From Clavibacter zhangzhiyongii (lineage in GTDB: Bacteria > Actinomycetota > Actinomycetes > Actinomycetales > Microbacteriaceae), in the NCBI RefSeq assembly GCF_014775655.1, contig NZ_CP061274.1, forward strand, positions 2,542,001 through 2,606,000: 64,000 nt of DNA. The letters are read 5' to 3'. Shown here one piece after another: positions 1 to 64,000 of the stretch. The notes beneath the pieces were generated by a model. The model did not search any database and was not told the origin of the DNA. It saw only the letters and a list, made by a program, of their open reading frames with translations. The translations under genes and the position numbers were made by a program. Numbering within the stretch: the stretch's first letter is position 1; every line of letters begins with the position of its first letter.

Positions 1-1
1 C

Positions 2-106
2 AAGCCGGTCGACGGCTTCGACCTCGGCTCGCTCGCGCTCGCCATCGTCGGCGCGATCATCGTCCTGCTGGTCTACGGCGCGATCGTCGGCCGCAAGAAG
101 GCCTAG
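2..106 (+). CDS. GlsB/YeaQ/YmgE-type membrane protein, C-terminal part
   Basis: Only the last 34 codons and the stop are in the window; the 5' part lies before base 1. The translation shows GFDLGSL followed by a hydrophobic stretch of about 17 residues and a basic GRKKA end. This matches the last membrane segment and tail of the small GlsB/YeaQ/YmgE (transglycosylase-associated) stress proteins, which have three membrane helices and act in the cytoplasmic membrane. A terminator-like hairpin follows. The family call rests on the tail only. Confidence 0.6.
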   Translation, partial: KPVDGFDLGSLALAIVGAIIVLLVYGAIVGRKKA

Positions 107-123
107 TCCTTCTGCAGCTCGCG

Positions 124-166
124 GAGCCCTCGTCGCCCATCCGGACCGGATCGGCGGCGGGGGCTC
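124..166 (+). terminator. Hairpin terminator after the first gene
   Basis: The arms GAGCCCTCGTCGCC and GGCGGCGGGGGCTC pair with two G-T wobbles, and an inner ATCCG/CGGAT stem closes the loop. It lies 17 nt after the stop of the first gene. There is no T tract, as is usual in GC-rich actinobacteria. Confidence 0.55.
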
Positions 167-215
167 TCGTCATGTCGGGCTCCTGATCCGGGCGGGTCGC
201 GCCGCGGGGTCTGCC

Positions 216-221
216 TACGAT
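216..221 (+). promoter_or_regulatory. -10 box TACGAT, leaderless start
   Basis: TACGAT ends 6 nt before the ATG at 228, so transcription would begin at or next to the start codon. No Shine-Dalgarno sequence is visible. Confidence 0.5.
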
Positions 222-227
222 GACCGC

Positions 228-887
228 ATGCCCGACGCCGTCGCCCCCGCCCGATCCCGCTCCCGCACCGCCGCCGTCCTCGTGGCCGTCGCTCTCCCGC
301 CGCTGGCCCTCGCGGCCGCCGGGCTCTCGCACCCGAGCTCGCTGACCGGCGACACGGCGATGCACTGGCGCGACATGCACATCGCGCTCCTGCCCGTCTT
401 CCCGCTGCTGGCCGTCGCGCCGATCCTCCTCACCCGACGCCACGACCGCCGCCTCGGGATCCTCGCCGTCGTCCTCGGGTTCGTCTACGCCGTCTGCTAC
501 CAGGCCCTCGACATCCTCGCCGGCATCGCGGCCGGGGCCCTCGAGCTCGAGGGCGGGCAGGGCGTCACCACCATGTACGCCCTCGCCGACGACATCGTCG
601 TGGCGGGCGTCTGGTCGTACGTCGCCGTGACCGTGCTCGCGAGCGCGCTCGTGATCCGGCACGCGGGCCTCCGGGCGCTCCCGGGCGCGGCGATCGCCGT
701 GGTCGCGGCCGTCTCGTTCGTCGACAGCCACATCTTCTTCCCGCGCGGGGTGATCACGATGCTCGGCCTCGCGGTCGGCTGGACCTGGCTCGCGCTCGCC
801 TCGCACGGCTCCGCCCGCCGCGCCGTCCGGGGATCCGGCGCCCCGGCGAGCGCCCCCGTCGCCGACCGCGCGGAGGCCGCGGCATAG
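228..887 (+). CDS. Conserved-looking integral membrane protein
   Basis: I do not recognise a named family. The 219-residue product begins with a basic stretch and has about six hydrophobic segments, including ones near residues 14-32, 50-66, 76-95, 120-141, 150-165 and 170-188. A polar loop between the first two contains HPSSLTGDTAMHW. The C-terminus (about residues 193-219) is Ala/Arg rich and probably cytoplasmic. The start is fixed by the TACGAT box six bases upstream. The stop codon overlaps the -10 box of sdaA, so the two genes are closely packed but probably have their own promoters. Confidence 0.7.
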   Translation: MPDAVAPARSRSRTAAVLVAVALPPLALAAAGLSHPSSLTGDTAMHWRDMHIALLPVFPLLAVAPILLTRRHDRRLGILAVVLGFVYAVCYQALDILAGIAAGALELEGGQGVTTMYALADDIVVAGVWSYVAVTVLASALVIRHAGLRALPGAAIAVVAAVSFVDSHIFFPRGVITMLGLAVGWTWLALASHGSARRAVRGSGAPASAPVADRAEAAA

Positions 888-890
888 TCT
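885..890 (+). promoter_or_regulatory. -10 box TAGTCT for sdaA
   Basis: TAGTCT lies 6 nt before the sdaA ATG and overlaps the stop codon of the preceding gene. This fits leaderless transcription of sdaA. Confidence 0.45.
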
Positions 891-896
891 GACGGG

Positions 897-2264
897 ATGA
901 CAGCGTACGTCTCGGCACTCGACCTCTTCTCCATCGGGATCGGGCCGTCGAGCTCGCACACCGTGGGCCCCATGCGCGCGGCCCTGCTCTTCGCCGAGGA
1001 GTGCGCGGCGTCGGCCCGGCTCACCGCGATCGCCCGGGTGACGGTGCGGCTGTACGGCTCGCTCGGGGCCACCGGGCTCGGCCACGGCACGCCCGACGCG
1101 GTCGTCGCGGGGCTGGCCGGGCTCGCGCCCGAGACGTGCGACCCCGCCGAGGTGCGCGGCCGCTGGTCCGGGCTCGGCGAGGGCGTCGACGTGCCGCTCG
1201 CGGGGATCCACCCGGTGCGGATGGTCGGGCGCGACCTCACCTTCGAGCCGTTCACGCGCCTCCCCCGCCACCCCAACGCGATGCACCTCGCGGCCCTCGA
1301 CGCCGACGGCGGCACGGTGCTCGAGAGCACGTGGTTCTCGGTCGGCGGCGGCTTCGTGCTGCGCGAGGACCAGGCGCCCTCGGCCGTGCTGCCCACCGGC
1401 CTCCCCCACTCCTTCTCCAACGCGGACGAGCTGATCGCGCTGGCCGAGTCGACCGGGCGCTCCATCGCGGACGTCGCGCGCGACACCGAGGAGTCGATCC
1501 ACGGATCCCGCCGCGCTGTCGCCGGGCTGGACGCGATCTGGGGCGCCATGGCCGCGTGCGTCTCCGCGGGCCTCGACGGCCAGGGCACGCTGCCGGGCGG
1601 GCTCAACGTGCGGCGGCGGGCGGCGCGGGTCGCCTCGCAGCTCGCGACCATCGACGCCGAGGGCCAGCGCGACACCAGCCACGAGTGGCTGCACGCGTTC
1701 GCGCTCGCGGTCAACGAGGAGAACGCGTCCGGCGGGCGCGTCGTCACGGCGCCCACCAACGGCGCGGCCGGCATCATCCCCGCGGTCGGCTCCTACTACC
1801 TGCGCTTCGTGCCCGGCGCCGACCGGGACGGCATCCGCGACTTCCTGCTCACGGCCACCGCGATCGGCTCGCTCGTGAAGGCCAATGCGTCCATCTCCGG
1901 GGCCGAGGCCGGCTGCCAGGGCGAGGTCGGCACGGCGTGCGCGATGGCGGCGGGCGCGCTCTGCGCGGTGCTCGGCGGATCCCCGCGGCAGGTCGAGAAC
2001 GCCGCCGAGATCGCGATGGAGCACCACCTCGGCCTCACGTGCGATCCCGTGGGCGGGCTCGTGCAGATCCCGTGCATCGAGCGGAACGCCATCGCCGCGT
2101 CGACCGCCGTCAACGCCGCGCGCATGGCGCTGCACGGCGACGGCACGCACCTCGTCTCGCTCGACACCGTGATCGAGACGATGCGGCAGACGGGCCTCGA
2201 CATGTCCACCAAGTACAAGGAGACGTCCACGGGCGGGCTCGCGGTCAACGTCATCGAGTGCTGA
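897..2264 (+). CDS. sdaA: L-serine ammonia-lyase (single-chain, iron-sulfur)
   Basis: The enzyme deaminates L-serine to pyruvate and ammonia in the cytoplasm. The 455-residue length equals the single-chain form, in which the beta domain (N-terminal) and alpha domain are fused. The N-terminus has the family signature [17 protein letters not shown]. The C-terminal half has the conserved cysteines expected to hold the 4Fe-4S cluster, in [20 protein letters not shown] and in [18 protein letters not shown]. The ATG lies 6 nt after a TAGTCT box. It is likely a monocistronic catabolic gene; a separately transcribed SdpI-like gene follows. Confidence 0.95.
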
Positions 2265-2301
2265 GGGTCCCGGGCGTCTCCGGCCGTGTCAGGCTGGGCG
2301 C

Positions 2302-2673
2302 ATGGGCATCCCCGCGCTGCTGCTCGCCGTCGCGGCGCTGCTCCTCCTCGGCACCACGCAGCTCGCGGCCTGGGGCGCCCTCAAGCGCAACGGCTGGATC
2401 GGGATCCGCACGCGCCCCCTCATGGCGAGCGACGAGGCCTGGCGCGCCGGCCACCGCGCGGCCCTGCCCGCGCTCCGCGGCACGTGCCTGCCGGTCGCCA
2501 TCGGCGGCGTGATCGGCAGCGTCGCCGCGGGCGCGGGCATGAACAGCGTCGCCTCCTGGGGCGCGCTGCTGCTCGTCGCGGGCATCGCCTGGGGCACGTT
2601 CCGAGCGGGGCGCGCCGCGCGCGCCGTCACGCGCCGCGCCGACGCGGCGCGCCCGCCCCTCCGCCGCGGCTAG
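2302..2673 (+). CDS. SdpI family membrane protein
   Basis: This 123-residue protein has three hydrophobic segments. The motif NGWIGIRTRPLMASDEAWRA sits between the first and second and is the hallmark of the SdpI C-terminal domain (the immunity protein of the Bacillus SDP toxin, and many stand-alone homologues of unknown role). The tail is Arg rich. No SdpC-like toxin gene is adjacent, so immunity is not implied. Its last 4 bases overlap the 3' end of the convergent gene at 2670. Confidence 0.75.
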   Translation: MGIPALLLAVAALLLLGTTQLAAWGALKRNGWIGIRTRPLMASDEAWRAGHRAALPALRGTCLPVAIGGVIGSVAAGAGMNSVASWGALLLVAGIAWGTFRAGRAARAVTRRADAARPPLRRG

Positions 2674-3791
2674 CGCCCGACCGCGCGGCCCGACGTCAGC
2701 GCGTCGCCGACCGCGTCGAGGCGCTCCCGGCCGAGGAGGCCGACGTGGTACGCGTACACGTCGTCCAACGCGGCGACCGCGGCCGGCCAGTCGGCGCGGA
2801 TGCTCGCGGGGGTCGCGGGCGGCAGGGCCCACATCCAGCCGCCGAGCCGCGTGCCGGGGAGCCGGTCCCGGAGCGCCGCGAGCTGGGCCGCGTCCGACGC
2901 GACGGCGTCCGTCAGCACGACGCCGTCGACCGCGTCCGCCTCGTCGAGGAGCGCGGCGAAGGGGCCGGTGCCCCACGGATCCGCCTGCGCGTGCACGACG
3001 ACGCGCGCGACGCCCGCCGCCCGGGCCGCGGCGACGCACGACGCGAGGAGCAGCCGGCGCGCGGCGGCCCGCACGGCGAGCACGGCGTCGAGGCCCTCGA
3101 GGCCGCCGTCCGCGTCCACCCGGTCGCGCACGAGGCAGCGGAGCGCGTCCGGATCCGCGCCCGCCGCCCGCAGCGCGTCGCCGCAGGCCGCGCAGAAGCA
3201 GATCGAGAGCAGCGCCTCCGCGTCCGCGGACCAGTCGGCGCCCGCGGTCTTCTCGTGGTGGCCCAGGTGCGCGACGCCCATCGGGCCGCACGCCTCGAGC
3301 AGCACGCCGTCGAGCGGGGCGACGGCCGCGGTCTCGGCGACCAGGGCGGTCGCGTACTCCCGCACCTCCGGCCGCGTGGGGCAGAGCGCGTACGGGTAGG
3401 ACTCCCCGAACGCGTTGACCACGCAGCTGCCCGGGTGGCGGCTCCCGACGCTCGTGGAATGCGTGAGGACGATCCACGCCTCGACGCGGAGGCCGCCCGC
3501 GCGCGCGACCGCGGCGGCGCGGGCGAAGGCGTCGGGCCCGACCCAGGGCGTCCGGTCGTCGGGGCGGAGCTCGCCCCACGCGCCGTCGCGGACCGGGAGG
3601 TAGAGCGCCGCGGACCGGGCGTCGACGATCCGGTGCCGCGGATGCAGCGGGGTGGCGGCGCGCGCCGAGTGGTAGGCGGAGGCGATGGCCACGCCGTCCG
3701 CGCCCGCGCCGCGCACGCGCGCCACGACGTCCGGGTCGTCCACGAGGTCCCAGGGGTAGGCGCAGAAGGAGAGGCGCGGGGCGGCGCTCAT
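2670..3791 (-). CDS. Uncharacterised TIM-barrel/glycosidase-like protein of the uronate locus
   Basis: The 373-residue product has no signal peptide and no family I can name. The N-terminus FCAYPWDLVDDPDVVARVRG followed by GADGVAIASAYHSAR looks like the first strand and helix of a (beta/alpha)8 barrel. Later blocks WVGPDAF, GGLRVEAWIVLTHST and GVLLEACGPMG look like further strands. A CxxC (CFCAACG) follows. The ATG overlaps the stop of the upstream iclR-type gene (ATGA), so the genes are translationally coupled. The neighbours handle uronic acids, so a role in sugar-acid or glycoside metabolism is inferred. An upstream in-frame start is rejected because it would lie inside iclR. Confidence 0.7.
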   Translation of the reverse strand: MSAAPRLSFCAYPWDLVDDPDVVARVRGAGADGVAIASAYHSARAATPLHPRHRIVDARSAALYLPVRDGAWGELRPDDRTPWVGPDAFARAAAVARAGGLRVEAWIVLTHSTSVGSRHPGSCVVNAFGESYPYALCPTRPEVREYATALVAETAAVAPLDGVLLEACGPMGVAHLGHHEKTAGADWSADAEALLSICFCAACGDALRAAGADPDALRCLVRDRVDADGGLEGLDAVLAVRAAARRLLLASCVAAARAAGVARVVVHAQADPWGTGPFAALLDEADAVDGVVLTDAVASDAAQLAALRDRLPGTRLGGWMWALPPATPASIRADWPAAVAALDDVYAYHVGLLGRERLDAVGDALTSGRAVGR

Positions 3792-4591
3792 CGCACGCCC
3801 GCCGACCGCAGGGTCTCGGCGAGGCGGCGGGCGTGCGCCTCCACGACCTCGGCAACGCGGGCGACCTCGCGGGCGCCGGCGCGCTCGACGGGGATCGAGC
3901 AGCTGAGGGCGTCGGTGGCGGGGATCCGGTAGCCGACCGCCGCGGCGACGCACGCGACGCCGGGGGTGTTCTCCTCCCGCTCGGTCGCGTGGCCGGCCGC
4001 GCGCGCCGCGTCGAGCTGGGCGTCGAGGGCGTCGCAGTCGACGACGGTCGCGGGCGTGAGGGCCGCCAGGGCGCCCGCGCCGAGCGCCCGGCGCCGCTCC
4101 TCCGGGGTGAGCTCGGCGAGGAGCGCCTTGCCGAGCGCCGTCGCGTGGGCGGGGAGCTGCCGGCCGACGCGCGAGGCCGCCCGTCGGGGCTCGGTCGTCT
4201 CGCGGGTGGCGAGGTAGAGCATCAGCCCGCCCTCGCGCCGCGCGTAGTGCGCGGTGTACCCGGTCTCGTCGCGGATCCGCTCGAGCACCGGGAGCGCCTG
4301 CGGCAGCGCCCGGTCGCGGTCGAGGTAGGCGGTGCCGACGACGAGCGCGCGGGATCCGATGGAGACGTGCGTGCCGTCGTGCAGCATCTCGATCCAGCCG
4401 CTCGCGGCCATGGTGTGCAGCAGCTGGTGGAGGCTCGAGCGCGGGTAGCCGGATGCCCGGTGCAGGTCGACGACCGCGACGGGCTCGCCCGCCTCGGCCA
4501 GCCGCTCCAGGAGGGCGAGCGTCCGCTCGGCGGACTTCACGGGCCGGAGGGCGCGGTCGGCCGGCGCCTCGGCCGCCGCCTCGGCCGTCAC
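3788..4591 (-). CDS. IclR family transcriptional regulator
   Basis: The product (267 residues from the second of two adjacent GTG codons) has an N-terminal winged helix at about residues 17-80 (VKSAERTLALLERLA, then PRSSLHQLLHTMAASGW). An IclR effector domain follows, with RRAASRVGRQLPAHATALGKALLAELTPEE and the closing AVGYRIPATDALSCSIPV. The GTG at 4591 is preferred over 4594 because a GGGGGAG Shine-Dalgarno then sits at good spacing and the codon overlaps the uronate dehydrogenase stop (GTGA). It probably senses a sugar acid and controls the divergent locus; a GTTC-N8-GAAC repeat lies in the shared promoter. Confidence 0.88.
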   Translation of the reverse strand: MTAEAAAEAPADRALRPVKSAERTLALLERLAEAGEPVAVVDLHRASGYPRSSLHQLLHTMAASGWIEMLHDGTHVSIGSRALVVGTAYLDRDRALPQALPVLERIRDETGYTAHYARREGGLMLYLATRETTEPRRAASRVGRQLPAHATALGKALLAELTPEERRRALGAGALAALTPATVVDCDALDAQLDAARAAGHATEREENTPGVACVAAAVGYRIPATDALSCSIPVERAGAREVARVAEVVEAHARRLAETLRSAGVR

Positions 4592-5394
4592 CACGGCTCC
4601 CCCAGCGCGTGCTGCGGGGCCGCGAACTCGCCGCCGATGAGGCCGTTCGCGTCCGGGTCGTCCCCGTCGCCGACCGCCGCGAGGACGGCGTCCGCGTGGA
4701 CCTCGGAGTCGTCCCGCGGGTGGAAGCCGATCCGCTCGCCGGGCACGGGCGAGAACCACGCGCGGGTGTTGCGCGAGACGCCCCAGACGACGTGGGCGCC
4801 GGCCTCGTCGAGCACGGCCGCCGCCTCGATCAGCCGCACGACGTCGGGGAAGGAGAACCAGGTCGAGAGGGTCCGCCGGTTCACGGGCCGCTCGAGGATG
4901 CTCCCGATCCGCACGTTGACGACCGCGAGGCCGTGCCGGTCGGCGAAGACGGAGCCGAGCGCCTCCATGGCCGCCTTGCTCGCGCCGTAGTAGCCGTCGG
5001 GTCGGGGATCCAGCTCCTCGACGGGATGCGGCGGGATGGGGTGGAAGCCGACGACGTGGTTGGAGCTCGCGAGCAGGACGCGGCGCACGCCGGTGTCGCG
5101 CGCGGCCTCGAGCACGCTGCGGGTGCCCTCGACGTTCGCGTCGGCGAGGGCGGCCCAGGGGCGCTCGCGGCTGAGCCCGCCGAGGTGCACCACGAGGTCC
5201 GCGCCGGCCAGGGCCGCGCGGACGACGGCCGTGTCGGTGACCGACGCGACGACCGCGGTCTCGCCGTCCACCGGATCCGGGTCGACCAGGTCGAGGAGCG
5301 TCAGCCGGTGGCCGGCCTCCCGCAGCAGCGGGCGCACCCCGCGCGCCACCTGCCCTGCCGCGCCGGTGATCACGATGCGTCGCGCGTCGGACAT
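4588..5394 (-). CDS. udh: NAD-dependent uronate dehydrogenase (SDR/epimerase fold)
   Basis: The predicted reaction is oxidation of D-glucuronate or D-galacturonate to the aldaro-lactone with NAD. The 268-residue product starts with a Rossmann motif GAAGQVARG (11-19). It has the SDR catalytic YGASK (Tyr136, Lys140) and blocks I recognise from Agrobacterium/Pseudomonas Udh: HLGGLSRERPW, ASSNHVVGFHP, STWFSFPDVVRLIEAA and VVWGVSRNTRAWF. It is the first gene of the minus-strand operon and divergent from kdgD, which removes water further down the same pathway. A plain GalE-like epimerase is less likely because of the conserved WFS and WGVS blocks. Confidence 0.85.
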   Translation of the reverse strand: MSDARRIVITGAAGQVARGVRPLLREAGHRLTLLDLVDPDPVDGETAVVASVTDTAVVRAALAGADLVVHLGGLSRERPWAALADANVEGTRSVLEAARDTGVRRVLLASSNHVVGFHPIPPHPVEELDPRPDGYYGASKAAMEALGSVFADRHGLAVVNVRIGSILERPVNRRTLSTWFSFPDVVRLIEAAAVLDEAGAHVVWGVSRNTRAWFSPVPGERIGFHPRDDSEVHADAVLAAVGDGDDPDANGLIGGEFAAPQHALGEPW

Positions 5395-5480
5395 GCCTGG
5401 TCTCCCTCCGGGGTCCGTCCTCGTTGACGGCGGACCCGATGCCGCCTACGGTAGCAGCCACATTCACGATGACGGAAGGC

Positions 5481-5496
5481 GTTCACGTAGGAGAAC
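5481..5496. promoter_or_regulatory. Candidate IclR operator, GTTC-N8-GAAC
   Basis: A perfect GTTC/GAAC inverted repeat with an 8-nt spacer lies in the divergent promoter between the uronate dehydrogenase gene and kdgD. Its place suits the IclR-type regulator of the locus. Repeats this short can arise by chance. Confidence 0.3.
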
Positions 5497-5537
5497 GCGG
5501 GGTCGTGATCCGACCACCACGACGCGACGGGGCAGCC

Positions 5538-6512
5538 ATGACCGAGACAGCCGACCCGACGACGGACGCGCCGGCCACGAGCGCCGCGCCGGCCGGGCAC
5601 CACCCGCTCCCGCCGCTCGAGGGCGTCCTCTTCTTCCCGGTCACGCCCTTCGACGCGGCCGACCGGGTCGACGAGGACGTGCTCGCGCGGCATGTCGCCG
5701 ACGGGCTCGCCGCCGGGGCGGGCGCCGCGTTCGTCGCGTGCGGCACGGGCGAGTTCCACGCGCTCGACGTCGACGAGTACGCGCAGGCGGTGCGCGTGGC
5801 CGTCGCCGCCGCCGGAGGCCGCCACCTCGTGATCGCGGGAGCGGGAGGTCCCCTCGGGCACGCCCGCCGGTGCGCGCGGATCGCGGCCGACGCGGGCGCC
5901 GACGGCCTGCTGGTGCTGCCGCCGTACCTCGTGACCGGGCCGCAGGACGGCGTCGCCGCGTACGTGGAGGCGGTCGCGCGGGCGACGCCGCTGCCCGTCA
6001 TCGCCTACCACCGCGGCAGCGCGACGCTCGGGGACGCCGCAGTCGAGCGCCTGCTGCGGCTGCCGACCCTCGCCGGGATCAAGGACGGCGTGGGCGACAT
6101 GGCGCAGATGCAGCGCTTCGTGCTCGCGGCCCGCCGGGCGGGGCGGTCGGACGTGCGGTTCTTCAACGGGATGCTGACCGCGGAGGCGAGCCAGGCCGCC
6201 TACCGCGCGATCGGGGTGCCGCTCTACTCGTCCGCCGTGTTCGCGATGGCACCGCGGATCGCGCTCGCCTTCCACGCCGCGCTCCTGGCCGACGACGAGG
6301 ACACGCAGCACCTGCTCCTCGACGGGTTCTTCACGCCGCTCGTGCGCCTCCGCGACGAGACGCCCGGGTTCGCGGTGTCGCTCGTCAAGGCGGGGCTGCG
6401 GCTGCGCGGCGTGCCGGTCGGATCCGTGCGGGCGCCGCTCGTCGACCCGTCCCCCGCGCAGCTCGCCGCGCTCGAGCGGATCCTGGCCCGCGGCGAGGAG
6501 CTGGTCGCCTGA
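5538..6512 (+). CDS. kdgD: 5-dehydro-4-deoxyglucarate dehydratase
   Basis: The enzyme converts 5-keto-4-deoxyglucarate to 2,5-dioxopentanoate with loss of water and CO2. The 324-residue product belongs to the DapA/NAL TIM-barrel family: GVLFFPVTPF (29-38), CGTGEFHAL, the conserved Tyr157 in VIAYHRGSAT and the Schiff-base Lys182 in LAGIKDGVGD. The KDG dehydratase branch is indicated by the FFPVTPF start and the GTGEF motif in place of DapA's GTTGE. Together with the divergent uronate dehydrogenase this makes an oxidative uronate pathway. The dioxopentanoate (alpha-ketoglutarate semialdehyde) dehydrogenase is not in the window. The ATG at 5538 is chosen because 5' extensions are not family-like. 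Confidence 0.88.
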   Translation: MTETADPTTDAPATSAAPAGHHPLPPLEGVLFFPVTPFDAADRVDEDVLARHVADGLAAGAGAAFVACGTGEFHALDVDEYAQAVRVAVAAAGGRHLVIAGAGGPLGHARRCARIAADAGADGLLVLPPYLVTGPQDGVAAYVEAVARATPLPVIAYHRGSATLGDAAVERLLRLPTLAGIKDGVGDMAQMQRFVLAARRAGRSDVRFFNGMLTAEASQAAYRAIGVPLYSSAVFAMAPRIALAFHAALLADDEDTQHLLLDGFFTPLVRLRDETPGFAVSLVKAGLRLRGVPVGSVRAPLVDPSPAQLAALERILARGEELVA

Positions 6513-6548
6513 GCGTGCGCCCGGGAGCCGGCGTCCGCGGTCCGCGGG

Positions 6549-8456
6549 TCAGGCGGCCGGATCCTCGGCGAGCTGCGCCCGGAGCGCATCCGCGGTCGTG
6601 ACCGGGAGGCGGCAGACGAAGTCGGCGCACAGGTACGCGGTCGCGGCGGATGCCGCGGTGCGGTCCGCGAGCAGCTCGAGGCCCGCATCCGCCCACTCGC
6701 GCGCTCCGCCCTCCGAGACCACGAGCGCCACGTGCGGCGGTCGGATGCGCCCGCGCGCGACGGCGGCCAGCGGGTCGCCCGCGGGGTCGGCGCCGTCGGG
6801 CAGCACCACCACGAGCTGCAAGGCGGCCGCGTCGATCGCGACCGCCTGCTCGAGCGCGCCGCCGAACGCGATGGGCCGGGTCGCGCCGCCCGCCGCCACC
6901 GTCGCGAGCGCGGCGCGGGCCGCCCGCTCGTAGCGCGGATCCGCCGTCAGCTGCCCGAGCACGCGCGCGGCCGACGACGCGGCGGTGAGGCCCGACGGGT
7001 ACGCGCCCTCGGACGGGTCGGACGCGAGGTCGAGGCCGAAGCCCGCGAGCACGGGATCCGCGCCCGTCGGCACCCGGAACCCGGCCGCGCCCGGCTGCGG
7101 GTCGGCGTCGGCCGCGGCGATCAGCGCGTCGACGATCCCGCGGGCCCGCAGCGCGTAGCCGACGTCGCCCGTGGCGAGCGCGAGCGCGAGGAGCCCGTCG
7201 GCGAGCATCCCGTGGTCCTCGAGCGTGGCGACCGCAGGCGAGATGCGGCCGTCGATGGAGGCGCGCACCAGGGATCCGTCGCCGCGCACGTGCTCCGCGA
7301 GCAGCATGTCGGCGGCGTCGCGCGCGGCCCGGATCCACGCGGGCCGGCCGAACGCGCGCCCCGCCCGGGCGAGCGCCCCGATCGCGAGCCCGTTCCAGCC
7401 GGTGAGCACCTTGCCGTCGACCGCGGGCGGCTCCTCGGCGGCGCGGCCCGCGGCGTCGAGCGCGTAGTACCCGCCCTCCACGCGCTCCCCGCCGACCGTG
7501 CTCTCGGAGTCCTGGGCCGACGCGAACCCGCCGGACGCCCGGCGGAGCGTTCCCGTGAGGAACGCGACGATGCCCGCCGCGACCTCCTCGTCGCCGGCGC
7601 GCGCGTACGCGTCGAGGAGCAGGGCGTTGTCGTAGAGCATCCGCTCGTAGTGGGGCTCGGACCAGTCGCGGCGCGTGGAGTAGCGGAAGAAGCCGCCCTC
7701 GACGGGGTCGCGGAGGTCGGATCCCGCCATCGCGTCGAGCGTGCGGCGCACGAGCGCGCCCGTCGCCTGCGCGCGCTCCGGCGCGAGGACCCCGGAGGTC
7801 GCGAGCGTGTCGAGCAGCAGCACGACGGGCGCGACCGGGAACTTGGGCGCGGATCCGAACCCGCCGTGCTCCGGGTCCTCGAACCCGGCGAGCTCGGCGG
7901 CCACGCGGTCGAGGGCGGCGGCGTCCGGCAGGGGCGAGGCGACCGCGCCGCGGGCCGAGGCCTCGCGGATCGCCGCGCGCAGCTGCCCCGCGCCCTGCTC
8001 CACCTGGTCGCGTCGCGTGGCCCACGCGTCGGCGACCGCGTCGAGCACCTGCCGGAACGACGGGTGCCCGGCGCGCGGCTCGGGCGGCGAGTAGGTGCCC
8101 GCGTGGAAGGTGCGGCCCTCCGGGGTCGTGAACACGTTGAGCGGCCAGCCCAGCTGGTCCGTGAAGGCGCCCGCCGCGGTGATGAGCGCCGCGTCCACCT
8201 CGGGGTGCTCCTCGCGGTCGACCTTGATCGCGACGAACCCCCCGTTCAGCCGCGACGCGAGCGCCGGATCGGAGAACGTCTCGCGCGCCATGACGTGGCA
8301 CCAGTGGCAGGTCGCGTAGCCGACCGAGACGAGCACGGGCACGTCGCGGCGCCGGGCCTCCGCGAAGGCCTCCTCGCCCCACGGCCGCCAGTCGACCGGG
8401 TTGTCCGCGTGGCTGAGGAGGTAGGGGCTGACGGCGTCGGCGAGGCGGTTGGGCAT
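6549..8456 (-). CDS. DUF255 thioredoxin domain protein (YyaL/SPATA20-like)
   Basis: The 635-residue product has the complete architecture of the YyaL/spermatogenesis-associated-20 family. An N-terminal DUF255 thioredoxin-like domain carries CHWCH (Cys50, Cys53) within [18 protein letters not shown], followed by [11 protein letters not shown]. An alpha/alpha-barrel of about 450 residues resembling N-acylglucosamine 2-epimerases follows ([44 protein letters not shown]). The cellular reaction is unknown; a redox or sugar-related role is suggested for homologues. The ATG at 8456 is chosen over a GTG at 8465 because a TAGCGT box lies 7 nt upstream. The gene converges on kdgD with a 36-bp gap. Confidence 0.9.
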
Positions 8457-8463
8457 GCCGTCC

Positions 8464-8469
8464 ACGCTA
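8464..8469 (-). promoter_or_regulatory. -10 box TAGCGT, leaderless start of the DUF255 gene
   Basis: On the minus strand TAGCGT ends 7 nt before the ATG at 8456, which favours that codon over the GTG at 8465. Confidence 0.45.
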
Positions 8470-8496
8470 CGCGCGGGGCGCGAGGACGGGCCCGGG

Positions 8497-9654
8497 TCAG
8501 ATCCAGTCGCGCTTGCGGAAGATGCCGAAGAGCACGCCGCTCACGCCGAGCATGAGCACCAGGGAGAAGGGGTAGCCCCAGTCCCAGTGCAGCTCGGGCA
8601 TGAGGTCGAAGTTCATGCCGTAGACGCTGGAGACGAGCGTGGGCGCGAAGAGGATGGCCGCCCAGCCGGAGATCTTGCGGGTCTCCACGCTCTGCCGGTT
8701 GCTCGACTCGCTGAGCTCGCGCATCTCCTCGTTCTGGCGCTGGCCGACGAGCGTGGAGTTCACCGTGAGGATGTCGCGCAGCAGCACGCGGAACTCCTCC
8801 ACGCGCTCGTTGACGACGATGACGTGGTCGGCCACGTCGCGGAGCGCCTGCTGGAGCTCCTCCCCCACGCGGTACTTGCCGGATCCGGCCTGCAGCTGCT
8901 GCAGCATGCCGGTGAGCGGGCGCACCGCGCGCTGGAAGTCGATGACCTCGCGGCTGAGCTCGTAGATGCGTCGGGACACGGCCGGGTCGCCGTCGAACAC
9001 CTGGTCCTCGATCTCGTCGATGTCGTTGGCGAGGCCCGTGACGACGGGCGCGTAGCCGTCGACGACCGCGTCGAGGATCGCGTAGAGCACCGACTCGGGG
9101 CCGTTCGCGAGGAGCTCGGGCCGCTCCTGCATGCGGGTGCGGACGGCCGAGAGGTCGGGCGACTCGGCGTGCCGCACGGTGATCACGAAGTTGCGGCCGA
9201 GGAACACGTGCAGCTCGCCGAACTCCACCTCCTCGCGCTCGTCCACGTAGCGGGCGGCGCGCAGCACGGTGAAGAGCGTCGAGCTGTAGCGCTCGGTCTT
9301 GGGGCGCTGGTGGGCCTGGATCGCGTCCTCCACCGCCAGCTCGTGCAGGTCGAACTCCTCGGCGAGCGCCTGCAGCTCCTCGACCGTGGGGCGGTAGAGG
9401 CCGATCCACGCCATCGCGTCGGGCCTCTCGTCGAGCTCGCGGAACGTGTCGGCGAGGGTCGCGGGGCTCGCGACGCGGCAGCCGTCCACGTACACGCCGT
9501 TGTCGACGAGGCTCGGGCGGCGCGGGCCGCCGGGGGCGCCGTGCGCGACCCCGTCCGCATCCGACCTCGCGACGCTGCCGGCGCTCCCGCCGAGGGGCGC
9601 GACGCCCCGGGCGACCACGGACTTCAAGCGCGTGCGGATGCGGTGCTGGGACAT
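8497..9654 (-). CDS. corA: CorA family divalent-cation (Mg/Co) channel
   Basis: The 385-residue protein has a long cytoplasmic N-terminal domain and two C-terminal membrane helices flanking the selectivity signature [11 protein letters not shown]. Helical stretches ([19 protein letters not shown], and [19 protein letters not shown]) correspond to the stalk and willow helices of the pentameric channel. It carries Mg2+ (and Co2+) across the cytoplasmic membrane. The first 50 residues are a Gly/Arg-rich extension not typical of short CorA proteins. The ATG at 9654 is used because a TACGGT box lies 7 nt upstream; a GTG lies three codons earlier. No M-box-like leader is possible with a leaderless start. 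Confidence 0.93.
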
Positions 9655-9661
9655 GACGGAC

Positions 9662-9667
9662 ACCGTA
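9662..9667 (-). promoter_or_regulatory. -10 box TACGGT for corA
   Basis: Minus-strand TACGGT is separated by 7 nt from the corA ATG at 9654, the leaderless spacing seen repeatedly in this window. Confidence 0.45.
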
Positions 9668-9721
9668 CCCGGCGGACATGACGCCTCCGCGCCGCCCCAC
9701 GGCGGCTGGGGAGCGGCCCGC

Positions 9722-10564
9722 TCAGACCACCTGGTCCGGGTGGCTGCCCACGCGCCCCGCGGCCTCGAGCGCGGTGATCCCCGCCATCTCCTCGTCGGTC
9801 AGCGCGAAGTCGAAGACGTCGGCGTTCTCGATGAGACGCTCGCGTCGCGTGGTCTTGGGGAAGACGACCGTGCCGCGCTGCACGTGCCAGCGGAGCACGA
9901 CCTGCGCGTCCGTCCGGTCGTGGGCGCGGGCGGCGTCGCGCACGACGTCGGCGTCCGCGACGGCCCCGCGCGCGAGCGGGCTCCAGGCCTGCACCGTGAT
10001 GCCGTGCTCGGCGAGGTACGCGGTCGTCTCGCGCTGCTGGTGCCGCGGATGCAGCTCGATCTGGTCCACCGCGGGCGCAGGCAGGCCGACGGCGGCGAGC
10101 GCCTCGAGGTGCGGCACGAGGAAGTTGGAGACCCCGATCGAGCGGGTCAGGCCCTCCTCGCGCGCCTCGGCGAGCGCCTCCCACGTCTCCACGTAGAGGC
10201 CGCGCTCGGCGGCCGGCCAGTGGATGAGGTGCAGGTCGACCGCGGGCAGGTCCAGCCGGTCGAGGCTCCGGCGGATCGCGTCGCGCGCCCGGTCGCGACC
10301 GTGGTCGTCGTTCCAGACCTTTGTGGTGACGAACATCTCGTCGCGCGGGATGCCGGACGCGCGGATCGCCCGCCCGACGCCCTCCTCGTTGCCGTACATG
10401 GCGGCCGTGTCGATGTGCCGGTAGCCGACCTCGAGGGCCTCGGCGACGATCCGCTCGGCGTCCGCGTCCGACACCTTGTAGGTGCCGACGCCGAACTGCG
10501 GGATCGGGATCCCGTCGCCCATCGGCACCGACGGGATGGGCATGCGGATGGCCGGCCCGCTCAT
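9722..10564 (-). CDS. Aldo/keto reductase (2,5-diketo-gluconate reductase type)
   Basis: This 280-residue NAD(P)H-dependent oxidoreductase has the AKR catalytic tetrad in place: Asp and Tyr in YRHIDTAAMYGNEEGVG, Lys in MFVTTKVWND and His in DLHLIHWP. The SIGVSNF motif and the C-terminal cofactor-binding block VFPKTTRRERLIEN are also present. It belongs to the AKR5-like group that reduces small aldehydes and diketones; the substrate cannot be read from the sequence. Its ATG overlaps the stop of the upstream acyl-CoA ligase (ATGA), so the two are coupled and may act on related fatty aldehydes or acids. Confidence 0.9.
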   Translation of the reverse strand: MSGPAIRMPIPSVPMGDGIPIPQFGVGTYKVSDADAERIVAEALEVGYRHIDTAAMYGNEEGVGRAIRASGIPRDEMFVTTKVWNDDHGRDRARDAIRRSLDRLDLPAVDLHLIHWPAAERGLYVETWEALAEAREEGLTRSIGVSNFLVPHLEALAAVGLPAPAVDQIELHPRHQQRETTAYLAEHGITVQAWSPLARGAVADADVVRDAARAHDRTDAQVVLRWHVQRGTVVFPKTTRRERLIENADVFDFALTDEEMAGITALEAAGRVGSHPDQVV

Positions 10565-12153
10565 GCGCCGAACCGCTCGACGAGCTCCCGCTTGAGCACC
10601 TTGCCGCTCGGCCCGAGCGGCAGCGCCTCGACCACCTCGACCCGCCGCGGGTACTTGTAGGAGGCGATGCGCTCGCGCATGTACGCGACGACCTCCTCGG
10701 CGTCGACGGTCGCGTCCGCCTTCGCCACGATCGCCGCGACGATCTCCTGCCCGTGCTCCTCGTGCGGCACGCCGAACACGGCGCACTGCGCGACGGCGTC
10801 GTGCCGGGCGAGCACCTCCTCGACCTCGCGCGGGTACACGTTGTAGCCGTTGCGCAGGATCATGTCCTTCGTCCGGTCGACCACGCGGATGTAGCCGTCC
10901 TCGTCGATCGTGCCGAGGTCGCCCGTGCGGAACCAGCCGTCGACGACCGCGCGCGCCGTGTCCTCGGGGCGGTGCAGGTAGCCGTTCATGAGGTTGTGCC
11001 CGCGGATCACGATCTCGCCGAGCACGTCGCGCTCGACGAGCTCCACGCGGTCCTCGTGCTCGGGGTCGGCGATCTCGATCCGCACGCCCCAGATCGGCTT
11101 CCCGACGGTGCCGGGCCGCGCCTGGACGCCGACGTGGTTGAACGACGCGACGGGCGAGGTCTCGGTGAGGCCGTAGCCCTCGTGGATCTCGGCGGCGAAC
11201 GCCTCCCGGAACGCGTCGATGACGGCGACGGGGATCGCGGCGCCGCCCGAGATCGCGTATCGGAGGGGCGGACGGGCGGGGTTCCGCGCGGCCGCCGCGA
11301 GGAGCGCGTGGTACATGGTCGGCACGCCCATGAACACCTGCGTCTCGTGCTCGACCATGAGCGCGAGCGCGGTGTCGCCGTCGAAGCGCGGCACCATCAC
11401 GATGGTCGCGCCCGCCCGGAACGACGCGTTCATGGTGCAGGTCTGGCCGAAGGTGTGGAACAGGGGCAGGCAGCCGAGGATCCGGTCGCCGACGCGCAGG
11501 TCGAAGGTGTCGAGCAGGAGCACGTCGACCTGCATCACGAGCGCGAGGTGGCAGCCCTCGGCGCCCTTCGGCTGGCCCGTCGTGCCGGACGTGTAGAGGA
11601 TGGTCGCGGTGTCGGACGGCCGGCGCGGCACGTAGGTGCGGATCGGCGTCGCGGCCTGGGCCAGCTCCTCCAGCCGGTCGGGCCCGCCCTCGGTGGCGGC
11701 CGGCACCAGCACGCTGATGACCGGCACCTCGGCGAGCGCCGCGCCCTGCGCGCCCTGCGCGAGCAGCGGCCCGGCGCAGACGAGGAGCGCGGATCCGGAG
11801 TCCCGCAGCACGAAGGCGATCTCCTCGGCCTTCAGCAGCGCGTGCACGGGCACGACGACGCCGCCGAGCGCGAGGACCGCGTAGTAGACGCGCGGGAAGT
11901 CGGCCACGTTCGGGATGAGCATCGCGACGCGCGTGCCCTCCCCCACGCCCTGGGCGGCGAGCGCGCCCGCGTACGCGCGGGTCTCGTCCCACAGCTCCCG
12001 GTAGGTGGTGGAGACGTCGCCGACGACCACGGCGACCCGGTCGGCGTGGCGCTCGGCGGACTCGGCGAGGATCGCGGCGACCGAGACCGAGGAGAACCCG
12101 GTCCCCGCCTGCTCGCGGTCGTGCTCGGGGAGGAGGGGCGTGTCGGAGGTCAT
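10561..12153 (-). CDS. Long-chain fatty acid--CoA ligase (AMP-forming)
   Basis: The 530-residue product activates carboxylic acids with ATP and CoA. The adenylate-forming motifs are all present: P-loop ILYTSGTTGQPKGAEG, core GYGLTETSP, WFRTGDLGTIDEDGYIRVVDR and the catalytic C-terminal Lys in LPLGPSGKVLKRELV. There is no signal peptide, so it acts in the cytoplasm. Chain-length specificity is inferred from similarity to FadD-like enzymes. It is the first gene of a two-gene unit with the aldo/keto reductase and is divergent from hrpA across about 140 bp. Confidence 0.93.
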   Translation of the reverse strand: MTSDTPLLPEHDREQAGTGFSSVSVAAILAESAERHADRVAVVVGDVSTTYRELWDETRAYAGALAAQGVGEGTRVAMLIPNVADFPRVYYAVLALGGVVVPVHALLKAEEIAFVLRDSGSALLVCAGPLLAQGAQGAALAEVPVISVLVPAATEGGPDRLEELAQAATPIRTYVPRRPSDTATILYTSGTTGQPKGAEGCHLALVMQVDVLLLDTFDLRVGDRILGCLPLFHTFGQTCTMNASFRAGATIVMVPRFDGDTALALMVEHETQVFMGVPTMYHALLAAAARNPARPPLRYAISGGAAIPVAVIDAFREAFAAEIHEGYGLTETSPVASFNHVGVQARPGTVGKPIWGVRIEIADPEHEDRVELVERDVLGEIVIRGHNLMNGYLHRPEDTARAVVDGWFRTGDLGTIDEDGYIRVVDRTKDMILRNGYNVYPREVEEVLARHDAVAQCAVFGVPHEEHGQEIVAAIVAKADATVDAEEVVAYMRERIASYKYPRRVEVVEALPLGPSGKVLKRELVERFGA

Positions 12154-12291
12154 GGGCGGATCCCGTCGGTCGTCGTCGACTCGGGAGGCGGTGCCGCCCG
12201 CGCGCCGGTGTGGCCGGCGCCTTCCCACGACGATATCCACCGCGACCGGCGCCGAGGCGGCCGGACGGCCCGCGGATAGGATGGAACCAGC

Positions 12292-15200
12292 ATGGAATTC
12301 AGCATCGCGTACCCGCCGGAGCTCCCCGTCAGCCGGATGCGCGACGAGATCGCCGAGGCCATCCGCGACAACCAGGTCGTCATCGTCGCCGGCGCCACCG
12401 GCTCCGGCAAGACCACGCAGCTGCCGAAGATCTGCCTCGAGCTCGGCCGCGAGAGCATCGGCCACACGCAGCCCCGCCGGCTCGCGGCGCGCACCATCTC
12501 GGAGCGCATCGCGGAGGAGCTCGGCGGCGAGGTCGGCCAGCTCGTCGGCTACCAGGTGCGCTTCACGGACAAGGTCTCGGCCGACACCCGCATCAAGCTG
12601 ATGACCGACGGCATCCTCCTCAACGAGCTGCAGCGCGACCGGCTGCTCCGCAAGTACGACACGATCATCATCGACGAGGCGCACGAGCGCAGCCTCAACA
12701 TCGACTTCCTGCTCGGCTACCTCAAGCAGCTGCTGCCGCGCCGGCCCGACCTCAAGGTCATCATCACGTCGGCCACCATCGACCCGCAGAGCTTCTCGAA
12801 GCACTTCGGCGACGCCCCCATCGTCGAGGTCTCGGGGCGCACGTACCCGGTGGAGATCCGCTACCGGCCGCTCGTGGCGGAGGCCGCCGTCGCGGGCGAG
12901 GACGACGACCTCGCCGACGCGCCCCTCGAGCGCCCGGCCGACGACCGCGACTACCTCGAGGGCATCAACGCGGCGCTCGACGAGCTGGCCGGCGAGTCCT
13001 CGGGCGACGTGCTCGTGTTCCTGAGCGGCGAGAACGAGATCCGCGACGCCGAGGACGCGATCCGGAGCCGGAACCTCCCGCACACCGAGGTGCTGCCGCT
13101 CTACGGCCGGCTCTCCTCCGCCGACCAGCACCGCGTCTTCCAGCCGTCGACGCGGGCGGGCGTGCGCCGTCGCATCGTGCTCGCCACCAACGTCGCTGAG
13201 ACGAGCCTCACGGTGCCCGGCATCAAGTACGTGATCGACGCGGGCACGGCCCGCATCTCCCGCTACTCGGTGCGCTCGAAGGTGCAGCGCCTGCCCATCG
13301 AGGCCGTGTCGCAGGCGTCCGCGAACCAGCGCTCCGGGCGGTCCGGCCGCACGAGCGACGGCATCGCGATCCGCCTGTACTCCGAGGAGGACTTCCTCCG
13401 GCGGCCCGAGTTCACGGAGCCGGAGATCCTCCGCACCAACCTCGCGGCCGTCATCCTGCAGATGGTGTCGCTCGGCCTCGGCGACATCGCCGCGTTCCCG
13501 TTCCTCCAGCCGCCGGACTCGCGCGGCATCAAGGACGGCGTCGACCTCCTCACCGAGCTCGGCGCGGTCGTCCGCTCCCCCGACGGCACCCCGGCGCTCA
13601 CGAAGGTGGGCCGCGACCTGTCGCGCCTGCCCATCGACCCGCGGTTCGCGCGCATGGTCGTCGAGTCACGCAAGCACGGCGTCAGCCGCGAGGTGATGAT
13701 CATCGTCGCCGGCCTCACCATCCAGGACGTGCGCGAGCGCCCGCTCGAGAAGCGCCCGCAGGCCGACCAGCAGCACGCGCGGTTCGTGGATCCCACGAGC
13801 GACTTCATCACGCTCCTCAACCTCTGGAACCACCTCGAGGCCAAGGAGGACGAGCTCTCCTCGAGCGCGTTCCGCCGCATGTGCAAGGCCGAGTTCCTCA
13901 ACTACGTGCGCGTGCGCGAGTGGAAGGACGTGTTCCGGCAGCTGCGCCAGCTCGCCCGTCCCCTCGACCTGCAGATGAACGAGCCGAAGGCCGACCCGGA
14001 CGGGATCCACAAGTCGCTCCTCGCGGGCCTCCTCTCCCACATCGGGCTGAAGGACGCGCAGAAGAAGGACTACGTGGGCGCGCGCCAGGCGCGGTTCGTG
14101 GTGTTCCCGGGGTCCGCGCTCGCGAAGAAGCAGCCCGACGCGATCATGAGCGCCGAGCTCGTGGAGACGAGCCGCCTGTTCGCGCGCACCAACGCGGCCA
14201 TCGACCCCGCGTGGGCCGAGCCCATCGCGGGCGGCCTCGTGAAGCGCACGCACAGCGAGCCGCACTGGGAGAAGAAGCAGGGCGCGACCGTCGCGTGGGA
14301 GCGGGTGACGCTCTACGGCGTGCCGATCATCCTCAAGCGCCGCGTGCAGTTCTCCCGCATCGACCCGGCGTACGCGCGCGAGCTCTTCATCCGGCACGCG
14401 CTCGTCGAGGGCGACTGGGAGTCGCAGCAGGCGTTCGACCGCGCCAACCGGAGGCTCCGCGAGGAGCTCGCCGAGGTGGAGGAGCGCACGCGCCGCCGCG
14501 ACATCCTCAACGACGACGAGGCCGTCTTCGAGTTCTACGACAAGCGGATCCCGCGCGACGTCGCCTCCACGCGCGCCTTCGAGGGCTGGTGGAAGAAGGC
14601 CCGGCAGGAGACGCCCGACCTCCTCACCATGACCGCCGAGGAGCTCCTCGCGGAGGACGCGGTGGACGTCGACGAGGCCGCGTTCCCGCCCACCTGGCAG
14701 CAGGGCGACCAGCGCCTCTCGCTCACCTACCGCTTCGAGCCCGGCGCGCCCGACGACGGCGTGACCGTGCAGGTGCCGCTCGCGCTCCTCGCCCGCCTCA
14801 GCCCCGCCGGGTTCGACTGGCAGGTGCCGGGCATGCGGCGCGACCTCGTCACCGCGATGATCAAGGCCCTGCCGAAGGCGCTCCGCAAGAACGTCGTGCC
14901 GGCCGCCGACTGGGCCGACCGGCTCCTCGAGGGACTGCCCGAACCGGATCCGCAGCACCCCGTCGCCTTCACCACCACCATCGCGGGCCTCATCATGCGC
15001 AAGGCGCACGTGCGCGTCGCCGACGACGACTTCGACCTCGACCGGATCCCCGCGCACCTGCGCATGGCGTTCCGCGTGGTCGACGAGCGCGGCCGCGAGG
15101 TCGCCGCCGGCCGCGACCTCACCGAGCTGCAGGCCCGGCTCTCCAGCCGCGCCCGCGACAGCGTCGCCCGGGCCACGGCCCGGCCGGTCGAGCGCGTCGC

Positions 15201-16110
15201 CGGGGCGACCGGATCCGCGACCCGCGGCATGGAGCGCACCGGCCTCACCACGTGGGACCTCGACGAGCTGCCCCGCTTCGTCGACACCGCGCAGGGCGGC
15301 ACGGGCGACAGCCGGCACGTCATCCGCGCGTACCCGGCCCTCGTCGACGAGGGATCCACCGTCGCGATCCGCCTCATGGCGACCGCCGAGGACCAGGCGC
15401 GCGCGATGCCCGGCGGCGTGCGGCGCCTGCTCGTCCTCGCCATCGCCAACCCCTCGGCCTACGTGAAGCAGCACCTCACGAGCCAGGAGAAGCTCATGCT
15501 CGCGACGAGCCCGTACCCGAACGTGCAGGCGCTCTTCGACGACTGCCTGCTCGCCGCGATCGACCAGGTGCTCGAGCGCGTGGCCCCGGGCGGCGCGATC
15601 TACTCCAAGGAGCTCTTCGAGACCGCGCGCGACCGCGTCTCCGGCGTCGTCATGGACTCCATGTTCGACACCGTGGCGCTCGTCAACCGGATCCTCACGG
15701 GCGCGCGCGACGCCGAGCGGGCGATCAAGCAGGCCACGAGCATGCAGCTGATCGGCGCGCTCACCGACGCGCGGGAACAGCTCGCCGGTCTCGTGCACCC
15801 GGGCTTCGTCTCGGCCACCGGCCTCGCGCGCCTGCAGCGCCTGCCCGCCTACCTCTCGGGCCTCACGCACCGCGTGCAGCGCCTCCCCGACCAGCCCGCC
15901 CGCGACCGCGCGTGGATGACCGAGGTGCAGAAGGCGACCGACCTCTACCGCGAGGCCGGCGGCGTCATCCCGTCGGCGCCGCACGCGCCCGCGTCGCTCG
16001 TGCACGCGCGCTGGATGCTCGAGGAGCTGCGCCTCAGCCTCTTCGCGCAGCACCTGCCGACGGCCGAGCCGGTGTCGCTGCAGCGGATCCGGAAGGTGCT
16101 CGCGAGCTGA
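12292..16110 (+). CDS. hrpA: ATP-dependent RNA helicase HrpA
   Basis: The 1272-residue protein is a full-length bacterial DEAH-box helicase. Walker A is GATGSGKTTQLPK (about residues 32-44), the DEAH box lies in IIIDEAHERSLNIDFL, motif III is TSATIDPQSFSKHF and motif VI is ASANQRSGRSGRTSDG. Helicase-associated/OB-like and DUF3418 C-terminal regions follow (FPPTWQQGDQRLSLTYRFEPG). It unwinds RNA, probably in ribosome rescue or mRNA turnover. A TAGGAT box lies 9 nt before the ATG, so any leader is very short. The last 159 bases are duplicated at 19178-19336 at the far end of the adjacent accessory island. Confidence 0.97.
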   Translation: MEFSIAYPPELPVSRMRDEIAEAIRDNQVVIVAGATGSGKTTQLPKICLELGRESIGHTQPRRLAARTISERIAEELGGEVGQLVGYQVRFTDKVSADTRIKLMTDGILLNELQRDRLLRKYDTIIIDEAHERSLNIDFLLGYLKQLLPRRPDLKVIITSATIDPQSFSKHFGDAPIVEVSGRTYPVEIRYRPLVAEAAVAGEDDDLADAPLERPADDRDYLEGINAALDELAGESSGDVLVFLSGENEIRDAEDAIRSRNLPHTEVLPLYGRLSSADQHRVFQPSTRAGVRRRIVLATNVAETSLTVPGIKYVIDAGTARISRYSVRSKVQRLPIEAVSQASANQRSGRSGRTSDGIAIRLYSEEDFLRRPEFTEPEILRTNLAAVILQMVSLGLGDIAAFPFLQPPDSRGIKDGVDLLTELGAVVRSPDGTPALTKVGRDLSRLPIDPRFARMVVESRKHGVSREVMIIVAGLTIQDVRERPLEKRPQADQQHARFVDPTSDFITLLNLWNHLEAKEDELSSSAFRRMCKAEFLNYVRVREWKDVFRQLRQLARPLDLQMNEPKADPDGIHKSLLAGLLSHIGLKDAQKKDYVGARQARFVVFPGSALAKKQPDAIMSAELVETSRLFARTNAAIDPAWAEPIAGGLVKRTHSEPHWEKKQGATVAWERVTLYGVPIILKRRVQFSRIDPAYARELFIRHALVEGDWESQQAFDRANRRLREELAEVEERTRRRDILNDDEAVFEFYDKRIPRDVASTRAFEGWWKKARQETPDLLTMTAEELLAEDAVDVDEAAFPPTWQQGDQRLSLTYRFEPGAPDDGVTVQVPLALLARLSPAGFDWQVPGMRRDLVTAMIKALPKALRKNVVPAADWADRLLEGLPEPDPQHPVAFTTTIAGLIMRKAHVRVADDDFDLDRIPAHLRMAFRVVDERGREVAAGRDLTELQARLSSRARDSVARATARPVERVAGATGSATRGMERTGLTTWDLDELPRFVDTAQGGTGDSRHVIRAYPALVDEGSTVAIRLMATAEDQARAMPGGVRRLLVLAIANPSAYVKQHLTSQEKLMLATSPYPNVQALFDDCLLAAIDQVLERVAPGGAIYSKELFETARDRVSGVVMDSMFDTVALVNRILTGARDAERAIKQATSMQLIGALTDAREQLAGLVHPGFVSATGLARLQRLPAYLSGLTHRVQRLPDQPARDRAWMTEVQKATDLYREAGGVIPSAPHAPASLVHARWMLEELRLSLFAQHLPTAEPVSLQRIRKVLAS

Positions 16111-16117
16111 GGCGCGC
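15952..16117 (+). repeat. Direct repeat copy A (hrpA 3' end)
   Basis: These 166 bases, the end of hrpA plus 7 bases after its stop, recur at 19178-19343 with six mismatches by hand alignment (about 96% identity). The two copies bracket the 16.1-19.2 kb island. Confidence 0.9.
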
Positions 16118-16413
16118 GACCCCCGCGCGGGCGCGGCCGTGTCCGAGTGGAAGGCGTCTCCCCCGCCGCGCGCGGGGAGGCCGTGCGGGAGAGTCGGCCG
16201 GGTGTCCGCCACGTCGAGCACGGGAAGTCCTGCGTGGACGAGTCGTGGCAGCATGCGGACCCGCGCCTCGCCCTGCAGGGCGCACCCCGGCGGGAGCTCG
16301 CGGATCAGCGAGGCGCGCTGAGCGTGCGCAGCGCCCGGGGAGGACGTCGACGAGCAGGGCCTCCCGGATGCGGTGATGCTGCCGGACGGCGCCGAGCGAG
16401 ACGCAGGGTGCCG
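16111..16413. other. Gene-free stretch after hrpA
   Basis: I see no supported gene here. The stretch is GC rich, with short open frames on both strands that lack start signals and family motifs. It begins exactly where the repeated hrpA end stops and forms the left edge of the accessory island. Confidence 0.5.
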
Positions 16414-17175
16414 TCACGGCCCGACGGCGAGGGGACTCCGACCCCGATCCTCCTCGAACGCGGGCTGGGACCAGAACAACCCGAAGGGGGCCGACAGAGG
16501 CTCGAGGACCTCGCGCGTCAGCATCACGCGGAGCAGCGGCAGGGGAAGGCGGACGAGCCGGCGGATGACGGCGTACTGCGCGATGGTCTGGGGCCGCAGG
16601 AGCGTGATCGCCAGCTGTCGCTGGTCGTCCTCGCCGAGCTTGCCGGCCAGCTCCCTGAAGTCGCGCGTGCATGCGCGCGCGAACCGGTCCAGCTCGGCCT
16701 GGGCCTCCTCCCCGCCGAGCCGCCGGCGGAGGAACAGGTACGTGTTGAACGACCCGCTCCGACGGTCCTCCTCGATCGACTGCAGGTCGTCCACGACCTC
16801 GAGGACCTCGAGCACGGGACGGAGGCAGTCCACGAGGGCGTGCTGATCCCGTCCCAGGAGGTCGAGCTGGATGCGCAGCTGGAGACGGATGTCCGCGGAG
16901 CGGAACCGGGAGAGCTCCTTCCAGACGGCGACCGGGTCGCCCTCCCCCTTCGCCGCCGCGAGCTCGAGTTCGAAGAGGCGCTCGATGCCCGCGATCTCCG
17001 ACCGGTTCGCCGGGGTGTCGACGCCCAGGTCCTGGAGCAGGCCGATGAGCACGTGCGCGTACGGGGTGTGCGCGGTGTCGCGGAGGGCCGCCTTGTCGTC
17101 CTCGGCGGCCTCGTCCCACGCGTAGACGGACGACGCGACGACCAGGCCGACCGCCCGCAGGCGGCTGAGGTCCAT
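16414..17175 (-). CDS. Hypothetical all-alpha protein, possibly class I isoprenoid-synthase-like
   Basis: I do not recognise this 253-residue protein with certainty. It is strongly helical, with no signal peptide or membrane segment. Around residues 124-145 it has VLEVVDDLQSIEEDRRSGSF followed by NT, an Asp/Glu-rich motif (Asp129, Asp130, Glu135, Glu136, Asp137) like the second aspartate-rich region of class I prenyl/terpenoid synthases. An acidic WDEAAEDDKA near residues 20-29 could be a partner. It is the last gene of a three-gene operon with a small protein and a membrane protein. The alternative is a plain alpha-helical protein of unknown function. Confidence 0.6.
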   Translation of the reverse strand: MDLSRLRAVGLVVASSVYAWDEAAEDDKAALRDTAHTPYAHVLIGLLQDLGVDTPANRSEIAGIERLFELELAAAKGEGDPVAVWKELSRFRSADIRLQLRIQLDLLGRDQHALVDCLRPVLEVLEVVDDLQSIEEDRRSGSFNTYLFLRRRLGGEEAQAELDRFARACTRDFRELAGKLGEDDQRQLAITLLRPQTIAQYAVIRRLVRLPLPLLRVMLTREVLEPLSAPFGLFWSQPAFEEDRGRSPLAVGP

Positions 17176-17205
17176 CCGCCCGACGCCGAGGCCGATGGGG
17201 AAGTG

Positions 17206-17382
17206 CTAGATCGCCTGCCAGGCGCGGTTGGCCTTGACGATCGTGTGGGCCGAGGCGCGGATGCCGCTCCAGCTCGCCGGCGGCGACGTGGGTTCGGCCG
17301 GATGCGCCCCGATGCCGATGCGGGTCAGGTCGAGGACGGGCGTCCGCGCGGCCCGGGAGGCCGCCCTGCTCTGCCTGCTCAT
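17206..17382 (-). CDS. Small 58-residue protein, unknown
   Basis: This short gene begins with an ATG that overlaps the TGA of the upstream membrane-protein gene (ATGA), which argues for translation by coupling. The product is basic with an Arg/Ala-rich start (MSRQSRAASRAART), a middle LDLTRIGIGAHPAEP and an end AHTIVKANRAWQAI. It has no Cys, no membrane segment and no known motif. It lies 30 nt before the start of the isoprenoid-synthase-like gene. It could be an accessory or substrate peptide, but nothing proves that. Confidence 0.5.
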   Translation of the reverse strand: MSRQSRAASRAARTPVLDLTRIGIGAHPAEPTSPPASWSGIRASAHTIVKANRAWQAI

Positions 17383-17975
17383 CGGGCTGCCGTCCCCTCG
17401 TCCTGGCGCACGTCGACGGCGTCGTGTCCCGCCGTCGCCTCGTCGGGCTCGGGGCCCGGCCAGATGGTCCACCCGACCGGGAAGATGGTGAGGATGGCCA
17501 GGATCATGGTCAACCTGCCGATCCACTCCTCCAGGGCGGTGGTCCGCGGAGGGTCGCCGACGTAGGCGATGGCCGCGACGAGGAGGCCGCACGAGATCGC
17601 CCAGGAGACCATCGTCATCACCCATGCCTTCCACTCCCGACGCGTCCGGGCGCGGCCGGTGCGGGGAGGCGGCGTCGGCTTCTCCCCGCCGGCGAAGCGG
17701 TACGCGAAGCGCGCGTCGAGCCACCGGACCATGGAGTGCCCGAAGACGATGGACAGCCCGAGGTACGCCGCGGCGAGGCCGTGCGTCCAGTCGGCCGTCG
17801 CCCCGTTGCGCAGGTCGATCGTCGCGGCGACCAGCAGGATCAGGTCGACCACGGGGACGCATGCGAGGAGCACGGCGCCGAGGACGCGCTGACGCAGCAC
17901 GTACCGGGCGCCGAGCCCGGCCGCGAGGATGAGCCAGAAGCCGATCTCGCAGGCGATGATGATGGCGACGATCAC
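17379..17975 (-). CDS. Multi-pass membrane protein, YmcC-like
   Basis: The 198-residue product starts at a GTG with an excellent Shine-Dalgarno (AGGAGG, 7-nt spacing). Hydrophobic segments lie near residues 2-20, 29-50, 58-75, 117-135 and 150-168. The blocks ACEIGFWLILAAGLGARYVL, ATIDLRNGATADWTHGLAA and FAYRFAGGEKP resemble the Bacillus YmcC-type membrane proteins, which have no known function. The C-terminus is acidic and soluble. It is the first gene of the minus-strand operon in the accessory island; its promoter may lie in the AT-richer stretch near 18.36-18.46 kb. Confidence 0.78.
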   Translation of the reverse strand: MIVAIIIACEIGFWLILAAGLGARYVLRQRVLGAVLLACVPVVDLILLVAATIDLRNGATADWTHGLAAAYLGLSIVFGHSMVRWLDARFAYRFAGGEKPTPPPRTGRARTRREWKAWVMTMVSWAISCGLLVAAIAYVGDPPRTTALEEWIGRLTMILAILTIFPVGWTIWPGPEPDEATAGHDAVDVRQDEGTAAR

Positions 17976-18985
17976 GGTCGTACCTCCTGGGGTGCAGCGG
18001 GTGGATCGGTCACGGCCGGCGGGCGGGTGATGGGGATCTCCCCGCTCTCGCGGGGCGGCATCCCGGCGGGCGAGCGGGGGCACGTCGCACGCGGGGGCCT
18101 CGTGGTCGGGGGCGATGGTGGGGGCACGGTGCCGTCCCGCAGGCCGAGCACCCTCAGCACGGCCTCTCCTGTCTCCGGAGGACGCTCGCGGAGAGCCGAG
18201 TGGTCGGCGCGCGCAGCGGCCGCGTGGCGGCGCGATCCCGCGGTCCGCGGGCTGTCCCCCCGGCCGTCGACCCCTCCCGGAGGACGTCGCGCGCGCCGCG
18301 TCGGTGATCGGAGCCAGCAGCCCCGGCTTCCGATTCCACGGTCGAGTCGATCATCATCCCCCCGAATGATCACGCGCTGCCGGCAAAGGAATGCCATATC
18401 ACGTGAATCCCCGTGATCACGTGTTCGCCCACTGTAGGTGATCCATTTTCCGTGGGCAATGGGTGACGGGCTGAAGCGGATCGCGCTGAGCGAGGTAAGG
18501 GGCCCCGGGTGTCGCGAACGCGATACCCGGGGAACCGTGCTCCTGCCGCCCTCCTGGGAGAGGAGAGCGGAGGGAGGTGAGGCAAAGAGCCGATCAACGG
18601 CGGTGGCGACCCCGGAACTGGGGCACGCCGCCCCGAGTCGCTGATGCAGGAGGAGATGCCGCGCGCTCATCTCGCATCCACCTCGACCTCCGCCCCGGCG
18701 CACGTTCGAGAAGACGCCTGGTGCCCTCGCGCGATCGGCGCGGAATGCGCTCGACGCTCGTGGCGGGATGCGCGTGCGGAAACCGATGCCCGCCCGCGCG
18801 CCGTTTCCCGGACCCGAGCACGGCCGAGAGGGGAGATAGCGAGAAGGATTCCGTGTGGATGACGGAGGATTCCCGGAGACGTCACGAACCGCCGTCCTCG
18901 GCTCCACCGGCTCGACCCCCGTGCGATGAGGATCATCGACCGACCATGCCCGCAGGCGTTCGCCCCGTCCGGCCGGGCGACGCCG
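17976..18985. other. About 1 kb without a supportable gene
   Basis: Several open frames cross this stretch on both strands, but none has a family motif or a convincing start. The part at 18361-18460 is clearly richer in A+T than the rest of the window and holds three GATCACG/TATCACG words (18368-18423), two of them within TCACGTG contexts. That is a likely promoter or regulator-binding region for the operon to its left. A strong hairpin follows at 18503. The stretch looks like degenerate, formerly mobile DNA. Confidence 0.45.
18503..18532. other. Strong 14-bp hairpin in the island
   Basis: The arms CCCCGGGTGTCGCG and CGCGATACCCGGGG are self-complementary with one wobble and a 2-nt centre. 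No gene ends next to it, so its role as terminator or structural element is open. Confidence 0.5.
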
Positions 18986-19183
18986 TCAGACGAGCGGCTT
19001 CTCGAAGCAGACGGAGTTCGTCACCGGGATGCACGGCGGGTGCACGTCGATGGGCAGCCACCCCGCGGTCGCGTGGAGCTGGATCGCGTCGGGCCGCCGA
19101 TCCTCCGTCTGCAGGATCAGCCGAAGCGCGCCGCGCTCGCGGGCCACGCGCTCCAGCCCCGCCATGAGCACGCGGGAGAGGCC
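18986..19183 (-). pseudogene. GNAT acetyltransferase fragment (C-terminal part)
   Basis: Read on the minus strand this encodes RVLMAGLERVARERGALRLI through NSVCFEKPLV and a stop. It matches the C-terminal 60 or so residues of the intact GNAT gene at 21556-22092. By hand alignment the DNA shows about 33 mismatches over 198 bases (about 83% identity). The N-terminal two thirds, including the start, are absent; the sequence switches to hrpA at GAGGCC (19178-19183). The remnant is too short to be a functional acetyltransferase. Confidence 0.88.
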
Positions 19184-19336
19184 GGCGGCGTCATCCCGTC
19201 GGCGCCGCACGCGCCCGAATCGCTCGTGCACGCGCGCTGGATGCTCGAGGAGCTCTGCCTCAGCCTCTTCGCGCAGCACCTGCCGACGGCCGAGCCGGTG
19301 TCGCTGCAGCGTATCCGGAAGGTGCTCGCGGGCTGA
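19178..19336 (+). pseudogene. hrpA fragment (last 52 codons)
   Basis: The plus strand reads EAGGVIPSAPHAPESLVHAR and continues to SLQRIRKVLAG and a stop, matching the HrpA C-terminus. It has no start codon, ribosome site or promoter of its own, and about 1220 upstream residues are missing. It is fused head-on to a minus-strand GNAT fragment. This makes it a recombination scar rather than a gene. Confidence 0.92.
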
Positions 19337-19343
19337 GGCGCGC
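19178..19343 (+). repeat. Direct repeat copy B (hrpA 3' end)
   Basis: Copy of 15952-16117 with six mismatches; three of the changes alter residues (Ala to Glu, Arg to Cys, Ser to Gly). Its left edge is the GAGGCC shared with the GNAT fragment. Confidence 0.9.
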
Positions 19344-19354
19344 CTCCGGGCGAC

Positions 19355-19382
19355 GGCGCTCGGCGCTCGGCGCTCGGCGCTC
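19355..19382. repeat. Four tandem copies of GGCGCTC
   Basis: Four perfect 7-bp units in a row lie between the hrpA fragment and the phosphatase promoter. The run could change by slippage. Confidence 0.8.
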
Positions 19383-19400
19383 CCTATTTCCTCAGGCGCG

Positions 19401-19406
19401 TAGACT
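19401..19406 (+). promoter_or_regulatory. -10 box TAGACT for the phosphatase gene
   Basis: TAGACT lies about 88 nt before the ATG at 19494, just after the GGCGCTC repeat. A leader of roughly 80 nt with an AGGGGGA ribosome site would follow. Confidence 0.35.
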
Positions 19407-19493
19407 GGGGCATCGCGCGTCACGGCTCCGGCCGGTCGTGCGACGCGCGGATCGGGGGATCCGCACGAGGGCGCGAGCGCACAGGGGGACCGC

Positions 19494-20660
19494 ATGGACG
19501 CCGATCTCCGCGAGCGCCAGCGCCTCGAGACGCTCGAGTCGCTGCACGTGTTCGGCTCGCGTCCGGAGACGCGCTTCGACCGGATCACGATGATGATCGC
19601 CGAGTTCTACCGCGTGCCCATCGCGGGCATCGGCATCATCGGCGCCGACGCCATCTGGATGAAGTCGAGCCTCGGTCTGCCCGGCCCGCGCTGGGCGCGC
19701 GACGGCACCTTCACCGAGGCGGCCCTCGGCGCGGACGGCATGCTCGTCGTCGAGGACGCGCGGGACGATCCCCGGCTCGCCTCCTCCCCCAGCGCCACGG
19801 GCGCGCTCGGCATCCGCTTCTACGCGGCGCAGCAGCTGCGCGCGGCCGACGGCAACGTCCTCGGCGTCTTCTTCGTCGCCGACACCGCGCCCCGCGCCTT
19901 CGGCACGTCCGACCGCGCGCGCCTCGCCCTCATCGGCGACTTCTTCTCCGAGGAGCTCGCGCGCGAGACCGACAGCCAGCGCGCGGCCGAGGTCGCCCGC
20001 GCCCTCTCGCCGAAGGCCGCCCCGCACCTCGACGGCTACGAGATCGCGGGCACGAGCATCCCCGCGCAGGTCGTGGGCGGCGACGTGCACGACTGGTTCC
20101 TCGAGGGCGACGACCTCCGCCTCACGCTCGCCGACGTGATGGGCAAGGGCGTCGGCGCCGCGATCCTCGCCGCCGGCGTGCGGGCCAGCATCCGCCTCGC
20201 GTCGCGCACGCACGGCGTCCGCAGCACGATGGTCCGCGCCGCCGACGCGCTCGTCGACGACCTCTCCTCCGCCGGGTCCTTCAGCACGGTCTTCCACGCC
20301 CGGCTCGCCGTCGCGACCGGCGTCCTCACCTACGTCGACGCCGGGCACGGGCTGTCGCTCCTCATCCGCTCCGACGGCAGCGCCGTGCGCCTCCACGGGC
20401 GCCACCTCCCGCTCGGGCTCGAGGCGGAGGACGCGTGGCAGGAGGAGTCGGTGCGGCTGGAGCCGGGCGACAGCCTCGTGGTCTTCAGCGACGGCCTCCT
20501 CGACTTCTTCGACGACGAGGAGGCGACCTACGCGTACCTCTCGGGCCTCATGGCGCGGCACGCCTCGCCGCAGCGCTTCGTCGACGCGCTCGTCAAGCTC
20601 ACGCCGGCGGGCCAGCCCGACGACTGCACGGTCATCGCCGTCCGGCGCGACCCCGCCTGA
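19494..20660 (+). CDS. GAF domain / SpoIIE-type PP2C serine phosphatase
   Basis: The 388-residue protein has an N-terminal GAF-like sensor domain (about residues 15-160: RFDRITMMIAEFYRVPIAGIG, FYAAQQLRAADGNVLGVFFV). A PP2C/SpoIIE phosphatase domain follows, with metal-binding aspartates in QVVGGDVHDWF, LTLADVMGKGVGAA, LTYVDAGHG and VVFSDGLLDFFDD. Such RsbU-like enzymes remove phosphate from anti-sigma-factor antagonists in partner-switching stress pathways; no such partners are adjacent. The ATG has an AGGGGGA Shine-Dalgarno. It stands directly after the hrpA scar, so its upstream context has been rearranged. Confidence 0.88.
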   Translation: MDADLRERQRLETLESLHVFGSRPETRFDRITMMIAEFYRVPIAGIGIIGADAIWMKSSLGLPGPRWARDGTFTEAALGADGMLVVEDARDDPRLASSPSATGALGIRFYAAQQLRAADGNVLGVFFVADTAPRAFGTSDRARLALIGDFFSEELARETDSQRAAEVARALSPKAAPHLDGYEIAGTSIPAQVVGGDVHDWFLEGDDLRLTLADVMGKGVGAAILAAGVRASIRLASRTHGVRSTMVRAADALVDDLSSAGSFSTVFHARLAVATGVLTYVDAGHGLSLLIRSDGSAVRLHGRHLPLGLEAEDAWQEESVRLEPGDSLVVFSDGLLDFFDDEEATYAYLSGLMARHASPQRFVDALVKLTPAGQPDDCTVIAVRRDPA

Positions 20661-20678
20661 CCACGCGACCTGGCCTGA

Positions 20679-21527
20679 TCAGCGGTCGCCGGCCGGAGCC
20701 GCGCCCGTCGCCGCCGGCAGCTCCGGCCGGTTCGACCAGGCCGACCAGGATCCCGGGTACAGGGCCGCGTCGATCCCCGCGATCGCGAGCGCCGCGATCT
20801 CGTGCGCGGCCGTGACGCCGGACCCGCAGTAGACGCCCACGGGCTCCCCCGGCCGGATCCCCAGCGCCGCGTACCGCTCCCGCAGCGCGCCCGCGGGGAG
20901 GAACGCGCCCGTCGCGTCGACCGTCTCGGCGGTCGGCGCGCTCCGGGCACCGGGGATGTGGCCGGCGCGCGGATCCACCGGCTCGACCTCGCCGCGGTAG
21001 CGCTCCGCCGCGCGGGCGTCGAGGAGGACGCCCGTGCGGGCGAGGTCGGCGGCGCCGTCCTCGTCGACGGTCGGAAGCGCGCCGCGGGTGAGCGTCACGT
21101 CGCCCGGCTCGGGGGTGACGGATCCCGTCACCAGCGGCAGCGCGGCCGCGACCCAGGCGGGCAGGGCACCGTCGAGGAGCCGCACGTCGGCGATCCCGGC
21201 GTCGCGCAGCAGCCACCAGGCGCGCGCGGCCGCCATGTTGCCGCCGCCGTCGTGCACGATCACCGCGTCGCCCTGCCGGATCCCCCAGCCGCGCGCCGCG
21301 CGCTCGAGGTCCGCGGCCGCGGGCAGCGGGTGCCGGCCGTCCTCGACAGCGCCGTGCCCGGCGAGCTCCGCGTCGAGGTCGACGTAGACGGCGCCCGGGA
21401 TGTGCCCGGCCTCGTGCAGCGGGCGGCCGGGCGGACCCCCGAGCGACCAGCGCACGTCGAGAACGCGCACGTCGTCGCGGGTGCGGAGGGCGTCGTCGAG
21501 CTCGGCCGGCGTGATGAGGATGTCCAT
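20679..21527 (-). CDS. Thiosulfate/3-mercaptopyruvate sulfurtransferase (two rhodanese domains)
   Basis: This cytoplasmic 282-residue protein has tandem rhodanese domains. The first (VRVLDVRWSLGG, EAGHIPGAVYVDLD) is the inactive structural copy. The second has DARAAERYRGEVEPVDPRAG, HIPGARSAP and the catalytic loop VYCGSGVTAAH. The CGSGVTA loop is typical of 3-mercaptopyruvate sulfurtransferases (SseA type) more than of CRKGVTA-type rhodaneses. The ATG at 21527 is used; a GTG lies one codon upstream. It converges on the phosphatase gene with an 18-bp gap and lies downstream of the GNAT gene on the same strand. Confidence 0.93.
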   Translation of the reverse strand: MDILITPAELDDALRTRDDVRVLDVRWSLGGPPGRPLHEAGHIPGAVYVDLDAELAGHGAVEDGRHPLPAAADLERAARGWGIRQGDAVIVHDGGGNMAAARAWWLLRDAGIADVRLLDGALPAWVAAALPLVTGSVTPEPGDVTLTRGALPTVDEDGAADLARTGVLLDARAAERYRGEVEPVDPRAGHIPGARSAPTAETVDATGAFLPAGALRERYAALGIRPGEPVGVYCGSGVTAAHEIAALAIAGIDAALYPGSWSAWSNRPELPAATGAAPAGDR

Positions 21528-21555
21528 CACCCCATCGTCCCAGCGTCGCCCGCCC

Positions 21556-22092
21556 TCAGCCCAGCGGCTTCTCGAAGCAGATCGAGTTCGTGACCGGGAG
21601 GTAGGGCGGGTACACGTCGATGGGCAGCCAGCCCGCGGTCTCGTAGAGCCGCACGGCGTCCGGCTGCCGGTCGCCCGTCTGCAGGATCAGCCGCGGCGCG
21701 CCGAGCTCCCGCCCGACCCGCTCGAGCTCCGCCATGAGCACGCGCGCGAGGCCCGTGCCGCGGTGCGCAGGATCCACGACGACCTTCTTCAGCTCCAGCT
21801 CGCCGCCCAGCCGCCGGATGACGCCGTGCGCGGCCGCCTCCCGGTCGTCGCCCTCGGCCACGAGCAGCACCACGGCCTCGACGTCCGCCGGGTCGAGCGC
21901 GAACGCGGCCGCCGCCTTCGCGGGCCAGTCGGGGTCGTCCGCGTGCCGGCCCTCGTAGCGGACGTCCATCTCGTCCTCCATGGCGCGGCGGACGCGGGCG
22001 CCCCGCGGGTCGTCCCACCCGACCACCTCGGTGCGGTACGCCCGCCCGTCGCGGGCGAGGTGACGCGGGGCGGTGTCGTGCTGCTGGTCCAT
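21556..22092 (-). CDS. GNAT family N-acetyltransferase
   Basis: The 178-residue product has the acetyl-CoA binding signature in LELKKVVVDPAHRGTGLARV (RGTGLA is the Q/RxxGxG/A loop) and a C-terminal strand block LILQTGDRQPDAVRLYETAG. It transfers an acetyl group from acetyl-CoA to an unknown amine. The ATG has a GAGAGGG ribosome site. It is transcribed toward the sulfurtransferase gene, 28 bp away. A diverged copy of its C-terminal third is present as a fragment at 18986-19183. Confidence 0.9.
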   Translation of the reverse strand: MDQQHDTAPRHLARDGRAYRTEVVGWDDPRGARVRRAMEDEMDVRYEGRHADDPDWPAKAAAAFALDPADVEAVVLLVAEGDDREAAAHGVIRRLGGELELKKVVVDPAHRGTGLARVLMAELERVGRELGAPRLILQTGDRQPDAVRLYETAGWLPIDVYPPYLPVTNSICFEKPLG

Positions 22093-22242
22093 GGGCCCTC
22101 TCGATGGCGGTGACGGTGATGACGCGGGTGGATGCGGGCGGTGGCCCGGGCGGGCATGACGACGCCCGCACCGGCATCCTCGTCGGATGCGCGGCGCGGG
22201 CGGCGTCGGGTCGTGCGGTGCCGCGTGGCGCGGCGGTCGGTG

Positions 22243-23238
22243 CTACTTGGCGCCGACCGTGGCGGACGCGTTCGACTCGTACGACGTGTTGGTCGACTCG
22301 AAGAAGTTGACGAGCTGCAGCGTGTCGTTCGCCGTGGCCATCCACTTCGCCGGGTTCGAGACCTTGTACTCGGCCTCGAAGCCGAGCTCCTCGAGCCGGC
22401 GGTCGGCCAGGTACTTCACGTACTGGTTGATGTAGTTCGCGTTGAGGCCGAGGATGCCGTTCGGCAGGAGGTCGCGGTTGTACTGCTCCTCCATCTCGAC
22501 GGCGTCGAGGATCATCTGCTTGATCTCGGCGGCGAACTCCTCCGTCTGCAGGTCGGGGTTCTCCTCCAGCACCGTGAGGATGAGGTTGATCCCGAACTTG
22601 AGGTGCAGCGACTCGTCGCGCACGATCCAGTCCATGAGCGAGCCGAAGTTGCGCAGCAGGTTCCGCTGGCGGAACGACAGCGACACCATGAAGCCCGAGT
22701 AGAACCAGATGCCCTCGAGGATCACGTTGTACGCGACGAGGTTTCGGACGAAGTCCTTCTTGCCCTCAGTGGTGGTGATGTCGAGGGTCTGCTCGGTCAT
22801 GCGCTTGATGAACTTGACCTCGAACTCCTCCTTGCGCGCCATCGACGGGATGTCGACGTGGGAGTTGTAGGCGGCCTCGCGGTCGATCGGGAACGTCTCG
22901 AGGACGTACTCGAACGACATGCAGTGGTTCGCCTCCTCCCACATCTGCTTCGCCAGGTAGAGGTGGCACTCCGGCGCGTTGATGTACGGGTAGACGCCGA
23001 ACGCGAGCGCCTTGTTCACCAGCAGCTCGTTCGGGTTGAAGTAGCTCATGAGGAACGTGATCGCGTGGCGCTCCTCGTCCGTCATCTTCTTGAAGTCCGC
23101 GATGTCCTCACCGAGCTGGATCTCGTTGGGGAACCACGTGTTGGCGACGGCCTGGTCGTACAGGTCCATGGCCCACTGGTAGTTGACGGGCTTGAGGAGG
23201 AGGCCCTCCTGGATTCCCGTGCCGAGGATCTTCGACAT
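22243..23238 (-). CDS. nrdB: Ribonucleotide reductase beta subunit, class Ic-like
   Basis: The 331-residue R2 protein builds the radical cofactor for reduction of ribonucleotides. All six metal ligands can be placed by their fixed spacing: Glu71, Glu102, His105, Glu175, Glu209 and His212. The radical tyrosine position, four residues after the first His (EEANHCMSFEY), is Phe109, and the first ligand is Glu where class Ia has Asp. Both are marks of the Mn/Fe class Ic proteins first described in Chlamydia. The C-terminus keeps a Tyr in NFFESTNTSY that should bind alpha. The start has a GGAGAAG ribosome site. It is last in the operon after nrdA and the tail ORF. Confidence 0.93.
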   Translation of the reverse strand: MSKILGTGIQEGLLLKPVNYQWAMDLYDQAVANTWFPNEIQLGEDIADFKKMTDEERHAITFLMSYFNPNELLVNKALAFGVYPYINAPECHLYLAKQMWEEANHCMSFEYVLETFPIDREAAYNSHVDIPSMARKEEFEVKFIKRMTEQTLDITTTEGKKDFVRNLVAYNVILEGIWFYSGFMVSLSFRQRNLLRNFGSLMDWIVRDESLHLKFGINLILTVLEENPDLQTEEFAAEIKQMILDAVEMEEQYNRDLLPNGILGLNANYINQYVKYLADRRLEELGFEAEYKVSNPAKWMATANDTLQLVNFFESTNTSYESNASATVGAK

Positions 23239-23323
23239 CTGCTTCTTCTCTCCGGGTGACGTGCGTGGTGGTGCGGGTGGGAGCGGCCGAGTGCGCCGCG
23301 ACGATGCTGCTAGGGGGTCCCGC

Positions 23324-23401
23324 CTACTGGCAGGAGTCGCACTGGAGCTCGTCCATGGGGTCCATGGGGACGACGTAGTCGCCGAACGTGTCGTCGTTCA
23401 T
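23324..23401 (-). CDS. Separate 25-residue RNR tail peptide with CxxC
   Basis: The ATG shares its A with the nrdA stop (TGATG) and has its own GGGAGG ribosome site 9 nt upstream inside nrdA. The product is acidic and ends MDPMDELQCDSCQ. This is exactly the kind of end class I NrdA proteins carry: a flexible tail with a redox-active cysteine pair that re-reduces the active site. The nrdA frame itself ends GGVGGAR without any cysteine pair. So the shuttle cysteines appear to be encoded as a separate peptide, or joined by a -1 frameshift. nrdB follows 85 bp downstream. Too short for most gene callers. Confidence 0.72.
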   Translation of the reverse strand: MNDDTFGDYVVPMDPMDELQCDSCQ

Positions 23402-25902
23402 CAGCGTGCACCTCCCACTCCACCGAAGCCGAAGCCCTTGCGGGGCGCGGGAGCGGCCTGCGGCGCCGGAGCGTCCGCGGTCGCGGTGGACGCGGGGGCC
23501 GACGCGGGCGCCACCGCGGGAGCGCCGCCGCCGAATCCGCCGAAGCCCTTGCGCTTGGTGCCGTCGGCGTCCTGCGACTTGTCGACCTTCACGGTCGACT
23601 GCTCGGCCGTGTGGCGCGGCTTCATGTGCAGGTAGTACGTGGTCTTGACCCCGCGCTCCCAGCCGGCGAAATAGATGTCCATCATGTCGCCGAGGTCGCG
23701 CGTCTCGAGGTACATGTTGCGGCTGATGGCCTGGTCGATCCACTTCTGCGCGCGTGCGGCGACCTCGAGGAACGCGTACGGCGAGAGCTGGAAGCTCGTG
23801 CGGTACGTGGCCTTGACGTGGTCCGGGATCGCGGCGATGCCCTGGATGTCGCCCTGGCTGCGCAGGATGTTCTCGCGCACCGTCTCCCAGATGCCGAGCT
23901 CCTGCAGGTCCTTCACCAGGTTCCGGTTGACCTCGAGGAACTTGCCCGAGGAGGTGGAGCGGCTGAAGATCTGCGAGAACTGCGGGTCGAGGCCCGGCGT
24001 GGTGCCGGCGACGAGGCCGATGGACGCGGTGGGCGCGATCGCCATGAGCGTCGCGTTGCGCATGCCGCCCTTGACCTTCGTGCGCAGCGCGTCCCAGTCG
24101 AGGCGCGTGGTGCGGTTGACCTTGACGGGCACGCCGCGGTCGGCCTCCATGAGCGCGATCGAGTCGAGCGGCACGAGGCCCTCCGACCAGCGCGAGCCCG
24201 CGAAGTTCGGGTACGCGCCGCGCTCCTGCGCCAGGTCGGCCGACTCGTCGATGGCCGCGTAGGAGACGTGCTCCATGATCTCGTCGATCAGGTCGTACGA
24301 CTCCTCGGACTCGTACGAGAAGCCGAGCTTCTCGACGACGTCGGTGAAGCCCATGACGCCGAGGCCCACCGCGCGGTTCTGCTGGTTGGAGAAGTCCGCC
24401 TCCTTCACGCTGGAGCGCGTGATGTCGATGAGGTTGTCGAGCTGGCGCACCGCGAGGCGTGCGCTCTGCTCGATCTTCGCGAAGTCGATCTTCCCGTCGG
24501 AGAAGTGCTGCGACAGGTTGATGGACGCCAGGTTGCAGACGGAGACGTTGTCCTCGTCCTGCGGCAGCGTGATCTCGGTGCAGAGGTTCGAGAGGTGGAT
24601 CGTGCCCGTGTTGTTGTTCAGGGCGCGGTTGTTGATCGTGTCCTTCCAGGTCAGCCACGGGTGGCTGGTGGTCTGGAGCGAGATGAGGATCGACTTGAAC
24701 TGCTCGCGCGCCTTGATGCGCTTGAACATCCGGATGCGCCCGGCCTCGGCCTCGCCGACGTAGAACGCGTAGCGCTCGGAGAACGCCTTGCCGTACAGCT
24801 CGTTGAGGTCGGAGACCTCCAGCGGGTCGAAGAGGTACCAGTCCTCGTCGTTCTGGACGCGCTTCATGAACTCGTCGCTGATCCACACCGCGGTGTTCGC
24901 GGTGCGGGTGCGGCGGTACGGGTCGCCCGAGTTCTGGCGCAGGTCGAGGAACTCGGGGAAGTCGAGGTGCCAGTTCTCCATGTAGAAGCACAGCGCGCCG
25001 AACTTCTTGCCGCCGCGGCTGACCGCGCGGAGCACCGAGTCGATGGTGTGCATGAACGGGATCGGGCCCGTGGAGGTGGTGTTGTTCGAGCGGATGGGCG
25101 AGCCCTGCGCGCGGAGCTTCGAGACGGAGAGGCCGATGCCGCCCGTGCCCTTCGTGAGCCACATGACGTCGCGCGTGGTCTTCGCGATGTGCTCGATGTC
25201 GTCCTGCATCTCCATGACGAAGCAGTTCGCGAGCTGCGGGTAGATGGTGCCCGCGTTGACGAGGGTGGAGCCGGCCGCGAGGTACTCGAGCTTCGACATC
25301 TTCTCGTAGAACGCGATGGCGGTGGAGGTGGGGTCCTGCTCGTTGAGCGTGAGGCCCATCGCGATGCGCATCCAGAAGTACTGGGGCACCTCGAGGGCGT
25401 CGCCGTTGCGGCCCTTGATGCCGTAGCGGTTGTTCAGCGTGACGACGCCGATGTACTTGAGCAGCTCGTCGTGCGCGGGCTCGAGGGCCTGGGCGAGGCG
25501 CTCCAGGTCGAACAGCTGCACGAGGCGGGAGTCGAGGAGCATCTCGTCGACGCCGCGCTGGATGTTGCGGGCGAAGTGCTCCGCGTGGAGGCGCTTGAGC
25601 TCCTCGGGCGACGAGTAGTCGCCGAGGACGCGCTTGTAGATGGTCTTGAGGAGGAGGCGCGCGGCGACGGTGTCGAACGCCGGGTCGTCCTTCACGTTCT
25701 GGAGCGCGACCTGGATGACGGCCTCATCGAGCTGCTGGGTGGTGATCCCGTCGAAGAGGGTGATCTCCAGCTCGGACGCGATCTGCGTGACCCAGCCGAT
25801 GTTCTCGTCGAGGCCCTGCGTGGCGTCCTCGATGGCCAGGTTGATGCGGTTCGCGTCGTACGGCTCCCGCGTGCCGTCGCGCTTCACTACGGTGATGGAC
25901 AC
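23401..25902 (-). CDS. nrdA: Ribonucleotide reductase alpha subunit
   Basis: The 833-residue catalytic subunit starts with an ATP-cone (about residues 1-92, ITVVKRDGTREPYDANRINL). The active-site cysteines are present: Cys227 in QLANCFVM, Asn/Cys/Glu in SNLCTEITLP and Cys in SVCNLASINL. The radical-path tyrosine pair lies in VKTTYYLHMK. The last 70 or so residues are a low-complexity Gly/Phe/Ala linker with two KGFGGFGG/KGFGFGG blocks, ending without the usual C-terminal cysteine pair; that pair is in the overlapping ORF at 23324. The GTG start has a GAGGAG ribosome site. NrdR and DnaA sites lie upstream. Confidence 0.96.
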   Translation of the reverse strand: MSITVVKRDGTREPYDANRINLAIEDATQGLDENIGWVTQIASELEITLFDGITTQQLDEAVIQVALQNVKDDPAFDTVAARLLLKTIYKRVLGDYSSPEELKRLHAEHFARNIQRGVDEMLLDSRLVQLFDLERLAQALEPAHDELLKYIGVVTLNNRYGIKGRNGDALEVPQYFWMRIAMGLTLNEQDPTSTAIAFYEKMSKLEYLAAGSTLVNAGTIYPQLANCFVMEMQDDIEHIAKTTRDVMWLTKGTGGIGLSVSKLRAQGSPIRSNNTTSTGPIPFMHTIDSVLRAVSRGGKKFGALCFYMENWHLDFPEFLDLRQNSGDPYRRTRTANTAVWISDEFMKRVQNDEDWYLFDPLEVSDLNELYGKAFSERYAFYVGEAEAGRIRMFKRIKAREQFKSILISLQTTSHPWLTWKDTINNRALNNNTGTIHLSNLCTEITLPQDEDNVSVCNLASINLSQHFSDGKIDFAKIEQSARLAVRQLDNLIDITRSSVKEADFSNQQNRAVGLGVMGFTDVVEKLGFSYESEESYDLIDEIMEHVSYAAIDESADLAQERGAYPNFAGSRWSEGLVPLDSIALMEADRGVPVKVNRTTRLDWDALRTKVKGGMRNATLMAIAPTASIGLVAGTTPGLDPQFSQIFSRSTSSGKFLEVNRNLVKDLQELGIWETVRENILRSQGDIQGIAAIPDHVKATYRTSFQLSPYAFLEVAARAQKWIDQAISRNMYLETRDLGDMMDIYFAGWERGVKTTYYLHMKPRHTAEQSTVKVDKSQDADGTKRKGFGGFGGGAPAVAPASAPASTATADAPAPQAAPAPRKGFGFGGVGGAR

Positions 25903-26080
25903 TCTGCTCCTCGTCGTCTTCGTCGTCCGCGCTGATCGGCGGCGGACTGTCCCGGGGTCGGCGGCGATGCGATGCGGGACCTGCCCGCCGCGTCCTGTGC
26001 CTCACCAGGGGAAATGCTCGGCCGGCCCCTCCGCGCCCGCTCCGTGGAGCCGGGACGACCGGGGGCCTCTGCCGTCTCCA

Positions 26081-26096
26081 TCACTATATATGCGGG
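26081..26096 (-). promoter_or_regulatory. NrdR box 1
   Basis: TCACTATATATGCGGG matches the left 11 positions of the palindromic NrdR consensus (acaCwAtATaTwGtgt). It lies 32 bp, about three helical turns, from box 2, the usual arrangement for this ATP/dATP-sensing RNR repressor. Confidence 0.75.
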
Positions 26097-26112
26097 CCCC
26101 CGGCCAGGACCA

Positions 26113-26128
26113 ACCCCATATGTAGTGG
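26113..26128 (-). promoter_or_regulatory. NrdR box 2
   Basis: ACCCCATATGTAGTGG matches the NrdR palindrome at 12 of 16 positions and is in phase with box 1. Confidence 0.72.
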
Positions 26129-26133
26129 GCGTG

Positions 26134-26181
26134 TCGTCCACAGGTGTGGACAACTCGGCGGACTTATCCACATGTTCCACA
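26134..26181. promoter_or_regulatory. Cluster of DnaA-box-like 9-mers
   Basis: Within 48 bp lie TCGTCCACA (26134-26142, one mismatch), TGTGGACAA (26145-26153, the reverse of the actinobacterial box TTGTCCACA), TTATCCACA (26164-26172, perfect) and TGTTCCACA (26173-26181, weaker). DnaA is known to act on nrdAB promoters in E. coli; the same is inferred here. Confidence 0.65.
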
Positions 26182-26265
26182 GGCTACGGAGCCCTCCCGA
26201 CATCGCTGTCCGGTGGCGCCCGGGGCTGCAGGAGGGGGCCGGCCGGACGGTAGGATCTGACCCTC

Positions 26266-27477
26266 GTGAGCACGTACGGAAGCCTCCTCAAGACCCGCGG
26301 CGTGGGCCGGATCATCGCCGCCCAGCTGGTCGCGCGCTTCCCCGGCGGGATGCTCTCGCTGGCCTTCCTCATGCACGTCGAGCGGATCCACGAGTCGTAC
26401 GGCGCGGCCGGCCTCGTGCTCGCCGCGACGAGCATCGGCCAGGCCGTGGCCGGCCCCCTCACGAGCCGGTGGATGGGCGTGTGGGGCATGCGCCCGGTCC
26501 TCATCCTCACGTCGGCCGTGTGCACGGTCGCCGTGGTGGCCGTGGCCCTCGGCGACGCGAGCACGTCGGTCCCCGCGTTCATGGGGCTCGGCCTCCTCGC
26601 CGGGCTCGCGAACCCGCCGGTGCAGCCGGCCGTCCGCACCATCTACCCGAAGATGGTCAACTCCAAGCAGCTCACCCCGCTCTTCTCGCTCGACGCGTCG
26701 GCCCAGGAGATCATCTGGGTGCTCGGGCCGGTCATCGCCACGTTCCTCGCCATCCAGGTCGACACGAGCGCGGGCATCCTCGTCGCCGCGGCCTTCCTCG
26801 TGGGCGGCGGCGCGTGGTTCATCTCCTCCCCCGAGCTCGGCCGCGTGCGCATCCCCCGCAGCAAGCGCCGGTTCGGCGTGGTCCTCGGACGCCCGCCGGT
26901 GCTCCTCAGCACGGTCGTCGGCTTCCTCCTCATCGCGGCCTGCGCGGCCATCGAGGCGGGCGTCGTCGCGGTCTACGGCCACGGCGGCCCGGAGGCGGGC
27001 TTCGTCCTCGCGATCTTCGCGGTCGGCTCGCTCATCGGCGGCCTCGCGCTCGGCCACATCCCCATCAGCCCGTGGGCCATGGCCCGGCGCATGACGATCA
27101 TCCTCGTCGGCACCGCGCTGGCGGCCGCGTGGATGCAGTTCGCCTGGCTCTCCGTCTTCCTCTTCATCGCCGGCGTCGGCATCGCCCCAGCGCTCGCGGT
27201 GCTCTTCGCGGTGGTGTCCTCCTCCGTGCGCTTCAGCGACACCGCGGAGGCCTACGGCTGGGTCGGCACGGGGCAGCTCATCGGAGCGGCGCTCGGATCG
27301 GCGGCCGCCGGCTTCGTGATCGACGCGCAGGGGGCGCAGGGCGCGTTCGTCGTGGCAGCGGCGCTGCTCGCCGCGGGCGCCGCGATCGCCGCGGTCTTCC
27401 ACCGGCACAGCCCCGACCTCCGCGGCCGCGACGCTGGCCCCATCCCGGACACGGAGCCCGTCCCCGTCATGACCTGA
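26266..27477 (+). CDS. MFS transporter
   Basis: The 403-residue protein has about 12 membrane helices in two halves, divided by a basic cytoplasmic loop (GRVRIPRSKRRFG, about residues 193-205). The N-terminal half shows VARFPGGMLSLAFLMHVERI and SIGQAVAGPLTSRWMGVWGMRPV, an MFS motif-A-like segment. It is related to drug or metabolite efflux permeases of actinobacteria; the substrate is unknown. The GTG start follows a TAGGAT box by 9 nt. The gene is divergent from the RNR operon and shares its control region. Confidence 0.87.
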   Translation: MSTYGSLLKTRGVGRIIAAQLVARFPGGMLSLAFLMHVERIHESYGAAGLVLAATSIGQAVAGPLTSRWMGVWGMRPVLILTSAVCTVAVVAVALGDASTSVPAFMGLGLLAGLANPPVQPAVRTIYPKMVNSKQLTPLFSLDASAQEIIWVLGPVIATFLAIQVDTSAGILVAAAFLVGGGAWFISSPELGRVRIPRSKRRFGVVLGRPPVLLSTVVGFLLIAACAAIEAGVVAVYGHGGPEAGFVLAIFAVGSLIGGLALGHIPISPWAMARRMTIILVGTALAAAWMQFAWLSVFLFIAGVGIAPALAVLFAVVSSSVRFSDTAEAYGWVGTGQLIGAALGSAAAGFVIDAQGAQGAFVVAAALLAAGAAIAAVFHRHSPDLRGRDAGPIPDTEPVPVMT

Positions 27478-27562
27478 CGGCCGCGCCGGTCGCGGCCGGC
27501 GGTCGCGCGCGTCCGCGCCCCCGAGTCTCCGCCCCCGGAGAAACCCGCCCGGCCGCCGTGGA

Positions 27563-27568
27563 TAGTGT
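27563..27568 (+). promoter_or_regulatory. -10 box TAGTGT, leaderless lipoprotein gene
   Basis: TAGTGT ends 6 nt before the ATG at 27575. Confidence 0.45.
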
Positions 27569-27574
27569 GAGGGC

Positions 27575-28039
27575 ATGACCTCTCCGCACAGCCCCCTGCT
27601 CACGCGTCGACTCCGCGCCGGCATCGCCGGCCTGGGCCTCGTCCTCGGCCTCACGCTCGCCGGCTGCAGCTCGCCCGCCGCGGACGACGCCGCGACGCCC
27701 ACGCCCTCCGCCTCCGCGCCCGCCGAGGCCGCGACCCCCACGCCCGAGGCGACCGCCGAGGGCGACGGCGGATCCGCCGCCGGCGGCACGGACGCGGCGA
27801 CGCTCGCGAAGGTCCGCGACTTCACGTGCGGGCTCAAGGACAAGGACGCCATCGAGGAGTCGGACGTCCAGGCGTACCGCGACCTCGCCACCGAGGCCCA
27901 GAACAGCGGCGTGCCGAACGCCGACCAGTACGGGCAGCAGATCAACGCCGGGGCGGACCAGATGGCCGCGCTGGTCGGCAAGCCGCTGCCCGACGAGCTC
28001 CGCACCAGCCTCTCGAGCGCCTGCGACTCGCTCCAGTAG
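27575..28039 (+). CDS. Small secreted lipoprotein
   Basis: The 154-residue product has a lipoprotein signal peptide: basic TRRLR, a hydrophobic core and the lipobox LAGC with Cys31 as the lipidation site. A Thr/Pro/Ala-rich linker follows (about residues 35-70). The mature domain, TLAKVRDFTCGLKDKDAIEE and QNSGVPNADQYGQQ, has two Cys residues (in FTCGL and SSACDS) that could form a disulfide. The domain family is not recognised. The gene is leaderless by the TAGTGT box and ends in a perfect 16-bp hairpin. Confidence 0.8.
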   Translation: MTSPHSPLLTRRLRAGIAGLGLVLGLTLAGCSSPAADDAATPTPSASAPAEAATPTPEATAEGDGGSAAGGTDAATLAKVRDFTCGLKDKDAIEESDVQAYRDLATEAQNSGVPNADQYGQQINAGADQMAALVGKPLPDELRTSLSSACDSLQ

Positions 28040-28054
28040 CGGATCCGCACGCGG

Positions 28055-28089
28055 GACGGCCCCGGTCAGCATCGCTGACCGGGGCCGTC
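28055..28089. terminator. Bidirectional hairpin terminator
   Basis: A perfect 16-bp stem (GACGGCCCCGGTCAGC and its complement) with a 3-nt loop lies between the convergent lipoprotein and aldo/keto reductase genes. Confidence 0.85.
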
Positions 28090-28105
28090 GTCCGTCCGGG
28101 TGGGG

Positions 28106-29098
28106 CTACCAGCGCGGGTGCACCACCGCGCGGAAGCGCCGGTCGTAGATGTCGGCGACCTGGCGCTCGAAGACGTCGCCGAGCGCGGGGGCGTCGCCGG
28201 CCTGCGCGTTGGCGCGCGCCTGCTCCGCGTTGCGCGCACCGGGGATCACCGAGGAGACGCCCTCGCGCTGCACGATCCACGCCAGCGCGACCTGGGCCGA
28301 CGTGAGGTCCGGCGCGGCCTCGTGCGCGGCGGCGGCGAACTCGCGGGCACCGGCCACGCCCTCCTCGTAGTCGACGCCGGAGAACGTCTCCCCCACGTCG
28401 AACGCCTCGCCCTGGCGGTTGTAGTTGCGGTGGTCGGTCTCCGCGAAGGTCGTGTCCGCCGAGTAGCGGCCGCTGAGGAGGCCGGACGCGAGCGGGACGC
28501 GCGCGATGATGCCGACGCCCGCGTCCGCGGCGGCCGGCAGCACGCGGTCGAGCGGCTTGAGGCGGAAGGCGTTGAGGATGATCTGCACGCTCGCGACGCC
28601 GGGGCGCGCGATCGCGAGGAGGGCCTCGTCCGTCGTCTCGACGCTCACGCCGTAGGACGCGATGGCGCCGTCGGCCACCAGCTCGTCGAGGGCGTCGTAG
28701 ACGCGGTCGCTGGAGAAGACGGGCGTGGGCGGGCAGTGCAGCTGGACGAGGTCGAGGGTGTCGACGCCGAGGTTCCGCCGCGAGCGGTCGGTCCACTCGC
28801 GGAAGCGGTCGAGGGTGAAGTTCGCGGGATCCTGCGCGTCACGGCGGCCCATCTTGGTGGCGACGGTGACGCCGGAGTCGGGGTGGGCGCGGAGCCAGGA
28901 TCCGATGATCGTCTCGCTGCGGCCGTCGCCGTACACGTCGGCCGTGTCGAAGAGGGTGATGCCCGCGTCGGCCGCGGCGTCGAGCACCGCGAGCGCGTCG
29001 TCCTCGGCGACGTCACCCCAGTCCCCGCCGAGCTGCCAGGTCCCGAGTCCGATGACCGAGACGTTCCGATGGGTCCTGCCGAGGCTTCTCTGCTCCAT
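28106..29098 (-). CDS. Aldo/keto reductase (YajO/GSP69-like)
   Basis: This 330-residue NADPH-dependent oxidoreductase belongs to the general-stress-type AKR family. The start LGRTHRNVSVIGLGTWQLGG and the tetrad (Asp and Tyr in LFDTADVYGDGRSE, Lys in VATKMGRRD, His in VQLHCPPTP) are present. So are the C-terminal VIPGARNAEQARANAQA cofactor loop and a NYNRQGEAF insert. The substrate is unknown. The ATG lies 6 nt after a TAGGCT box, so it is probably leaderless. Confidence 0.9.
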   Translation of the reverse strand: MEQRSLGRTHRNVSVIGLGTWQLGGDWGDVAEDDALAVLDAAADAGITLFDTADVYGDGRSETIIGSWLRAHPDSGVTVATKMGRRDAQDPANFTLDRFREWTDRSRRNLGVDTLDLVQLHCPPTPVFSSDRVYDALDELVADGAIASYGVSVETTDEALLAIARPGVASVQIILNAFRLKPLDRVLPAAADAGVGIIARVPLASGLLSGRYSADTTFAETDHRNYNRQGEAFDVGETFSGVDYEEGVAGAREFAAAAHEAAPDLTSAQVALAWIVQREGVSSVIPGARNAEQARANAQAGDAPALGDVFERQVADIYDRRFRAVVHPRW

Positions 29099-29104
29099 GG
29101 GCCG

Positions 29105-29110
29105 AGCCTA
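29105..29110 (-). promoter_or_regulatory. -10 box TAGGCT, aldo/keto reductase gene
   Basis: Minus-strand TAGGCT ends 6 nt before the ATG at 29098. Confidence 0.45.
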
Positions 29111-29145
29111 CGCGGGCCGGGACCGCGGCCGACCGACCCGGGGGC

Positions 29146-29616
29146 TCAGCGGCGACGGAGGGCGTGCACGGCCAGCGCCGCGATCACGGCCACGGGTCCG
29201 CCCGCGACGATCCCCGGGGCGAGGGCCACGAGCAGGGGCGCGAGGTCGAGCAGCCAGCGGTCGCCGAGCGGCGCGCCGAAGCTGGAGTACTCCGTGGACG
29301 TCGCGATCCGCGCGGCGATGGCGCGGACGCCGAGGCCCGCGGCCGGGAACGCGACGGCGAGGACCCAGAGGACCGGCGCGAGCCAGCGGGCGACGACGAC
29401 GCGGCCGGGACCGCGGCGCGGCGGCGGCGGCTGCGGCTCTAGCTGCGGCGGCGGCGGCGCCTGCCGCCCGGCCGGCGCCTGCCCGTGCGCGGCCACCGCG
29501 GCCACCGGAGGATCCTCGGGCCGAGGCGCACCGGCATCCGCCGCCCGCTGGAACTCGGGGTCGTACCGGGGATCCACCGCGGGCGGCTCGCCGTCGTCGT
29601 CCGACCTCCGCGTCAT
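29146..29616 (-). CDS. Proline-rich membrane protein, unknown
   Basis: The 156-residue product starts with a long polar and Pro-rich region (residues 1-75, including QLEPQPPPPRRGPGR), probably cytoplasmic. Two hydrophobic segments follow (WLAPVLWVLAVAFPAAGLGV, and LLVALAPGIVAGGPVAVIAA) and a short RRR tail. No family is recognised. The ATG at 29616 is chosen over an upstream one because TAGCGT lies 7 nt before it. It sits upstream of the aldo/keto reductase on the same strand. Confidence 0.65.
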   Translation of the reverse strand: MTRRSDDDGEPPAVDPRYDPEFQRAADAGAPRPEDPPVAAVAAHGQAPAGRQAPPPPQLEPQPPPPRRGPGRVVVARWLAPVLWVLAVAFPAAGLGVRAIAARIATSTEYSSFGAPLGDRWLLDLAPLLVALAPGIVAGGPVAVIAALAVHALRRR

Positions 29617-29623
29617 GCCGGCA

Positions 29624-29629
29624 ACGCTA
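29624..29629 (-). promoter_or_regulatory. -10 box TAGCGT, decides start at 29616
   Basis: Minus-strand TAGCGT ends 7 nt before the ATG at 29616. Confidence 0.4.
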
Positions 29630-29746
29630 CGCCCGGCCGGCTGGGATGCATGGCGGACGCTCGTGCTCGTCATGGGGTGCTCATAGGGATGCCCGGTGGG
29701 ATCTCCTCATGCCCCCACCGGGCACCCGAGACACGAAGGACCCGTC

Positions 29747-31342
29747 ATGAACGAGACACCCCAGGAGCCGACCGGACGTCCGGACGAGGCCCCCACCGAC
29801 GACATCCGCTCGACCGGCTCCGACGCCCCCGCGCCCGCCGACGCCCCCGCCGCGACGCCGACCTCGGCCGGCGCCGCGCCCGCCGCTCCCGCCGCACGCG
29901 ACGCCTGGCCCGCCCCCGCCGGTCCGGCGGTCGACGGCCCGACCGCTCCCGCCGCACCGGCCGCCGCCGCGTGGACCGCCCCGACCGACGCGCACGCCAC
30001 CGCCGGCCCCGCGGTCGGCGCCGGCGCCCCCACCGCCGCGCAGCCGACCGCCGCCCACGCCGGCGCCCCGGCCGGATCCCCCTGGCCCGCCCCCGCGACC
30101 GACCCCTTCGGCCGCCCGCTCGCGGTCGACGCCGCGGGGAACCCCGTCCCGGCGAAGCGCATGGGCAGGGGCCTGCGCACGGGCCTCATCGCCGGCGCCT
30201 CCGCCCTCGCGCTCCTCCTCTCCTTCGGCAGCGGGACCGCGGTCGGCTTCCTGGCCGACTTCGGCCGATCCGCCGCCCCCTCCGGCGACACCCGCGTCCT
30301 CGACCCGGGCTCGTTCACGCCAGGCCAGGGCTTCGGCCGCGGCGGCTCCGGGCAGGGATCGGGCGCTGAGCAAGGCCCCGGATCCGGCCGGCAGTCGGGC
30401 GACGGCACGGGCGCCGGCACCTCGGCCACCTCCCCCGCGGCGGACGCGGCCCAGACCGCCGGGGTCGTCACCATCGACTCCGCGCTGACGTACCAGAACG
30501 CAGCGGGCGCCGGCACGGGCATCATCCTGTCGTCCGACGGCACGATCCTCACCAACAACCACGTGGTCAGCGGCGCGACGAGCATCCGCGTCACGGTGGA
30601 GTCGACCGGCAAGGAGTACGTCGGGAAGGTCGTCGGCACCGACGCCACGAACGACGTCGCCGTGCTGAAGCTGGAGGGGGCCTCGGGCCTCACCCCGGCG
30701 AAGCTCGACGCGGACGGCGTGCAGGTCGGCGAGGCCGTCACGGGCGTCGGCAACGCGGGCGGCACCGGGACGCTCACGGCGGCCGCCGGGAAGGTGACCG
30801 CGCTCGGCCAGACCGTCACGACGAAGTCCGAGGGGACGGCCGCGGGCGAGACGCTCACCGACCTCATCCAGACGGACGCGCCCATCGTCTCCGGCGACTC
30901 CGGCGGGCCCCTGGTCGACGCGGAGGGCGAGGTCGTCGGCATCGACACGGCCGCGTCCTCCGGCTCCGCGCAGATCTCGGGCTTCGCGATCCCCATCGAC
31001 ACGGCCATGGGCATCGCGAAGCAGATCGAGAGCGGCGTCGAGTCGGGCACCGTGAAGATCGGCTACCCGGCGTTCCTCGGCGTGCTGCTGGCCGACGAGG
31101 CGGCGAAGGTCCCGGGGGCGCCCGTGCAGGGCGTGGTCGACGGATCCGGCGCCGCGAAGGCCGGCCTCGCCCAGGGCGACGTCGTCACCTCGGTCGACGG
31201 GAAGGCCGTCACCTCAGCGTCCGACCTCAGCGCCGCGATCTCCGCGCACGAGCCGGGCGACTCGGTCAGCCTCGGCTGGACCACCGCGGCCGGTGCCGCG
31301 AAGACCGGCACGGTCGCCCTCACCGAGGGCCCCGTGAGCTGA
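29747..31342 (+). CDS. HtrA-like membrane serine protease with PDZ domain
   Basis: The 531-residue protein has a Pro/Ala-rich cytoplasmic region (about 1-140), one membrane helix (LIAGASALALLLSFGSGTAV) and a Gly/Ser-rich linker. A trypsin-like S1C protease domain follows, with His in ILTNNHVVSG, Asp in TNDVAVLKL and Ser in VSGDSGGPLVD (about residues 271, 303 and 385). A PDZ domain ends the protein (about 445-525, VDGSGAAKAGLAQGDVVTSV). The protease faces outside the membrane, where such PepD/HtrA proteins degrade damaged proteins or process signals. An AAGGA site precedes the ATG. No two-component genes are adjacent. Confidence 0.93.
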   Translation: MNETPQEPTGRPDEAPTDDIRSTGSDAPAPADAPAATPTSAGAAPAAPAARDAWPAPAGPAVDGPTAPAAPAAAAWTAPTDAHATAGPAVGAGAPTAAQPTAAHAGAPAGSPWPAPATDPFGRPLAVDAAGNPVPAKRMGRGLRTGLIAGASALALLLSFGSGTAVGFLADFGRSAAPSGDTRVLDPGSFTPGQGFGRGGSGQGSGAEQGPGSGRQSGDGTGAGTSATSPAADAAQTAGVVTIDSALTYQNAAGAGTGIILSSDGTILTNNHVVSGATSIRVTVESTGKEYVGKVVGTDATNDVAVLKLEGASGLTPAKLDADGVQVGEAVTGVGNAGGTGTLTAAAGKVTALGQTVTTKSEGTAAGETLTDLIQTDAPIVSGDSGGPLVDAEGEVVGIDTAASSGSAQISGFAIPIDTAMGIAKQIESGVESGTVKIGYPAFLGVLLADEAAKVPGAPVQGVVDGSGAAKAGLAQGDVVTSVDGKAVTSASDLSAAISAHEPGDSVSLGWTTAAGAAKTGTVALTEGPVS

Positions 31343-31357
31343 TCCGCTCCCCGCGCG

Positions 31358-31402
31358 ACGACGACGGCCCGCCCTGCTCCGTGCAGGGCGGGCCGTCGTC
31401 GT
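31358..31402. terminator. Bidirectional 20-bp hairpin terminator
   Basis: A perfect 20-bp stem (31358-31377 with 31383-31402, loop TCCGT) separates the convergent protease and arabinofuranosidase genes. Confidence 0.88.
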
Positions 31403-31409
31403 GCGGGCG

Positions 31410-32948
31410 TCAGCTGCGCGTGACGTCCAGCACCACGACCGCCCAGGAGAGCGCCGGCAGCGTGAGCGTCAGGCGCCCGCCCTCGGCGTGCACGCCCTCG
31501 AGCGGCACGAGGCCGACCTGCTCGCCCGACTCGACCGTGTTGCTCGAGTGGCGGTCGCCACTCTCGGGCACGCGAAGGACCTCGGCCCGGAGGATCCGTC
31601 CGGCGTCGAGCCCGCGGAGGGCCACCTCCGTCGCCGCGTCCTCCTCGAGGCCGCGGTTCGCGAGGAACAGGGACACGGTGCCGGCCTCGTCGTCCCACGT
31701 CGCGCTGACGTCGACCACGTCGGCCGTGCCGAAGCGGTCGTTGTCGTAGCGGTCGCTGTCCACCTCGACCTGGAGGATGCGCCCCGTCGCGAGCTGCGCC
31801 ATCCGCGCGAACGGCCAGAAGATCGACTGGCGCCACGCGGGCCCCGCCTCCTCGCTGCGGATCGGCGCGATCACGTTCACGAGCTGCGCCTGGTTCGCGA
31901 TCTTCACCCGGTCGCCGTGCCGCAGCAGCGAGTTGAGGAGCGTGCCCACGACGACCGCGTCGGTCACGCTGTACTCGTCCTCGATGACCCGCGGGTGCTC
32001 GCGCCAGCCGGCCTTCTCGATGCGGTGCGGCTGGTCCTCGCCGTCGAGGCCGCGCTGGTACCAGACGTTCCACTCGTCGAAGGAGAGGTCGATGCGCTTG
32101 CGGTTCTTCAGGCGCGCGCCGGTGGCGTCCGCGGTCGCGACGACGGACTCGATGAAGAAGTCCATGTCGACGCTGCTCGCGAGGAAGCTCCGCACGTCGC
32201 CCTCCTGCTCCTGGTAGTAGGCGTGCAGCGAGACGTAGTCGACGACGTCGTAGGTGTGGCCGAGCACGGTCTGCTCCCACTGCCCGAACGTGGGCATGCC
32301 CGAGTTGGAGCTGCCGCACGCGACCAGCTCGATGCTCGGATCCACCAGCCGCATCGCCTTGCCCGCCTCCTGCGCGAGCCGGCCGTACTCGTCGGGCGTC
32401 TTGTGCCCGATCTGCCACGGCCCGTCGAGCTCGTTGCCGAGGCACCACAGCTTGATGTCGAAGGGCTCCTCGGCGCCGTTCGCGCGGCGCATGTCGGAGT
32501 ACTTGGATCCGCCCGGGTGGTTCGCGTACTCGACGAGCGAGCGCGCGGCGTCGACGCCGCGCGTGCCGAGGTTGATGGCCTCCATCACCTCGACGCCCGC
32601 GGCCTTCGACCAGCCCATGAACTCGTGCAGGCCGAACGCGTTCGTCTCCACGGTGTGCCAGGCGCCGTCGAGGCGGCGGGGCCGGTCCTCGACGGGGCCG
32701 ACGCCGTCCTCCCAGTCGTAGCCGGAGACGAAGTTGCCGCCGGGGTAGCGCACGATCGTGGCGCCGAGCTCCTTCGTGAGGTCGAGCACGTCCTGCCGGT
32801 AGCCCTCGGGCGTGGCCGTCGGGTGGCCGGGCTCGTAGATGCCGGTGTACACGCAGCGGCCCATGTGCTCGACGAACGACCCGAAGAGCCGTCGCGGCAC
32901 GTCGCCGATGGTGAAGTCGCGGTCGATGGTGATGCGGGCGCGGGTCAT
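31410..32948 (-). CDS. abfA: Alpha-L-arabinofuranosidase, GH51
   Basis: The enzyme releases arabinose from arabinoxylan- or arabinan-derived oligosaccharides. The 512-residue product has the GH51 fold: VRYPGGNFVSGYDWEDGVGP, the acid/base Glu173 in WCLGNELDGPWQ, the nucleophile Glu292 in DLSFDEWNVWY and a C-terminal beta domain. No signal peptide is present, so it acts in the cytoplasm on imported oligosaccharides. It is the last gene of the sugar ABC operon and is followed by a strong terminator. The length is normal for the family. Confidence 0.95.
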   Translation of the reverse strand: MTRARITIDRDFTIGDVPRRLFGSFVEHMGRCVYTGIYEPGHPTATPEGYRQDVLDLTKELGATIVRYPGGNFVSGYDWEDGVGPVEDRPRRLDGAWHTVETNAFGLHEFMGWSKAAGVEVMEAINLGTRGVDAARSLVEYANHPGGSKYSDMRRANGAEEPFDIKLWCLGNELDGPWQIGHKTPDEYGRLAQEAGKAMRLVDPSIELVACGSSNSGMPTFGQWEQTVLGHTYDVVDYVSLHAYYQEQEGDVRSFLASSVDMDFFIESVVATADATGARLKNRKRIDLSFDEWNVWYQRGLDGEDQPHRIEKAGWREHPRVIEDEYSVTDAVVVGTLLNSLLRHGDRVKIANQAQLVNVIAPIRSEEAGPAWRQSIFWPFARMAQLATGRILQVEVDSDRYDNDRFGTADVVDVSATWDDEAGTVSLFLANRGLEEDAATEVALRGLDAGRILRAEVLRVPESGDRHSSNTVESGEQVGLVPLEGVHAEGGRLTLTLPALSWAVVVLDVTRS

Positions 32949-33027
32949 GGGGCGTCCTCCTGGACGTCGGGCCCGGGCGCGTGCGTCCCGGGCGGGGTGG
33001 GTGGGGCGGTCGCGGGCGCGGGGCGGA

Positions 33028-33948
33028 TCACTGCCCGCCGAACCCGGTGGTCGAGATGCCCTTGATGATCTGGCGCTGGAAGAAGAGGAACACCAGGATC
33101 AGCGGCAGCGCGGCGAGCACGGCGGAGGCCATGTTCTGCGCGTACTGGATCCCGTAGGCGTTCTTCACCGTCTGCAGGCCGACCGGCAGGGTCATGAGCG
33201 ACGAGTCGTTCGTGGCGATGAAGGGCCACAGGAAGTTGTTCCACGCGCCGATGAACACGAAGATCGCGACCGCCGAGAGGATGGGGCGCGACAGCGGCAT
33301 CACGATCTGCAGGAACACGCGCACGCGTCCGGCGCCGTCGACGCGGGCGGCGTCCTCGAGCTCGATCGGGATCTGGTCGAAGAACGCCTTCAGGATGAAC
33401 ACCATGGCCGGCTGCACGATCTGCGGCAGGATCACGGCCCAGAGGGTGTCCACCAGGTCGAACGACAGCATCTGGTAGAAGAGCGGGACGATGAGGATCT
33501 GCGGCGGGATGATGATCGACGCCACGATCGCCCCCATCAGCACCTTGCGGCCGCGGAAGTCGATGCGGCTGAGCGCGTAGCCGGCGAGCGCGGAGAACAC
33601 GACCGCGACGACCGTGATCACCGTGCTGGTGAGCAGGCTGTTCCACGTCCAGAGCGGGATGGTCCCGCCGTTCAGCACCGACGCGTACGCGTCGAGCGTG
33701 AAGCCGCCGGCCGGGAACAGCGTCACCGGGAACGCGGCCGCGTCCGTCTCCGACTTGAACGACGTGAGCACCGCCCAGAGGAACGGCAGCAGCCACGCGG
33801 CGGCGAGCACGATGAGGATCACCAGCGCGGCGATGCGCGAGGGCGCGAACCGTGGCGTGCCGGTGCGGCCCTGGCGCGCCGCGGCGCCGACGGCGGGCTT
33901 CCGGGCGAGCGTGCCGGAGGAGAAGGCGGGACGGGTGGCGGTGGTCAT
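33028..33948 (-). CDS. Carbohydrate ABC transporter permease (MalG type)
   Basis: The 306-residue inner-membrane protein has six helices and the EAA loop LEDAARVDGAGRVRVFLQIV that contacts the ATPase. The family end FQRQIIKGISTTGFGG is intact. It forms a heterodimer with the permease encoded upstream and passes arabinosides delivered by the lipoprotein. The ATG overlaps the upstream permease stop (ATGA). No ATPase gene is in the operon, so a shared MsiK-like ATPase elsewhere is inferred, as is common in actinobacteria. Confidence 0.93.
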   Translation of the reverse strand: MTTATRPAFSSGTLARKPAVGAAARQGRTGTPRFAPSRIAALVILIVLAAAWLLPFLWAVLTSFKSETDAAAFPVTLFPAGGFTLDAYASVLNGGTIPLWTWNSLLTSTVITVVAVVFSALAGYALSRIDFRGRKVLMGAIVASIIIPPQILIVPLFYQMLSFDLVDTLWAVILPQIVQPAMVFILKAFFDQIPIELEDAARVDGAGRVRVFLQIVMPLSRPILSAVAIFVFIGAWNNFLWPFIATNDSSLMTLPVGLQTVKNAYGIQYAQNMASAVLAALPLILVFLFFQRQIIKGISTTGFGGQ

Positions 33949-34889
33949 GGCTTCCTCCGGGTCGCGGTGAACTGGATGACCGAGATCACGACGATCAGGG
34001 CGAAGAAGATGTAGGAGATGGCGGCCGAGTAGCCGAAGCGGAAGCCGGTGAACCCGGTCTCGAAGACGTACTGCACGATGGGCCGGGTCGCGCCGCCGGG
34101 GCCGCCCGCGGTCATCTGGTAGATCTGGTCGAAGACCTTCAGCGACGCGAGCACCTGCAGGATCGCGAGGAGCGCGGTGGTCGGCGCGAGCTGCGGGATC
34201 GTGATGGAGAACAGCTGCCGCCACTTGCCGGCGCCGTCGAGCGCGGCCGCCTCGTACTGCTGGTCGGGGATGTTCTGCAGCGCCGCCAGGTAGATGAGGA
34301 AGTTGAAGCCGACCGTCCACCACACCGTGGTGATCACGACGCTCGTCATGGCCAGGTTCGAGTCCTGCAGCCACGCGGGCTGCGGGAGGCCGACCGCGCC
34401 GGCGATCGCGTTCACGACGCCGAGCTGCGGGTTGTACATCCAGAGCCAGAACAGCGACACGACGGTCGACGCCAGCAGGAACGGGAGGAAGAAGGCGAGC
34501 CGCCAGAGCCACTGGCCGGGCAGGCCGAGGTTCACGAGGAGCGCGAGCACGAGGCCCACGACCAGGAGCGGCACCGTGCTCGCGATCGTGAACACCACGG
34601 TGTTGCCGAGCGAGCGCCACATCTGGGAGTCGCCGAAGGCCTCGAGGTAGTTGGCGAACCCGATGAGCTCGCCGTTGGCGCCCGTGAGGCTCTGCCCGGT
34701 GAGGCTCTGGTAGAAGCCGTAGAGGACCGGCCACACCAGGAACACCAGGAAGGTGAGGAGGAACGGGGCGATGAAGAGCATGCCCTGGGCCTGCTCCTTC
34801 GCGCGGGTGCGGGGCTTGCCCACGGCGGGCCGCGGGGATCCGGGCCCGGCCGCGGGCGCGACCGGGGTGGGTGGTGCTGCTGTCGTCAC
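33945..34889 (-). CDS. Carbohydrate ABC transporter permease (MalF type)
   Basis: The 314-residue product has a Pro/Ala-rich N-terminus, six membrane helices (first: GMLFIAPFLLTFLVFLVWPV) and the EAA loop YEAAALDGAGKWRQLFSITI. It pairs with the coupled downstream permease. The binding-protein gene ends 60 bp upstream in the same direction. The substrate, arabinose-containing oligosaccharides, is inferred from the arabinofuranosidase in the operon. Confidence 0.93.
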   Translation of the reverse strand: MTTAAPPTPVAPAAGPGSPRPAVGKPRTRAKEQAQGMLFIAPFLLTFLVFLVWPVLYGFYQSLTGQSLTGANGELIGFANYLEAFGDSQMWRSLGNTVVFTIASTVPLLVVGLVLALLVNLGLPGQWLWRLAFFLPFLLASTVVSLFWLWMYNPQLGVVNAIAGAVGLPQPAWLQDSNLAMTSVVITTVWWTVGFNFLIYLAALQNIPDQQYEAAALDGAGKWRQLFSITIPQLAPTTALLAILQVLASLKVFDQIYQMTAGGPGGATRPIVQYVFETGFTGFRFGYSAAISYIFFALIVVISVIQFTATRRKP

Positions 34890-34949
34890 GAGTGGACTCC
34901 TTCGTCGTGTCGCTGGGAGAGGGGGCGGTGCCGCGCGCGGCGGCGGCCG

Positions 34950-36299
34950 CTACAGGGGGTTGGGCTTGGCGAGCAGCGCGTCGATGCGCGCGATGAAGGC
35001 GTCGAGGCCGTCGGCGGCCTCCTGCCGCCCGAGGAACACGTTCTGCACGTTCTCCGCGAAGAACGTCTGGAAGTCGGAGCCGGATCCGGTGAAGTACGCC
35101 ACCGGGTCGTACTCGATCTGCGCGGCCGCGTTCGCATAGTGCGCCTGCGGCAGGAGGTCGGCGTACTCGGGGCTGTCGATGATGGGCTTGTACGCGGGGA
35201 TGTGCCCGGCGCCCGCCCACTGCAGCGAGTTCTTCAGCAGGTCGGCGACGAAGGCGTACGTCCTCTCGCGCTTCACCGGATCCGGCGAGCTCTGGTGCGG
35301 CAGCACGAACGCGTGCGAGTCGGCGAAGGACGCCGGGGTGCCGTAGAGCGTGGGGATCGGCATCGCGTCGAACGGGAGCTCGGCGGCCTGGAACGTCGGC
35401 AGCTCCCAGACGCCCGTGAAGATCGCGCCGCTCTTGCCGCCCGCGAACTCGGCGATGGCGGTGCCGGCGTCGCCGCTCGCGGTGGCGATGGTGCCGTCGA
35501 GGAGCGTCCTGATGTACTCGAGGCTCGCGAGCGCCTTGTCGCGGTCGTAGACGACCTGGCCGCCCGTGGGCAGCTCCATGTCGCCGCCCATCTGCTTGTA
35601 GAACGTGTAGAAGAGGCGCCACATCTGCGTGCCGTCGCCGAGGTAGCCGTAGCTGAGGCCGTGGACCCCGGTCACCTCCTGCATCGCGCGCATCGCGTCG
35701 GCGAAGGCCTCGGGCGTGGTGATCGGCGCGAGCTGCCCGTCGTCCCCGAGGAGGCCGGCCTGGCCCGCGACGTCGGTGTTGTACATCATCACGAACGGGT
35801 GGCTGTCGAGCGCGATCGAGTACAGCTTCCCGTCGACGACGCCCTTGTCCCACACGCGGGGCTCGAAGTCCTGCTGCGTGAGGCCGAGCTCGGCCAGCCG
35901 GTCGGTGTCCCACGGGTCGAGCAGGCCGCCGGGCGCGAAGCCGGGCACCCGCGCCGCGTGCATCACGGCGACGTCCGGGGCGCGGCCGCCGACCGACGCC
36001 ATGGCGAGTTTCGTGTAGTAGGGCTGGCCCCACGCGAGGACCGTGGCCCGGACGTCGAAGCCGCCGCCCGAGTCGTTCGCCTCGCGCACCATCTCCGTCA
36101 TGCGGATGCCGTCGCCGCCGGACAGCAGGTGCCAGTACTTCAGGTCGACGATGCCGCCGGCCGCCGCCACCTGGGGCGCGCAGCCGGAGAGACCCCCGAC
36201 GAGGAACGCGCCGCCCAGCGCGGCCGCGCCGCCCATGAGGATCTGACGCCTCGACCATGCCGAGGACTGTCCCCCGGCCTTTCCCTGAACAGGATCCAT
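34950..36299 (-). CDS. Sugar-binding lipoprotein of the ABC transporter (Tat-exported)
   Basis: The 449-residue protein is an extracellular solute-binding protein of family 1. The N-terminus holds a twin-arginine motif (SRRQIL), a hydrophobic stretch and the lipobox LSGC with Cys40, so it is likely exported folded by Tat and anchored outside the membrane. The mature part has typical cluster-B blocks (DLKYWHLLSGG, VLAWGQPYYTKLAMASVGG, APDVAVMHA). It is the first gene of the operon. An upstream in-frame ATG at 36353 is rejected because it would cover the operator region. Confidence 0.92.
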   Translation of the reverse strand: MDPVQGKAGGQSSAWSRRQILMGGAAALGGAFLVGGLSGCAPQVAAAGGIVDLKYWHLLSGGDGIRMTEMVREANDSGGGFDVRATVLAWGQPYYTKLAMASVGGRAPDVAVMHAARVPGFAPGGLLDPWDTDRLAELGLTQQDFEPRVWDKGVVDGKLYSIALDSHPFVMMYNTDVAGQAGLLGDDGQLAPITTPEAFADAMRAMQEVTGVHGLSYGYLGDGTQMWRLFYTFYKQMGGDMELPTGGQVVYDRDKALASLEYIRTLLDGTIATASGDAGTAIAEFAGGKSGAIFTGVWELPTFQAAELPFDAMPIPTLYGTPASFADSHAFVLPHQSSPDPVKRERTYAFVADLLKNSLQWAGAGHIPAYKPIIDSPEYADLLPQAHYANAAAQIEYDPVAYFTGSGSDFQTFFAENVQNVFLGRQEAADGLDAFIARIDALLAKPNPL

Positions 36300-36327
36300 T
36301 GACCACTCCTTCGTGATGCAGAGATCA

Positions 36328-36341
36328 TTACATCGTTGTAA
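36328..36341. promoter_or_regulatory. Candidate LacI-family operator TTACA-N4-TGTAA
   Basis: This inverted repeat lies 29 nt before the binding-protein ATG, in the only A+T-rich part of the gap. AACG/CGTT repeats follow at once. It suits the LacI-type regulator encoded next door. Confidence 0.5.
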
Positions 36342-36401
36342 CGCCGAGCGCAACGTTTCGTCGCAGGATCTTCAGCGGCCGCCGCCGCGGGGTGGGCCGG
36401 G

Positions 36402-37403
36402 TCAGGCGACGGGGCGGGTGCTGCCGCGCACGACGATGCGGTGCGGGATCACGAGCTCGACCGCCGGGCCCTCGCGCTCCTCGATGCGGCGCACCAGCTG
36501 GGCGACCGCCGCCTCCGCGTAGGCGCGCAGGTCGAAGTGCACGGTGGTGAGCGTGGGGATCGAGAAGCGCGACTGGTCGACGTCGTCGAAGCCGGCGACC
36601 TGGATGTCCTCGGGCACGCGCAGGCCGTGGTCCGCGAGCGCGCGCAGGGCGCCGAAGGCGAGTCCGTCGGTGAAGCAGAAGAGGGCGTCGGGCGCGGGGT
36701 TGCCGCCGGCGAGCCACGAGTCGACGGCCTCGGCGCCCGAGGCGCTGTTCCAGCCCGTGCGGTCGATCTCGATGGGCGCCTCGCCCGCCTCCTCCATCGC
36801 GCGCCGGTAGCCGATGCGGCGGAGGTCCCCCGCGGCCGACTCCTCGCGCGTGGCCGTCCCGACGGCGGCGATGCGGCGGGCGCCGGTGTCGAGGAGGTGC
36901 CGCGTCATGTCGTAGGCGGCCCGGACGCTGTCGACGCCCACCCGGTCGGCGATCTCCTGCTCGACCTCGCCGATGATCACGACGGGCGGCAGCGACTCGG
37001 CGCGCGCGATCGCGCTCTGCGAGAGGAGGACGGGGTTGAGGATCAGGCCGTCGACGAGGTGCTCGCGCGCCCGCGACATGAGGTCGCGCTCGCGGTCGGG
37101 CCGCGACCCCGTCTCCTCGATCTGGATGCTGTAGCCGGCCTCGTGCGCGACCTCCACGAGGTGGTGGGCGAGCTCCGCGGAGTACGCCGTGCCGAGGTCG
37201 GGCAGGGCCACCGCGATGACGCCCGTGCGGCCGTTGCGGAGGCCGCGGGCCGAGAGGTTGGGCACGTAGTCGAGCTCGTCGACCGCGCGCTCGACGCGCT
37301 CGCGGGTGGCGGGGCTCACGACGACGCGGCCGGTGATCACGTTGGAGACGGTCTTCGGCGAGACGCCGGCACGCGCGGCGACGTCCTTCACTGTCGCGCG
37401 CAT
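36402..37403 (-). CDS. LacI family transcriptional regulator
   Basis: The 333-residue repressor has the helix-turn-helix TVKDVAARAGVSPKTVSNVI (residues 3-22), a hinge (YVPNLSARGLRNGRTG) and a periplasmic-binding-protein-like sensor domain ending IVVRGSTRPVA. It reads in the same direction as the arabinoside operon and ends about 100 bp before it, so it probably represses that operon and responds to arabinose or an oligosaccharide. A GGGGAGGA ribosome site precedes the ATG. Confidence 0.92.
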   Translation of the reverse strand: MRATVKDVAARAGVSPKTVSNVITGRVVVSPATRERVERAVDELDYVPNLSARGLRNGRTGVIAVALPDLGTAYSAELAHHLVEVAHEAGYSIQIEETGSRPDRERDLMSRAREHLVDGLILNPVLLSQSAIARAESLPPVVIIGEVEQEIADRVGVDSVRAAYDMTRHLLDTGARRIAAVGTATREESAAGDLRRIGYRRAMEEAGEAPIEIDRTGWNSASGAEAVDSWLAGGNPAPDALFCFTDGLAFGALRALADHGLRVPEDIQVAGFDDVDQSRFSIPTLTTVHFDLRAYAEAAVAQLVRRIEEREGPAVELVIPHRIVVRGSTRPVA

Positions 37404-37509
37404 GGTCCTCCCCGGGCCGGCCGGCCGCGGGATGCGCCGCGGGCGGTGCCCCCGAATCTAACGCACACGGATTCCCCCGCCCGCGGAGACGACGCCCGGG
37501 AGCGCCGGG

Positions 37510-37515
37510 CATACT
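37510..37515 (+). promoter_or_regulatory. -10 box CATACT
   Basis: CATACT ends 6 nt before the ATG at 37522, the leaderless spacing. Confidence 0.35.
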
Positions 37516-37521
37516 GCACGG

Positions 37522-37962
37522 ATGATCTCCACCGCGCACGCCACGACCCTGCTGGAGCTCGGCCTCGAGTGGAGCCCCGAGCCCGGCGACCGGTTCCGGA
37601 TCCGCGGCCAGGGCTTCGAGTCCGACGTCTTCACCATCAGCGAGCTCACCATCGAGGCGCACGAGCACGCGACCGGGACCGTGCTCGGCTTCAACGGCAC
37701 GACCGAGTGGGCGCTCGACTCCGTCGCGCTCGAGGACAGCCTGTGGCTGCCGCGCGAGGACCAGCTGCGGGCGCTGCTCGGCGGCGCGTTCCGGTCGCTG
37801 CGGCGCGAGATCGGCGGGGCGGAGGACGGCGCGCACGTGGTGCTCGTCGTGATCGACGGGGAGGAGGTCGAGCACCGCGACCTCGAGGCCGAGGAGGCCT
37901 ATGCGAAGGCGCTCATCGCGGTGATGGAGGCGGCGGCACCCACGGTGCCGCCCGCGGTCTAG
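37522..37962 (+). CDS. Conserved actinobacterial hypothetical protein
   Basis: The 146-residue soluble protein belongs to a group widespread in actinobacteria and often mislabelled as pilus assembly protein CpaE. Recognisable blocks are WSPEPGDRFRI, GTVLGFNGTTEWALDSVALE and LWLPREDQLRALLGG. No catalytic motif is visible and its role is unknown. It is divergent from the LacI gene and converges on the DUF3054 gene with a 4-bp gap. Confidence 0.78.
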   Translation: MISTAHATTLLELGLEWSPEPGDRFRIRGQGFESDVFTISELTIEAHEHATGTVLGFNGTTEWALDSVALEDSLWLPREDQLRALLGGAFRSLRREIGGAEDGAHVVLVVIDGEEVEHRDLEAEEAYAKALIAVMEAAAPTVPPAV

Positions 37963-37966
37963 CGGC

Positions 37967-38362
37967 TCAGGCCCGCGCGCGCCGGCGGACGACCAGGGCC
38001 GCGATCGCGCGCCAGCCCAGCATGAGGATCGCGAGGATGATCGCGGTGGTGATGACGAACGGCACCACCACGCCCTCGCCGGTGAGCGCGCGGAGGACCA
38101 CGCCGACGACGACCGTCACGGCCCAGACCACGAGCCCCGTGGGGACGACGCGGGAGGGGCTCCGCCATGCGCGCGCGACGATCCAGCCCACGAGGCCGCC
38201 GGCGAGGAACGGCCACGCGGTGCCGAGGACGCCCGACGGCGCGAGGTCCTCGCCGTGGCTCGCCCGGCCCACGAGGGCGAAGACGACGATGAGCGCGGCG
38301 TCGAGCACGACGGCGCGGACGATCTCGGGTCGGGCGGCAGGACGGGAGGAGCGGCGGGTCAC
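37967..38362 (-). CDS. DUF3054 membrane protein
   Basis: The 131-residue protein has four hydrophobic segments, with the DUF3054 block ALIVVFALVGRASHGEDLAP, then WPFLAGGLVGWIVARAW. The function is unknown. The GTG start at 38362 is supported by a TAGGAT box 6 nt upstream. That box overlaps the 3' end of the methyltransferase gene, from which the DUF3054 gene is separated by only 9 bp. Confidence 0.85.
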   Translation of the reverse strand: MTRRSSRPAARPEIVRAVVLDAALIVVFALVGRASHGEDLAPSGVLGTAWPFLAGGLVGWIVARAWRSPSRVVPTGLVVWAVTVVVGVVLRALTGEGVVVPFVITTAIILAILMLGWRAIAALVVRRRARA

Positions 38363-38368
38363 CCCGTG

Positions 38369-38374
38369 ATCCTA
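38369..38374 (-). promoter_or_regulatory. -10 box TAGGAT for the DUF3054 gene
   Basis: Minus-strand TAGGAT ends 6 nt before the GTG at 38362. Confidence 0.45.
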
Positions 38375-39991
38375 GGCGTCGCGGGCTGGGCGCTCGGCGA
38401 CCGTCTCCCCGTCGCCCATACCCGGCAGCAGCAGGAACCCGTCGGCGACGAGGCCCCGGATCCGTGGGAGCAGCTCGGCGCGCAACGCGTCGGCGTCCAC
38501 CGAGGTCAGCTGCGCGACCGCGTCGACGATGGCGCCGACCGCCAGCTCGCCGTCGCACGCGCCGACGAGCGCCGCGAGCCCCGTGTCGAGCGGCACCTCG
38601 CGGCCGAAGCCCGCGCCCTGGCGCAGCGTCATGACCGTGGGATCCTCGGCGCCCGGCCAGTAGTGCCGCTCCTCCGTCACGTCGCCCGCCACCACGAGCG
38701 CGAGTGCCGCGAGCGCGCGGTCGTCGATCCCGGCCAGCGCGTCGTGCGCGGCGAGGGATGCACGCAGGTGGTCCCCGAGCCCGGTCGGGTTGTGGCCGAG
38801 GCCGCCGGGCAGGCGCTCGAGGCGACGCAGGGTCGGCGCGCCCGCGGTGGGCCGGCGGAGGGTGAGGTAGCCGAACCCGACGCCGTCGACGCCGCGCGCG
38901 GCGAAGTCGTCGAGCCAGGCGTCGACGAGCGCCTCGGACTCGGGCGTGCCCGCGCGGGTGCCGCCGTCGCGGATCCACGTCTCGGCGTACAGCGCGGCGT
39001 CCTGCACCTCGCGCTCGACGACCCAGGCGTCGAGGCCGGATCCGGTGCGCGCGGCTGCGCGGTCGAGCCAGCCCGCGACCCGCTCGAGGCCCGGCTCCCC
39101 CGCGCGGTGCTCCCAGTTGCCGAGGAGCTGCGCGACGCCGCCGGGCGTGAGGTGGTCGGCGAGGTCCGCGACCACGCCCTCCACGAGGGCATCGCCGACG
39201 AGCCCGGCGTCGCGGTACTCGTACGCGGGCACGCCCTCGGCCCGGGGTGTGATGACGAAGGGCGGGTTGGAGACGACGTGGTCGAACCGCTCCCCCGCGA
39301 CCGGCTCGAAGAGGCTGCCGAGGCGCAGCTCGATGGTCGTGACGCCGTTGAGCGCGGCGTTGAGGGCCGCGAAGGCGAGGGCGCGCGCCGAGATGTCCGT
39401 CGCGACGACGCGGTCGGCGTGCCGGGACGCGTGCAGCGCCTGGATGCCGCAGCCGGTCCCGAGGTCGAGCGCGGACCCGACGGGGGCGGAGATCATGAGG
39501 CCGCTGAGCGTCGCGGACGCGCCGCCCACGCCGAGCACGTGGTCCTCGTCGAGGGCGCCGCCGGTGGCGAGCTCCCCGAGGTCGGACGCGATCCACCACT
39601 CGCCCACGCCGTGCGCGTCGATGAAGCCGTAGGGGCGGAGGTCGACGGCCGGGCGCACCCGGTCGCCGTCGAGCTCGACGAGGCCCAGGCGCGCGGCGCC
39701 GTCGAGGCCGAGCGCGGGGAGGGCCCGGCGGAGGTCGGCGGCGTCCACCGGATCGCCGAGCACGAAGAGGGCCGCGAGCGCGGCGGGGGCCGGGAGGCCG
39801 TCGGCGGTGCGCGCGGCGGCGACGGCGCGGCGGGCCGGGATCCGGTTCCCGCGGTGCAGGGCCTGCCCGGCCGCGTCGCCCCAGACGTCGAGGGCCGACG
39901 CGAGCGTGAAGGGCGCCGTCTCGAGGTCGGCCCGGAGCGCCTGGACCTCCGGGGTCGCGACGGTCACGGGCGGGATCACGGGGCGGGGCAC
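38372..39991 (-). CDS. SAM-dependent methyltransferase (HemK/RlmG-like, with extra domains)
   Basis: The 539-residue product has an N-terminal helical domain (about 1-150). A methyltransferase core follows, with motif I SALDLGTGCGIQALHASRHA and motif IV VVSNPPFVI; the NPPF tetrapeptide is typical of enzymes that methylate N atoms of Gln or of rRNA guanine. A long C-terminal region of unknown fold ends the protein. The large size and fusion resemble actinobacterial proteins with a DUF7059-type N-terminus. The target is unknown. The GTG start follows TAAGAT by 6 nt. Confidence 0.87.
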   Translation of the reverse strand: MPRPVIPPVTVATPEVQALRADLETAPFTLASALDVWGDAAGQALHRGNRIPARRAVAAARTADGLPAPAALAALFVLGDPVDAADLRRALPALGLDGAARLGLVELDGDRVRPAVDLRPYGFIDAHGVGEWWIASDLGELATGGALDEDHVLGVGGASATLSGLMISAPVGSALDLGTGCGIQALHASRHADRVVATDISARALAFAALNAALNGVTTIELRLGSLFEPVAGERFDHVVSNPPFVITPRAEGVPAYEYRDAGLVGDALVEGVVADLADHLTPGGVAQLLGNWEHRAGEPGLERVAGWLDRAAARTGSGLDAWVVEREVQDAALYAETWIRDGGTRAGTPESEALVDAWLDDFAARGVDGVGFGYLTLRRPTAGAPTLRRLERLPGGLGHNPTGLGDHLRASLAAHDALAGIDDRALAALALVVAGDVTEERHYWPGAEDPTVMTLRQGAGFGREVPLDTGLAALVGACDGELAVGAIVDAVAQLTSVDADALRAELLPRIRGLVADGFLLLPGMGDGETVAERPARDA

Positions 39992-39997
39992 TGACCG

Positions 39998-40003
39998 ATC
40001 TTA
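39998..40003 (-). promoter_or_regulatory. -10 box TAAGAT for the methyltransferase gene
   Basis: Minus-strand TAAGAT ends 6 nt before the GTG at 39991. Confidence 0.5.
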
Positions 40004-40063
40004 ACCGCGGGCGGCCGAGACGACGCGCCGCCGCTGCCTCTCGCCGAGGCCCCCGGGGGAAAG

Positions 40064-40087
40064 CAAAAACCCCGCCGGAGCGGGGTT
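40064..40087 (-). terminator. Rho-independent terminator of tRNA-Ala
   Basis: On the minus strand AACCCCG/CGGGGTT arms close a 6-nt loop and a run of five T follows. It lies just downstream of the tRNA and is the clearest T-tract terminator in the window. Confidence 0.85.
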
Positions 40088-40091
40088 CTTG

Positions 40092-40164
40092 TGGACCTAA
40101 GGAGATTCGAACTCCTGACCTCCTCGATGCGAACGAGGCGCGCTACCAACTGCGCCATAGGCCC
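40092..40164 (-). tRNA. tRNA-Ala, anticodon CGC
   Basis: The 73-nt cloverleaf is complete: acceptor GGGCCTA/TAGGTCC (one wobble), D arm GCGC/GCGC, anticodon stem CCTCG/CGAGG around TTCGCAT (anticodon CGC, reading GCG), T arm AGGAG/CTCCT around TTCGAAT. CCA is not encoded. Confidence 0.95.
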
Positions 40165-40230
40165 TGACAACTCCACGAGACTACCACGTCCCGAGGGGCC
40201 CGCCGAACCGCGGGATCCGTTCAGGCCGGC

Positions 40231-41199
40231 TCAGCCGACGGCGCGACGGCGGCGGAGGACCTCGTCCAGGTCGCCCATGCCGGGCTCCGCGTCGTCGACG
40301 ATCCCCATGCGCGAGAAGCGGCTCGGCGGCGTCGTGCGCGCGGCCGGGGCGGGGACGGCGGCCGGCGCGGGGCGCTCCGCGGTCCCGTCCTCGGCGGACA
40401 GGCGGGCGACCTCGGGCTCGAGGTGCGCCCGACGCAGCGTCTCCTCGGACGCGGCGGCGGCGCGGCGCATCTCCTCGACCGGCGAGAGCGGCGTGCGCGG
40501 CGCGCTGCCGGCGCCGGGGCGCGGGCCGGGCGCCTGCGTGCGCGAGAGGTACAGCGGCTTGGGCACGGGGACGGGGGTCCAGGACTCCCCCTCCTCGCGC
40601 TCGGCGATCGGCTCGGCGACCGGCTCGGCCGCCTCGTGGAAGTCGGTGAAGCCGGTGCGCGGACGCGGCCGGGCCTCCGGCGCCTGGAGACGACGGGCGG
40701 CGGCGATCTGGGACATGCGCTGCAGGGTCGCGAGCGAGGCGAAGGTGGCGAGGGAGGAGATCACGAGCAGCGTCCAGGCGCCGCCCCCGGCGACCTGGGT
40801 GAGGCCCACGACGGCGCCGACGAGGGCGAGCGCGAGGATCGCGGTGGCGACGAGCCGGGTGCGGCGGAGGCGCGTGGCGGCGGAGGGCGACGTTGCGGAC
40901 ACGGGGGCCACTTTCGGTAGGGCGCGCTGGGCGGCGGCGTCTCGCGCACGCGCGGCGGCTTCGGCTTCTTCGGCGGCCCGGCGGAGGGCGCGCTGCTGCT
41001 CGACGACGCTGCGGGCGCTGGTCTCCGCCCGCACCGCGTCGGGGACCTCGGCCGTCTCGGCCAGGATCCGCAGGGTCTGCTGCAGCCGCACGGCGTTGCG
41101 CTCGGTCGCCATGTACTGGCGCCGGTGCAGCCACGTGGGCAGGAGGTAGGCGAGCCAGAGCACCGCGGAGAGCGCGATGATGATGCCGCCGGATTGCAT
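40231..41199 (-). CDS. SepX/GlpR-like membrane protein of cell division
   Basis: The 322-residue protein has an N-terminal helix (GGIIIALSAVLWLAYLLPTW) followed by HRRQYMATERNAVRLQQTLRI, a pair of helices near residues 110-160 and a long disordered Pro/Arg-rich tail. This order, and its place beside an acetyltransferase and galU, match Streptomyces SepX and Corynebacterium GlpR, membrane proteins that work with the divisome. Assignment is by context and architecture. The ATG follows TAGCCT by 7 nt. The moeA-like glp partner gene is not in the cluster. Confidence 0.7.
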   Translation of the reverse strand: MQSGGIIIALSAVLWLAYLLPTWLHRRQYMATERNAVRLQQTLRILAETAEVPDAVRAETSARSVVEQQRALRRAAEEAEAAARARDAAAQRALPKVAPVSATSPSAATRLRRTRLVATAILALALVGAVVGLTQVAGGGAWTLLVISSLATFASLATLQRMSQIAAARRLQAPEARPRPRTGFTDFHEAAEPVAEPIAEREEGESWTPVPVPKPLYLSRTQAPGPRPGAGSAPRTPLSPVEEMRRAAAASEETLRRAHLEPEVARLSAEDGTAERPAPAAVPAPAARTTPPSRFSRMGIVDDAEPGMGDLDEVLRRRRAVG

Positions 41200-41206
41200 G
41201 ATCCCG

Positions 41207-41212
41207 AGGCTA
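41207..41212 (-). promoter_or_regulatory. -10 box TAGCCT, SepX/GlpR-like gene
   Basis: Minus-strand TAGCCT ends 7 nt before the ATG at 41199. Confidence 0.45.
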
Positions 41213-41314
41213 GGAGGTCCGGCGGGCGAGGCGCGGGAAGCGCGCCGCGTGTCCATGGCCGGACCGGCGCATCCGCAGGTCCGCGTGAGGCGGGCGCCGG
41301 ATCCGCGAGGCGCG

Positions 41315-41983
41315 TCAGATGCGGCGCTGCACCGCGAGCGGCGACGCGGCCGCCTCGACGTCGGCCTCGGGCACGCGCGACCACTCGGGGTCCACCCCGC
41401 CCTCCTTCCAGCGCGCGAGCACGCTGGTGGAGAGCTCCTCGACGACGAGGCCGAAGCAGAAGTGGTCGCGCCAGTCGCCGTTGATGTGGATGTACCGGCG
41501 GCGCAGCCCCTCGTACCGGAAGCCGAGCTTCTGCACGACGCGGAGGCTGGGCGCGTTCTCCGGGCGGATGCAGATCTCCATCCGGTGGAGCCCGAGGGTG
41601 GTGAAGCAGTGGTCGGTCGCGAGCGCGACGGCCGTGGGCGTCACGTTGCGCCCGGCGAACTCCTGGCCGACCCAGTAGCCGATGGTGGCGCTCGAGAGCG
41701 AGCCGTAGGCGATGGAGGACACGTTGAGCTGCCCGGCGAACTCGTCGTCGTACTCGATCACGAGCGGCACGCCGAGGCCGGCGCGGGCGTTGGCCTGCAG
41801 CGACCGGATGCTCGCCCGGGTGTCGAAGGCCATCGGCGCATAGGGGCTCGTCGCCTCCCACTTCCGCAGCCAGGAGCGGTTGTCGAGGAGGGAGCGCTCG
41901 AGGGCCCGCGAGTCGCGGAGCCGGATGGGCCGGACGGAGATGCGCCCGTCCCGCATGGTGGGTACGGTCTGCGGCACGTCCAT
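41315..41983 (-). CDS. RimJ/RimL-type GNAT acetyltransferase
   Basis: The 222-residue enzyme has the RimJ-like layout: ISVRPIRLRDSRALERSLLD, YWVGQEFAGRNVTPTAVALA (acetyl-CoA loop), the LHRMEICIRPENAPSLRVVQ block and KLGFRYEGLRRRYIHINGDW. It probably acetylates protein N-termini, perhaps a ribosomal protein. In related actinobacteria this gene sits between moeA/glp and sepX/glpR; here it follows galU directly. A TAGGCT box lies only 1 nt before this ATG but 7 nt before the GTG at 41977, so the true start may be two codons downstream (220 residues). Confidence 0.88.
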   Translation of the reverse strand: MDVPQTVPTMRDGRISVRPIRLRDSRALERSLLDNRSWLRKWEATSPYAPMAFDTRASIRSLQANARAGLGVPLVIEYDDEFAGQLNVSSIAYGSLSSATIGYWVGQEFAGRNVTPTAVALATDHCFTTLGLHRMEICIRPENAPSLRVVQKLGFRYEGLRRRYIHINGDWRDHFCFGLVVEELSTSVLARWKEGGVDPEWSRVPEADVEAAASPLAVQRRI

Positions 41984-41984
41984 G

Positions 41985-41990
41985 AGCCTA
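41985..41990 (-). promoter_or_regulatory. -10 box TAGGCT pointing to a GTG start at 41977
   Basis: The 7-nt spacing to GTG 41977 matches the leaderless pattern, while the annotated ATG 41983 would lie upstream of the predicted transcript start. Confidence 0.4.
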
Positions 41991-42076
41991 GGCCTCCGCG
42001 GGCGCCGCGATGCGACCCCGCGACGAGGCCGCGGTGCGCGGCTCGTCGGGCGTCGTCCGCGCGCCGCGGACCCGGA

Positions 42077-42973
42077 TCAGCGCTCGAGCGTCTTGACGAA
42101 CTCCGGCAGCCACTCGCGCAGGCCCTCGCCGAGGTCCTCGTGGTCGACGCCGAGCTGGACGATGGCCTTGAGGTAGTCGAGCCGGTCGCCCGTGTCGTAG
42201 CGGCGGCCGCGGAAGACGACGCCGTAGACGCCGCCGGTCCACTCGGGCGCGGCGGCCATCTTCTCGAGCGCGTCGGTGAGCTGGATCTCGCCGCCCTTGC
42301 CGGGCTCCGTCTTGTGCAGCACGTCGAAGACCTCGGGGCGCAGCACGTAGCGGCCGATGATGGCGAGGTTGGAGGGCGCGGTGCCCGCGGCCGGCTTCTC
42401 GACCATGCCGGTGATGCGGACGACGTCGTCGTCGTCCGTCGCCTCGACGGTGGCGACGCCGTAGAGGTGCGTCTGCGAGGGGTCCACCTCGAGGAGCGCG
42501 ACCACCGAGCAGCCGCGCTGCAGCTGGACCTCGATCATGCGGGAGAGGAGCACGTCGCGCTTGTCGATGATGTCGTCGCCGAGGAGCACGGCGAACGGCT
42601 CGCGACCCACGTGCATCTCCGCGCGGAGCACCGCGTGGCCGAGGCCCTTGGGGTCGCCCTGGCGGACGTAGTGCATGTCGGCGAGGTCGGTGGACTCGTT
42701 GACCTTGCGGAGCTTGGCGTCGTCGCCCTTGAGCTGGAGGGTGGCCTCGAGCTCGGCGTTGCGGTCGAAGTGGTTCTCGAGGGCCGTCTTGTTGCGGCCC
42801 GTGATCATGAGGACGTCGTGCAGGCCGGCGCCGACGGCCTCCTCCACCACGTACTGGATGGCCGGGCGGTCCACGACCGGCAGCATCTCCTTCGGCATCG
42901 CCTTCGTCGCGGGCAGGAATCGTGTTCCGAGTCCCGCGGCGGGGATGACGGCCTTCGTGATGTGGGTGACCAT
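42077..42973 (-). CDS. galU: UTP--glucose-1-phosphate uridylyltransferase
   Basis: The enzyme makes UDP-glucose for cell-wall and polysaccharide synthesis. The 298-residue product has the nucleotide-binding start VIPAAGLGTRFLPATKAMPK, DRPAIQYVVEEAVGAG, VLLGDDIID and the NLAIIGRYVLRPE block, all characteristic of GalU. Length is normal. The ATG lies 7 nt after TACGCT, so it is probably leaderless. It is divergent from the 5-FTHF cyclo-ligase gene across 40 bp. Confidence 0.96.
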   Translation of the reverse strand: MVTHITKAVIPAAGLGTRFLPATKAMPKEMLPVVDRPAIQYVVEEAVGAGLHDVLMITGRNKTALENHFDRNAELEATLQLKGDDAKLRKVNESTDLADMHYVRQGDPKGLGHAVLRAEMHVGREPFAVLLGDDIIDKRDVLLSRMIEVQLQRGCSVVALLEVDPSQTHLYGVATVEATDDDDVVRITGMVEKPAAGTAPSNLAIIGRYVLRPEVFDVLHKTEPGKGGEIQLTDALEKMAAAPEWTGGVYGVVFRGRRYDTGDRLDYLKAIVQLGVDHEDLGEGLREWLPEFVKTLER

Positions 42974-42980
42974 GCGATCG

Positions 42981-42986
42981 AGCGTA
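42981..42986 (-). promoter_or_regulatory. -10 box TACGCT for galU
   Basis: Minus-strand TACGCT ends 7 nt before the galU ATG. Confidence 0.45.
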
Positions 42987-43001
42987 GCGGTCGGGGATAC
43001 C

Positions 43002-43007
43002 TAGAAT
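43002..43007 (+). promoter_or_regulatory. -10 box TAGAAT for the 5-FTHF cyclo-ligase gene
   Basis: A near-consensus TAGAAT ends 6 nt before the ATG at 43014; back-to-back with the galU -10 box, so two leaderless promoters share 40 bp. Confidence 0.6.
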
Positions 43008-43013
43008 CGACCC

Positions 43014-43589
43014 ATGCCGAGCGATGTCGGGAACGAGAAGAGGGCCCTGCGCGCCCAGCTGCGGGAGCGTCGTCGGCAGATGACCTCGACCGAGCGGGAC
43101 GACGCGGCCCACGGCCTGACCAGCCGATTGACCGAGCTCGTGGCGAACCACGACGCCCGGCGCGTGGCCTGCTACCTCTCCACGGTCGACGAGCCGACCA
43201 CGCGCCCCTTCCTCGAGTGGCTGCACGCGAACGGGCACGAGGTGCTGCTGCCGGTGTCGCGCAACGACGGCCTGCTCGACTGGGTCGTGAGCGACGGCAC
43301 CGAGACGGAAGGGCTGTTCGGCCTGCCGGAGCCGGTGGGCGAGCTGCTCGGGCCCATCGCCATCAACGACGTCGACCTCATCGTCGTCCCCGCGGCGGCG
43401 GTCGACCAGGGCGGCATGCGGATGGGCTGGGGTCGCGGCTACTTCGACAAGACCCTCGGCTCGATGGAGGCCTGCCCCCCGGTCTACGCTGTGGTGTTCG
43501 ACGCCGAGTTCGTCGACGAGCTCCCGCGGGAGAAGCACGACATGCCGGTCGACGGCATCGTGACCCCCACCCTCATCCACTCCTTCTAG
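43014..43589 (+). CDS. 5-formyltetrahydrofolate cyclo-ligase
   Basis: This 191-residue enzyme uses ATP to convert 5-formyl-THF to 5,10-methenyl-THF and so returns folinate to the folate pool. Key blocks are NEKRALRAQLRERRRQM (N-terminal Lys/Arg-rich substrate region), VACYLSTVDEPTTRPFLEWL, DLIVVPAAAVDQGGMRMGWG and RGYFDKTL. The GMRMGWGRGYFDK loop is the family signature. It begins a plus-strand run with the FmdB-like gene (6-bp gap) and mscL. Confidence 0.93.
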   Translation: MPSDVGNEKRALRAQLRERRRQMTSTERDDAAHGLTSRLTELVANHDARRVACYLSTVDEPTTRPFLEWLHANGHEVLLPVSRNDGLLDWVVSDGTETEGLFGLPEPVGELLGPIAINDVDLIVVPAAAVDQGGMRMGWGRGYFDKTLGSMEACPPVYAVVFDAEFVDELPREKHDMPVDGIVTPTLIHSF

Positions 43590-43595
43590 GGACAC

Positions 43596-43994
43596 ATGCC
43601 CACGTACTCCTACCGCTGCACGGTGTGCGGCAACGCCTTCGACATCGTGCAGGCGTTCACCGATGACTCCCTCACCGAGTGCCCGGTCTGCGGCGGCAAG
43701 CTGCGGAAGCTGTTCGCCGCGGTCGGCGTGAGCTTCACCGGCAGTGGCTTCTACCGCAACGACTCGCGCACCGAGGACGCGGCCAAGCGGTCGCGGTCGT
43801 CGTCCTCGTCGGGGAAGTCGGGCGATGCGTCGTCGTCTTCCTCGTCGGACTCGTCCTCCTCGTCATCCGGCTCGTCGGACTCGTCCGGGTCCTCGGGCTC
43901 CGGCACGATCGGCCAGGGCTCCGGTACCGTGACCCCGAGCACCCCCTCCGGTCCGGCGTCCTCCGGCTCCGGCACGTCCTCGCCGTCCACCTGA
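43596..43994 (+). CDS. FmdB family zinc-ribbon protein
   Basis: The 132-residue protein begins with the FmdB putative regulatory zinc ribbon: MPTYSYRCTVCGNAFDIVQA, then TECPVCGGKLRKLF (Cys8, Cys11, Cys29, Cys32), with VGVSFTGSGFYRNDSR closing the domain. The rest is a long Ser-rich, acidic and disordered tail. The family's function is unclear, with a proposed regulatory role near amidase genes. It lies 6 bp after the cyclo-ligase stop and 28 bp before mscL, so probably in one transcript. Confidence 0.9.
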   Translation: MPTYSYRCTVCGNAFDIVQAFTDDSLTECPVCGGKLRKLFAAVGVSFTGSGFYRNDSRTEDAAKRSRSSSSSGKSGDASSSSSSDSSSSSSGSSDSSGSSGSGTIGQGSGTVTPSTPSGPASSGSGTSSPST

Positions 43995-44022
43995 TCGGAC
44001 GGCCCGTCCGACAGGAGCACCC

Positions 44023-44505
44023 GTGAAGGGCTTCAAGGAGTTCATCCTCCGCGGCAACGTCATCGATCTCGCGGTCGCGGTCGTCATCGGCGCGGCGTTC
44101 ACCGCGATCGTGACGGCCATCGTCACGTCCGTCTTCAACCCGCTCATCGCGGCGCTCTTCAACGCGTCGACGCTCGCGGAAGCAGGCAAGGTCAGCATCC
44201 CGACGGCATCCGGCGGCACCGCCGACCTCCTGTTCGGCGCGGTGCTGGCGGCGATCATCAACTTCCTCATCGTCGCCGCGGTCGTCTACTTCGCGCTCGT
44301 GCTGCCGGTGAACCACCTCAAGAAGGTCGCGTTCGCGAAGCAGAAGGCCGAGGAGGAGGCGACGCCGAAGGACGTCCCGCCGACGGAGACCGAGCTGCTC
44401 ATCGAGATCCGCGACCTGCTCGCGGGGCGGCCGTCGCCCGAGGGCGCGCACGGCATCCCGTCGTCGACCGGCCAGCACGTGGCCGAGCCGGGGAAGCCCG
44501 CCTAG
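44023..44505 (+). CDS. mscL: Large-conductance mechanosensitive channel
   Basis: MscL opens under membrane tension to release solutes in osmotic downshock. The 160-residue product has the N-terminal amphipathic helix and pore helix FKEFILRGNVIDLAVAVVIG, FNPLIAALFN, a second helix (AAIINFLIVAAVVYFALVLP) and a charged cytoplasmic helix. The GTG start follows an ACAGGAG-type site. The C-terminal tail is somewhat longer than in E. coli. It converges on the small protein gene at 44556. Confidence 0.95.
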   Translation: MKGFKEFILRGNVIDLAVAVVIGAAFTAIVTAIVTSVFNPLIAALFNASTLAEAGKVSIPTASGGTADLLFGAVLAAIINFLIVAAVVYFALVLPVNHLKKVAFAKQKAEEEATPKDVPPTETELLIEIRDLLAGRPSPEGAHGIPSSTGQHVAEPGKPA

Positions 44506-44532
44506 CGCGCGAACCGCGTCGCGCGCACGACC

Positions 44533-44595
44533 CGACCGCCTCCGGCGTCGACCCGTCAGCCCCAGTGGGGCGGGCGGTCGAGCCGGAGGCGGTCG
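44533..44595. terminator. Long-range hairpin between convergent genes
   Basis: The arms CGACCGCCTCCGGC and GCCGGAGGCGGTCG pair perfectly over 14 bp across a 35-nt loop that itself holds a GCCCC/GGGGC stem. It covers the 3' end of the convergent small gene and may stop transcription from both sides. Confidence 0.5.
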
Positions 44596-44801
44596 TCGTT
44601 CGCATCCGATGCGGCGGGGGCGTCGCCCCAGCCCTGCGGGGCGTCCTCGGCGGCGGGCACCGCGGGCGCGCGGCCGGCGGACTGCGGCGTGGGGTCGGAT
44701 CCGGGGACGGGCGCGGTCGACGCGCGGCGCGAACGGCGGGCGGGGCGGCGCTCCCCCGCGGGCGCCGCGTCGCCCGCGTCCGCCGCGTCGCGCTCCGGCA
44801 T
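44556..44801 (-). CDS. Small disordered protein coupled to the helicase-like gene
   Basis: The ATG overlaps the helicase-like gene's stop (TGATG), which indicates coupled translation. The 81-residue product is almost wholly low complexity: acidic/Ala-rich start (PERDAADAGDAAPAGE), an Arg-rich patch (RRPARRSRRAS), then Pro/Ala/Asp-rich sequence ending in RLRLDRPPHWG. No fold is predicted by eye. It may be an accessory tail or partner of the helicase-like protein. Confidence 0.6.
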   Translation of the reverse strand: MPERDAADAGDAAPAGERRPARRSRRASTAPVPGSDPTPQSAGRAPAVPAAEDAPQGWGDAPAASDANDDRLRLDRPPHWG

Positions 44802-47800
44802 CACTCCGCCCGGTGCGCGCCGGCCTGCACCTGCACGGGCGAGGTCACGGGGTGCGCGTCCGAGATCGCACCGAGCGCCGTGGCGATGCGGCGGGCGACG
44901 GCGTCCGGATCCGCGAACAGCTCGAAGGAGTGCACGCGCAGGTAGTGCCAGCCGAGGCGCTTCAGCATCTCCGGGCGCAAGCGCAGCGACTCGCGGAGGC
45001 TCGTCTGGTTGACCACCGGATCCGTCTCGATCGCGATGGCCCGGCCGCCGTAGGAGGCGACGAGCCCGAGCTTGTCGCGGTGCCCGAGGGCGGGGGCGAG
45101 GCCGAGGCCCTCGAGGCGCCGGGCGAGGTCCACCAGCATGGCGTCGCCGTCGTCCGGGATCGGGTCCTCCTTGAAGCGGGCCTCCGCCTCCGAGAGGATC
45201 TGGGCGAGCGCGACGATGCCGTGCTTCATCCGGTCCTGGTCGATGTCGGAGGGCTGGAAGCAGGAGACGACCACCATCGAGCGGCGGGCGCGCGTCATCG
45301 CGACGGCGAGCAGGCGCTCCCCGCCGGGCGCCGCGAGGGCGCCGAAGTTCGACAGCACGCGACCGTGCGGGGTGCGGCCGTAGCCGACCGAGAAGATCAC
45401 GCGGTCGCGGCTCTGCGCGACGCACTGCTCGAGGGTCGCGACCATGAACGGCTCCGCGCGGTCGCCGATGAAGAACTCGGTGACGTCGCTGCGCTTGGCG
45501 GCCGCATGGAGGACGGCCTGCTGCACGCGCACGGCGTGCCGGGCGCTCGCGGTGATGACCATGAGGGACTCGCGCGGGCGGTGGCTCGCGTGGTCGAGGA
45601 CCAGCTCCACCACGCGGATCACCTCGGCGTCGACGCTCTCGACGGCGCCGGTGTCCTCGTCCGGCATGCCGTGGCCGTCGGCCACGAAGTCGAGCGAGAG
45701 GCTGCCGTGGCCGAGGAACGTGCCCGCCCACGGGAGGGACTGGATCCGGCCGCCGTAGAAGCGGCGGTTCACGAGCTCCGCGAGGTCCTCGCCGCCGGCG
45801 CGGTAGCTGCGCGTGAGGGAGAGGGCCGGCAGGAGCTCGCTCAGGCGCGCGAGCGCGGAGTCCGCGTGCCGCTCCTCGAGCGTCGAGTCGTCGTCCGCGA
45901 GCTGCGGCGTGGAGCGCTCCGACTGCGGGACGACCGCGATGGTGAACGGCGACGGCGTCTGCGTGACGGGATCCCCGAACACGACGGTCTGCTTGCCGCG
46001 GCGGATGCCGCCGAGGGCCTCCGCGAGCGTCATGGCGCCGGCGTCCACCAGGAACACGGCGTCGAACGGCATCTCGTCGGTGATGGTCGGCACCTCGTAC
46101 GGCGACGCGAGCCAGACCGGCGCGATCGTGCGGGAGAGGTGGGGTGCGGAGTGGTGGAGGGCCGCGGCGTCGACGGGGGCGGATCCGCCGAGCAGCTGGC
46201 GCAGGTGGTGCGCCTCCTCGGGCCAGTCCACGACGCCGATCTTCCACGTCTCCGCGAGCTGCCAGGCGAGCAGGCCAGCGCTCGCGGTCGCGTGCGCCTC
46301 GTCGACGAGGCGGAAGTCGGACTCGAGCCGGTCGAGCACGCTCGTGTTCGCGTTGAGGAGCGCCTTGTCGCCCGCGAGCATCTGCTCGAGGACCGACTGC
46401 CACCAGGCGAGCTCGAGCTCGGCGGCGACGGCCTCCTGCGGCACGTGCCGGTCGGAGAGGTCGTGCAGCAGCGGGTCGAGGTCGAGGCGGCGGAGGTCGG
46501 CGAGGAGGGAGGTGCGCTCCTGCAGGTTCTGGAGCACCTCGCTGTCCTCGGCGAGCTGGGCGACCTTCTCGCGCAGCTCGTCGACGGGCAGCTCGCCGAG
46601 CGGGGTCGGCCGGGTGAGCATGCTCAGCGGCTCGTCGAGCACCTTGAGGTCGGCGGCGACCTCCTGGTACCGCACGTGCACGTCGGAGATGCCGCGCGGG
46701 ACCTCGGGGGTCGAGCCGACGGCGACGTAGCGCTGCCACAGGATCCGCTGCTTCTGTATCGCCTTGAGGCTCTCGTGCATGTCGGAGATGTGGACGCCCG
46801 GGCGCACGTACTCGCGCGCGAGCTTGCGGAGGCGACGGCGGGTGATGCTCGTCATCTCCGGGGCGTCGCGGCGCGAACCGGTGGCCGCGATGATCTCGCT
46901 GAGCGACCGGTCGAACACCACGGGCTGGAACTTGTCGAGGGTCTCGCGGACGTCGAGGAGGAGGCGGAGGTAGACGCCCAGCTCGTCGATGGAGCGGTAG
47001 GCGCGCATCCGCGTCTGGCCGACGAGCTCGTCGGCGCGCTCGAGGAGGCGCGGCAGGCCCTCCGCGGAGAGGGACTTCGCGAGGTCGTGCGCGTGGGTCG
47101 CGGCGGCGCTCGTGGGGAAGGTGGCGCCGTACCAGGGCGAGTCGCCCGGACCGTAGCGGAACTCGCCGAGGCTCGCGGCCTTGACGAGCGAGGCGGCGGC
47201 GCTCGCGCGGTCGTGCGCGATGGCCGTCACGGCCCCGCGGGTGAGGCGCGCGGTGGTGGCCGGCGGGCTCGGCAGGAGCGCGAGGCGGGAGAGCTCGCCG
47301 AGCGCGTCGAGCACGGAGACGCCGAGGTCCTTGTCGGGACGGCCGAGCGCGAAGCGGTAGTCGAGCAGCACGTGGCGCAGGCGGACGAGCGCGTCGTCGA
47401 CCTCGGCGGTCTGCGCGGGCGCGGCCTTCTCGTTGCGGACGATGGACTGCACCACGTCGCGCTTGAGCGACTTCGGCGCGACCGCGAGGCCGGGCAGCCC
47501 GACGTCGGCGAGGCGCTGTCCGATGCCCTTGAGGGAGGACGCGCGCGGGCTGACCACGAGCACGCGCTTGTTCTGCGCGACCAGGCAGCCGATGGAGTTG
47601 ACGATGGTCTGCGTGCCGCCGGTGCCCGGCAGCGTCGTCACCACGAGCGAGTTGCCCGCGTTGATCTGCGCGATGACGTACTCCTGCTCGGGATCCGCGT
47701 CGAGCAGCAGGGTGTCGGTGACGGGCGGGCGCTGGTCCTGCGGGATCGGATCCACCGGCGCGTAGGCCTCGCCCACGCCCCACTTGGCCGTCGGGTTGCC

Positions 47801-48607
47801 GGCGATGGCGTCGATGACGAGGTGCTCCAGGTGCTCCGCGTCCTCGGCGAGCGCACGGCCCACCTCGGCGAACGAGGAGACGACCAGGCGCGGCTGCACG
47901 GCGAACGCCGGCAGGTGCGAGGTGAGGCCGCGCAGGCGGTCGATGACCGGCTGCGGCTTGAAGGCGCCGTTCTGCACGGCGAGCGCGACGAAGGACTCGG
48001 CGTCGAGCGTGATCTGGAACTGCTCCTCGAGCGCTCGCGCGAGCGCTGGGTTGAGGAACGGCTGGCCCTTGAGGCGCACCTCGTAGTCGCTGCCGTGGCG
48101 GCGGATCGCGAGCGGGCGCAGGAGAACCGGCGCGCGGAACTGCTCGTCGGCGAAGCGCCACTCCGCGAGGCCGATGGCCAGGTGGATCGACTCGATGCCG
48201 CGGGCCGAGACCAGCTCGATGCCCTTCTGGGTGATGCGGTTCGCGGCCTTGCGGGCGCTGCGGAGCGCGAGCTCGTCGCGGATGAGGGACGACAGCAGCG
48301 TCGTCTTGCCCGTGATGAACTGCGCGAGGCCGCCCGGGTGCGTGGTGCTCAGCTCGATCCGGGAGCCCGGCGCGTCGACGAAGTGCAGGAGCGGCGAGGG
48401 GCCGCCGATGCCGGCGAGCTGCTCGCGCCACTCCCTCCAGCGGGGCTCGGCCACGTTGCCGCTCCCCAGGTGCACGTCGCCGACCCGGAGGTCGTGAGGG
48501 GAGGTGCTGTTGTGGGAAGCATTCACGTGGGGGTCCTCAAGAGGCTCGGCGGCGAACCCGGAGAGCAGGTCGTCGTCGTCGTCGGATCGTTCATTGGCAC
48601 GCCACAC
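44801..48607 (-). CDS. DUF4011-type SF1 helicase-like protein with degenerate ATPase motifs
   Basis: The 1268-residue protein follows the plan of large DUF4011 helicases. An N-terminal DUF4011 region (SLIRDELALRSARKAANRIT, APVLLRPLAIRRHG) precedes helicase domain 1A, a long insert and helicase domain 2A (GGERLLAVAMTRARRSMVVV). A C-terminal DUF559/Vsr-like domain ends it (LGLVASYGGRAIAIETDPVV, LGWHYLRVHSFELF). The Walker A site reads LPGTGGTQT with Gly for the catalytic Lys, and Walker B reads VFLVDAGAMT instead of the DEA form. ATP hydrolysis is therefore doubtful. The start is uncertain: GTG 48607 has no ribosome site, while GTG 48526 has GAGGA at 7-nt spacing. Confidence 0.85.
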   Translation of the reverse strand: MWRANERSDDDDDLLSGFAAEPLEDPHVNASHNSTSPHDLRVGDVHLGSGNVAEPRWREWREQLAGIGGPSPLLHFVDAPGSRIELSTTHPGGLAQFITGKTTLLSSLIRDELALRSARKAANRITQKGIELVSARGIESIHLAIGLAEWRFADEQFRAPVLLRPLAIRRHGSDYEVRLKGQPFLNPALARALEEQFQITLDAESFVALAVQNGAFKPQPVIDRLRGLTSHLPAFAVQPRLVVSSFAEVGRALAEDAEHLEHLVIDAIAGNPTAKWGVGEAYAPVDPIPQDQRPPVTDTLLLDADPEQEYVIAQINAGNSLVVTTLPGTGGTQTIVNSIGCLVAQNKRVLVVSPRASSLKGIGQRLADVGLPGLAVAPKSLKRDVVQSIVRNEKAAPAQTAEVDDALVRLRHVLLDYRFALGRPDKDLGVSVLDALGELSRLALLPSPPATTARLTRGAVTAIAHDRASAAASLVKAASLGEFRYGPGDSPWYGATFPTSAAATHAHDLAKSLSAEGLPRLLERADELVGQTRMRAYRSIDELGVYLRLLLDVRETLDKFQPVVFDRSLSEIIAATGSRRDAPEMTSITRRRLRKLAREYVRPGVHISDMHESLKAIQKQRILWQRYVAVGSTPEVPRGISDVHVRYQEVAADLKVLDEPLSMLTRPTPLGELPVDELREKVAQLAEDSEVLQNLQERTSLLADLRRLDLDPLLHDLSDRHVPQEAVAAELELAWWQSVLEQMLAGDKALLNANTSVLDRLESDFRLVDEAHATASAGLLAWQLAETWKIGVVDWPEEAHHLRQLLGGSAPVDAAALHHSAPHLSRTIAPVWLASPYEVPTITDEMPFDAVFLVDAGAMTLAEALGGIRRGKQTVVFGDPVTQTPSPFTIAVVPQSERSTPQLADDDSTLEERHADSALARLSELLPALSLTRSYRAGGEDLAELVNRRFYGGRIQSLPWAGTFLGHGSLSLDFVADGHGMPDEDTGAVESVDAEVIRVVELVLDHASHRPRESLMVITASARHAVRVQQAVLHAAAKRSDVTEFFIGDRAEPFMVATLEQCVAQSRDRVIFSVGYGRTPHGRVLSNFGALAAPGGERLLAVAMTRARRSMVVVSCFQPSDIDQDRMKHGIVALAQILSEAEARFKEDPIPDDGDAMLVDLARRLEGLGLAPALGHRDKLGLVASYGGRAIAIETDPVVNQTSLRESLRLRPEMLKRLGWHYLRVHSFELFADPDAVARRIATALGAISDAHPVTSPVQVQAGAHRAE

Positions 48608-48759
48608 CCGGCAACAGTACGACGCGTCGGGTGGGGAAACCGGCAGGCGACGCCGTGCGGACGCGGATCCGGGGGCTCGACGAGCCGGCGCGCCCTCCGC
48701 GTCCCGGCTCCGACGCGCCTCGGCCGGTCGCGCTCCCCTCCGCTACCATGGGCCGGTCA

Positions 48760-48831
48760 GCCTCTGTAGCTCAATGGAAGAGCAGTTCCGTCCTAAGGAA
48801 AGGGTTGGGGGTTCGAGTCCCTCCAGGGGCA
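48760..48831 (+). tRNA. tRNA-Arg, anticodon CCT
   Basis: The cloverleaf has acceptor GCCTCTG/CAGGGGC (one wobble), D stem GCTC/GAGC, anticodon loop GTCCTAA (anticodon CCT, reading AGG), and T arm GGGGG/CCCTC around TTCGAGT. The first anticodon-stem pair is G-A, leaving four pairs. CCA is not encoded. A defence-like cassette starts right after it. Confidence 0.93.
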
Positions 48832-48852
48832 CCCGCATCCCGCCGCCAGCGT

Positions 48853-49965
48853 CTACGCGCCGACCGCCTCCCCCGCGTGCGCCCGGATCGCCGCGCGGAT
48901 CTCGTCCGCGTGCGCGTAGATCTCATCCAGCGACCCGATCGGGTGCCGCGTCTCGACCTTGTGCGCGTCGAAGAGGCCCAGGTACTTCTGCTTCTTGCCG
49001 TTGAAGTGCAGGCGCGCGATGGGCTTGCGGTTGTTGTCGTCGAGCAGGACGGCCAGGTACGACTTCGCGTCGCGGTGCACCACGCGCTGCGGCTTCACCT
49101 CGCTGCAGGCGATCGCCTTGACGATCTGGTACCCCTCGAGCTCCTCGAGCGTCGTCTCGATCTCGGTGTCGCGGTCGAGGTCCGCTACGACCGCGTCCTC
49201 GCTGGTGATCACGTCGGGCGACGCGGTGGCGGGCGCCGAGGGGAATGCGGGCGCACCGAGCGCCGTCTTCAGGCGGTCGTTCACCTGCTCGTTCAGGTAC
49301 TGCTTCGACGCCTTCCCGACGAGTGTCGTGAACTGCTCGCGCACCTTCTCCGTGAACATCCCGTCGTACACGCGGCGAGTGAGGAGCTTCACCCATTCCG
49401 GCGTCGGCTCGCGGAACTCCGCGGCGATCGCGCGCTTCAACGCACCGACGTACTTGAGCTCGCCTGCGGCGCTGATGATCGAGTCGAGATCGAACACGTC
49501 CTTCGTGAGCTTCATGAGCTCCGGCAGCAGCGTCTCGTCGATGTCCGCGAGGTCGAGCACGAGGAACGGCTTCTCGTCCATGCGGTTCGGCGCGTCGAGG
49601 TCCGTGTAGAAGTGGTAGACCTCGCCGTTCGTGAGCACGGCGATGCGCGCGTTCGTCACGGCGAAGTAGCGGAAGAGCTGCGATGCGTGCTCGATCTTGA
49701 GCGGCTCCGTCGACTTCTTGCACTCGATGAGGATCTGCACCTCGCCGTCGCGCATGATCGCGTAGTCGATCTTCTCGCCCTTCTTGAGGCCGAGGTCCGC
49801 CGTGAACTCGGGCACCACCTCGAGGGGGTTGAAGACGTCGTATCCGAGGATCGTGGAGATGAACGGCATGATGAACGCGTTCTTCGTCGCCTCCTCCGTC
49901 TGGATGGCGTCGCGCTGGTTGCGGACCTTCAGGGCCAGGGCGGCCAGTCGTTCGGCGAATTCCAC
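48853..49965 (-). CDS. Stand-alone HsdR_N-type restriction endonuclease-like protein
   Basis: The 370-residue protein has an N-terminal PD-(D/E)xK nuclease domain like that of type I restriction HsdR subunits: Asp67 in KIDYAIM and the Glu81-x-Lys83 pair in ILIECKKST, preceded by TKNAFIMPFISTILGYDVFN. There is no helicase part and no HsdM/HsdS nearby. The C-terminal half (YQIVKAIACSEV, VHRDAKSYLAVLLDDNN, RLHFNGKKQKYLGLFD) is a separate domain seen in COG4748-type proteins. The GTG at 49965 has a GAGGGAG ribosome site. It is divergent from the MazG-like gene. A nuclease in defence is likely but unproven. Confidence 0.82.
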   Translation of the reverse strand: MEFAERLAALALKVRNQRDAIQTEEATKNAFIMPFISTILGYDVFNPLEVVPEFTADLGLKKGEKIDYAIMRDGEVQILIECKKSTEPLKIEHASQLFRYFAVTNARIAVLTNGEVYHFYTDLDAPNRMDEKPFLVLDLADIDETLLPELMKLTKDVFDLDSIISAAGELKYVGALKRAIAAEFREPTPEWVKLLTRRVYDGMFTEKVREQFTTLVGKASKQYLNEQVNDRLKTALGAPAFPSAPATASPDVITSEDAVVADLDRDTEIETTLEELEGYQIVKAIACSEVKPQRVVHRDAKSYLAVLLDDNNRKPIARLHFNGKKQKYLGLFDAHKVETRHPIGSLDEIYAHADEIRAAIRAHAGEAVGA

Positions 49966-50094
49966 GGGGACTCCCTCGTCTCGGTGATCCCGACGATACG
50001 GATCTCGATGCGCGCTCATGGAGATGCGGTTGCCCCCATTTCGGGAGGAGGAGCCACGGGCTCCTCGGACCGCGGGGAACCCGCAGGCGCCTGC

Positions 50095-50100
50095 TACCGT
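50095..50100 (+). promoter_or_regulatory. -10 box TACCGT for the MazG-like gene
   Basis: TACCGT ends 6 nt before the ATG at 50107, indicating a leaderless two-gene transcript. Confidence 0.45.
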
Positions 50101-50106
50101 GACCGC

Positions 50107-50427
50107 ATGCCCAGCCCCGACGTGCGCGCCGAGCTCGCCGCATTCGTGGCCGAACGGGATTGGGCGCAGTTCCACACGCCGGAGAACCTCGCGAAGAGCG
50201 TCGCGATCGAAGCCGGCGAGCTGCTCGAATGCTTCCAGTGGGACGCCGACGGCGACCCCGAGCACGTGCAGGCCGAGCTCGCCGACGTGCTGACCTACTG
50301 CCTGCTCCTCGCCGAGCGGCTGGGGGTGGACCCGGACCGGATCGTGCTCGACAAGCTGGCGGTCACGCGCGCCAAGTACCCGGTCGAGAAGGCGCGCGGC
50401 CGCAGCGACCGCTATGACGCTCTCTGA
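50107..50427 (+). CDS. MazG-like nucleotide pyrophosphohydrolase
   Basis: The 106-residue protein is an all-alpha NTP pyrophosphatase of the RS21-C6/MazG-like type. It keeps the metal-binding ExxE (Glu38, Glu41 in EAGELLECFQW) and ExxD (Glu57, Asp60 in ELADVLTYCLLLAE). It should hydrolyse (d)NTPs to monophosphates and PPi. Its last 14 bases overlap the start of the helicase gene, a tight coupling that suggests a shared complex or strict co-expression. The gene is leaderless by the TACCGT box. Confidence 0.9.
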   Translation: MPSPDVRAELAAFVAERDWAQFHTPENLAKSVAIEAGELLECFQWDADGDPEHVQAELADVLTYCLLLAERLGVDPDRIVLDKLAVTRAKYPVEKARGRSDRYDAL

Positions 50428-52189
50428 GGTCCGTCGAGTGGACCTCTCGCGCGCGGGTCTCGCCGCGTGGGGCCCCGAGGATCCTCGTCACTCCAACTGG
50501 CCCGTCGTCTACGTCCTGGACGGCCCTCCCCAGACGAGGTCGGCCGGCACGCGCATGGACGAGGTCTACGTGGGCGAGTCCCTCAATGCAGCTGGGCGCC
50601 TGCGTCAGCATCTCGATTCGGAGCAGCGTGGGCACCTCGCGACAGCCCGTGTGATCGTCGGGGACACGTTCAACAAGTCGGTGTGCCTCGACTTCGAGTC
50701 GCGACTCATCAAGCTCTTCTCGGGCGACGGCGCCTACGAGGTCCTCAACCGCAACATCGGCATCACGAACGCCGAGTACTTCGACCGCGTCGCCTACACA
50801 GCCCAGTTCGAGACGGTCTTCGAACAGCTGCGCGAAGACGGTCTCTTCCACCGGTCCATCGACGAGATCCAGAACACCGACCTCTTCAAGCTGTCGCCGT
50901 TCAAGGCCCTGACGCGCGACCAGGAGCTGGCGATCGAGGGCGTCCTCGAAGCCCTGGTGCACGACCTGCGCGGTGGCGCGGCCAGCACCACCGTCATCCA
51001 GGGCGAGCCGGGCACCGGCAAGACCGTCGTGGCCATCTACCTCCTCAAGCTCATCGCGGACGTCGACCGGCTCGAGCCGGAGGACGTGGTCGACAGCGAC
51101 TCCCTCTTCGTCGAGTACTTCCTCGGCGAGCACCGGGAGGCCCTCTCGGGGCTGCGCACGGGGCTGGTCATCCCGCAGCAGTCGTTGCGCCGCTCCGTCG
51201 AGCGCGTCTTCGCCAGCACGCCCGGGCTGCACGGCGTCGCCGTGCTGTCCCCCTTCGACGTCGGCGACGGCGAGGAGCACTTCGACCTCCTGGTCGTGGA
51301 CGAGGCGCATCGACTCAACCAGCGCGCCAACCAGGCCTCCGGTCCGCTCAACACCAATTTCCGGGAGATCACCACGCGCCTGTACGGCGTGGACGACACG
51401 ACGAAGACGCAGCTCGACTGGATCCGCTCGAGGAGCACGCACCAGATCCTCCTGATCGTTCCCGCGCAGAGCGTGCGGCCGTCTGACCTCCCGGCGACCA
51501 CGGTGACGCGCCTGCTCGATGACGCGCGTCGATCCGAGCGGCTGCATCCGCTCATGTCGCAGATGCGCGTGGCAGCGGGTTCCGACTACGTCGGTCACGT
51601 GCGCCGTCTCCTCGGTGCCACGTCCAGCGCCCTGCCGGAGCAGCCGTCGTCGGCGGAGTCGCTGGGTGAGTACGAGTTCCGGATGTTCGACGACGTGGCC
51701 GCGATGCACGACGCGATCCGCGACCGCGACCGCCGACACGGCCTGTCGCGCATGGTCGCGGGGTACGCATGGAGATGGGTGTCCAAGAAGGACGCCGCGG
51801 CCTTCGACATCCGGTTGGGCGACTACCGGGCACGCTGGAACAGCACGTCGCGCGACTGGATCTCATCACCAGGCGCGCTGGAGGAGGTCGGCTCCATACA
51901 CACCGTGCAGGGGTACGACCTCAACTACGCCGGCGTGATCATCGGACCGGACCTCCGGTACGACGTGGAGCGCGGCCGCCTCACCATGGATCGCGCGTCC
52001 TACTTCGACAAGAAGGGACGGGAGAACAACCCCACGCTCGGGATCACCTACAGCGACGAGGACCTGCGGCTCCTGATCAGCAACGTCTACGCGGTCCTCC
52101 TGACGCGCGGGATCCGCGGGACCTTCGTCCACGTCGTCGATCCCGCCTTGCGCGACCACCTGCGCCGCTTCATCCCCGCGGCCGAGTAG
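50414..52189 (+). CDS. GIY-YIG nuclease fused to a DUF2075 helicase
   Basis: The 591-residue protein starts with a GIY-YIG domain (about 27-115): VVYVL, VYVGESLNAAGRLRQHL, the Glu in CLDFESRLIKLF and Asn in EVLNRN. A DUF2075 P-loop helicase domain follows, with Walker A GEPGTGKTVVA (near residue 197), Walker B LLVVDEAHRLNQ, SIHTVQGYDLNYAGVIIGPD and AVLLTRGIRGTFVHV. It probably cuts and remodels DNA or RNA. It overlaps the MazG-like gene by 14 bp in another frame. The codon choice is less strictly GC3-rich than in neighbours (ACA, CTC/TTG, CGA appear), fitting later acquisition. Confidence 0.88.
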   Translation: MTLSEVRRVDLSRAGLAAWGPEDPRHSNWPVVYVLDGPPQTRSAGTRMDEVYVGESLNAAGRLRQHLDSEQRGHLATARVIVGDTFNKSVCLDFESRLIKLFSGDGAYEVLNRNIGITNAEYFDRVAYTAQFETVFEQLREDGLFHRSIDEIQNTDLFKLSPFKALTRDQELAIEGVLEALVHDLRGGAASTTVIQGEPGTGKTVVAIYLLKLIADVDRLEPEDVVDSDSLFVEYFLGEHREALSGLRTGLVIPQQSLRRSVERVFASTPGLHGVAVLSPFDVGDGEEHFDLLVVDEAHRLNQRANQASGPLNTNFREITTRLYGVDDTTKTQLDWIRSRSTHQILLIVPAQSVRPSDLPATTVTRLLDDARRSERLHPLMSQMRVAAGSDYVGHVRRLLGATSSALPEQPSSAESLGEYEFRMFDDVAAMHDAIRDRDRRHGLSRMVAGYAWRWVSKKDAAAFDIRLGDYRARWNSTSRDWISSPGALEEVGSIHTVQGYDLNYAGVIIGPDLRYDVERGRLTMDRASYFDKKGRENNPTLGITYSDEDLRLLISNVYAVLLTRGIRGTFVHVVDPALRDHLRRFIPAAE

Positions 52190-52430
52190 ACGGGCCCATC
52201 GGGCCGCATCCCGGCGCGGGGGCGCTTCCTCGTCGACCCCGGCCAGCGGATGCGTCGGGCCCGGCCACCGCATCCGGCGATGCCCCCTGTGGACGCTCAC
52301 CCGCCCCGCCGCTCCCCCGCGCCTACCGTCGTCCCACCGCCCGATCGCCGCACGCGCGGCCCGACGCACCCCGGCCCGACGCAGGTGCGCCCGGCGGACC
52401 CATCCCGACACGCACGAGAGGCACGCGCCC

Positions 52431-53213
52431 ATGACCGACACCACCCGCACGATCCCCTGGGACGGGACGCTCGACCCGCGCGCCGCCGCGGCCGTCGAGG
52501 CGCCCGGCGGACTCGTCGTCGCCGCCACCAAGGTCGGCTACATCCTCATGACCACCGACGGCGCCGGCCTCGAGCGCAAGTTCGACGCCAAGCAGCGCAA
52601 CCGCGACAAGCCCGGCGTGGTGCTCTGCACGAGCATCGAGCAGCTGCAGCAGCTCGCGGTGCTGAACGACGAGATCCTCGCGTTCTACCAGGAGCACTGG
52701 GACGCCGACGTGCTGCTCGGCTGCATCCTCCCGTGGCGCGAGGACGCGAAGCACCTCCTCCCCGACGAGACCGCCGCCCAGCTCGCGATGGACCGCCGGG
52801 GCACGAGCTGCTTCGTGATCCGGTTCGGCCGCCCCGCCGAGCAGCTCGCCGAGCACCTGTGGGCGGAGGGCCGCCTGGCGTTCGCGAGCTCCGCCAACCC
52901 GTCCGGCCAGGGCAACCGCGGACGCGTCGAGGGGATCGGCGAGCGCATCGAGCAGCAGGCCGACGTCATCGTCGCGGCCGACGACTACGTGGCCTCCATC
53001 CAGCCGGGGCTCGACGAGACGAGCCGCCACGAGCAGGGCGTCATGGTCTCCATGGTCGACGCGTCGGGCGCGCTCATCCCCGAGCAGCGCGGGGAGCGCT
53101 CCGTCACGCCGAACCCCACGCTCATCCGCCGCGGCCTCGCGGTCGACGCCATCATGTCGGCGCTCGCCCGCTCCTTCCCGTCGTGGGACTACCGCCACGG
53201 CGAGTACTACTGA
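52431..53213 (+). CDS. YrdC/Sua5-family protein (threonylcarbamoyl-AMP synthase-like)
   Basis: The 260-residue product has the YrdC fold: VVAATKVGYILMTTDGAGLE, AKQRNRDKPGVVLCTSIEQL and LAFASSANPSGQGNRG, blocks that bind ATP and carbonate/threonine in Sua5/YrdC/YciO. The sequence is divergent from housekeeping TsaC (for example KRNRDKP in place of the usual KRP region), so it may be a paralogue with another role rather than the t6A enzyme itself. A GAGAGG site precedes the ATG, and a perfect terminator follows. Confidence 0.78.
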   Translation: MTDTTRTIPWDGTLDPRAAAAVEAPGGLVVAATKVGYILMTTDGAGLERKFDAKQRNRDKPGVVLCTSIEQLQQLAVLNDEILAFYQEHWDADVLLGCILPWREDAKHLLPDETAAQLAMDRRGTSCFVIRFGRPAEQLAEHLWAEGRLAFASSANPSGQGNRGRVEGIGERIEQQADVIVAADDYVASIQPGLDETSRHEQGVMVSMVDASGALIPEQRGERSVTPNPTLIRRGLAVDAIMSALARSFPSWDYRHGEYY

Positions 53214-53233
53214 TCCCGTCCGAACCAGCACCC

Positions 53234-53268
53234 CGAGGGCCCGCGGAGCACGTCTCCGCGGGCCCTCG
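53234..53268 (+). terminator. 15-bp hairpin terminator
   Basis: CGAGGGCCCGCGGAG pairs perfectly with its complement across a 5-nt loop, 20 nt after the YrdC-like gene. Confidence 0.85.
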
Positions 53269-53574
53269 CTCGTGCGCACGCGGTGTTCGTCGGGGAGCGC
53301 AACGAATTCCACCCCTGAGGAGATTCTCGGAGACGCCCTCGGGGAATGCGCCCTCATGCCGGCTCGGATCACCCGCAATTCACCCGGGAATGGTCGAAGG
53401 ACCCGTCCGCAATGCGCATCCGCGCAGAGTGCATCGCTTGTCCGGCGACGCCGCATGGGCATTCACCGCGTTTATCGGCCCGATTCGCACACGATGTCGG
53501 AATTCACGCGGAGAACGGGTATCGTGTCGAACGTCGCATCATCTGATGCACCATCTGCAAGGAGAGGAACAGAC
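53269..53574. promoter_or_regulatory. Upstream region of lsr2
   Basis: This 306-bp gap has no supported gene. It is lower in G+C than its surroundings (AACGAATTCC, GGAATTCACG). TATCGT near 53519 could be the -10 box of lsr2, giving a leader of about 45 nt with the ribosome site AAGGAGAGG. AT-rich DNA here is also the type Lsr2 binds, so autoregulation is plausible. Confidence 0.4.
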
Positions 53575-53925
53575 GTGGCTCGCAAGGTTGTCACCACGCT
53601 CGTCGACGACATCGACGGCGTCGTCATCGAAGAGGGAAAGGGCGAGACCGTCCCCTTCGCCCTCGACGGCGTGAATTACGAGATCGATCTGAGCGACGCC
53701 AACGCCGCGAAGCTCCGCGAGGCGCTGGACACCTACGTCGACCGCGCCCGCCGCGTCGGCCGCGCCTCCACCGGCCGTTCCTCCAGCCCGCGCCGCTCGT
53801 CCTCGAGCGCCCCCAAGGAGGACCTCGGCGCCGCGCGCGAATGGCTGCGCGAGCACGGCCACAAGGTCTCCGAGCGCGGCCGCATCTCCGCGGACCTGCT
53901 CGAGGAGTACCGCGCCAGCAAGTAG
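53575..53925 (+). CDS. lsr2: Lsr2 nucleoid-associated protein
   Basis: The 116-residue protein is the actinobacterial H-NS analogue that silences AT-rich and foreign DNA. The N-terminal dimerisation domain (KVVTTLVDDIDGVVIEEGKG, VPFALDGVNYEIDLSDANA) and the C-terminal DNA-binding domain (AREWLREHGHKVSERGRISA, DLLEEYRASK) are complete. RERGRI-like GRI/ERGRIS corresponds to the RGR-type minor-groove hook, here ERGRIS. The linker is Ser/Arg rich (GRASTGRSSSPRRSSSSAP). The GTG has a strong ribosome site; a perfect 18-bp terminator follows. Confidence 0.95.
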   Translation: MARKVVTTLVDDIDGVVIEEGKGETVPFALDGVNYEIDLSDANAAKLREALDTYVDRARRVGRASTGRSSSPRRSSSSAPKEDLGAAREWLREHGHKVSERGRISADLLEEYRASK

Positions 53926-53956
53926 CGACATCGCGCGCACGCACCGCGCGCGGCAC

Positions 53957-53997
53957 GACGAAGAGGGCCGATCCGCCGTGGATCGGCCCTCTTCGTC
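53957..53997 (+). terminator. 18-bp hairpin terminator of lsr2
   Basis: A perfect 18-bp stem (53957-53974 with 53980-53997) with a 5-nt loop lies 31 nt after the lsr2 stop. Confidence 0.88.
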
Positions 53998-54145
53998 ATG
54001 TGGCGGGCCCGTCGTAATGAATTCCCATCGCGCCGGAATGGCGGGGATCCCGGGTGCAGCCTCGCCGGGCGTCACGCGCGCGTCACGCCCGGGTCGCATG
54101 CCGGTCGCGGCACGGCGAGGACGCTCGCCGTGAAGAAGGAGCACC

Positions 54146-55582
54146 GTGCCGAAACACCTCGCATCACCCGGGAACACCTCGCCCGCCACCCGCCGCCGCC
54201 CGATGCGCGCGCGGTTCACCGCAGCCGCCGGAGCCGCGCTCATCGCCCTGGTCGCCGTGGTGGGGATGAGCAGCCAGGTGCAGTCCGCATCCGCCGCCGT
54301 CTCCCCGACGACCACGACCCAGTGCAACGACACCCCCAACGGCGGTGGCGACCAGGTCGAATGCGACGTGACGGTCGTCAACGAGCTGAACGTGGCGACG
54401 CAGACCGGTTCCTCGACGGTCACCACCCGCGTCTGCGCCGGCGCCGCCGGTGCCGCCCCGCTCTGCACCACGACGGTGTCGCAGCGCGACGGGATCATCA
54501 TCACCGCGGTCGACCAGTGCAACGGCGTCGCTAACGGCGGCGGCAGCAACGTGATCTGCACCGTGGACATCACCAACAACATCGTCGGTGAGAGCACGAC
54601 CACCGCCGCGACAGTGAACCAGTGCGTCGGCTCCGCCACCGACGGCGCCGCGGGCGGCACGGCCTGCGCCCCGGTCTCCAACACCACGAACGCCGACGTC
54701 ACCCAGTGCAACGGCTCCGGCAACGGCGGCGGCGCGGCGGGTCGCGTCACCTGCACCGTCCCGACGTCCACCGTCACCTCCGCGCTCCTCGTCCAGGTGG
54801 ACCAGTGCAACGACTCCGGCAACGGAGGCGGCGCGACCGTGACCTGCAGCACCGACATCACCAACTTCGTGACCGCGGTGGTCGAGCCGACCGTCGAGCC
54901 CACGGTCGAACCGACCGTCGAGCCCACGGTCGAGCCGACCGTCGAACCGACCGTCGAGCCCACGGTCGAGCCGACCGTCGAACCGACCGTCGAGCCCACG
55001 GTCGAGCCGACCGTCGAACCGACTGTCGAGCCGACGGTCACCCCCACGGTGGAGCCCACCGTGACCCCGACGGTCGAGCCCACGGCGCCCGTGCCCACGC
55101 CGACGGCCACGACGCCGATCCCGACGCCCACCGTCCCGGTCCCCACCCCCACCGCGCCGGTCCCGACGCCCACGGTCCCGGTCCCCACGCCCACGGCGCC
55201 GACCCCGACCGCCACGGTCCCGATCCCGACGCCCACCGCGCCGACCCCGACCGCCACGGTCCCGACCCCGACGCCCACCGCGCCGACCCCGACCCCCACG
55301 GCGCCGACGCCCACCGCGACCGCGCCCGTCCCGACCCCCACGGTCCCGACGCCCACCGCGACCGCACCGACGCCCACCCCGGGCACGCCGGCCCCGTCCG
55401 CCACCCCGACGCCGACGCGCACCCCCGTGGTGCCGATCGTCCCGGGCGGCACGACGCCCGGCGGATACCTGCCGGTCACCGGCTACGACCCGACGCCCAC
55501 GATCGGCTGGGGCCTCGCCGCCCTGGTCCTCGGTGCGCTGGGTCTCGGCATCCACGCCCGTCGCCGCACCTCGCAGCGCTAG
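54146..55582 (+). CDS. LPXTG cell-wall-anchored repeat protein
   Basis: The 478-residue secreted protein has a long signal peptide (RARFTAAAGAALIALVAVVG, cleaved near SAAV). An N-terminal domain has four repeats of the pattern QCN-x3-NGGG-x-V-x-C, a PTVE stalk and Pro/Thr-rich repeats (PTPTATVP, PTPTAP) follow, and the end is a sortase signal LPVTG with a hydrophobic helix and HARRRTSQR. Sortase would attach it to peptidoglycan. The paired cysteines in the repeats suggest disulfides. The GTG start has AAGGAG. Function is likely surface display or adhesion. Confidence 0.88.
   Translation: MPKHLASPGNTSPATRRRPMRARFTAAAGAALIALVAVVGMSSQVQSASAAVSPTTTTQCNDTPNGGGDQVECDVTVVNELNVATQTGSSTVTTRVCAGAAGAAPLCTTTVSQRDGIIITAVDQCNGVANGGGSNVICTVDITNNIVGESTTTAATVNQCVGSATDGAAGGTACAPVSNTTNADVTQCNGSGNGGGAAGRVTCTVPTSTVTSALLVQVDQCNDSGNGGGATVTCSTDITNFVTAVVEPTVEPTVEPTVEPTVEPTVEPTVEPTVEPTVEPTVEPTVEPTVEPTVEPTVTPTVEPTVTPTVEPTAPVPTPTATTPIPTPTVPVPTPTAPVPTPTVPVPTPTAPTPTATVPIPTPTAPTPTATVPTPTPTAPTPTPTAPTPTATAPVPTPTVPTPTATAPTPTPGTPAPSATPTPTRTPVVPIVPGGTTPGGYLPVTGYDPTPTIGWGLAALVLGALGLGIHARRRTSQR
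54923..55030 (+). repeat. Three 36-bp tandem repeats (PTVE stalk)
   Basis: Units at 54923-54958, 54959-54994 and 54995-55030 are identical except for one T in the last. Each holds three 12-bp PTVE blocks with a fixed pattern of alternating codons, so duplication happened at the 36-bp level. A partial unit precedes them. Confidence 0.92.
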
Positions 55583-55615
55583 CAGCACGACCCGGCGCGG
55601 CACGACGCGCAGGGC

Positions 55616-55648
55616 GGATCGCCCCTCGACCCGGTCGAGGGGCGATCC
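55616..55648 (+). terminator. 15-bp hairpin terminator
   Basis: GGATCGCCCCTCGAC and its complement form a perfect stem with a 3-nt loop, 33 nt after the surface-protein gene. Confidence 0.85.
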
Positions 55649-55727
55649 GTCGTCCGTAGCCCCAAAACCACCCCGATGTGGGGGATCCGTCGCCCAGCGG
55701 TTACGTTGGCGGCGACGGAGGTGCACC

Positions 55728-55832
55728 ATGCATCAGCAGGCGAAGGCCGGGGGCCTGCGCTCGACGCGCCGCCCGCGTCCCGACCGGCTCGCCCTCCACC
55801 CCGGCGCGCAGGCCGGCGGGGTCCGTCCGTGA
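55728..55832 (+). CDS. 34-codon leader ORF coupled to a BTAD regulator
   Basis: This short ORF has an ideal ribosome site (GGAGG, 6 nt before the ATG). Its stop overlaps the GTG of the regulator gene (GTGA). The peptide is basic (MHQQAKAGGLRSTRRPRPDR at the start) and ends AQAGGVRP. The regulator has no ribosome site of its own, so its translation probably depends on translation of this ORF. Confidence 0.55.
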   Translation: MHQQAKAGGLRSTRRPRPDRLALHPGAQAGGVRP

Positions 55833-56611
55833 TCCGCGTCGACGTGCTCGGCGGCTTCCGCGTCTCCGGCCTCGGGGCCGATCCGTCGCTCACGCGCCCC
55901 GGCGGCTCCGATCCCGACGGCGCCACCCTGTCCGACGGCACGCGCCGCCTCATCGCGGCCCTCGCCATCCGCTCGCGCCCTGCCGACCGCGGCACCCTGG
56001 CGGCCCAGCTCTGGCCCGAGTCGCTCGACGGCCGGGCCGCGTCCAGCCTCCGGTCCGCCATCGCGCGCCTGGGCGACGGCGGCCGCGAGATCGTCGCCCC
56101 GACCCCGTCCGGGCTCGTGCTGCACACCGCGGTCGCCGTCGACCTCCGCGCGGCGCAGGCGATCGCCGCCCGGCTGCTCGCGCCACGGCACCCGGACGCG
56201 GACACGGACGACGCGGAGGATGCGGACCTGACTCCGGCCGCCGTCGGCCTGTTCAGCGCCGACCTGCTGCCCGACTGGTTCGACGCCTGGCTCGAGCCGG
56301 CCGCCGAGGAGTGGCGCCACCTGCGGGTCAACGCCCTCGAGGCGCAGTCCGACGCGCTCCGGGCACGGGGCCGGCTGCACGAGGCCGCGTCGGCCGCGCG
56401 CCGGGCCATCGACGTGGATCCGCTCCGCGAGACCTCGCAGCGCTGCCTCATCTCCGTCCACGTCGCCGCCGGCAACCAGTCCGACGCCCTGCGCGCCTAT
56501 GCCGCCTACCGCGCCCGCCTCGACCGCGAGGTGGGCCTGGAGCCGACGGCGATGCTGTCCGACCTCATGGCCGGCCTCCGCCCCCGCGCGGGATCCGCCC
56601 ACCGCGGCTGA
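55829..56611 (+). CDS. BTAD/SARP-like transcriptional regulator
   Basis: The 260-residue protein starts VIRVDVLGGFRVSG, the usual first strand of AfsR/SARP-type regulators, and has an OmpR-like winged helix (RRLIAALAIRSRPADRGTLA, AQLWPESLDGRAASSLRSAI). The bacterial transcriptional activator domain follows (about 110-255: LLPDWFDAWLEPAAEEWRHL, EAASAARRAIDVDPLRETSQ, DALRAYAAYRARLDREVGLE). There is no NB-ARC part. It may activate genes in or near the surface-protein locus. The GTG is coupled to the leader ORF. Confidence 0.88.
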   Translation: MIRVDVLGGFRVSGLGADPSLTRPGGSDPDGATLSDGTRRLIAALAIRSRPADRGTLAAQLWPESLDGRAASSLRSAIARLGDGGREIVAPTPSGLVLHTAVAVDLRAAQAIAARLLAPRHPDADTDDAEDADLTPAAVGLFSADLLPDWFDAWLEPAAEEWRHLRVNALEAQSDALRARGRLHEAASAARRAIDVDPLRETSQRCLISVHVAAGNQSDALRAYAAYRARLDREVGLEPTAMLSDLMAGLRPRAGSAHRG

Positions 56612-56641
56612 GCGACCGACGGATCCCGCCGGCCGGCGCCG

Positions 56642-58705
56642 CTACCGACCGGCGCCCAGCCGCTCCCACAGGAACGCGTGGACGAGCGACTGCAGCCGCG
56701 CCGTCGCCGGGTTGTCCGCGGATCCGCCGTGCCCGCCCGCCGTGTTCTCGAAGTACCAGGCGTCCTCGACGCCGGTCTCGTGCAGCAGCGCGACCATCTT
56801 CCGCGCCTGCACCGGCCCGACCCGGTCGTCGCTCGTGGCCGCGTAGACGAGCGTCGGCGGGTAGGAGACCCCCTCCCGGACGTTGTGGTACGGCGAGAAG
56901 GTGCGGATGAACTCCCAGTCGGCCGGCACGTCCGGGTCGCCGTACTCCGCGATCCACGACGCCCCCGCCGACAGCCGGGTGTACCGCCGCATGTCGAGCA
57001 GCGGCACCCCGCAGACCACGGCGCCGAACAGCTCCGGGTACGTCGTGAGCATGTTGCCGACGAGCAGCCCGCCGTTGCTGCGGCCCTCGCAGCCGAGCCG
57101 CGCGGGCACGGTGACGCCGCGGGCCACGAGGTCGCGCGCGACGGCGGCGAAGTCCTCGTAGGCGCGGTGCCGGTCCTGCCGGAGCGCGGCCCGGTGCCAC
57201 GCCGGCCCGTACTCGCCGCCGCCGCGGATGTTGGCGAGCACGTACACGCCGCCGCGCGCGAGCCAGCCGCGCCCCACGATGCCGCTGTAGGAGGGCAGGC
57301 GGCTGTTCTCGAAGCCGCCGTAGCCGGAGAGCAGCGTGGGCGCGGATCCGTCGAGCGGCAGGTCGCGCGGCCCCACCTGGAAGTAGGGCACGCGCGTCCC
57401 GTCGTCCGAGACGGCGAAGTGCTGGGCGACCTCGAGGCCCTCGGCGTCGAACGACGCGGGCTGGTCCTTGACGGGTCGGGGCGCGCCCTCGCCGACCACC
57501 CCGCGCAGCAGCGTCGGCGGGGTGAGGAACCCCGTCACCGCGAGCCAGTACTCGTCGGTGTCGCGGTCGGTCGCGACCACGGAGACGGACGCGAGCGGCG
57601 TCCCCACGCGCACGTCCTCCACGTGCCAGCCGGCCGAGCCGTGCGCGGTCGGCGGGGTGAGCACGCGGATCCGGCTCGCCACGTCCGCCAGCAGCGTCAC
57701 GACCAGGTGCCCCGCCGTCCAGGCCCAGTCCTCGAGGCTCCGCGACGAGGTCGGGGCGAACAGCACCGCCAGCTCGCGGGATCCCGCGAGGAAGTCGTCG
57801 AGGCGCGCCGCCAGCAGCGAGCCGCCCGCGTGCACGACCCCGCCGATCTCCGTGTCGGTGCGCGGCCGCAGCACGAGCCACTCGCGGTGCAGGTCGACGT
57901 CGACGTCCTCGGGCACGTCGATCCGCACCGTCCCGTCGTCGGTCAGGAGCAGCGTCCGTGAGGTGAAGAAGTCCGGAACCTCCCGCACGACGTCGCGCTC
58001 GAAGCCGGGCGTCGGGTCGTGCGTGACGTGGACGAGCATGTCGGTCGGGGCGACCGCGTGCACCTCGGGCGCGTCCGCGAGGGCCTCGCCGCGGCTCCAG
58101 CGCCGGGCCGTGCGGGCGTAGGAGCTCTCGGTGAGGCTGCCCGGCCCGAAGTCGGTGCCCACGAAGACCGTGTCGCGGTCGATCCACGACACCATCGTCT
58201 TCGCCACGGGCACCGCGAAGCCGTCCTTCACGAACCGGCCGGTGCCGAGGTCCAGCTCGCGGACGGCCACCGCGTCACCGCCGTCGGGCGAGAGCGACAC
58301 GAGCGCCCGGTCGCGCGTCGGCGACAGCAGCTGCGCGCGCGCGAACTGCCACGGGATCCCCTCGGCCGCGCCCAGCGCGTCGAGGTCGAGCAGCACCTCC
58401 CACTCCGGCGCGGGCGCCTCGTACTCGTCGAGCGTCGTGCGGCGCCAGAGGCCCTGCACGTGGTCGGCGTCGCGCCACAGGTCGTACAGGTGATCGCCGT
58501 GCCGGGTGACGTACGGGATCCGCTCGTCCGACTCGAGCACCTCGAGCAGCTCGCCCGTGAGCCGCGCGCGCGACGCCTCCGACGACCGGGCGAGCGTCCG
58601 CTCGTTCTCCGCGCGGACCCAGGCGAGCGCCCGGTCGCCGTGGATCTCCTCCAGCCAGAGGAACGGGTCGTCGGGGGTCGGGGTGTCGCGAGCGTCGGCG
58701 GTCAT
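56642..58705 (-). CDS. Prolyl oligopeptidase family serine peptidase (S9A)
   Basis: The 687-residue protein has an N-terminal seven-blade propeller region starting DDPFLWLEEIHGDRALAWVR and a C-terminal alpha/beta-hydrolase. The catalytic residues are Ser in CEGRSNGGLLVGNM, Asp in ATSDDRVGPVQARK and His in NTAGGHGGS (about residues 543, 626 and 657). It cleaves short peptides, probably after proline, in the cytoplasm; no signal peptide is present. The ATG lies 6 nt after TAGGCT. It converges on the BTAD gene with a 30-bp gap. Confidence 0.94.
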   Translation of the reverse strand: MTADARDTPTPDDPFLWLEEIHGDRALAWVRAENERTLARSSEASRARLTGELLEVLESDERIPYVTRHGDHLYDLWRDADHVQGLWRRTTLDEYEAPAPEWEVLLDLDALGAAEGIPWQFARAQLLSPTRDRALVSLSPDGGDAVAVRELDLGTGRFVKDGFAVPVAKTMVSWIDRDTVFVGTDFGPGSLTESSYARTARRWSRGEALADAPEVHAVAPTDMLVHVTHDPTPGFERDVVREVPDFFTSRTLLLTDDGTVRIDVPEDVDVDLHREWLVLRPRTDTEIGGVVHAGGSLLAARLDDFLAGSRELAVLFAPTSSRSLEDWAWTAGHLVVTLLADVASRIRVLTPPTAHGSAGWHVEDVRVGTPLASVSVVATDRDTDEYWLAVTGFLTPPTLLRGVVGEGAPRPVKDQPASFDAEGLEVAQHFAVSDDGTRVPYFQVGPRDLPLDGSAPTLLSGYGGFENSRLPSYSGIVGRGWLARGGVYVLANIRGGGEYGPAWHRAALRQDRHRAYEDFAAVARDLVARGVTVPARLGCEGRSNGGLLVGNMLTTYPELFGAVVCGVPLLDMRRYTRLSAGASWIAEYGDPDVPADWEFIRTFSPYHNVREGVSYPPTLVYAATSDDRVGPVQARKMVALLHETGVEDAWYFENTAGGHGGSADNPATARLQSLVHAFLWERLGAGR

Positions 58706-58711
58706 CGCCCC

Positions 58712-58717
58712 AGCCTA
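58712..58717 (-). promoter_or_regulatory. -10 box TAGGCT, S9 peptidase gene
   Basis: Minus-strand TAGGCT ends 6 nt before the ATG at 58705. Confidence 0.45.
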
Positions 58718-58775
58718 CGGACGGGGCAGGCGGCCGATCCGTGCAATCACCCGGGAGCCCGCCCCGCGATCGCGT

Positions 58776-59273
58776 TCAGGCCGCGGGCGCCAGGAACTCG
58801 TCCCAGCCGGGGGCCGGGCGCTCCATGCCGCTGACGACCCAGCCGCTCCCCTGCGGCGCGCGCGGCGACGTGCGCAGCGTCCAGCCCATCTCCTCCGGCG
58901 TGCGGTCGCTCTTGCGGTTGTTGCACGAGAGGCAGCACGCGACGAGGTTCTCCCACGTGTCCTTCCCGCCGCGCGAGCGCGGGAGCACGTGGTCGATGGT
59001 GGTGGCGTTCCGCGCGCAGTACGCGCACCGGCCGCCGTCGCGCCGGAGGACCCCGCGGCGCGAGACGGGCACGCGCCGGGCGTGCGGGATCCGCACGTAC
59101 CGGGTGAGCAGGATGACCGACGGACGCCCCCAGGCCCCGCCGTTCCCCCGGATGGGGTTCCCCTCGTCCTGGGCGAGCATGGTGGCCTTGCCGCTCAGCA
59201 CGAGCACCAGGGCCCGCTTGAACGACACGACGGCGAGCGGCTCGAAGCCCGCGTTGAGTACCAGTGTGCGCAC
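58776..59273 (-). CDS. HNH endonuclease
   Basis: The 165-residue protein starts VRTLVLNAGFEPLAVVSFKR, a conserved N-terminus in actinobacterial HNH proteins. Its HNH/McrA-like domain has zinc Cys pairs CAYC and CLSC, and the catalytic core TIDHVLPRSRGGKDTWENLV with CNNRKSD. It probably nicks or cuts DNA; the biological role of this widespread family is unclear. The GTG has a GAGAGGGAT site. A short His-rich ORF and a hairpin precede it on the same strand. Confidence 0.9.
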   Translation of the reverse strand: MRTLVLNAGFEPLAVVSFKRALVLVLSGKATMLAQDEGNPIRGNGGAWGRPSVILLTRYVRIPHARRVPVSRRGVLRRDGGRCAYCARNATTIDHVLPRSRGGKDTWENLVACCLSCNNRKSDRTPEEMGWTLRTSPRAPQGSGWVVSGMERPAPGWDEFLAPAA

Positions 59274-59344
59274 GACATCCCTCTCAGACCGGCCTGGACG
59301 GCTTCCAGGCATCCGAACGAGGCGTCCCGCCCCCGGGAACACGC

Positions 59345-59376
59345 GAAGGCACCGCCGAGTGCTCGGCGATGCCTTC
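59345..59376 (-). promoter_or_regulatory. Attenuator-like hairpin upstream of the HNH gene
   Basis: GAAGGCATCGCCGAG and CTCGGCGGTGCCTTC form a 15-bp stem with one wobble and a 2-nt centre. It overlaps the last base of the His-rich ORF's stop codon and lies about 70 nt before the HNH start, so ribosome position on the short ORF could affect it. Confidence 0.5.
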
Positions 59377-59489
59377 TAGGTGAGCGGGCGACCGCTCCGG
59401 TGGACCTGGTGGATGCCCACCCGGGGATGGTGCCGATGGCCGTGGCGCACGTGAGCATCCATGGTGCGGATGTCGCGTGCGGTGGTCAT
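59376..59489 (-). CDS. His-rich 37-codon leader ORF
   Basis: The ATG has a GGGAG ribosome site at 5-nt spacing. The peptide contains seven His within MDAHVRHGHRHHPRVGIHQV and ends HRSGRPLT. Composition and position resemble amino-acid-responsive leader peptides (his-type attenuators), but the gene downstream is an HNH endonuclease rather than a biosynthetic gene. Confidence 0.45.
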   Translation of the reverse strand: MTTARDIRTMDAHVRHGHRHHPRVGIHQVHRSGRPLT

Positions 59490-59564
59490 CGGGGCTCCCG
59501 GGCGGGTCGAGGGACGTCTCACCGCACAGGGTAGCCCAGGGGCCCGCGTTTGTCCCGGGGAATG

Positions 59565-59613
59565 CAGGAGGCCGGCGGGGCATCCGCGAGGGATGCGTCC
59601 CGCCGGCCTCCTG
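59565..59613 (-). terminator. Compound hairpin terminator of the NlpC/P60 gene
   Basis: An outer 15-bp perfect stem (CAGGAGGCCGGCGGG and complement) encloses an inner GCATCC/GGATGC stem. It lies just downstream of the NlpC/P60 gene on its strand. Confidence 0.8.
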
Positions 59614-59635
59614 GAGGTCGATCCGGTGCCGGTCG

Positions 59636-60553
59636 TCAGCCGAGGAGGCGGACGAAGTGCACGTTGGTGCTCCAGATCGGGCGCTCCTTGACGTGATCGC
59701 CGGGCTTCGGCGCGTCGATGAAGATGCCGTTGCCGGTGTAGATGCCGTCGTGGCTGAAGTCGTTCCACACCACGATGTCACCGGGGCGGGCGTCCTCGCG
59801 GGAGACGACGGTGCCGGCGTTGTGCTGCGCGCGGACCGAGTGCGGCAGGTTGAGGCCGAACTGGGCGAAGACGTACTTCACGAGGCCCGAGCAGTCGAAG
59901 CCGGCGGGGGTCTCGCCGCCGAAGACGTAGGGGACGCCGAGGTACTGGCGCGCGACCGAGGCGACGCCGCCGGCGCTGGAGGACGACCCCTGGTAGATCG
60001 GGTTCTGGGCGATCTGCGTGGCGGAGGCGCCCGTGTAGCTGGTCGCGGTCGACGCGAGCTGCGTGCGACGCTGCTCGGCGAGCGCCGCCTGCGCGGCGGC
60101 GGCCTTCTGCGCGTTCAGCTCGGCGACGGAGGTGGCCGTGAAGCCCTCCTCGACCGGCGCGGAGGTCGCGTCGTCGGCGTTGACCACCTGCGCGTTGGCG
60201 GCGGTGTAGTCCTGGAGGGACGTGCCGGCGACGTTCGCGGTCGGGTGCCCGAGCGACGCGGTGGACGCGTAGGCGGGGAGCGCCATGACGCCGATGACGC
60301 CCGTGACGAAGGTCATGACGACCGCGTTGGCGGCCTTGGTGCGACGCGAGCGCCCGGCGGCGGGCGCCGGGGTCATGCGGGGAGCGGGGGTCGCGAGCGT
60401 GCGGGACGCGGAGTCGCGACGGGGGCGGACGGCCTTCGCGTTCTCGGCGGCGCGGAGCTCGCGACGAGTGGGGAGGCGATCCATCCCGGGTGCGGGCGGT
60501 CGAGTCGGGTCGGACGGGTTCCCGACGGAACCGCTGATGTCACCATGGGCCAA
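59636..60553 (-). CDS. NlpC/P60 peptidoglycan endopeptidase
   Basis: The protein (305 residues from TTG) has a basic cytoplasmic start, one membrane/signal helix (AVVMTFVTGVIGVMALPAYA), an Ala/Gln-rich coiled linker (ELNAQKAAAAQAALAEQRRT) and a C-terminal NlpC/P60 domain. The catalytic Cys lies in FDCSGLVKYVFAQFG and His in DFSHDGIYTGNG, with DIVVWND between. It cuts stem peptides in the cell wall. The TTG at 60553 is chosen because AGGAGG lies 8 nt upstream; the ATGs at 60484 and 60586 have no well-spaced site. Confidence 0.88.
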   Translation of the reverse strand: MAHGDISGSVGNPSDPTRPPAPGMDRLPTRRELRAAENAKAVRPRRDSASRTLATPAPRMTPAPAAGRSRRTKAANAVVMTFVTGVIGVMALPAYASTASLGHPTANVAGTSLQDYTAANAQVVNADDATSAPVEEGFTATSVAELNAQKAAAAQAALAEQRRTQLASTATSYTGASATQIAQNPIYQGSSSSAGGVASVARQYLGVPYVFGGETPAGFDCSGLVKYVFAQFGLNLPHSVRAQHNAGTVVSREDARPGDIVVWNDFSHDGIYTGNGIFIDAPKPGDHVKERPIWSTNVHFVRLLG

Positions 60554-60885
60554 GTTGTCAACCTCCTGCGTCTCGACGCCGGGCATGCTGGCGCCCCGTC
60601 CCTCCAAGGTCGTCGAGGGGTACACGCGCAGGGGACGGGTGTCGAGACGCCCTGCACCGGGCCCGGAACCTCTGTGGTGGTCGGTCGGGCCTGTTCGAGA
60701 GTAAGGGACCGGCCCCCGTTTGTCATCCTGAGGGACCATATTTCTAACGAATCCATAACGGCAGACGTCATCCTGACGGCGGATGCGGACCAGAAGCCCC
60801 GGTGGGACCGGCCTGTCGTCCGCGTGTGCCCAGTCCGGGGGTGGTCCTGCGGATCCGCCCGGTCGCGCGCCGTCGCGCGTGCGGG
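60554..60885. other. Leader and promoter region of the NlpC/P60 gene
   Basis: No gene is supported in this 332-bp gap. The half nearer the gene could be a long GC-rich leader. The stretch 60720-60780 is A+T richer and contains a direct repeat around a possible -10 (AAATATGG on the minus strand). I looked for the c-di-AMP (ydaO) riboswitch often found before such genes and did not find its conserved blocks. Confidence 0.45.
60722..60776 (-). promoter_or_regulatory. Direct repeats flanking a possible promoter
   Basis: GTCATCCTGA occurs at 60722-60731 and 60767-60776, 45 bp apart, on either side of the AT-rich core. They could bind a regulator of the NlpC/P60 gene. Confidence 0.35.
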
Positions 60886-61584
60886 TCAGCGCTCGATGAA
60901 GATGTGGCCCGCGACCTCTAGCGGGAGCTCCAGCCCCGCCCCCGCGCCGTCCACGCGCACGAGCACGTAGGCGCCGTCGCGGGAGAAGGAGCCGGTGGCA
61001 CCCGGCAGCACGCCGGCCTGCTTGAGCTGCGAGAGGAGCTCCGGGTCGAACTGCACCGGCTCGCCGAGCCGGCGGATCACGCCGCGGGCCGGCGCGTCCT
61101 CCGTGGTGCCGAGCGACGCCTCGACGACGCTCACCATGCCGGCCATGAACGCGACGGCGGGCGAGTCGCCCAGCTCGTCGAGCCCCGGGATGGGGTTGCC
61201 GTACGGCGACTCGGTGGGGTGTCCCAGGAGGTCGAGGATCTTGCGCTCCACCTGCTCGCTCATCACGTGCTCCCAGCGGCAGGCCTCGTCGTGGACGAAC
61301 TCCCACTCGAGGCCGATGACGTCGCTGAGGAGCCGCTCGGCGAGGCGGTGCTTGCGCATCACGTGGACGGCCTTGCTGCGCCCCTCGGGGGTGAGCTCGA
61401 GGTGGCGGTCGCCGCTCACGATCACGAGCCCGTCGCGCTCCATGCGGGCGACGGTCTGCGAGACGGTGGGGCCCGAGTGCCCGAGGCGCTCGGAGATGCG
61501 CGCCCTCAGGGGGACGATGGCCTCCTCCTCGAGGTCGAGGATGGTGCGGAGGTACATCTCCGTCGTGTCCACGAGATCAGTCAT
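60886..61584 (-). CDS. DtxR/IdeR-type metal-dependent repressor
   Basis: The 232-residue regulator has a winged helix (about 22-60, RISERLGHSGPTVSQTVARM), a dimerisation/metal domain and a C-terminal SH3-like FeoA domain. Met10, His79, Glu83, His98, Cys102, Glu105 and His106 occupy exactly the numbered metal-ligand positions of C. diphtheriae DtxR. The Cys102 points to iron rather than manganese sensing. It should repress iron-uptake genes when Fe2+ is plentiful. A GGGAGG site precedes the ATG. It is divergent from serC. Confidence 0.94.
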   Translation of the reverse strand: MTDLVDTTEMYLRTILDLEEEAIVPLRARISERLGHSGPTVSQTVARMERDGLVIVSGDRHLELTPEGRSKAVHVMRKHRLAERLLSDVIGLEWEFVHDEACRWEHVMSEQVERKILDLLGHPTESPYGNPIPGLDELGDSPAVAFMAGMVSVVEASLGTTEDAPARGVIRRLGEPVQFDPELLSQLKQAGVLPGATGSFSRDGAYVLVRVDGAGAGLELPLEVAGHIFIER

Positions 61585-61692
61585 CGGGGCCTCCCTTGCG
61601 CCATCGACCAGCCTACTTCCCCGGGTGCGGGATGACCGGCGCGGGGGCGCCCGTCGGGATCCGCCGCCCCGGATCGGGCGGGGGCGGTCCCC

Positions 61693-62823
<1,131 letters not shown>

Positions 62824-62834
62824 TCCCGTCCCTC

Positions 62835-62890
62835 CCCCGCATGACGACGGCGGCGGTCCCCGAGGGGACCGCCGCCGTCGTCATGCGGGG
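62835..62890. terminator. 26-bp perfect hairpin between convergent genes
   Basis: 62835-62860 pairs without mismatch with 62865-62890 across CGAG. It lies between the convergent serC and DUF3027 genes and should stop transcription from both directions. It is the longest stem in the window. Confidence 0.9.
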
Positions 62891-62896
62891 TGCGGA

Positions 62897-63596
<700 letters not shown>

Positions 63597-63604
<8 letters not shown>

Positions 63605-63980
63605 CGAGCTCCTCCGCGACCCGGCGCAGGAGCGCCGCGATCTTCCGGCTGTGGGCGTCGTCCGGGTACCGGCCGCGCTTGAGGTTGGTGCCGATCCCGT
63701 CGAGCACCTTCACGAGGTCCTCGACGATGACGGCCATGTCGTCGGCGGGCTTGCGGGACATGCGGACGAGCGAGGGCGGGGCGTCGAGGATCCGCGCCGA
63801 GAGCGCCTGGGCGCCGCGCTTGCCGTCGGCGATGCCGAACTCGAGCCGGGTGCCGGCCTTCACGCCGGCGACGCCCGAGGGCAGGGCCGACGCGTGCAGG
63901 AAGACCTCCTGGCCGTCGTCCGAGCTGATGAACCCGAACCCCTTGTCCTCGTCGTAGAACTTCACCTTGCCGGTGGGCAT
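63597..63980 (-). CDS. Cold-shock domain protein with C-terminal extension
   Basis: The 127-residue protein starts with a cold-shock domain (1-65): TGKVKFYDEDKGFGFISSDD, with RNP1 KGFGFI and RNP2 VFLHAS for single-stranded nucleic-acid binding. A 60-residue helical extension follows (SLVRMSRKPADDMAVIVEDL, DAHSRKIAALLRRVAEELDA), longer than the usual 67-residue CspA. It is the first gene of a two-gene unit with the DUF3027 protein (8-bp overlap). The promoter lies at or beyond the window end. Confidence 0.93.
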
Positions 63981-64000
63981 GCGATCCTCTTCCCTCGCCC

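What the first reader, a model, noticed from the sequence alone, without database searches (positions are those of the whole stretch)
23324..23420. RNR catalytic tail cysteines encoded by a separate 25-codon ORF joined to nrdA by TGATG
The 833-residue alpha subunit ends in a Gly/Phe-rich linker (GGVGGAR) without the C-terminal cysteine pair that class I enzymes use to re-reduce the active site. A 25-codon ORF begins on the last base of the nrdA stop, has its own GGGAGG site and ends DELQCDSCQ, just what an NrdA tail looks like. Either the redox shuttle is a separate peptide acting in trans, or a -1 frameshift makes some fused alpha. I know of no described RNR with a split tail.
Basis: partly seen in the sequence, partly recalled or inferred. 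Interest (0 to 1): 0.78.

Follow-up and report, generated by a model that had tools for sequence, protein, structure and literature searches.

The report
Free-standing ribonucleotide reductase tail peptide
In one bacterial family the small cysteine tail that recharges the DNA-building-block enzyme ribonucleotide reductase appears to be made as a separate peptide of about 25 amino acids, often from two or more genes, and phages and plasmids carry copies of it too.

Summary
NrdA ends without its cysteine pair; a 25-codon ORF with a Shine-Dalgarno site encodes it. All 18 genomes of the genus agree. Of 103 nrdA loci read in the family, 97 have the tail ORF just downstream, in all three frames and with all three stop codons, so no common frameshift joins it. 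Five lack it there but carry it elsewhere; one ends at a contig edge. Outside the family, 46 of 46 readable loci have it fused in frame. It occurs in 91 of 91 genomes with this NrdA and 3 of 108 without. The window's genome has a second, unlinked copy. Unlinked copies often follow paired NrdR-like boxes, as nrdA does. Clavibacter and Pontimonas phages, plasmids and 79 of the 80 best viral loci found carry tail ORFs; none of the 4 phage, 2 plasmid and 47 viral records searched has an RNR large subunit. Best reading: a trans-acting redox microprotein. Closest precedent: split class II NrdJab. Translation and activity are untested.

The parts
23401..25902 (-). nrdA, class I RNR large subunit, 833 aa, no C-terminal cysteine pair; active-site Cys227, Cys441, Cys456 and Tyr756-Tyr757 kept
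   Evidence: alignment to PDB 5im3, positions; the roles of these residues are recalled from E. coli NrdA
23411..23416 (-). GGGAGG Shine-Dalgarno site of the tail ORF, inside the end of nrdA
23324..23401 (-). tail ORF, 25 aa, MNDDTFGDYVVPMDPMDELQCDSCQ; overlaps the nrdA stop by one base (TGATG)
22243..23238 (-). nrdB, RNR small subunit, 331 aa, directly downstream
26113..26128 (-). upstream NrdR-box-like site of the nrdA promoter (CCACTACATATGGGGT)
   Evidence: relaxed score
26081..26096 (-). downstream NrdR-box-like site of the nrdA promoter (CCCGCATATATAGTGA), 32 bp from the first
   Evidence: relaxed score

Best explanation
The C-terminal redox tail of this class I ribonucleotide reductase was split off, apparently once, at or near the base of the NrdA-bearing Microbacteriaceae, and is now a separate gene for a microprotein (median 27 residues, 25 here) that works in trans. 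After each turnover NrdA holds a disulfide (by homology Cys227-Cys456). The free peptide docks, its CxxC takes the disulfide, and a thioredoxin-type donor re-reduces it. In the window it is translated from its own Shine-Dalgarno site, probably by termination-reinitiation at TGATG, between nrdA and nrdB. A second unlinked gene, probably under NrdR like nrdA, supplies more of it. Shown by sequence: the split, its conservation, the strict cysteines, the unlinked copies, the co-occurrence with NrdA and the NrdR-like boxes. Inferred: translation, NrdR control, docking, thiol exchange.
For: 97 of 103 family nrdA loci have the tail ORF downstream, in three frames. Five genomes have it only elsewhere. 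The tail is in 91 of 91 NrdA genomes and 3 of 108 others. Outside the family 46 of 46 readable loci are fused, and in 149 genomes of the order the tail profile hits, besides the window's own genome, only 11 genomes, all in frames of 458-1098 codons. The NrdA tree shows split as one side of one branch, SH-aLRT 100. Cys, Cys and Gln are in 80 of 80 tails; third-position diversity is about threefold that of the first two. The own genome has an unlinked copy with SD and paired boxes. Box pairs at 33 bp (score 22 or more) precede 65 of 89 unlinked tails, and 91 of 99 family nrdA have pairs, mostly at 32 bp. With a published strict pattern the counts are 33 of 78 and 42 of 99 against 3 of 297 random pieces. 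nrdR is present.
Against: No direct evidence of translation or activity. The best SD-like run over the candidate starts is only 4 bases in 30 of 79 loci and absent in 5. The co-occurrence genomes are related, so the 91 are not independent events. Unlinked and viral copies could have other jobs, for example inhibitor or decoy. The strict NrdR pattern is met by under half of the promoters, and by their letters neither the window's nrdA pair nor its unlinked copy meets it. No complex could be modelled with the tools here. In the window's genus a low-level -1 slip product is not excluded.
Confidence: 0.87

Rival explanations
1. A -1 programmed frameshift near the end of nrdA makes a fused alpha subunit; the small ORF is only its tail exon.
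For: In the window and in 82 of 97 loci the tail is in the -1 frame; the -1 frame is open far upstream in the window.
Against: 9 loci are in frame 0 behind a stop and 6 in frame 1. In 27 of 79 loci the tail frame is closed no further than 12 nt upstream of the nrdA stop, or beyond it. Five genomes have the tail only elsewhere. Stop-start overlap of the TGATG kind would by itself favour frame 2 (inference). By eye I saw no slippery heptamer in the last codons (not a tool result).
Confidence: 0.05
2. The linked ORF is the redox tail, but the unlinked, plasmid and phage copies are regulators or decoys that bind NrdA and inhibit it, as Sml1 does in yeast (recalled) or the UN-24 C-terminus does in Neurospora and yeast (PMC3618301).
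For: Phages and plasmids carry copies, and the records searched have no RNR large subunit. A free RNR C-terminal piece can form a toxic complex with Rnr1 in yeast (PMC3618301, passages).
Against: Five host genomes have only unlinked copies, which would then have to serve as the tail there. Unlinked and viral copies keep CxxCQ, though the searches select for it, so this is not independent.
Confidence: 0.1
3. The family's NrdA uses another reductant and the tail ORF is a relic without function.
For: No experiment shows that the peptide is made.
Against: Strict cysteines and low first- and second-position diversity; 91 of 91 co-occurrence; retention in the smallest NrdA-bearing genome of the set, about 0.93 Mb, and on phages.
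Confidence: 0.02
4. Sequencing error or strain-specific frameshift.
For: None found.
Against: Same layout in 18 of 18 genus genomes and a split tail across the family.
Confidence: 0.005

Closest known systems
Split class II RNR NrdJa-NrdJb of Pseudomonas aeruginosa (PMC4520616; abstract and passages seen)
   Same: One polypeptide holds catalysis; a second, separately encoded chain carries the C-terminal redox cysteines and does dithiol exchange; both genes in one operon; both needed in vivo.
   Different: Class II (B12) enzyme; NrdJb is a 229-residue chain with predicted folded domains (PMC9669993, passages), not a peptide of about 25 residues; no unlinked, plasmid or phage copies are mentioned in the passages seen. 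The 2015 paper calls the split NrdJ of Proteobacteria the only split RNR found in a non-viral organism.
NrdA cut in two by the mobE homing endonuclease in Aeromonas phage Aeh1 (PMC3653736, passages)
   Same: Class I large subunit made from two genes and still functional.
   Different: Caused by an inserted endonuclease in a phage; not a tail-only microprotein, not family-wide, no stand-alone copies mentioned in the passages seen.
Fused NrdA tail of other Actinomycetota, CPxDP(M/Q)ExLxCExCQ in the nearer ones (L045-L091)
   Same: Homologous tail with the DP...CxxCQ motif; NrdA 65-74% identical in the nearer ones.
   Different: Part of the NrdA chain, with a third cysteine (CP) before DP where the split tails have V (79 of 80) or I.
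Neurospora UN-24 C-terminal domain (PMC3618301, passages)
   Same: A free C-terminal piece of the RNR large subunit acts on an RNR large subunit in trans.
   Different: A 135-residue incompatibility domain tested as a transgene and toxic, not a natural separate gene for turnover.

Membership tests
Class I RNR alpha subunit (NrdA, NF005101) | ATP-cone, all-alpha and barrel domains over the whole length | tested here: met
   PF03477, PF00317 and PF02867 above cut-off; NF005101 1729 bits against a cut-off of 988, profile 1-822 of 822
Class I RNR alpha subunit (NrdA, NF005101) | Active-site cysteines and the Tyr-Tyr radical path | tested here: met
   Cys227, Cys441, Cys456 and Tyr756-757 lie in blocks aligned with 5im3; residue roles recalled
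Class I RNR alpha subunit (NrdA, NF005101) | C-terminal cysteine pair in the same chain | tested here: not met
   NrdA ends GGVGGAR; the CxxC is in a separate ORF
Redox tail of class I NrdA | CxxC at the extreme C-terminus and homology to fused tails | tested here: met
   CxSCQ-stop in 79 of 80 tails and CEGCQ-stop in the other; profile A1 finds the fused tails of 11 other genomes of the order
Redox tail of class I NrdA | Re-reduces the active-site disulfide | not testable with these tools
   Needs an enzyme assay
Split class II RNR (NrdJab) | B12-dependent class II catalytic chain plus a 229-residue NrdJb | tested here: not met
   The enzyme is class I with nrdB beside it; the small chain has 25 residues and no NCBIfam or PHROG hit
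Programmed -1 frameshift | Same relative frame in all relatives, no stop between | tested here: not met
   Frames 2, 0 and 1 in 82, 9 and 6 of 97 loci; unlinked-only copies in five genomes
NrdR regulon | Two NrdR boxes 14-17 bp apart upstream (published rule, PMC12051234) and an nrdR gene | tested here: met
   Published strict pattern: 33 of 78 unlinked tails, 42 of 99 family nrdA, 3 of 297 random pieces. nrdR found in the window's genome. By their letters the window genome's own two promoters fit only the relaxed score
NrdR regulon | NrdR binds and represses the promoter | not testable with these tools
   Needs a binding or reporter assay

The most novel reading that the evidence does not exclude
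The catalytic tail of an essential enzyme has become a free, mobile gene family. Phages of Microbacteriaceae do not bring their own RNR large subunit but deliver only its redox-shuttle peptide of about 25 residues, often next to lysis genes and without the host's NrdR control, to push the host's RNR into making deoxynucleotides. Plasmids and extra chromosomal copies do the same. It would be among the smallest auxiliary metabolic genes, and tail dosage would be a regulatory handle on RNR that my paper searches did not turn up.
Probability: 0.5. Interest if true: 0.93.

Novelty: new variant of a known kind. Interest (0 to 1): 0.86.

Why it matters
RNR is essential, and its tail is normally tethered so that it can reach the active site at every turnover. 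A bacterial family in which the tail is a free peptide gives a natural system for asking what tethering is for, how the tail docks, and whether tail supply limits dNTP synthesis. It also supplies a testable function for ORFs of about 25 codons on phages and plasmids that are unannotated or called hypothetical in the records opened; one is named RNR beta subunit by mistake.

Tried and rejected
Sequencing error: rejected by 18 of 18 genus genomes. Frameshift: rejected as the general mechanism. Tail lost in the five loci without it: rejected, it is elsewhere. Tail in all Microbacteriaceae: rejected, 105 of 108 genomes without this NrdA have no hit at E 0.001; of the three exceptions G128 (77% complete) and G186 are assemblies in which no RNR match was found, and G156 is a weak hit at E 9.5e-4. 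Substitution analysis inside the genus was uninformative: 2 distinct DNA sequences among 18, one synonymous difference. The tail has no NCBIfam or PHROG family; weak Pfam hits DUF5816 (E 0.04) and a zinc finger (E 0.7) are taken as chance. A gain of the second RKGFG motif in NrdA as part of the split: not established, because fused relatives hold 0 to 3 such motifs. Paper searches whose listings showed no class I split tail, free RNR tail peptide or phage carriage of one: no paper; no paper; only open-licence papers are searched, and I read passages of six papers only. The recalled yeast work on a tail acting in trans was not found. Phylogeny of the tails themselves and structure prediction were not tried. 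Rows dropped before counts: L136 (contig end) is not counted as lacking a tail; L077 of L045-L091 runs off the contig and is left out of the fused count; L138 is counted but left out, because the end of nrdA is disrupted in that assembly while the tail ORF is intact; L002-L018 (same genus) are left out as near-copies; of 82 family rows prepared for the tree 80 were used, and L058 was left out as partial; of the 80 viral loci kept by the scan (334 confirmed), 47 records were searched whole for PF02867 and neighbours of 9 loci were tested. G039 and G117 were not read at the nrdA 3' end; they count only.

Full report
What is there. The minus strand of the window carries nrdA (25902-23401), a 25-codon ORF (23401-23324) and nrdB (23238-22243). 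nrdA ends RKGFGFGGVGGAR-TGA, and the last A of that stop opens the ATG of the small ORF, MNDDTFGDYVVPMDPMDELQCDSCQ. GGGAGG stands 9 nt before the ATG. NrdA has the ATP-cone, all-alpha and barrel domains and matches NCBIfam NF005101 over the whole profile. The cysteines at 227, 441 and 456 and the tyrosines at 756-757 lie in blocks aligned with the RNR of PDB 5im3, so only the tail pair is missing. The genome has one RNR large subunit match.

It is not an error. The same layout is in 18 of 18 genomes of the genus; the six named records with a 100% identical tail are Clavibacter. Of 199 family genomes, 91 hold this NrdA type by my reading, and 101 of the other 108 have only a distant RNR match, about 30% identical in the rows listed (that this is mostly class Ib NrdE is my reading). 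I read the nrdA 3' end in 103 loci (18 of the genus, 85 others). In 97 a short ORF ending in CxxCQ follows: frame 2 in 82, frame 0 behind a stop in 9, frame 1 in 6; the stops ending the nrdA frame are TGA 67, TAA 22, TAG 8. One of the frame-1 cases, L138, is an assembly in which the nrdA end is disrupted. In 27 of 79 non-redundant loci the tail's frame is closed no further than 12 nt upstream of the nrdA stop, or beyond it. Taking the first possible start, the tails have 21-57 residues, median 27. One common frameshift or readthrough cannot join such tails.

The tail as an independent gene. Five loci have nrdB after nrdA and no tail between (L111, L137, L144, L145, L146), and one ends at the contig edge (L136). 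A search of those five genomes finds the tail ORF at another place in each. The four other genomes in the same call have both a linked and an unlinked copy, among them the window's own: G000:C1:2915341-2915424, 28 residues, MDYDNNDTVGGYAIPVDPMELLQCDSCQ, with a GGGAGG site. A profile of 33 tails (A1) run over the same 199 genomes finds the tail in 91 of 91 genomes with this NrdA and in 3 of 108 without; the three are two assemblies in which no RNR match was found and one weak hit. These genomes share ancestry, so the 91 are not independent. Of the 91, 59 have two matches, 16 three, 10 one and 6 four to six.

Origin. In the order and class samples, 46 of 46 readable NrdA loci outside the family have the tail fused in frame (47 fetched, L077 runs off), typically CPVDPMERLQCESCQ or CPVDPQERLQCESCQ, more distant ones CSIDDPECEACQ-like. 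In 149 genomes of the order, 10 of them listed as of this family, the profile hits only long fused frames in 11 genomes besides the window's own. Its reach is limited: 25 genomes of that sample hold a fused NrdA of this kind and only 11 are hit, so a stand-alone tail of the more distant type could be missed. A tree of NrdA up to residue 770 puts the 80 split rows on one side of a branch with SH-aLRT 100 and one change against 45 fused rows. It was a quick tree with warnings about long branches among the fused rows, and the midpoint root is only for drawing. One split from a fused ancestor is the simplest history. In the family 88 of 102 NrdA have two (R/K)GF(G/A) motifs in the last 140 residues and 14 have one; in the sequences I looked at the last one stands at the new C-terminus. 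Fused relatives vary from 0 to 3 (34 loci, last 220 residues), so this is not shown to be a gain. That it docks the free peptide is inference.

Selection. In 80 linked tails diversity at codon positions 1, 2 and 3 is 0.135, 0.113 and 0.395, and Pro, Asp, Pro, Met, Cys, Cys and Gln are invariant at their places.

Regulation. Upstream of the unlinked copies lie two sites like the NrdR box. With a relaxed score, 65 of 89 loci (78 distinct upstream sequences) have a pair of score 22 or more exactly 33 bp apart, and 55 of 89 reach 23 against 0 of 445 shuffles. The stretch before linked tails, a control, gives 0 of 35. The nrdA promoters of the family reach 22 in 91 of 99, mostly at 32 bp, against 0 of 495 shuffles; fused relatives outside the family do so in only 3 of 33. 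A paper gives 14-17 bp between boxes as the binding rule and a strict search pattern (PMC12051234, passages); 32 and 33 bp start to start are 16 and 17 between 16-bp boxes. That pattern gives 33 of 78 distinct unlinked promoters (shuffles 3 of 1560), 42 of 99 nrdA promoters (6 of 1980), 0 of 34 linked controls and 3 of 297 random pieces. The box consensus of the relaxed score is recalled. The window's genome has nrdR. By their letters, neither its nrdA nor its unlinked promoter fits the strict pattern. Binding is not tested.

Phages and plasmids. A tblastn with one unlinked tail matches six phage records (E 4e-3 to 2, weak because the query is short, so I judged by the motif and the stop after it): Pontimonas phage phiPsal1 and Clavibacter phages CMP1 and CN1A (two records each of the Clavibacter phages), where the tail is unannotated and lies directly behind a holin gene in the first two and behind a metallophosphatase that follows two holin-type genes in the third, and Pseudanabaena phage Pan2, where a diverged tail ORF overlaps an annotated hypothetical gene in another frame. 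None of these four phages has an RNR large subunit. In IMG/VR 334 places were confirmed and the best 80 kept; 79 of these end in the DPM..CxxCQ-stop motif, as the search favours. None has an nrdA match in the flanks held (up to 4 kb) and 4 have nrdB; 0 of 47 whole records searched have PF02867, many of them fragments. In one (L236) the tail stands directly before nrdB in a 116,681-base contig without an RNR large subunit. Of 10 neighbouring proteins tested, from 9 loci, 4 are lysis proteins at E 6e-7 or better, one more only weakly, one is an HNH nuclease and one exonuclease-like; three have no hit. Viral copies rarely have the strict NrdR pair (1 of 68; shuffles 6 of 1360). Nineteen plasmid records match, 15 of Clavibacter, 3 of Leifsonia and 1 of Gryllotalpicola (best E 4e-5, weakest 0.07); the two opened have no RNR large subunit.

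Mechanism. From established class I chemistry (recalled; the swinging tail is also described in PMC3618301, passages), each turnover leaves an active-site disulfide that the C-terminal pair reduces before thioredoxin or glutaredoxin reduces the pair. Here the pair is on a free peptide. In P. aeruginosa class II NrdJab, the separate NrdJb does this exchange and is needed in vivo (PMC4520616, abstract and passages), so the principle is proven for a large second chain. What looks new here is a class I enzyme, a peptide of about 25 residues, dispersal to several genes, and carriage by phages and plasmids.

Limits. No expression data, no assay, no complex model. The viral reading rests on carriage without an RNR large subunit and on position. 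Some viral contigs may be host fragments; the three sequenced phages of Microbacteriaceae hosts are not.

Noticed in passing
window 22243-23238 (nrdB): At the place of the radical tyrosine (E. coli Y122, motif recalled) this NrdB reads EEANHCMSF, a Phe, which suggests a class Ic (Mn/Fe) enzyme; a review lists Tropheryma whipplei, probably in the same set, as class Ic (PMC4009431, passages).
   Followed up: no
L201 3962-4063 (plasmid of Leifsonia sp. ZF2019): A 33-residue tail ORF, WP_223361114.1, is named 'ribonucleotide-diphosphate reductase subunit beta' in the public record, a misnomer.
   Followed up: partly
L236 3917-5133: Viral contig of 116,681 bases carries a tail-nrdB cassette, NrdB 86% identical to the window's, but no RNR large subunit.
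   Followed up: partly
L270 2509-6098: Viral contig with thyX, a tail ORF, an unidentified 316-residue ORF that looks intein-like by eye (no Pfam hit) and nrdB in a row, without an RNR large subunit.
   Followed up: partly
L200 2980-3069 (Pseudanabaena phage Pan2): Diverged stand-alone tail MDDFDTIDGFACPNDPADLVSCESCQ in a phage said to infect a cyanobacterium, overlapping annotated gene Pan2_27 in another frame; it keeps the CP of fused tails, so stand-alone tails may reach beyond Microbacteriaceae.
   Followed up: no
G057, G141, G068, G160, G192: Five to six tail matches per genome; an extra copy in another genome (L383, G074) is the same as a tail in viral contig L209, so some lie in prophages.
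   Followed up: partly
L146, L159 (G032): The 0.93-Mb genome (size of T. whipplei Twist, recalled) keeps NrdA with a short linker and only an unlinked tail, behind NrdR-like boxes 32 bp apart.
   Followed up: partly
window 23404-23580 (end of nrdA): The NrdA linker carries two copies of an (R/K)GFG-type motif, one at the very C-terminus; 88 of 102 family members have two, fused relatives 0 to 3.
   Followed up: partly
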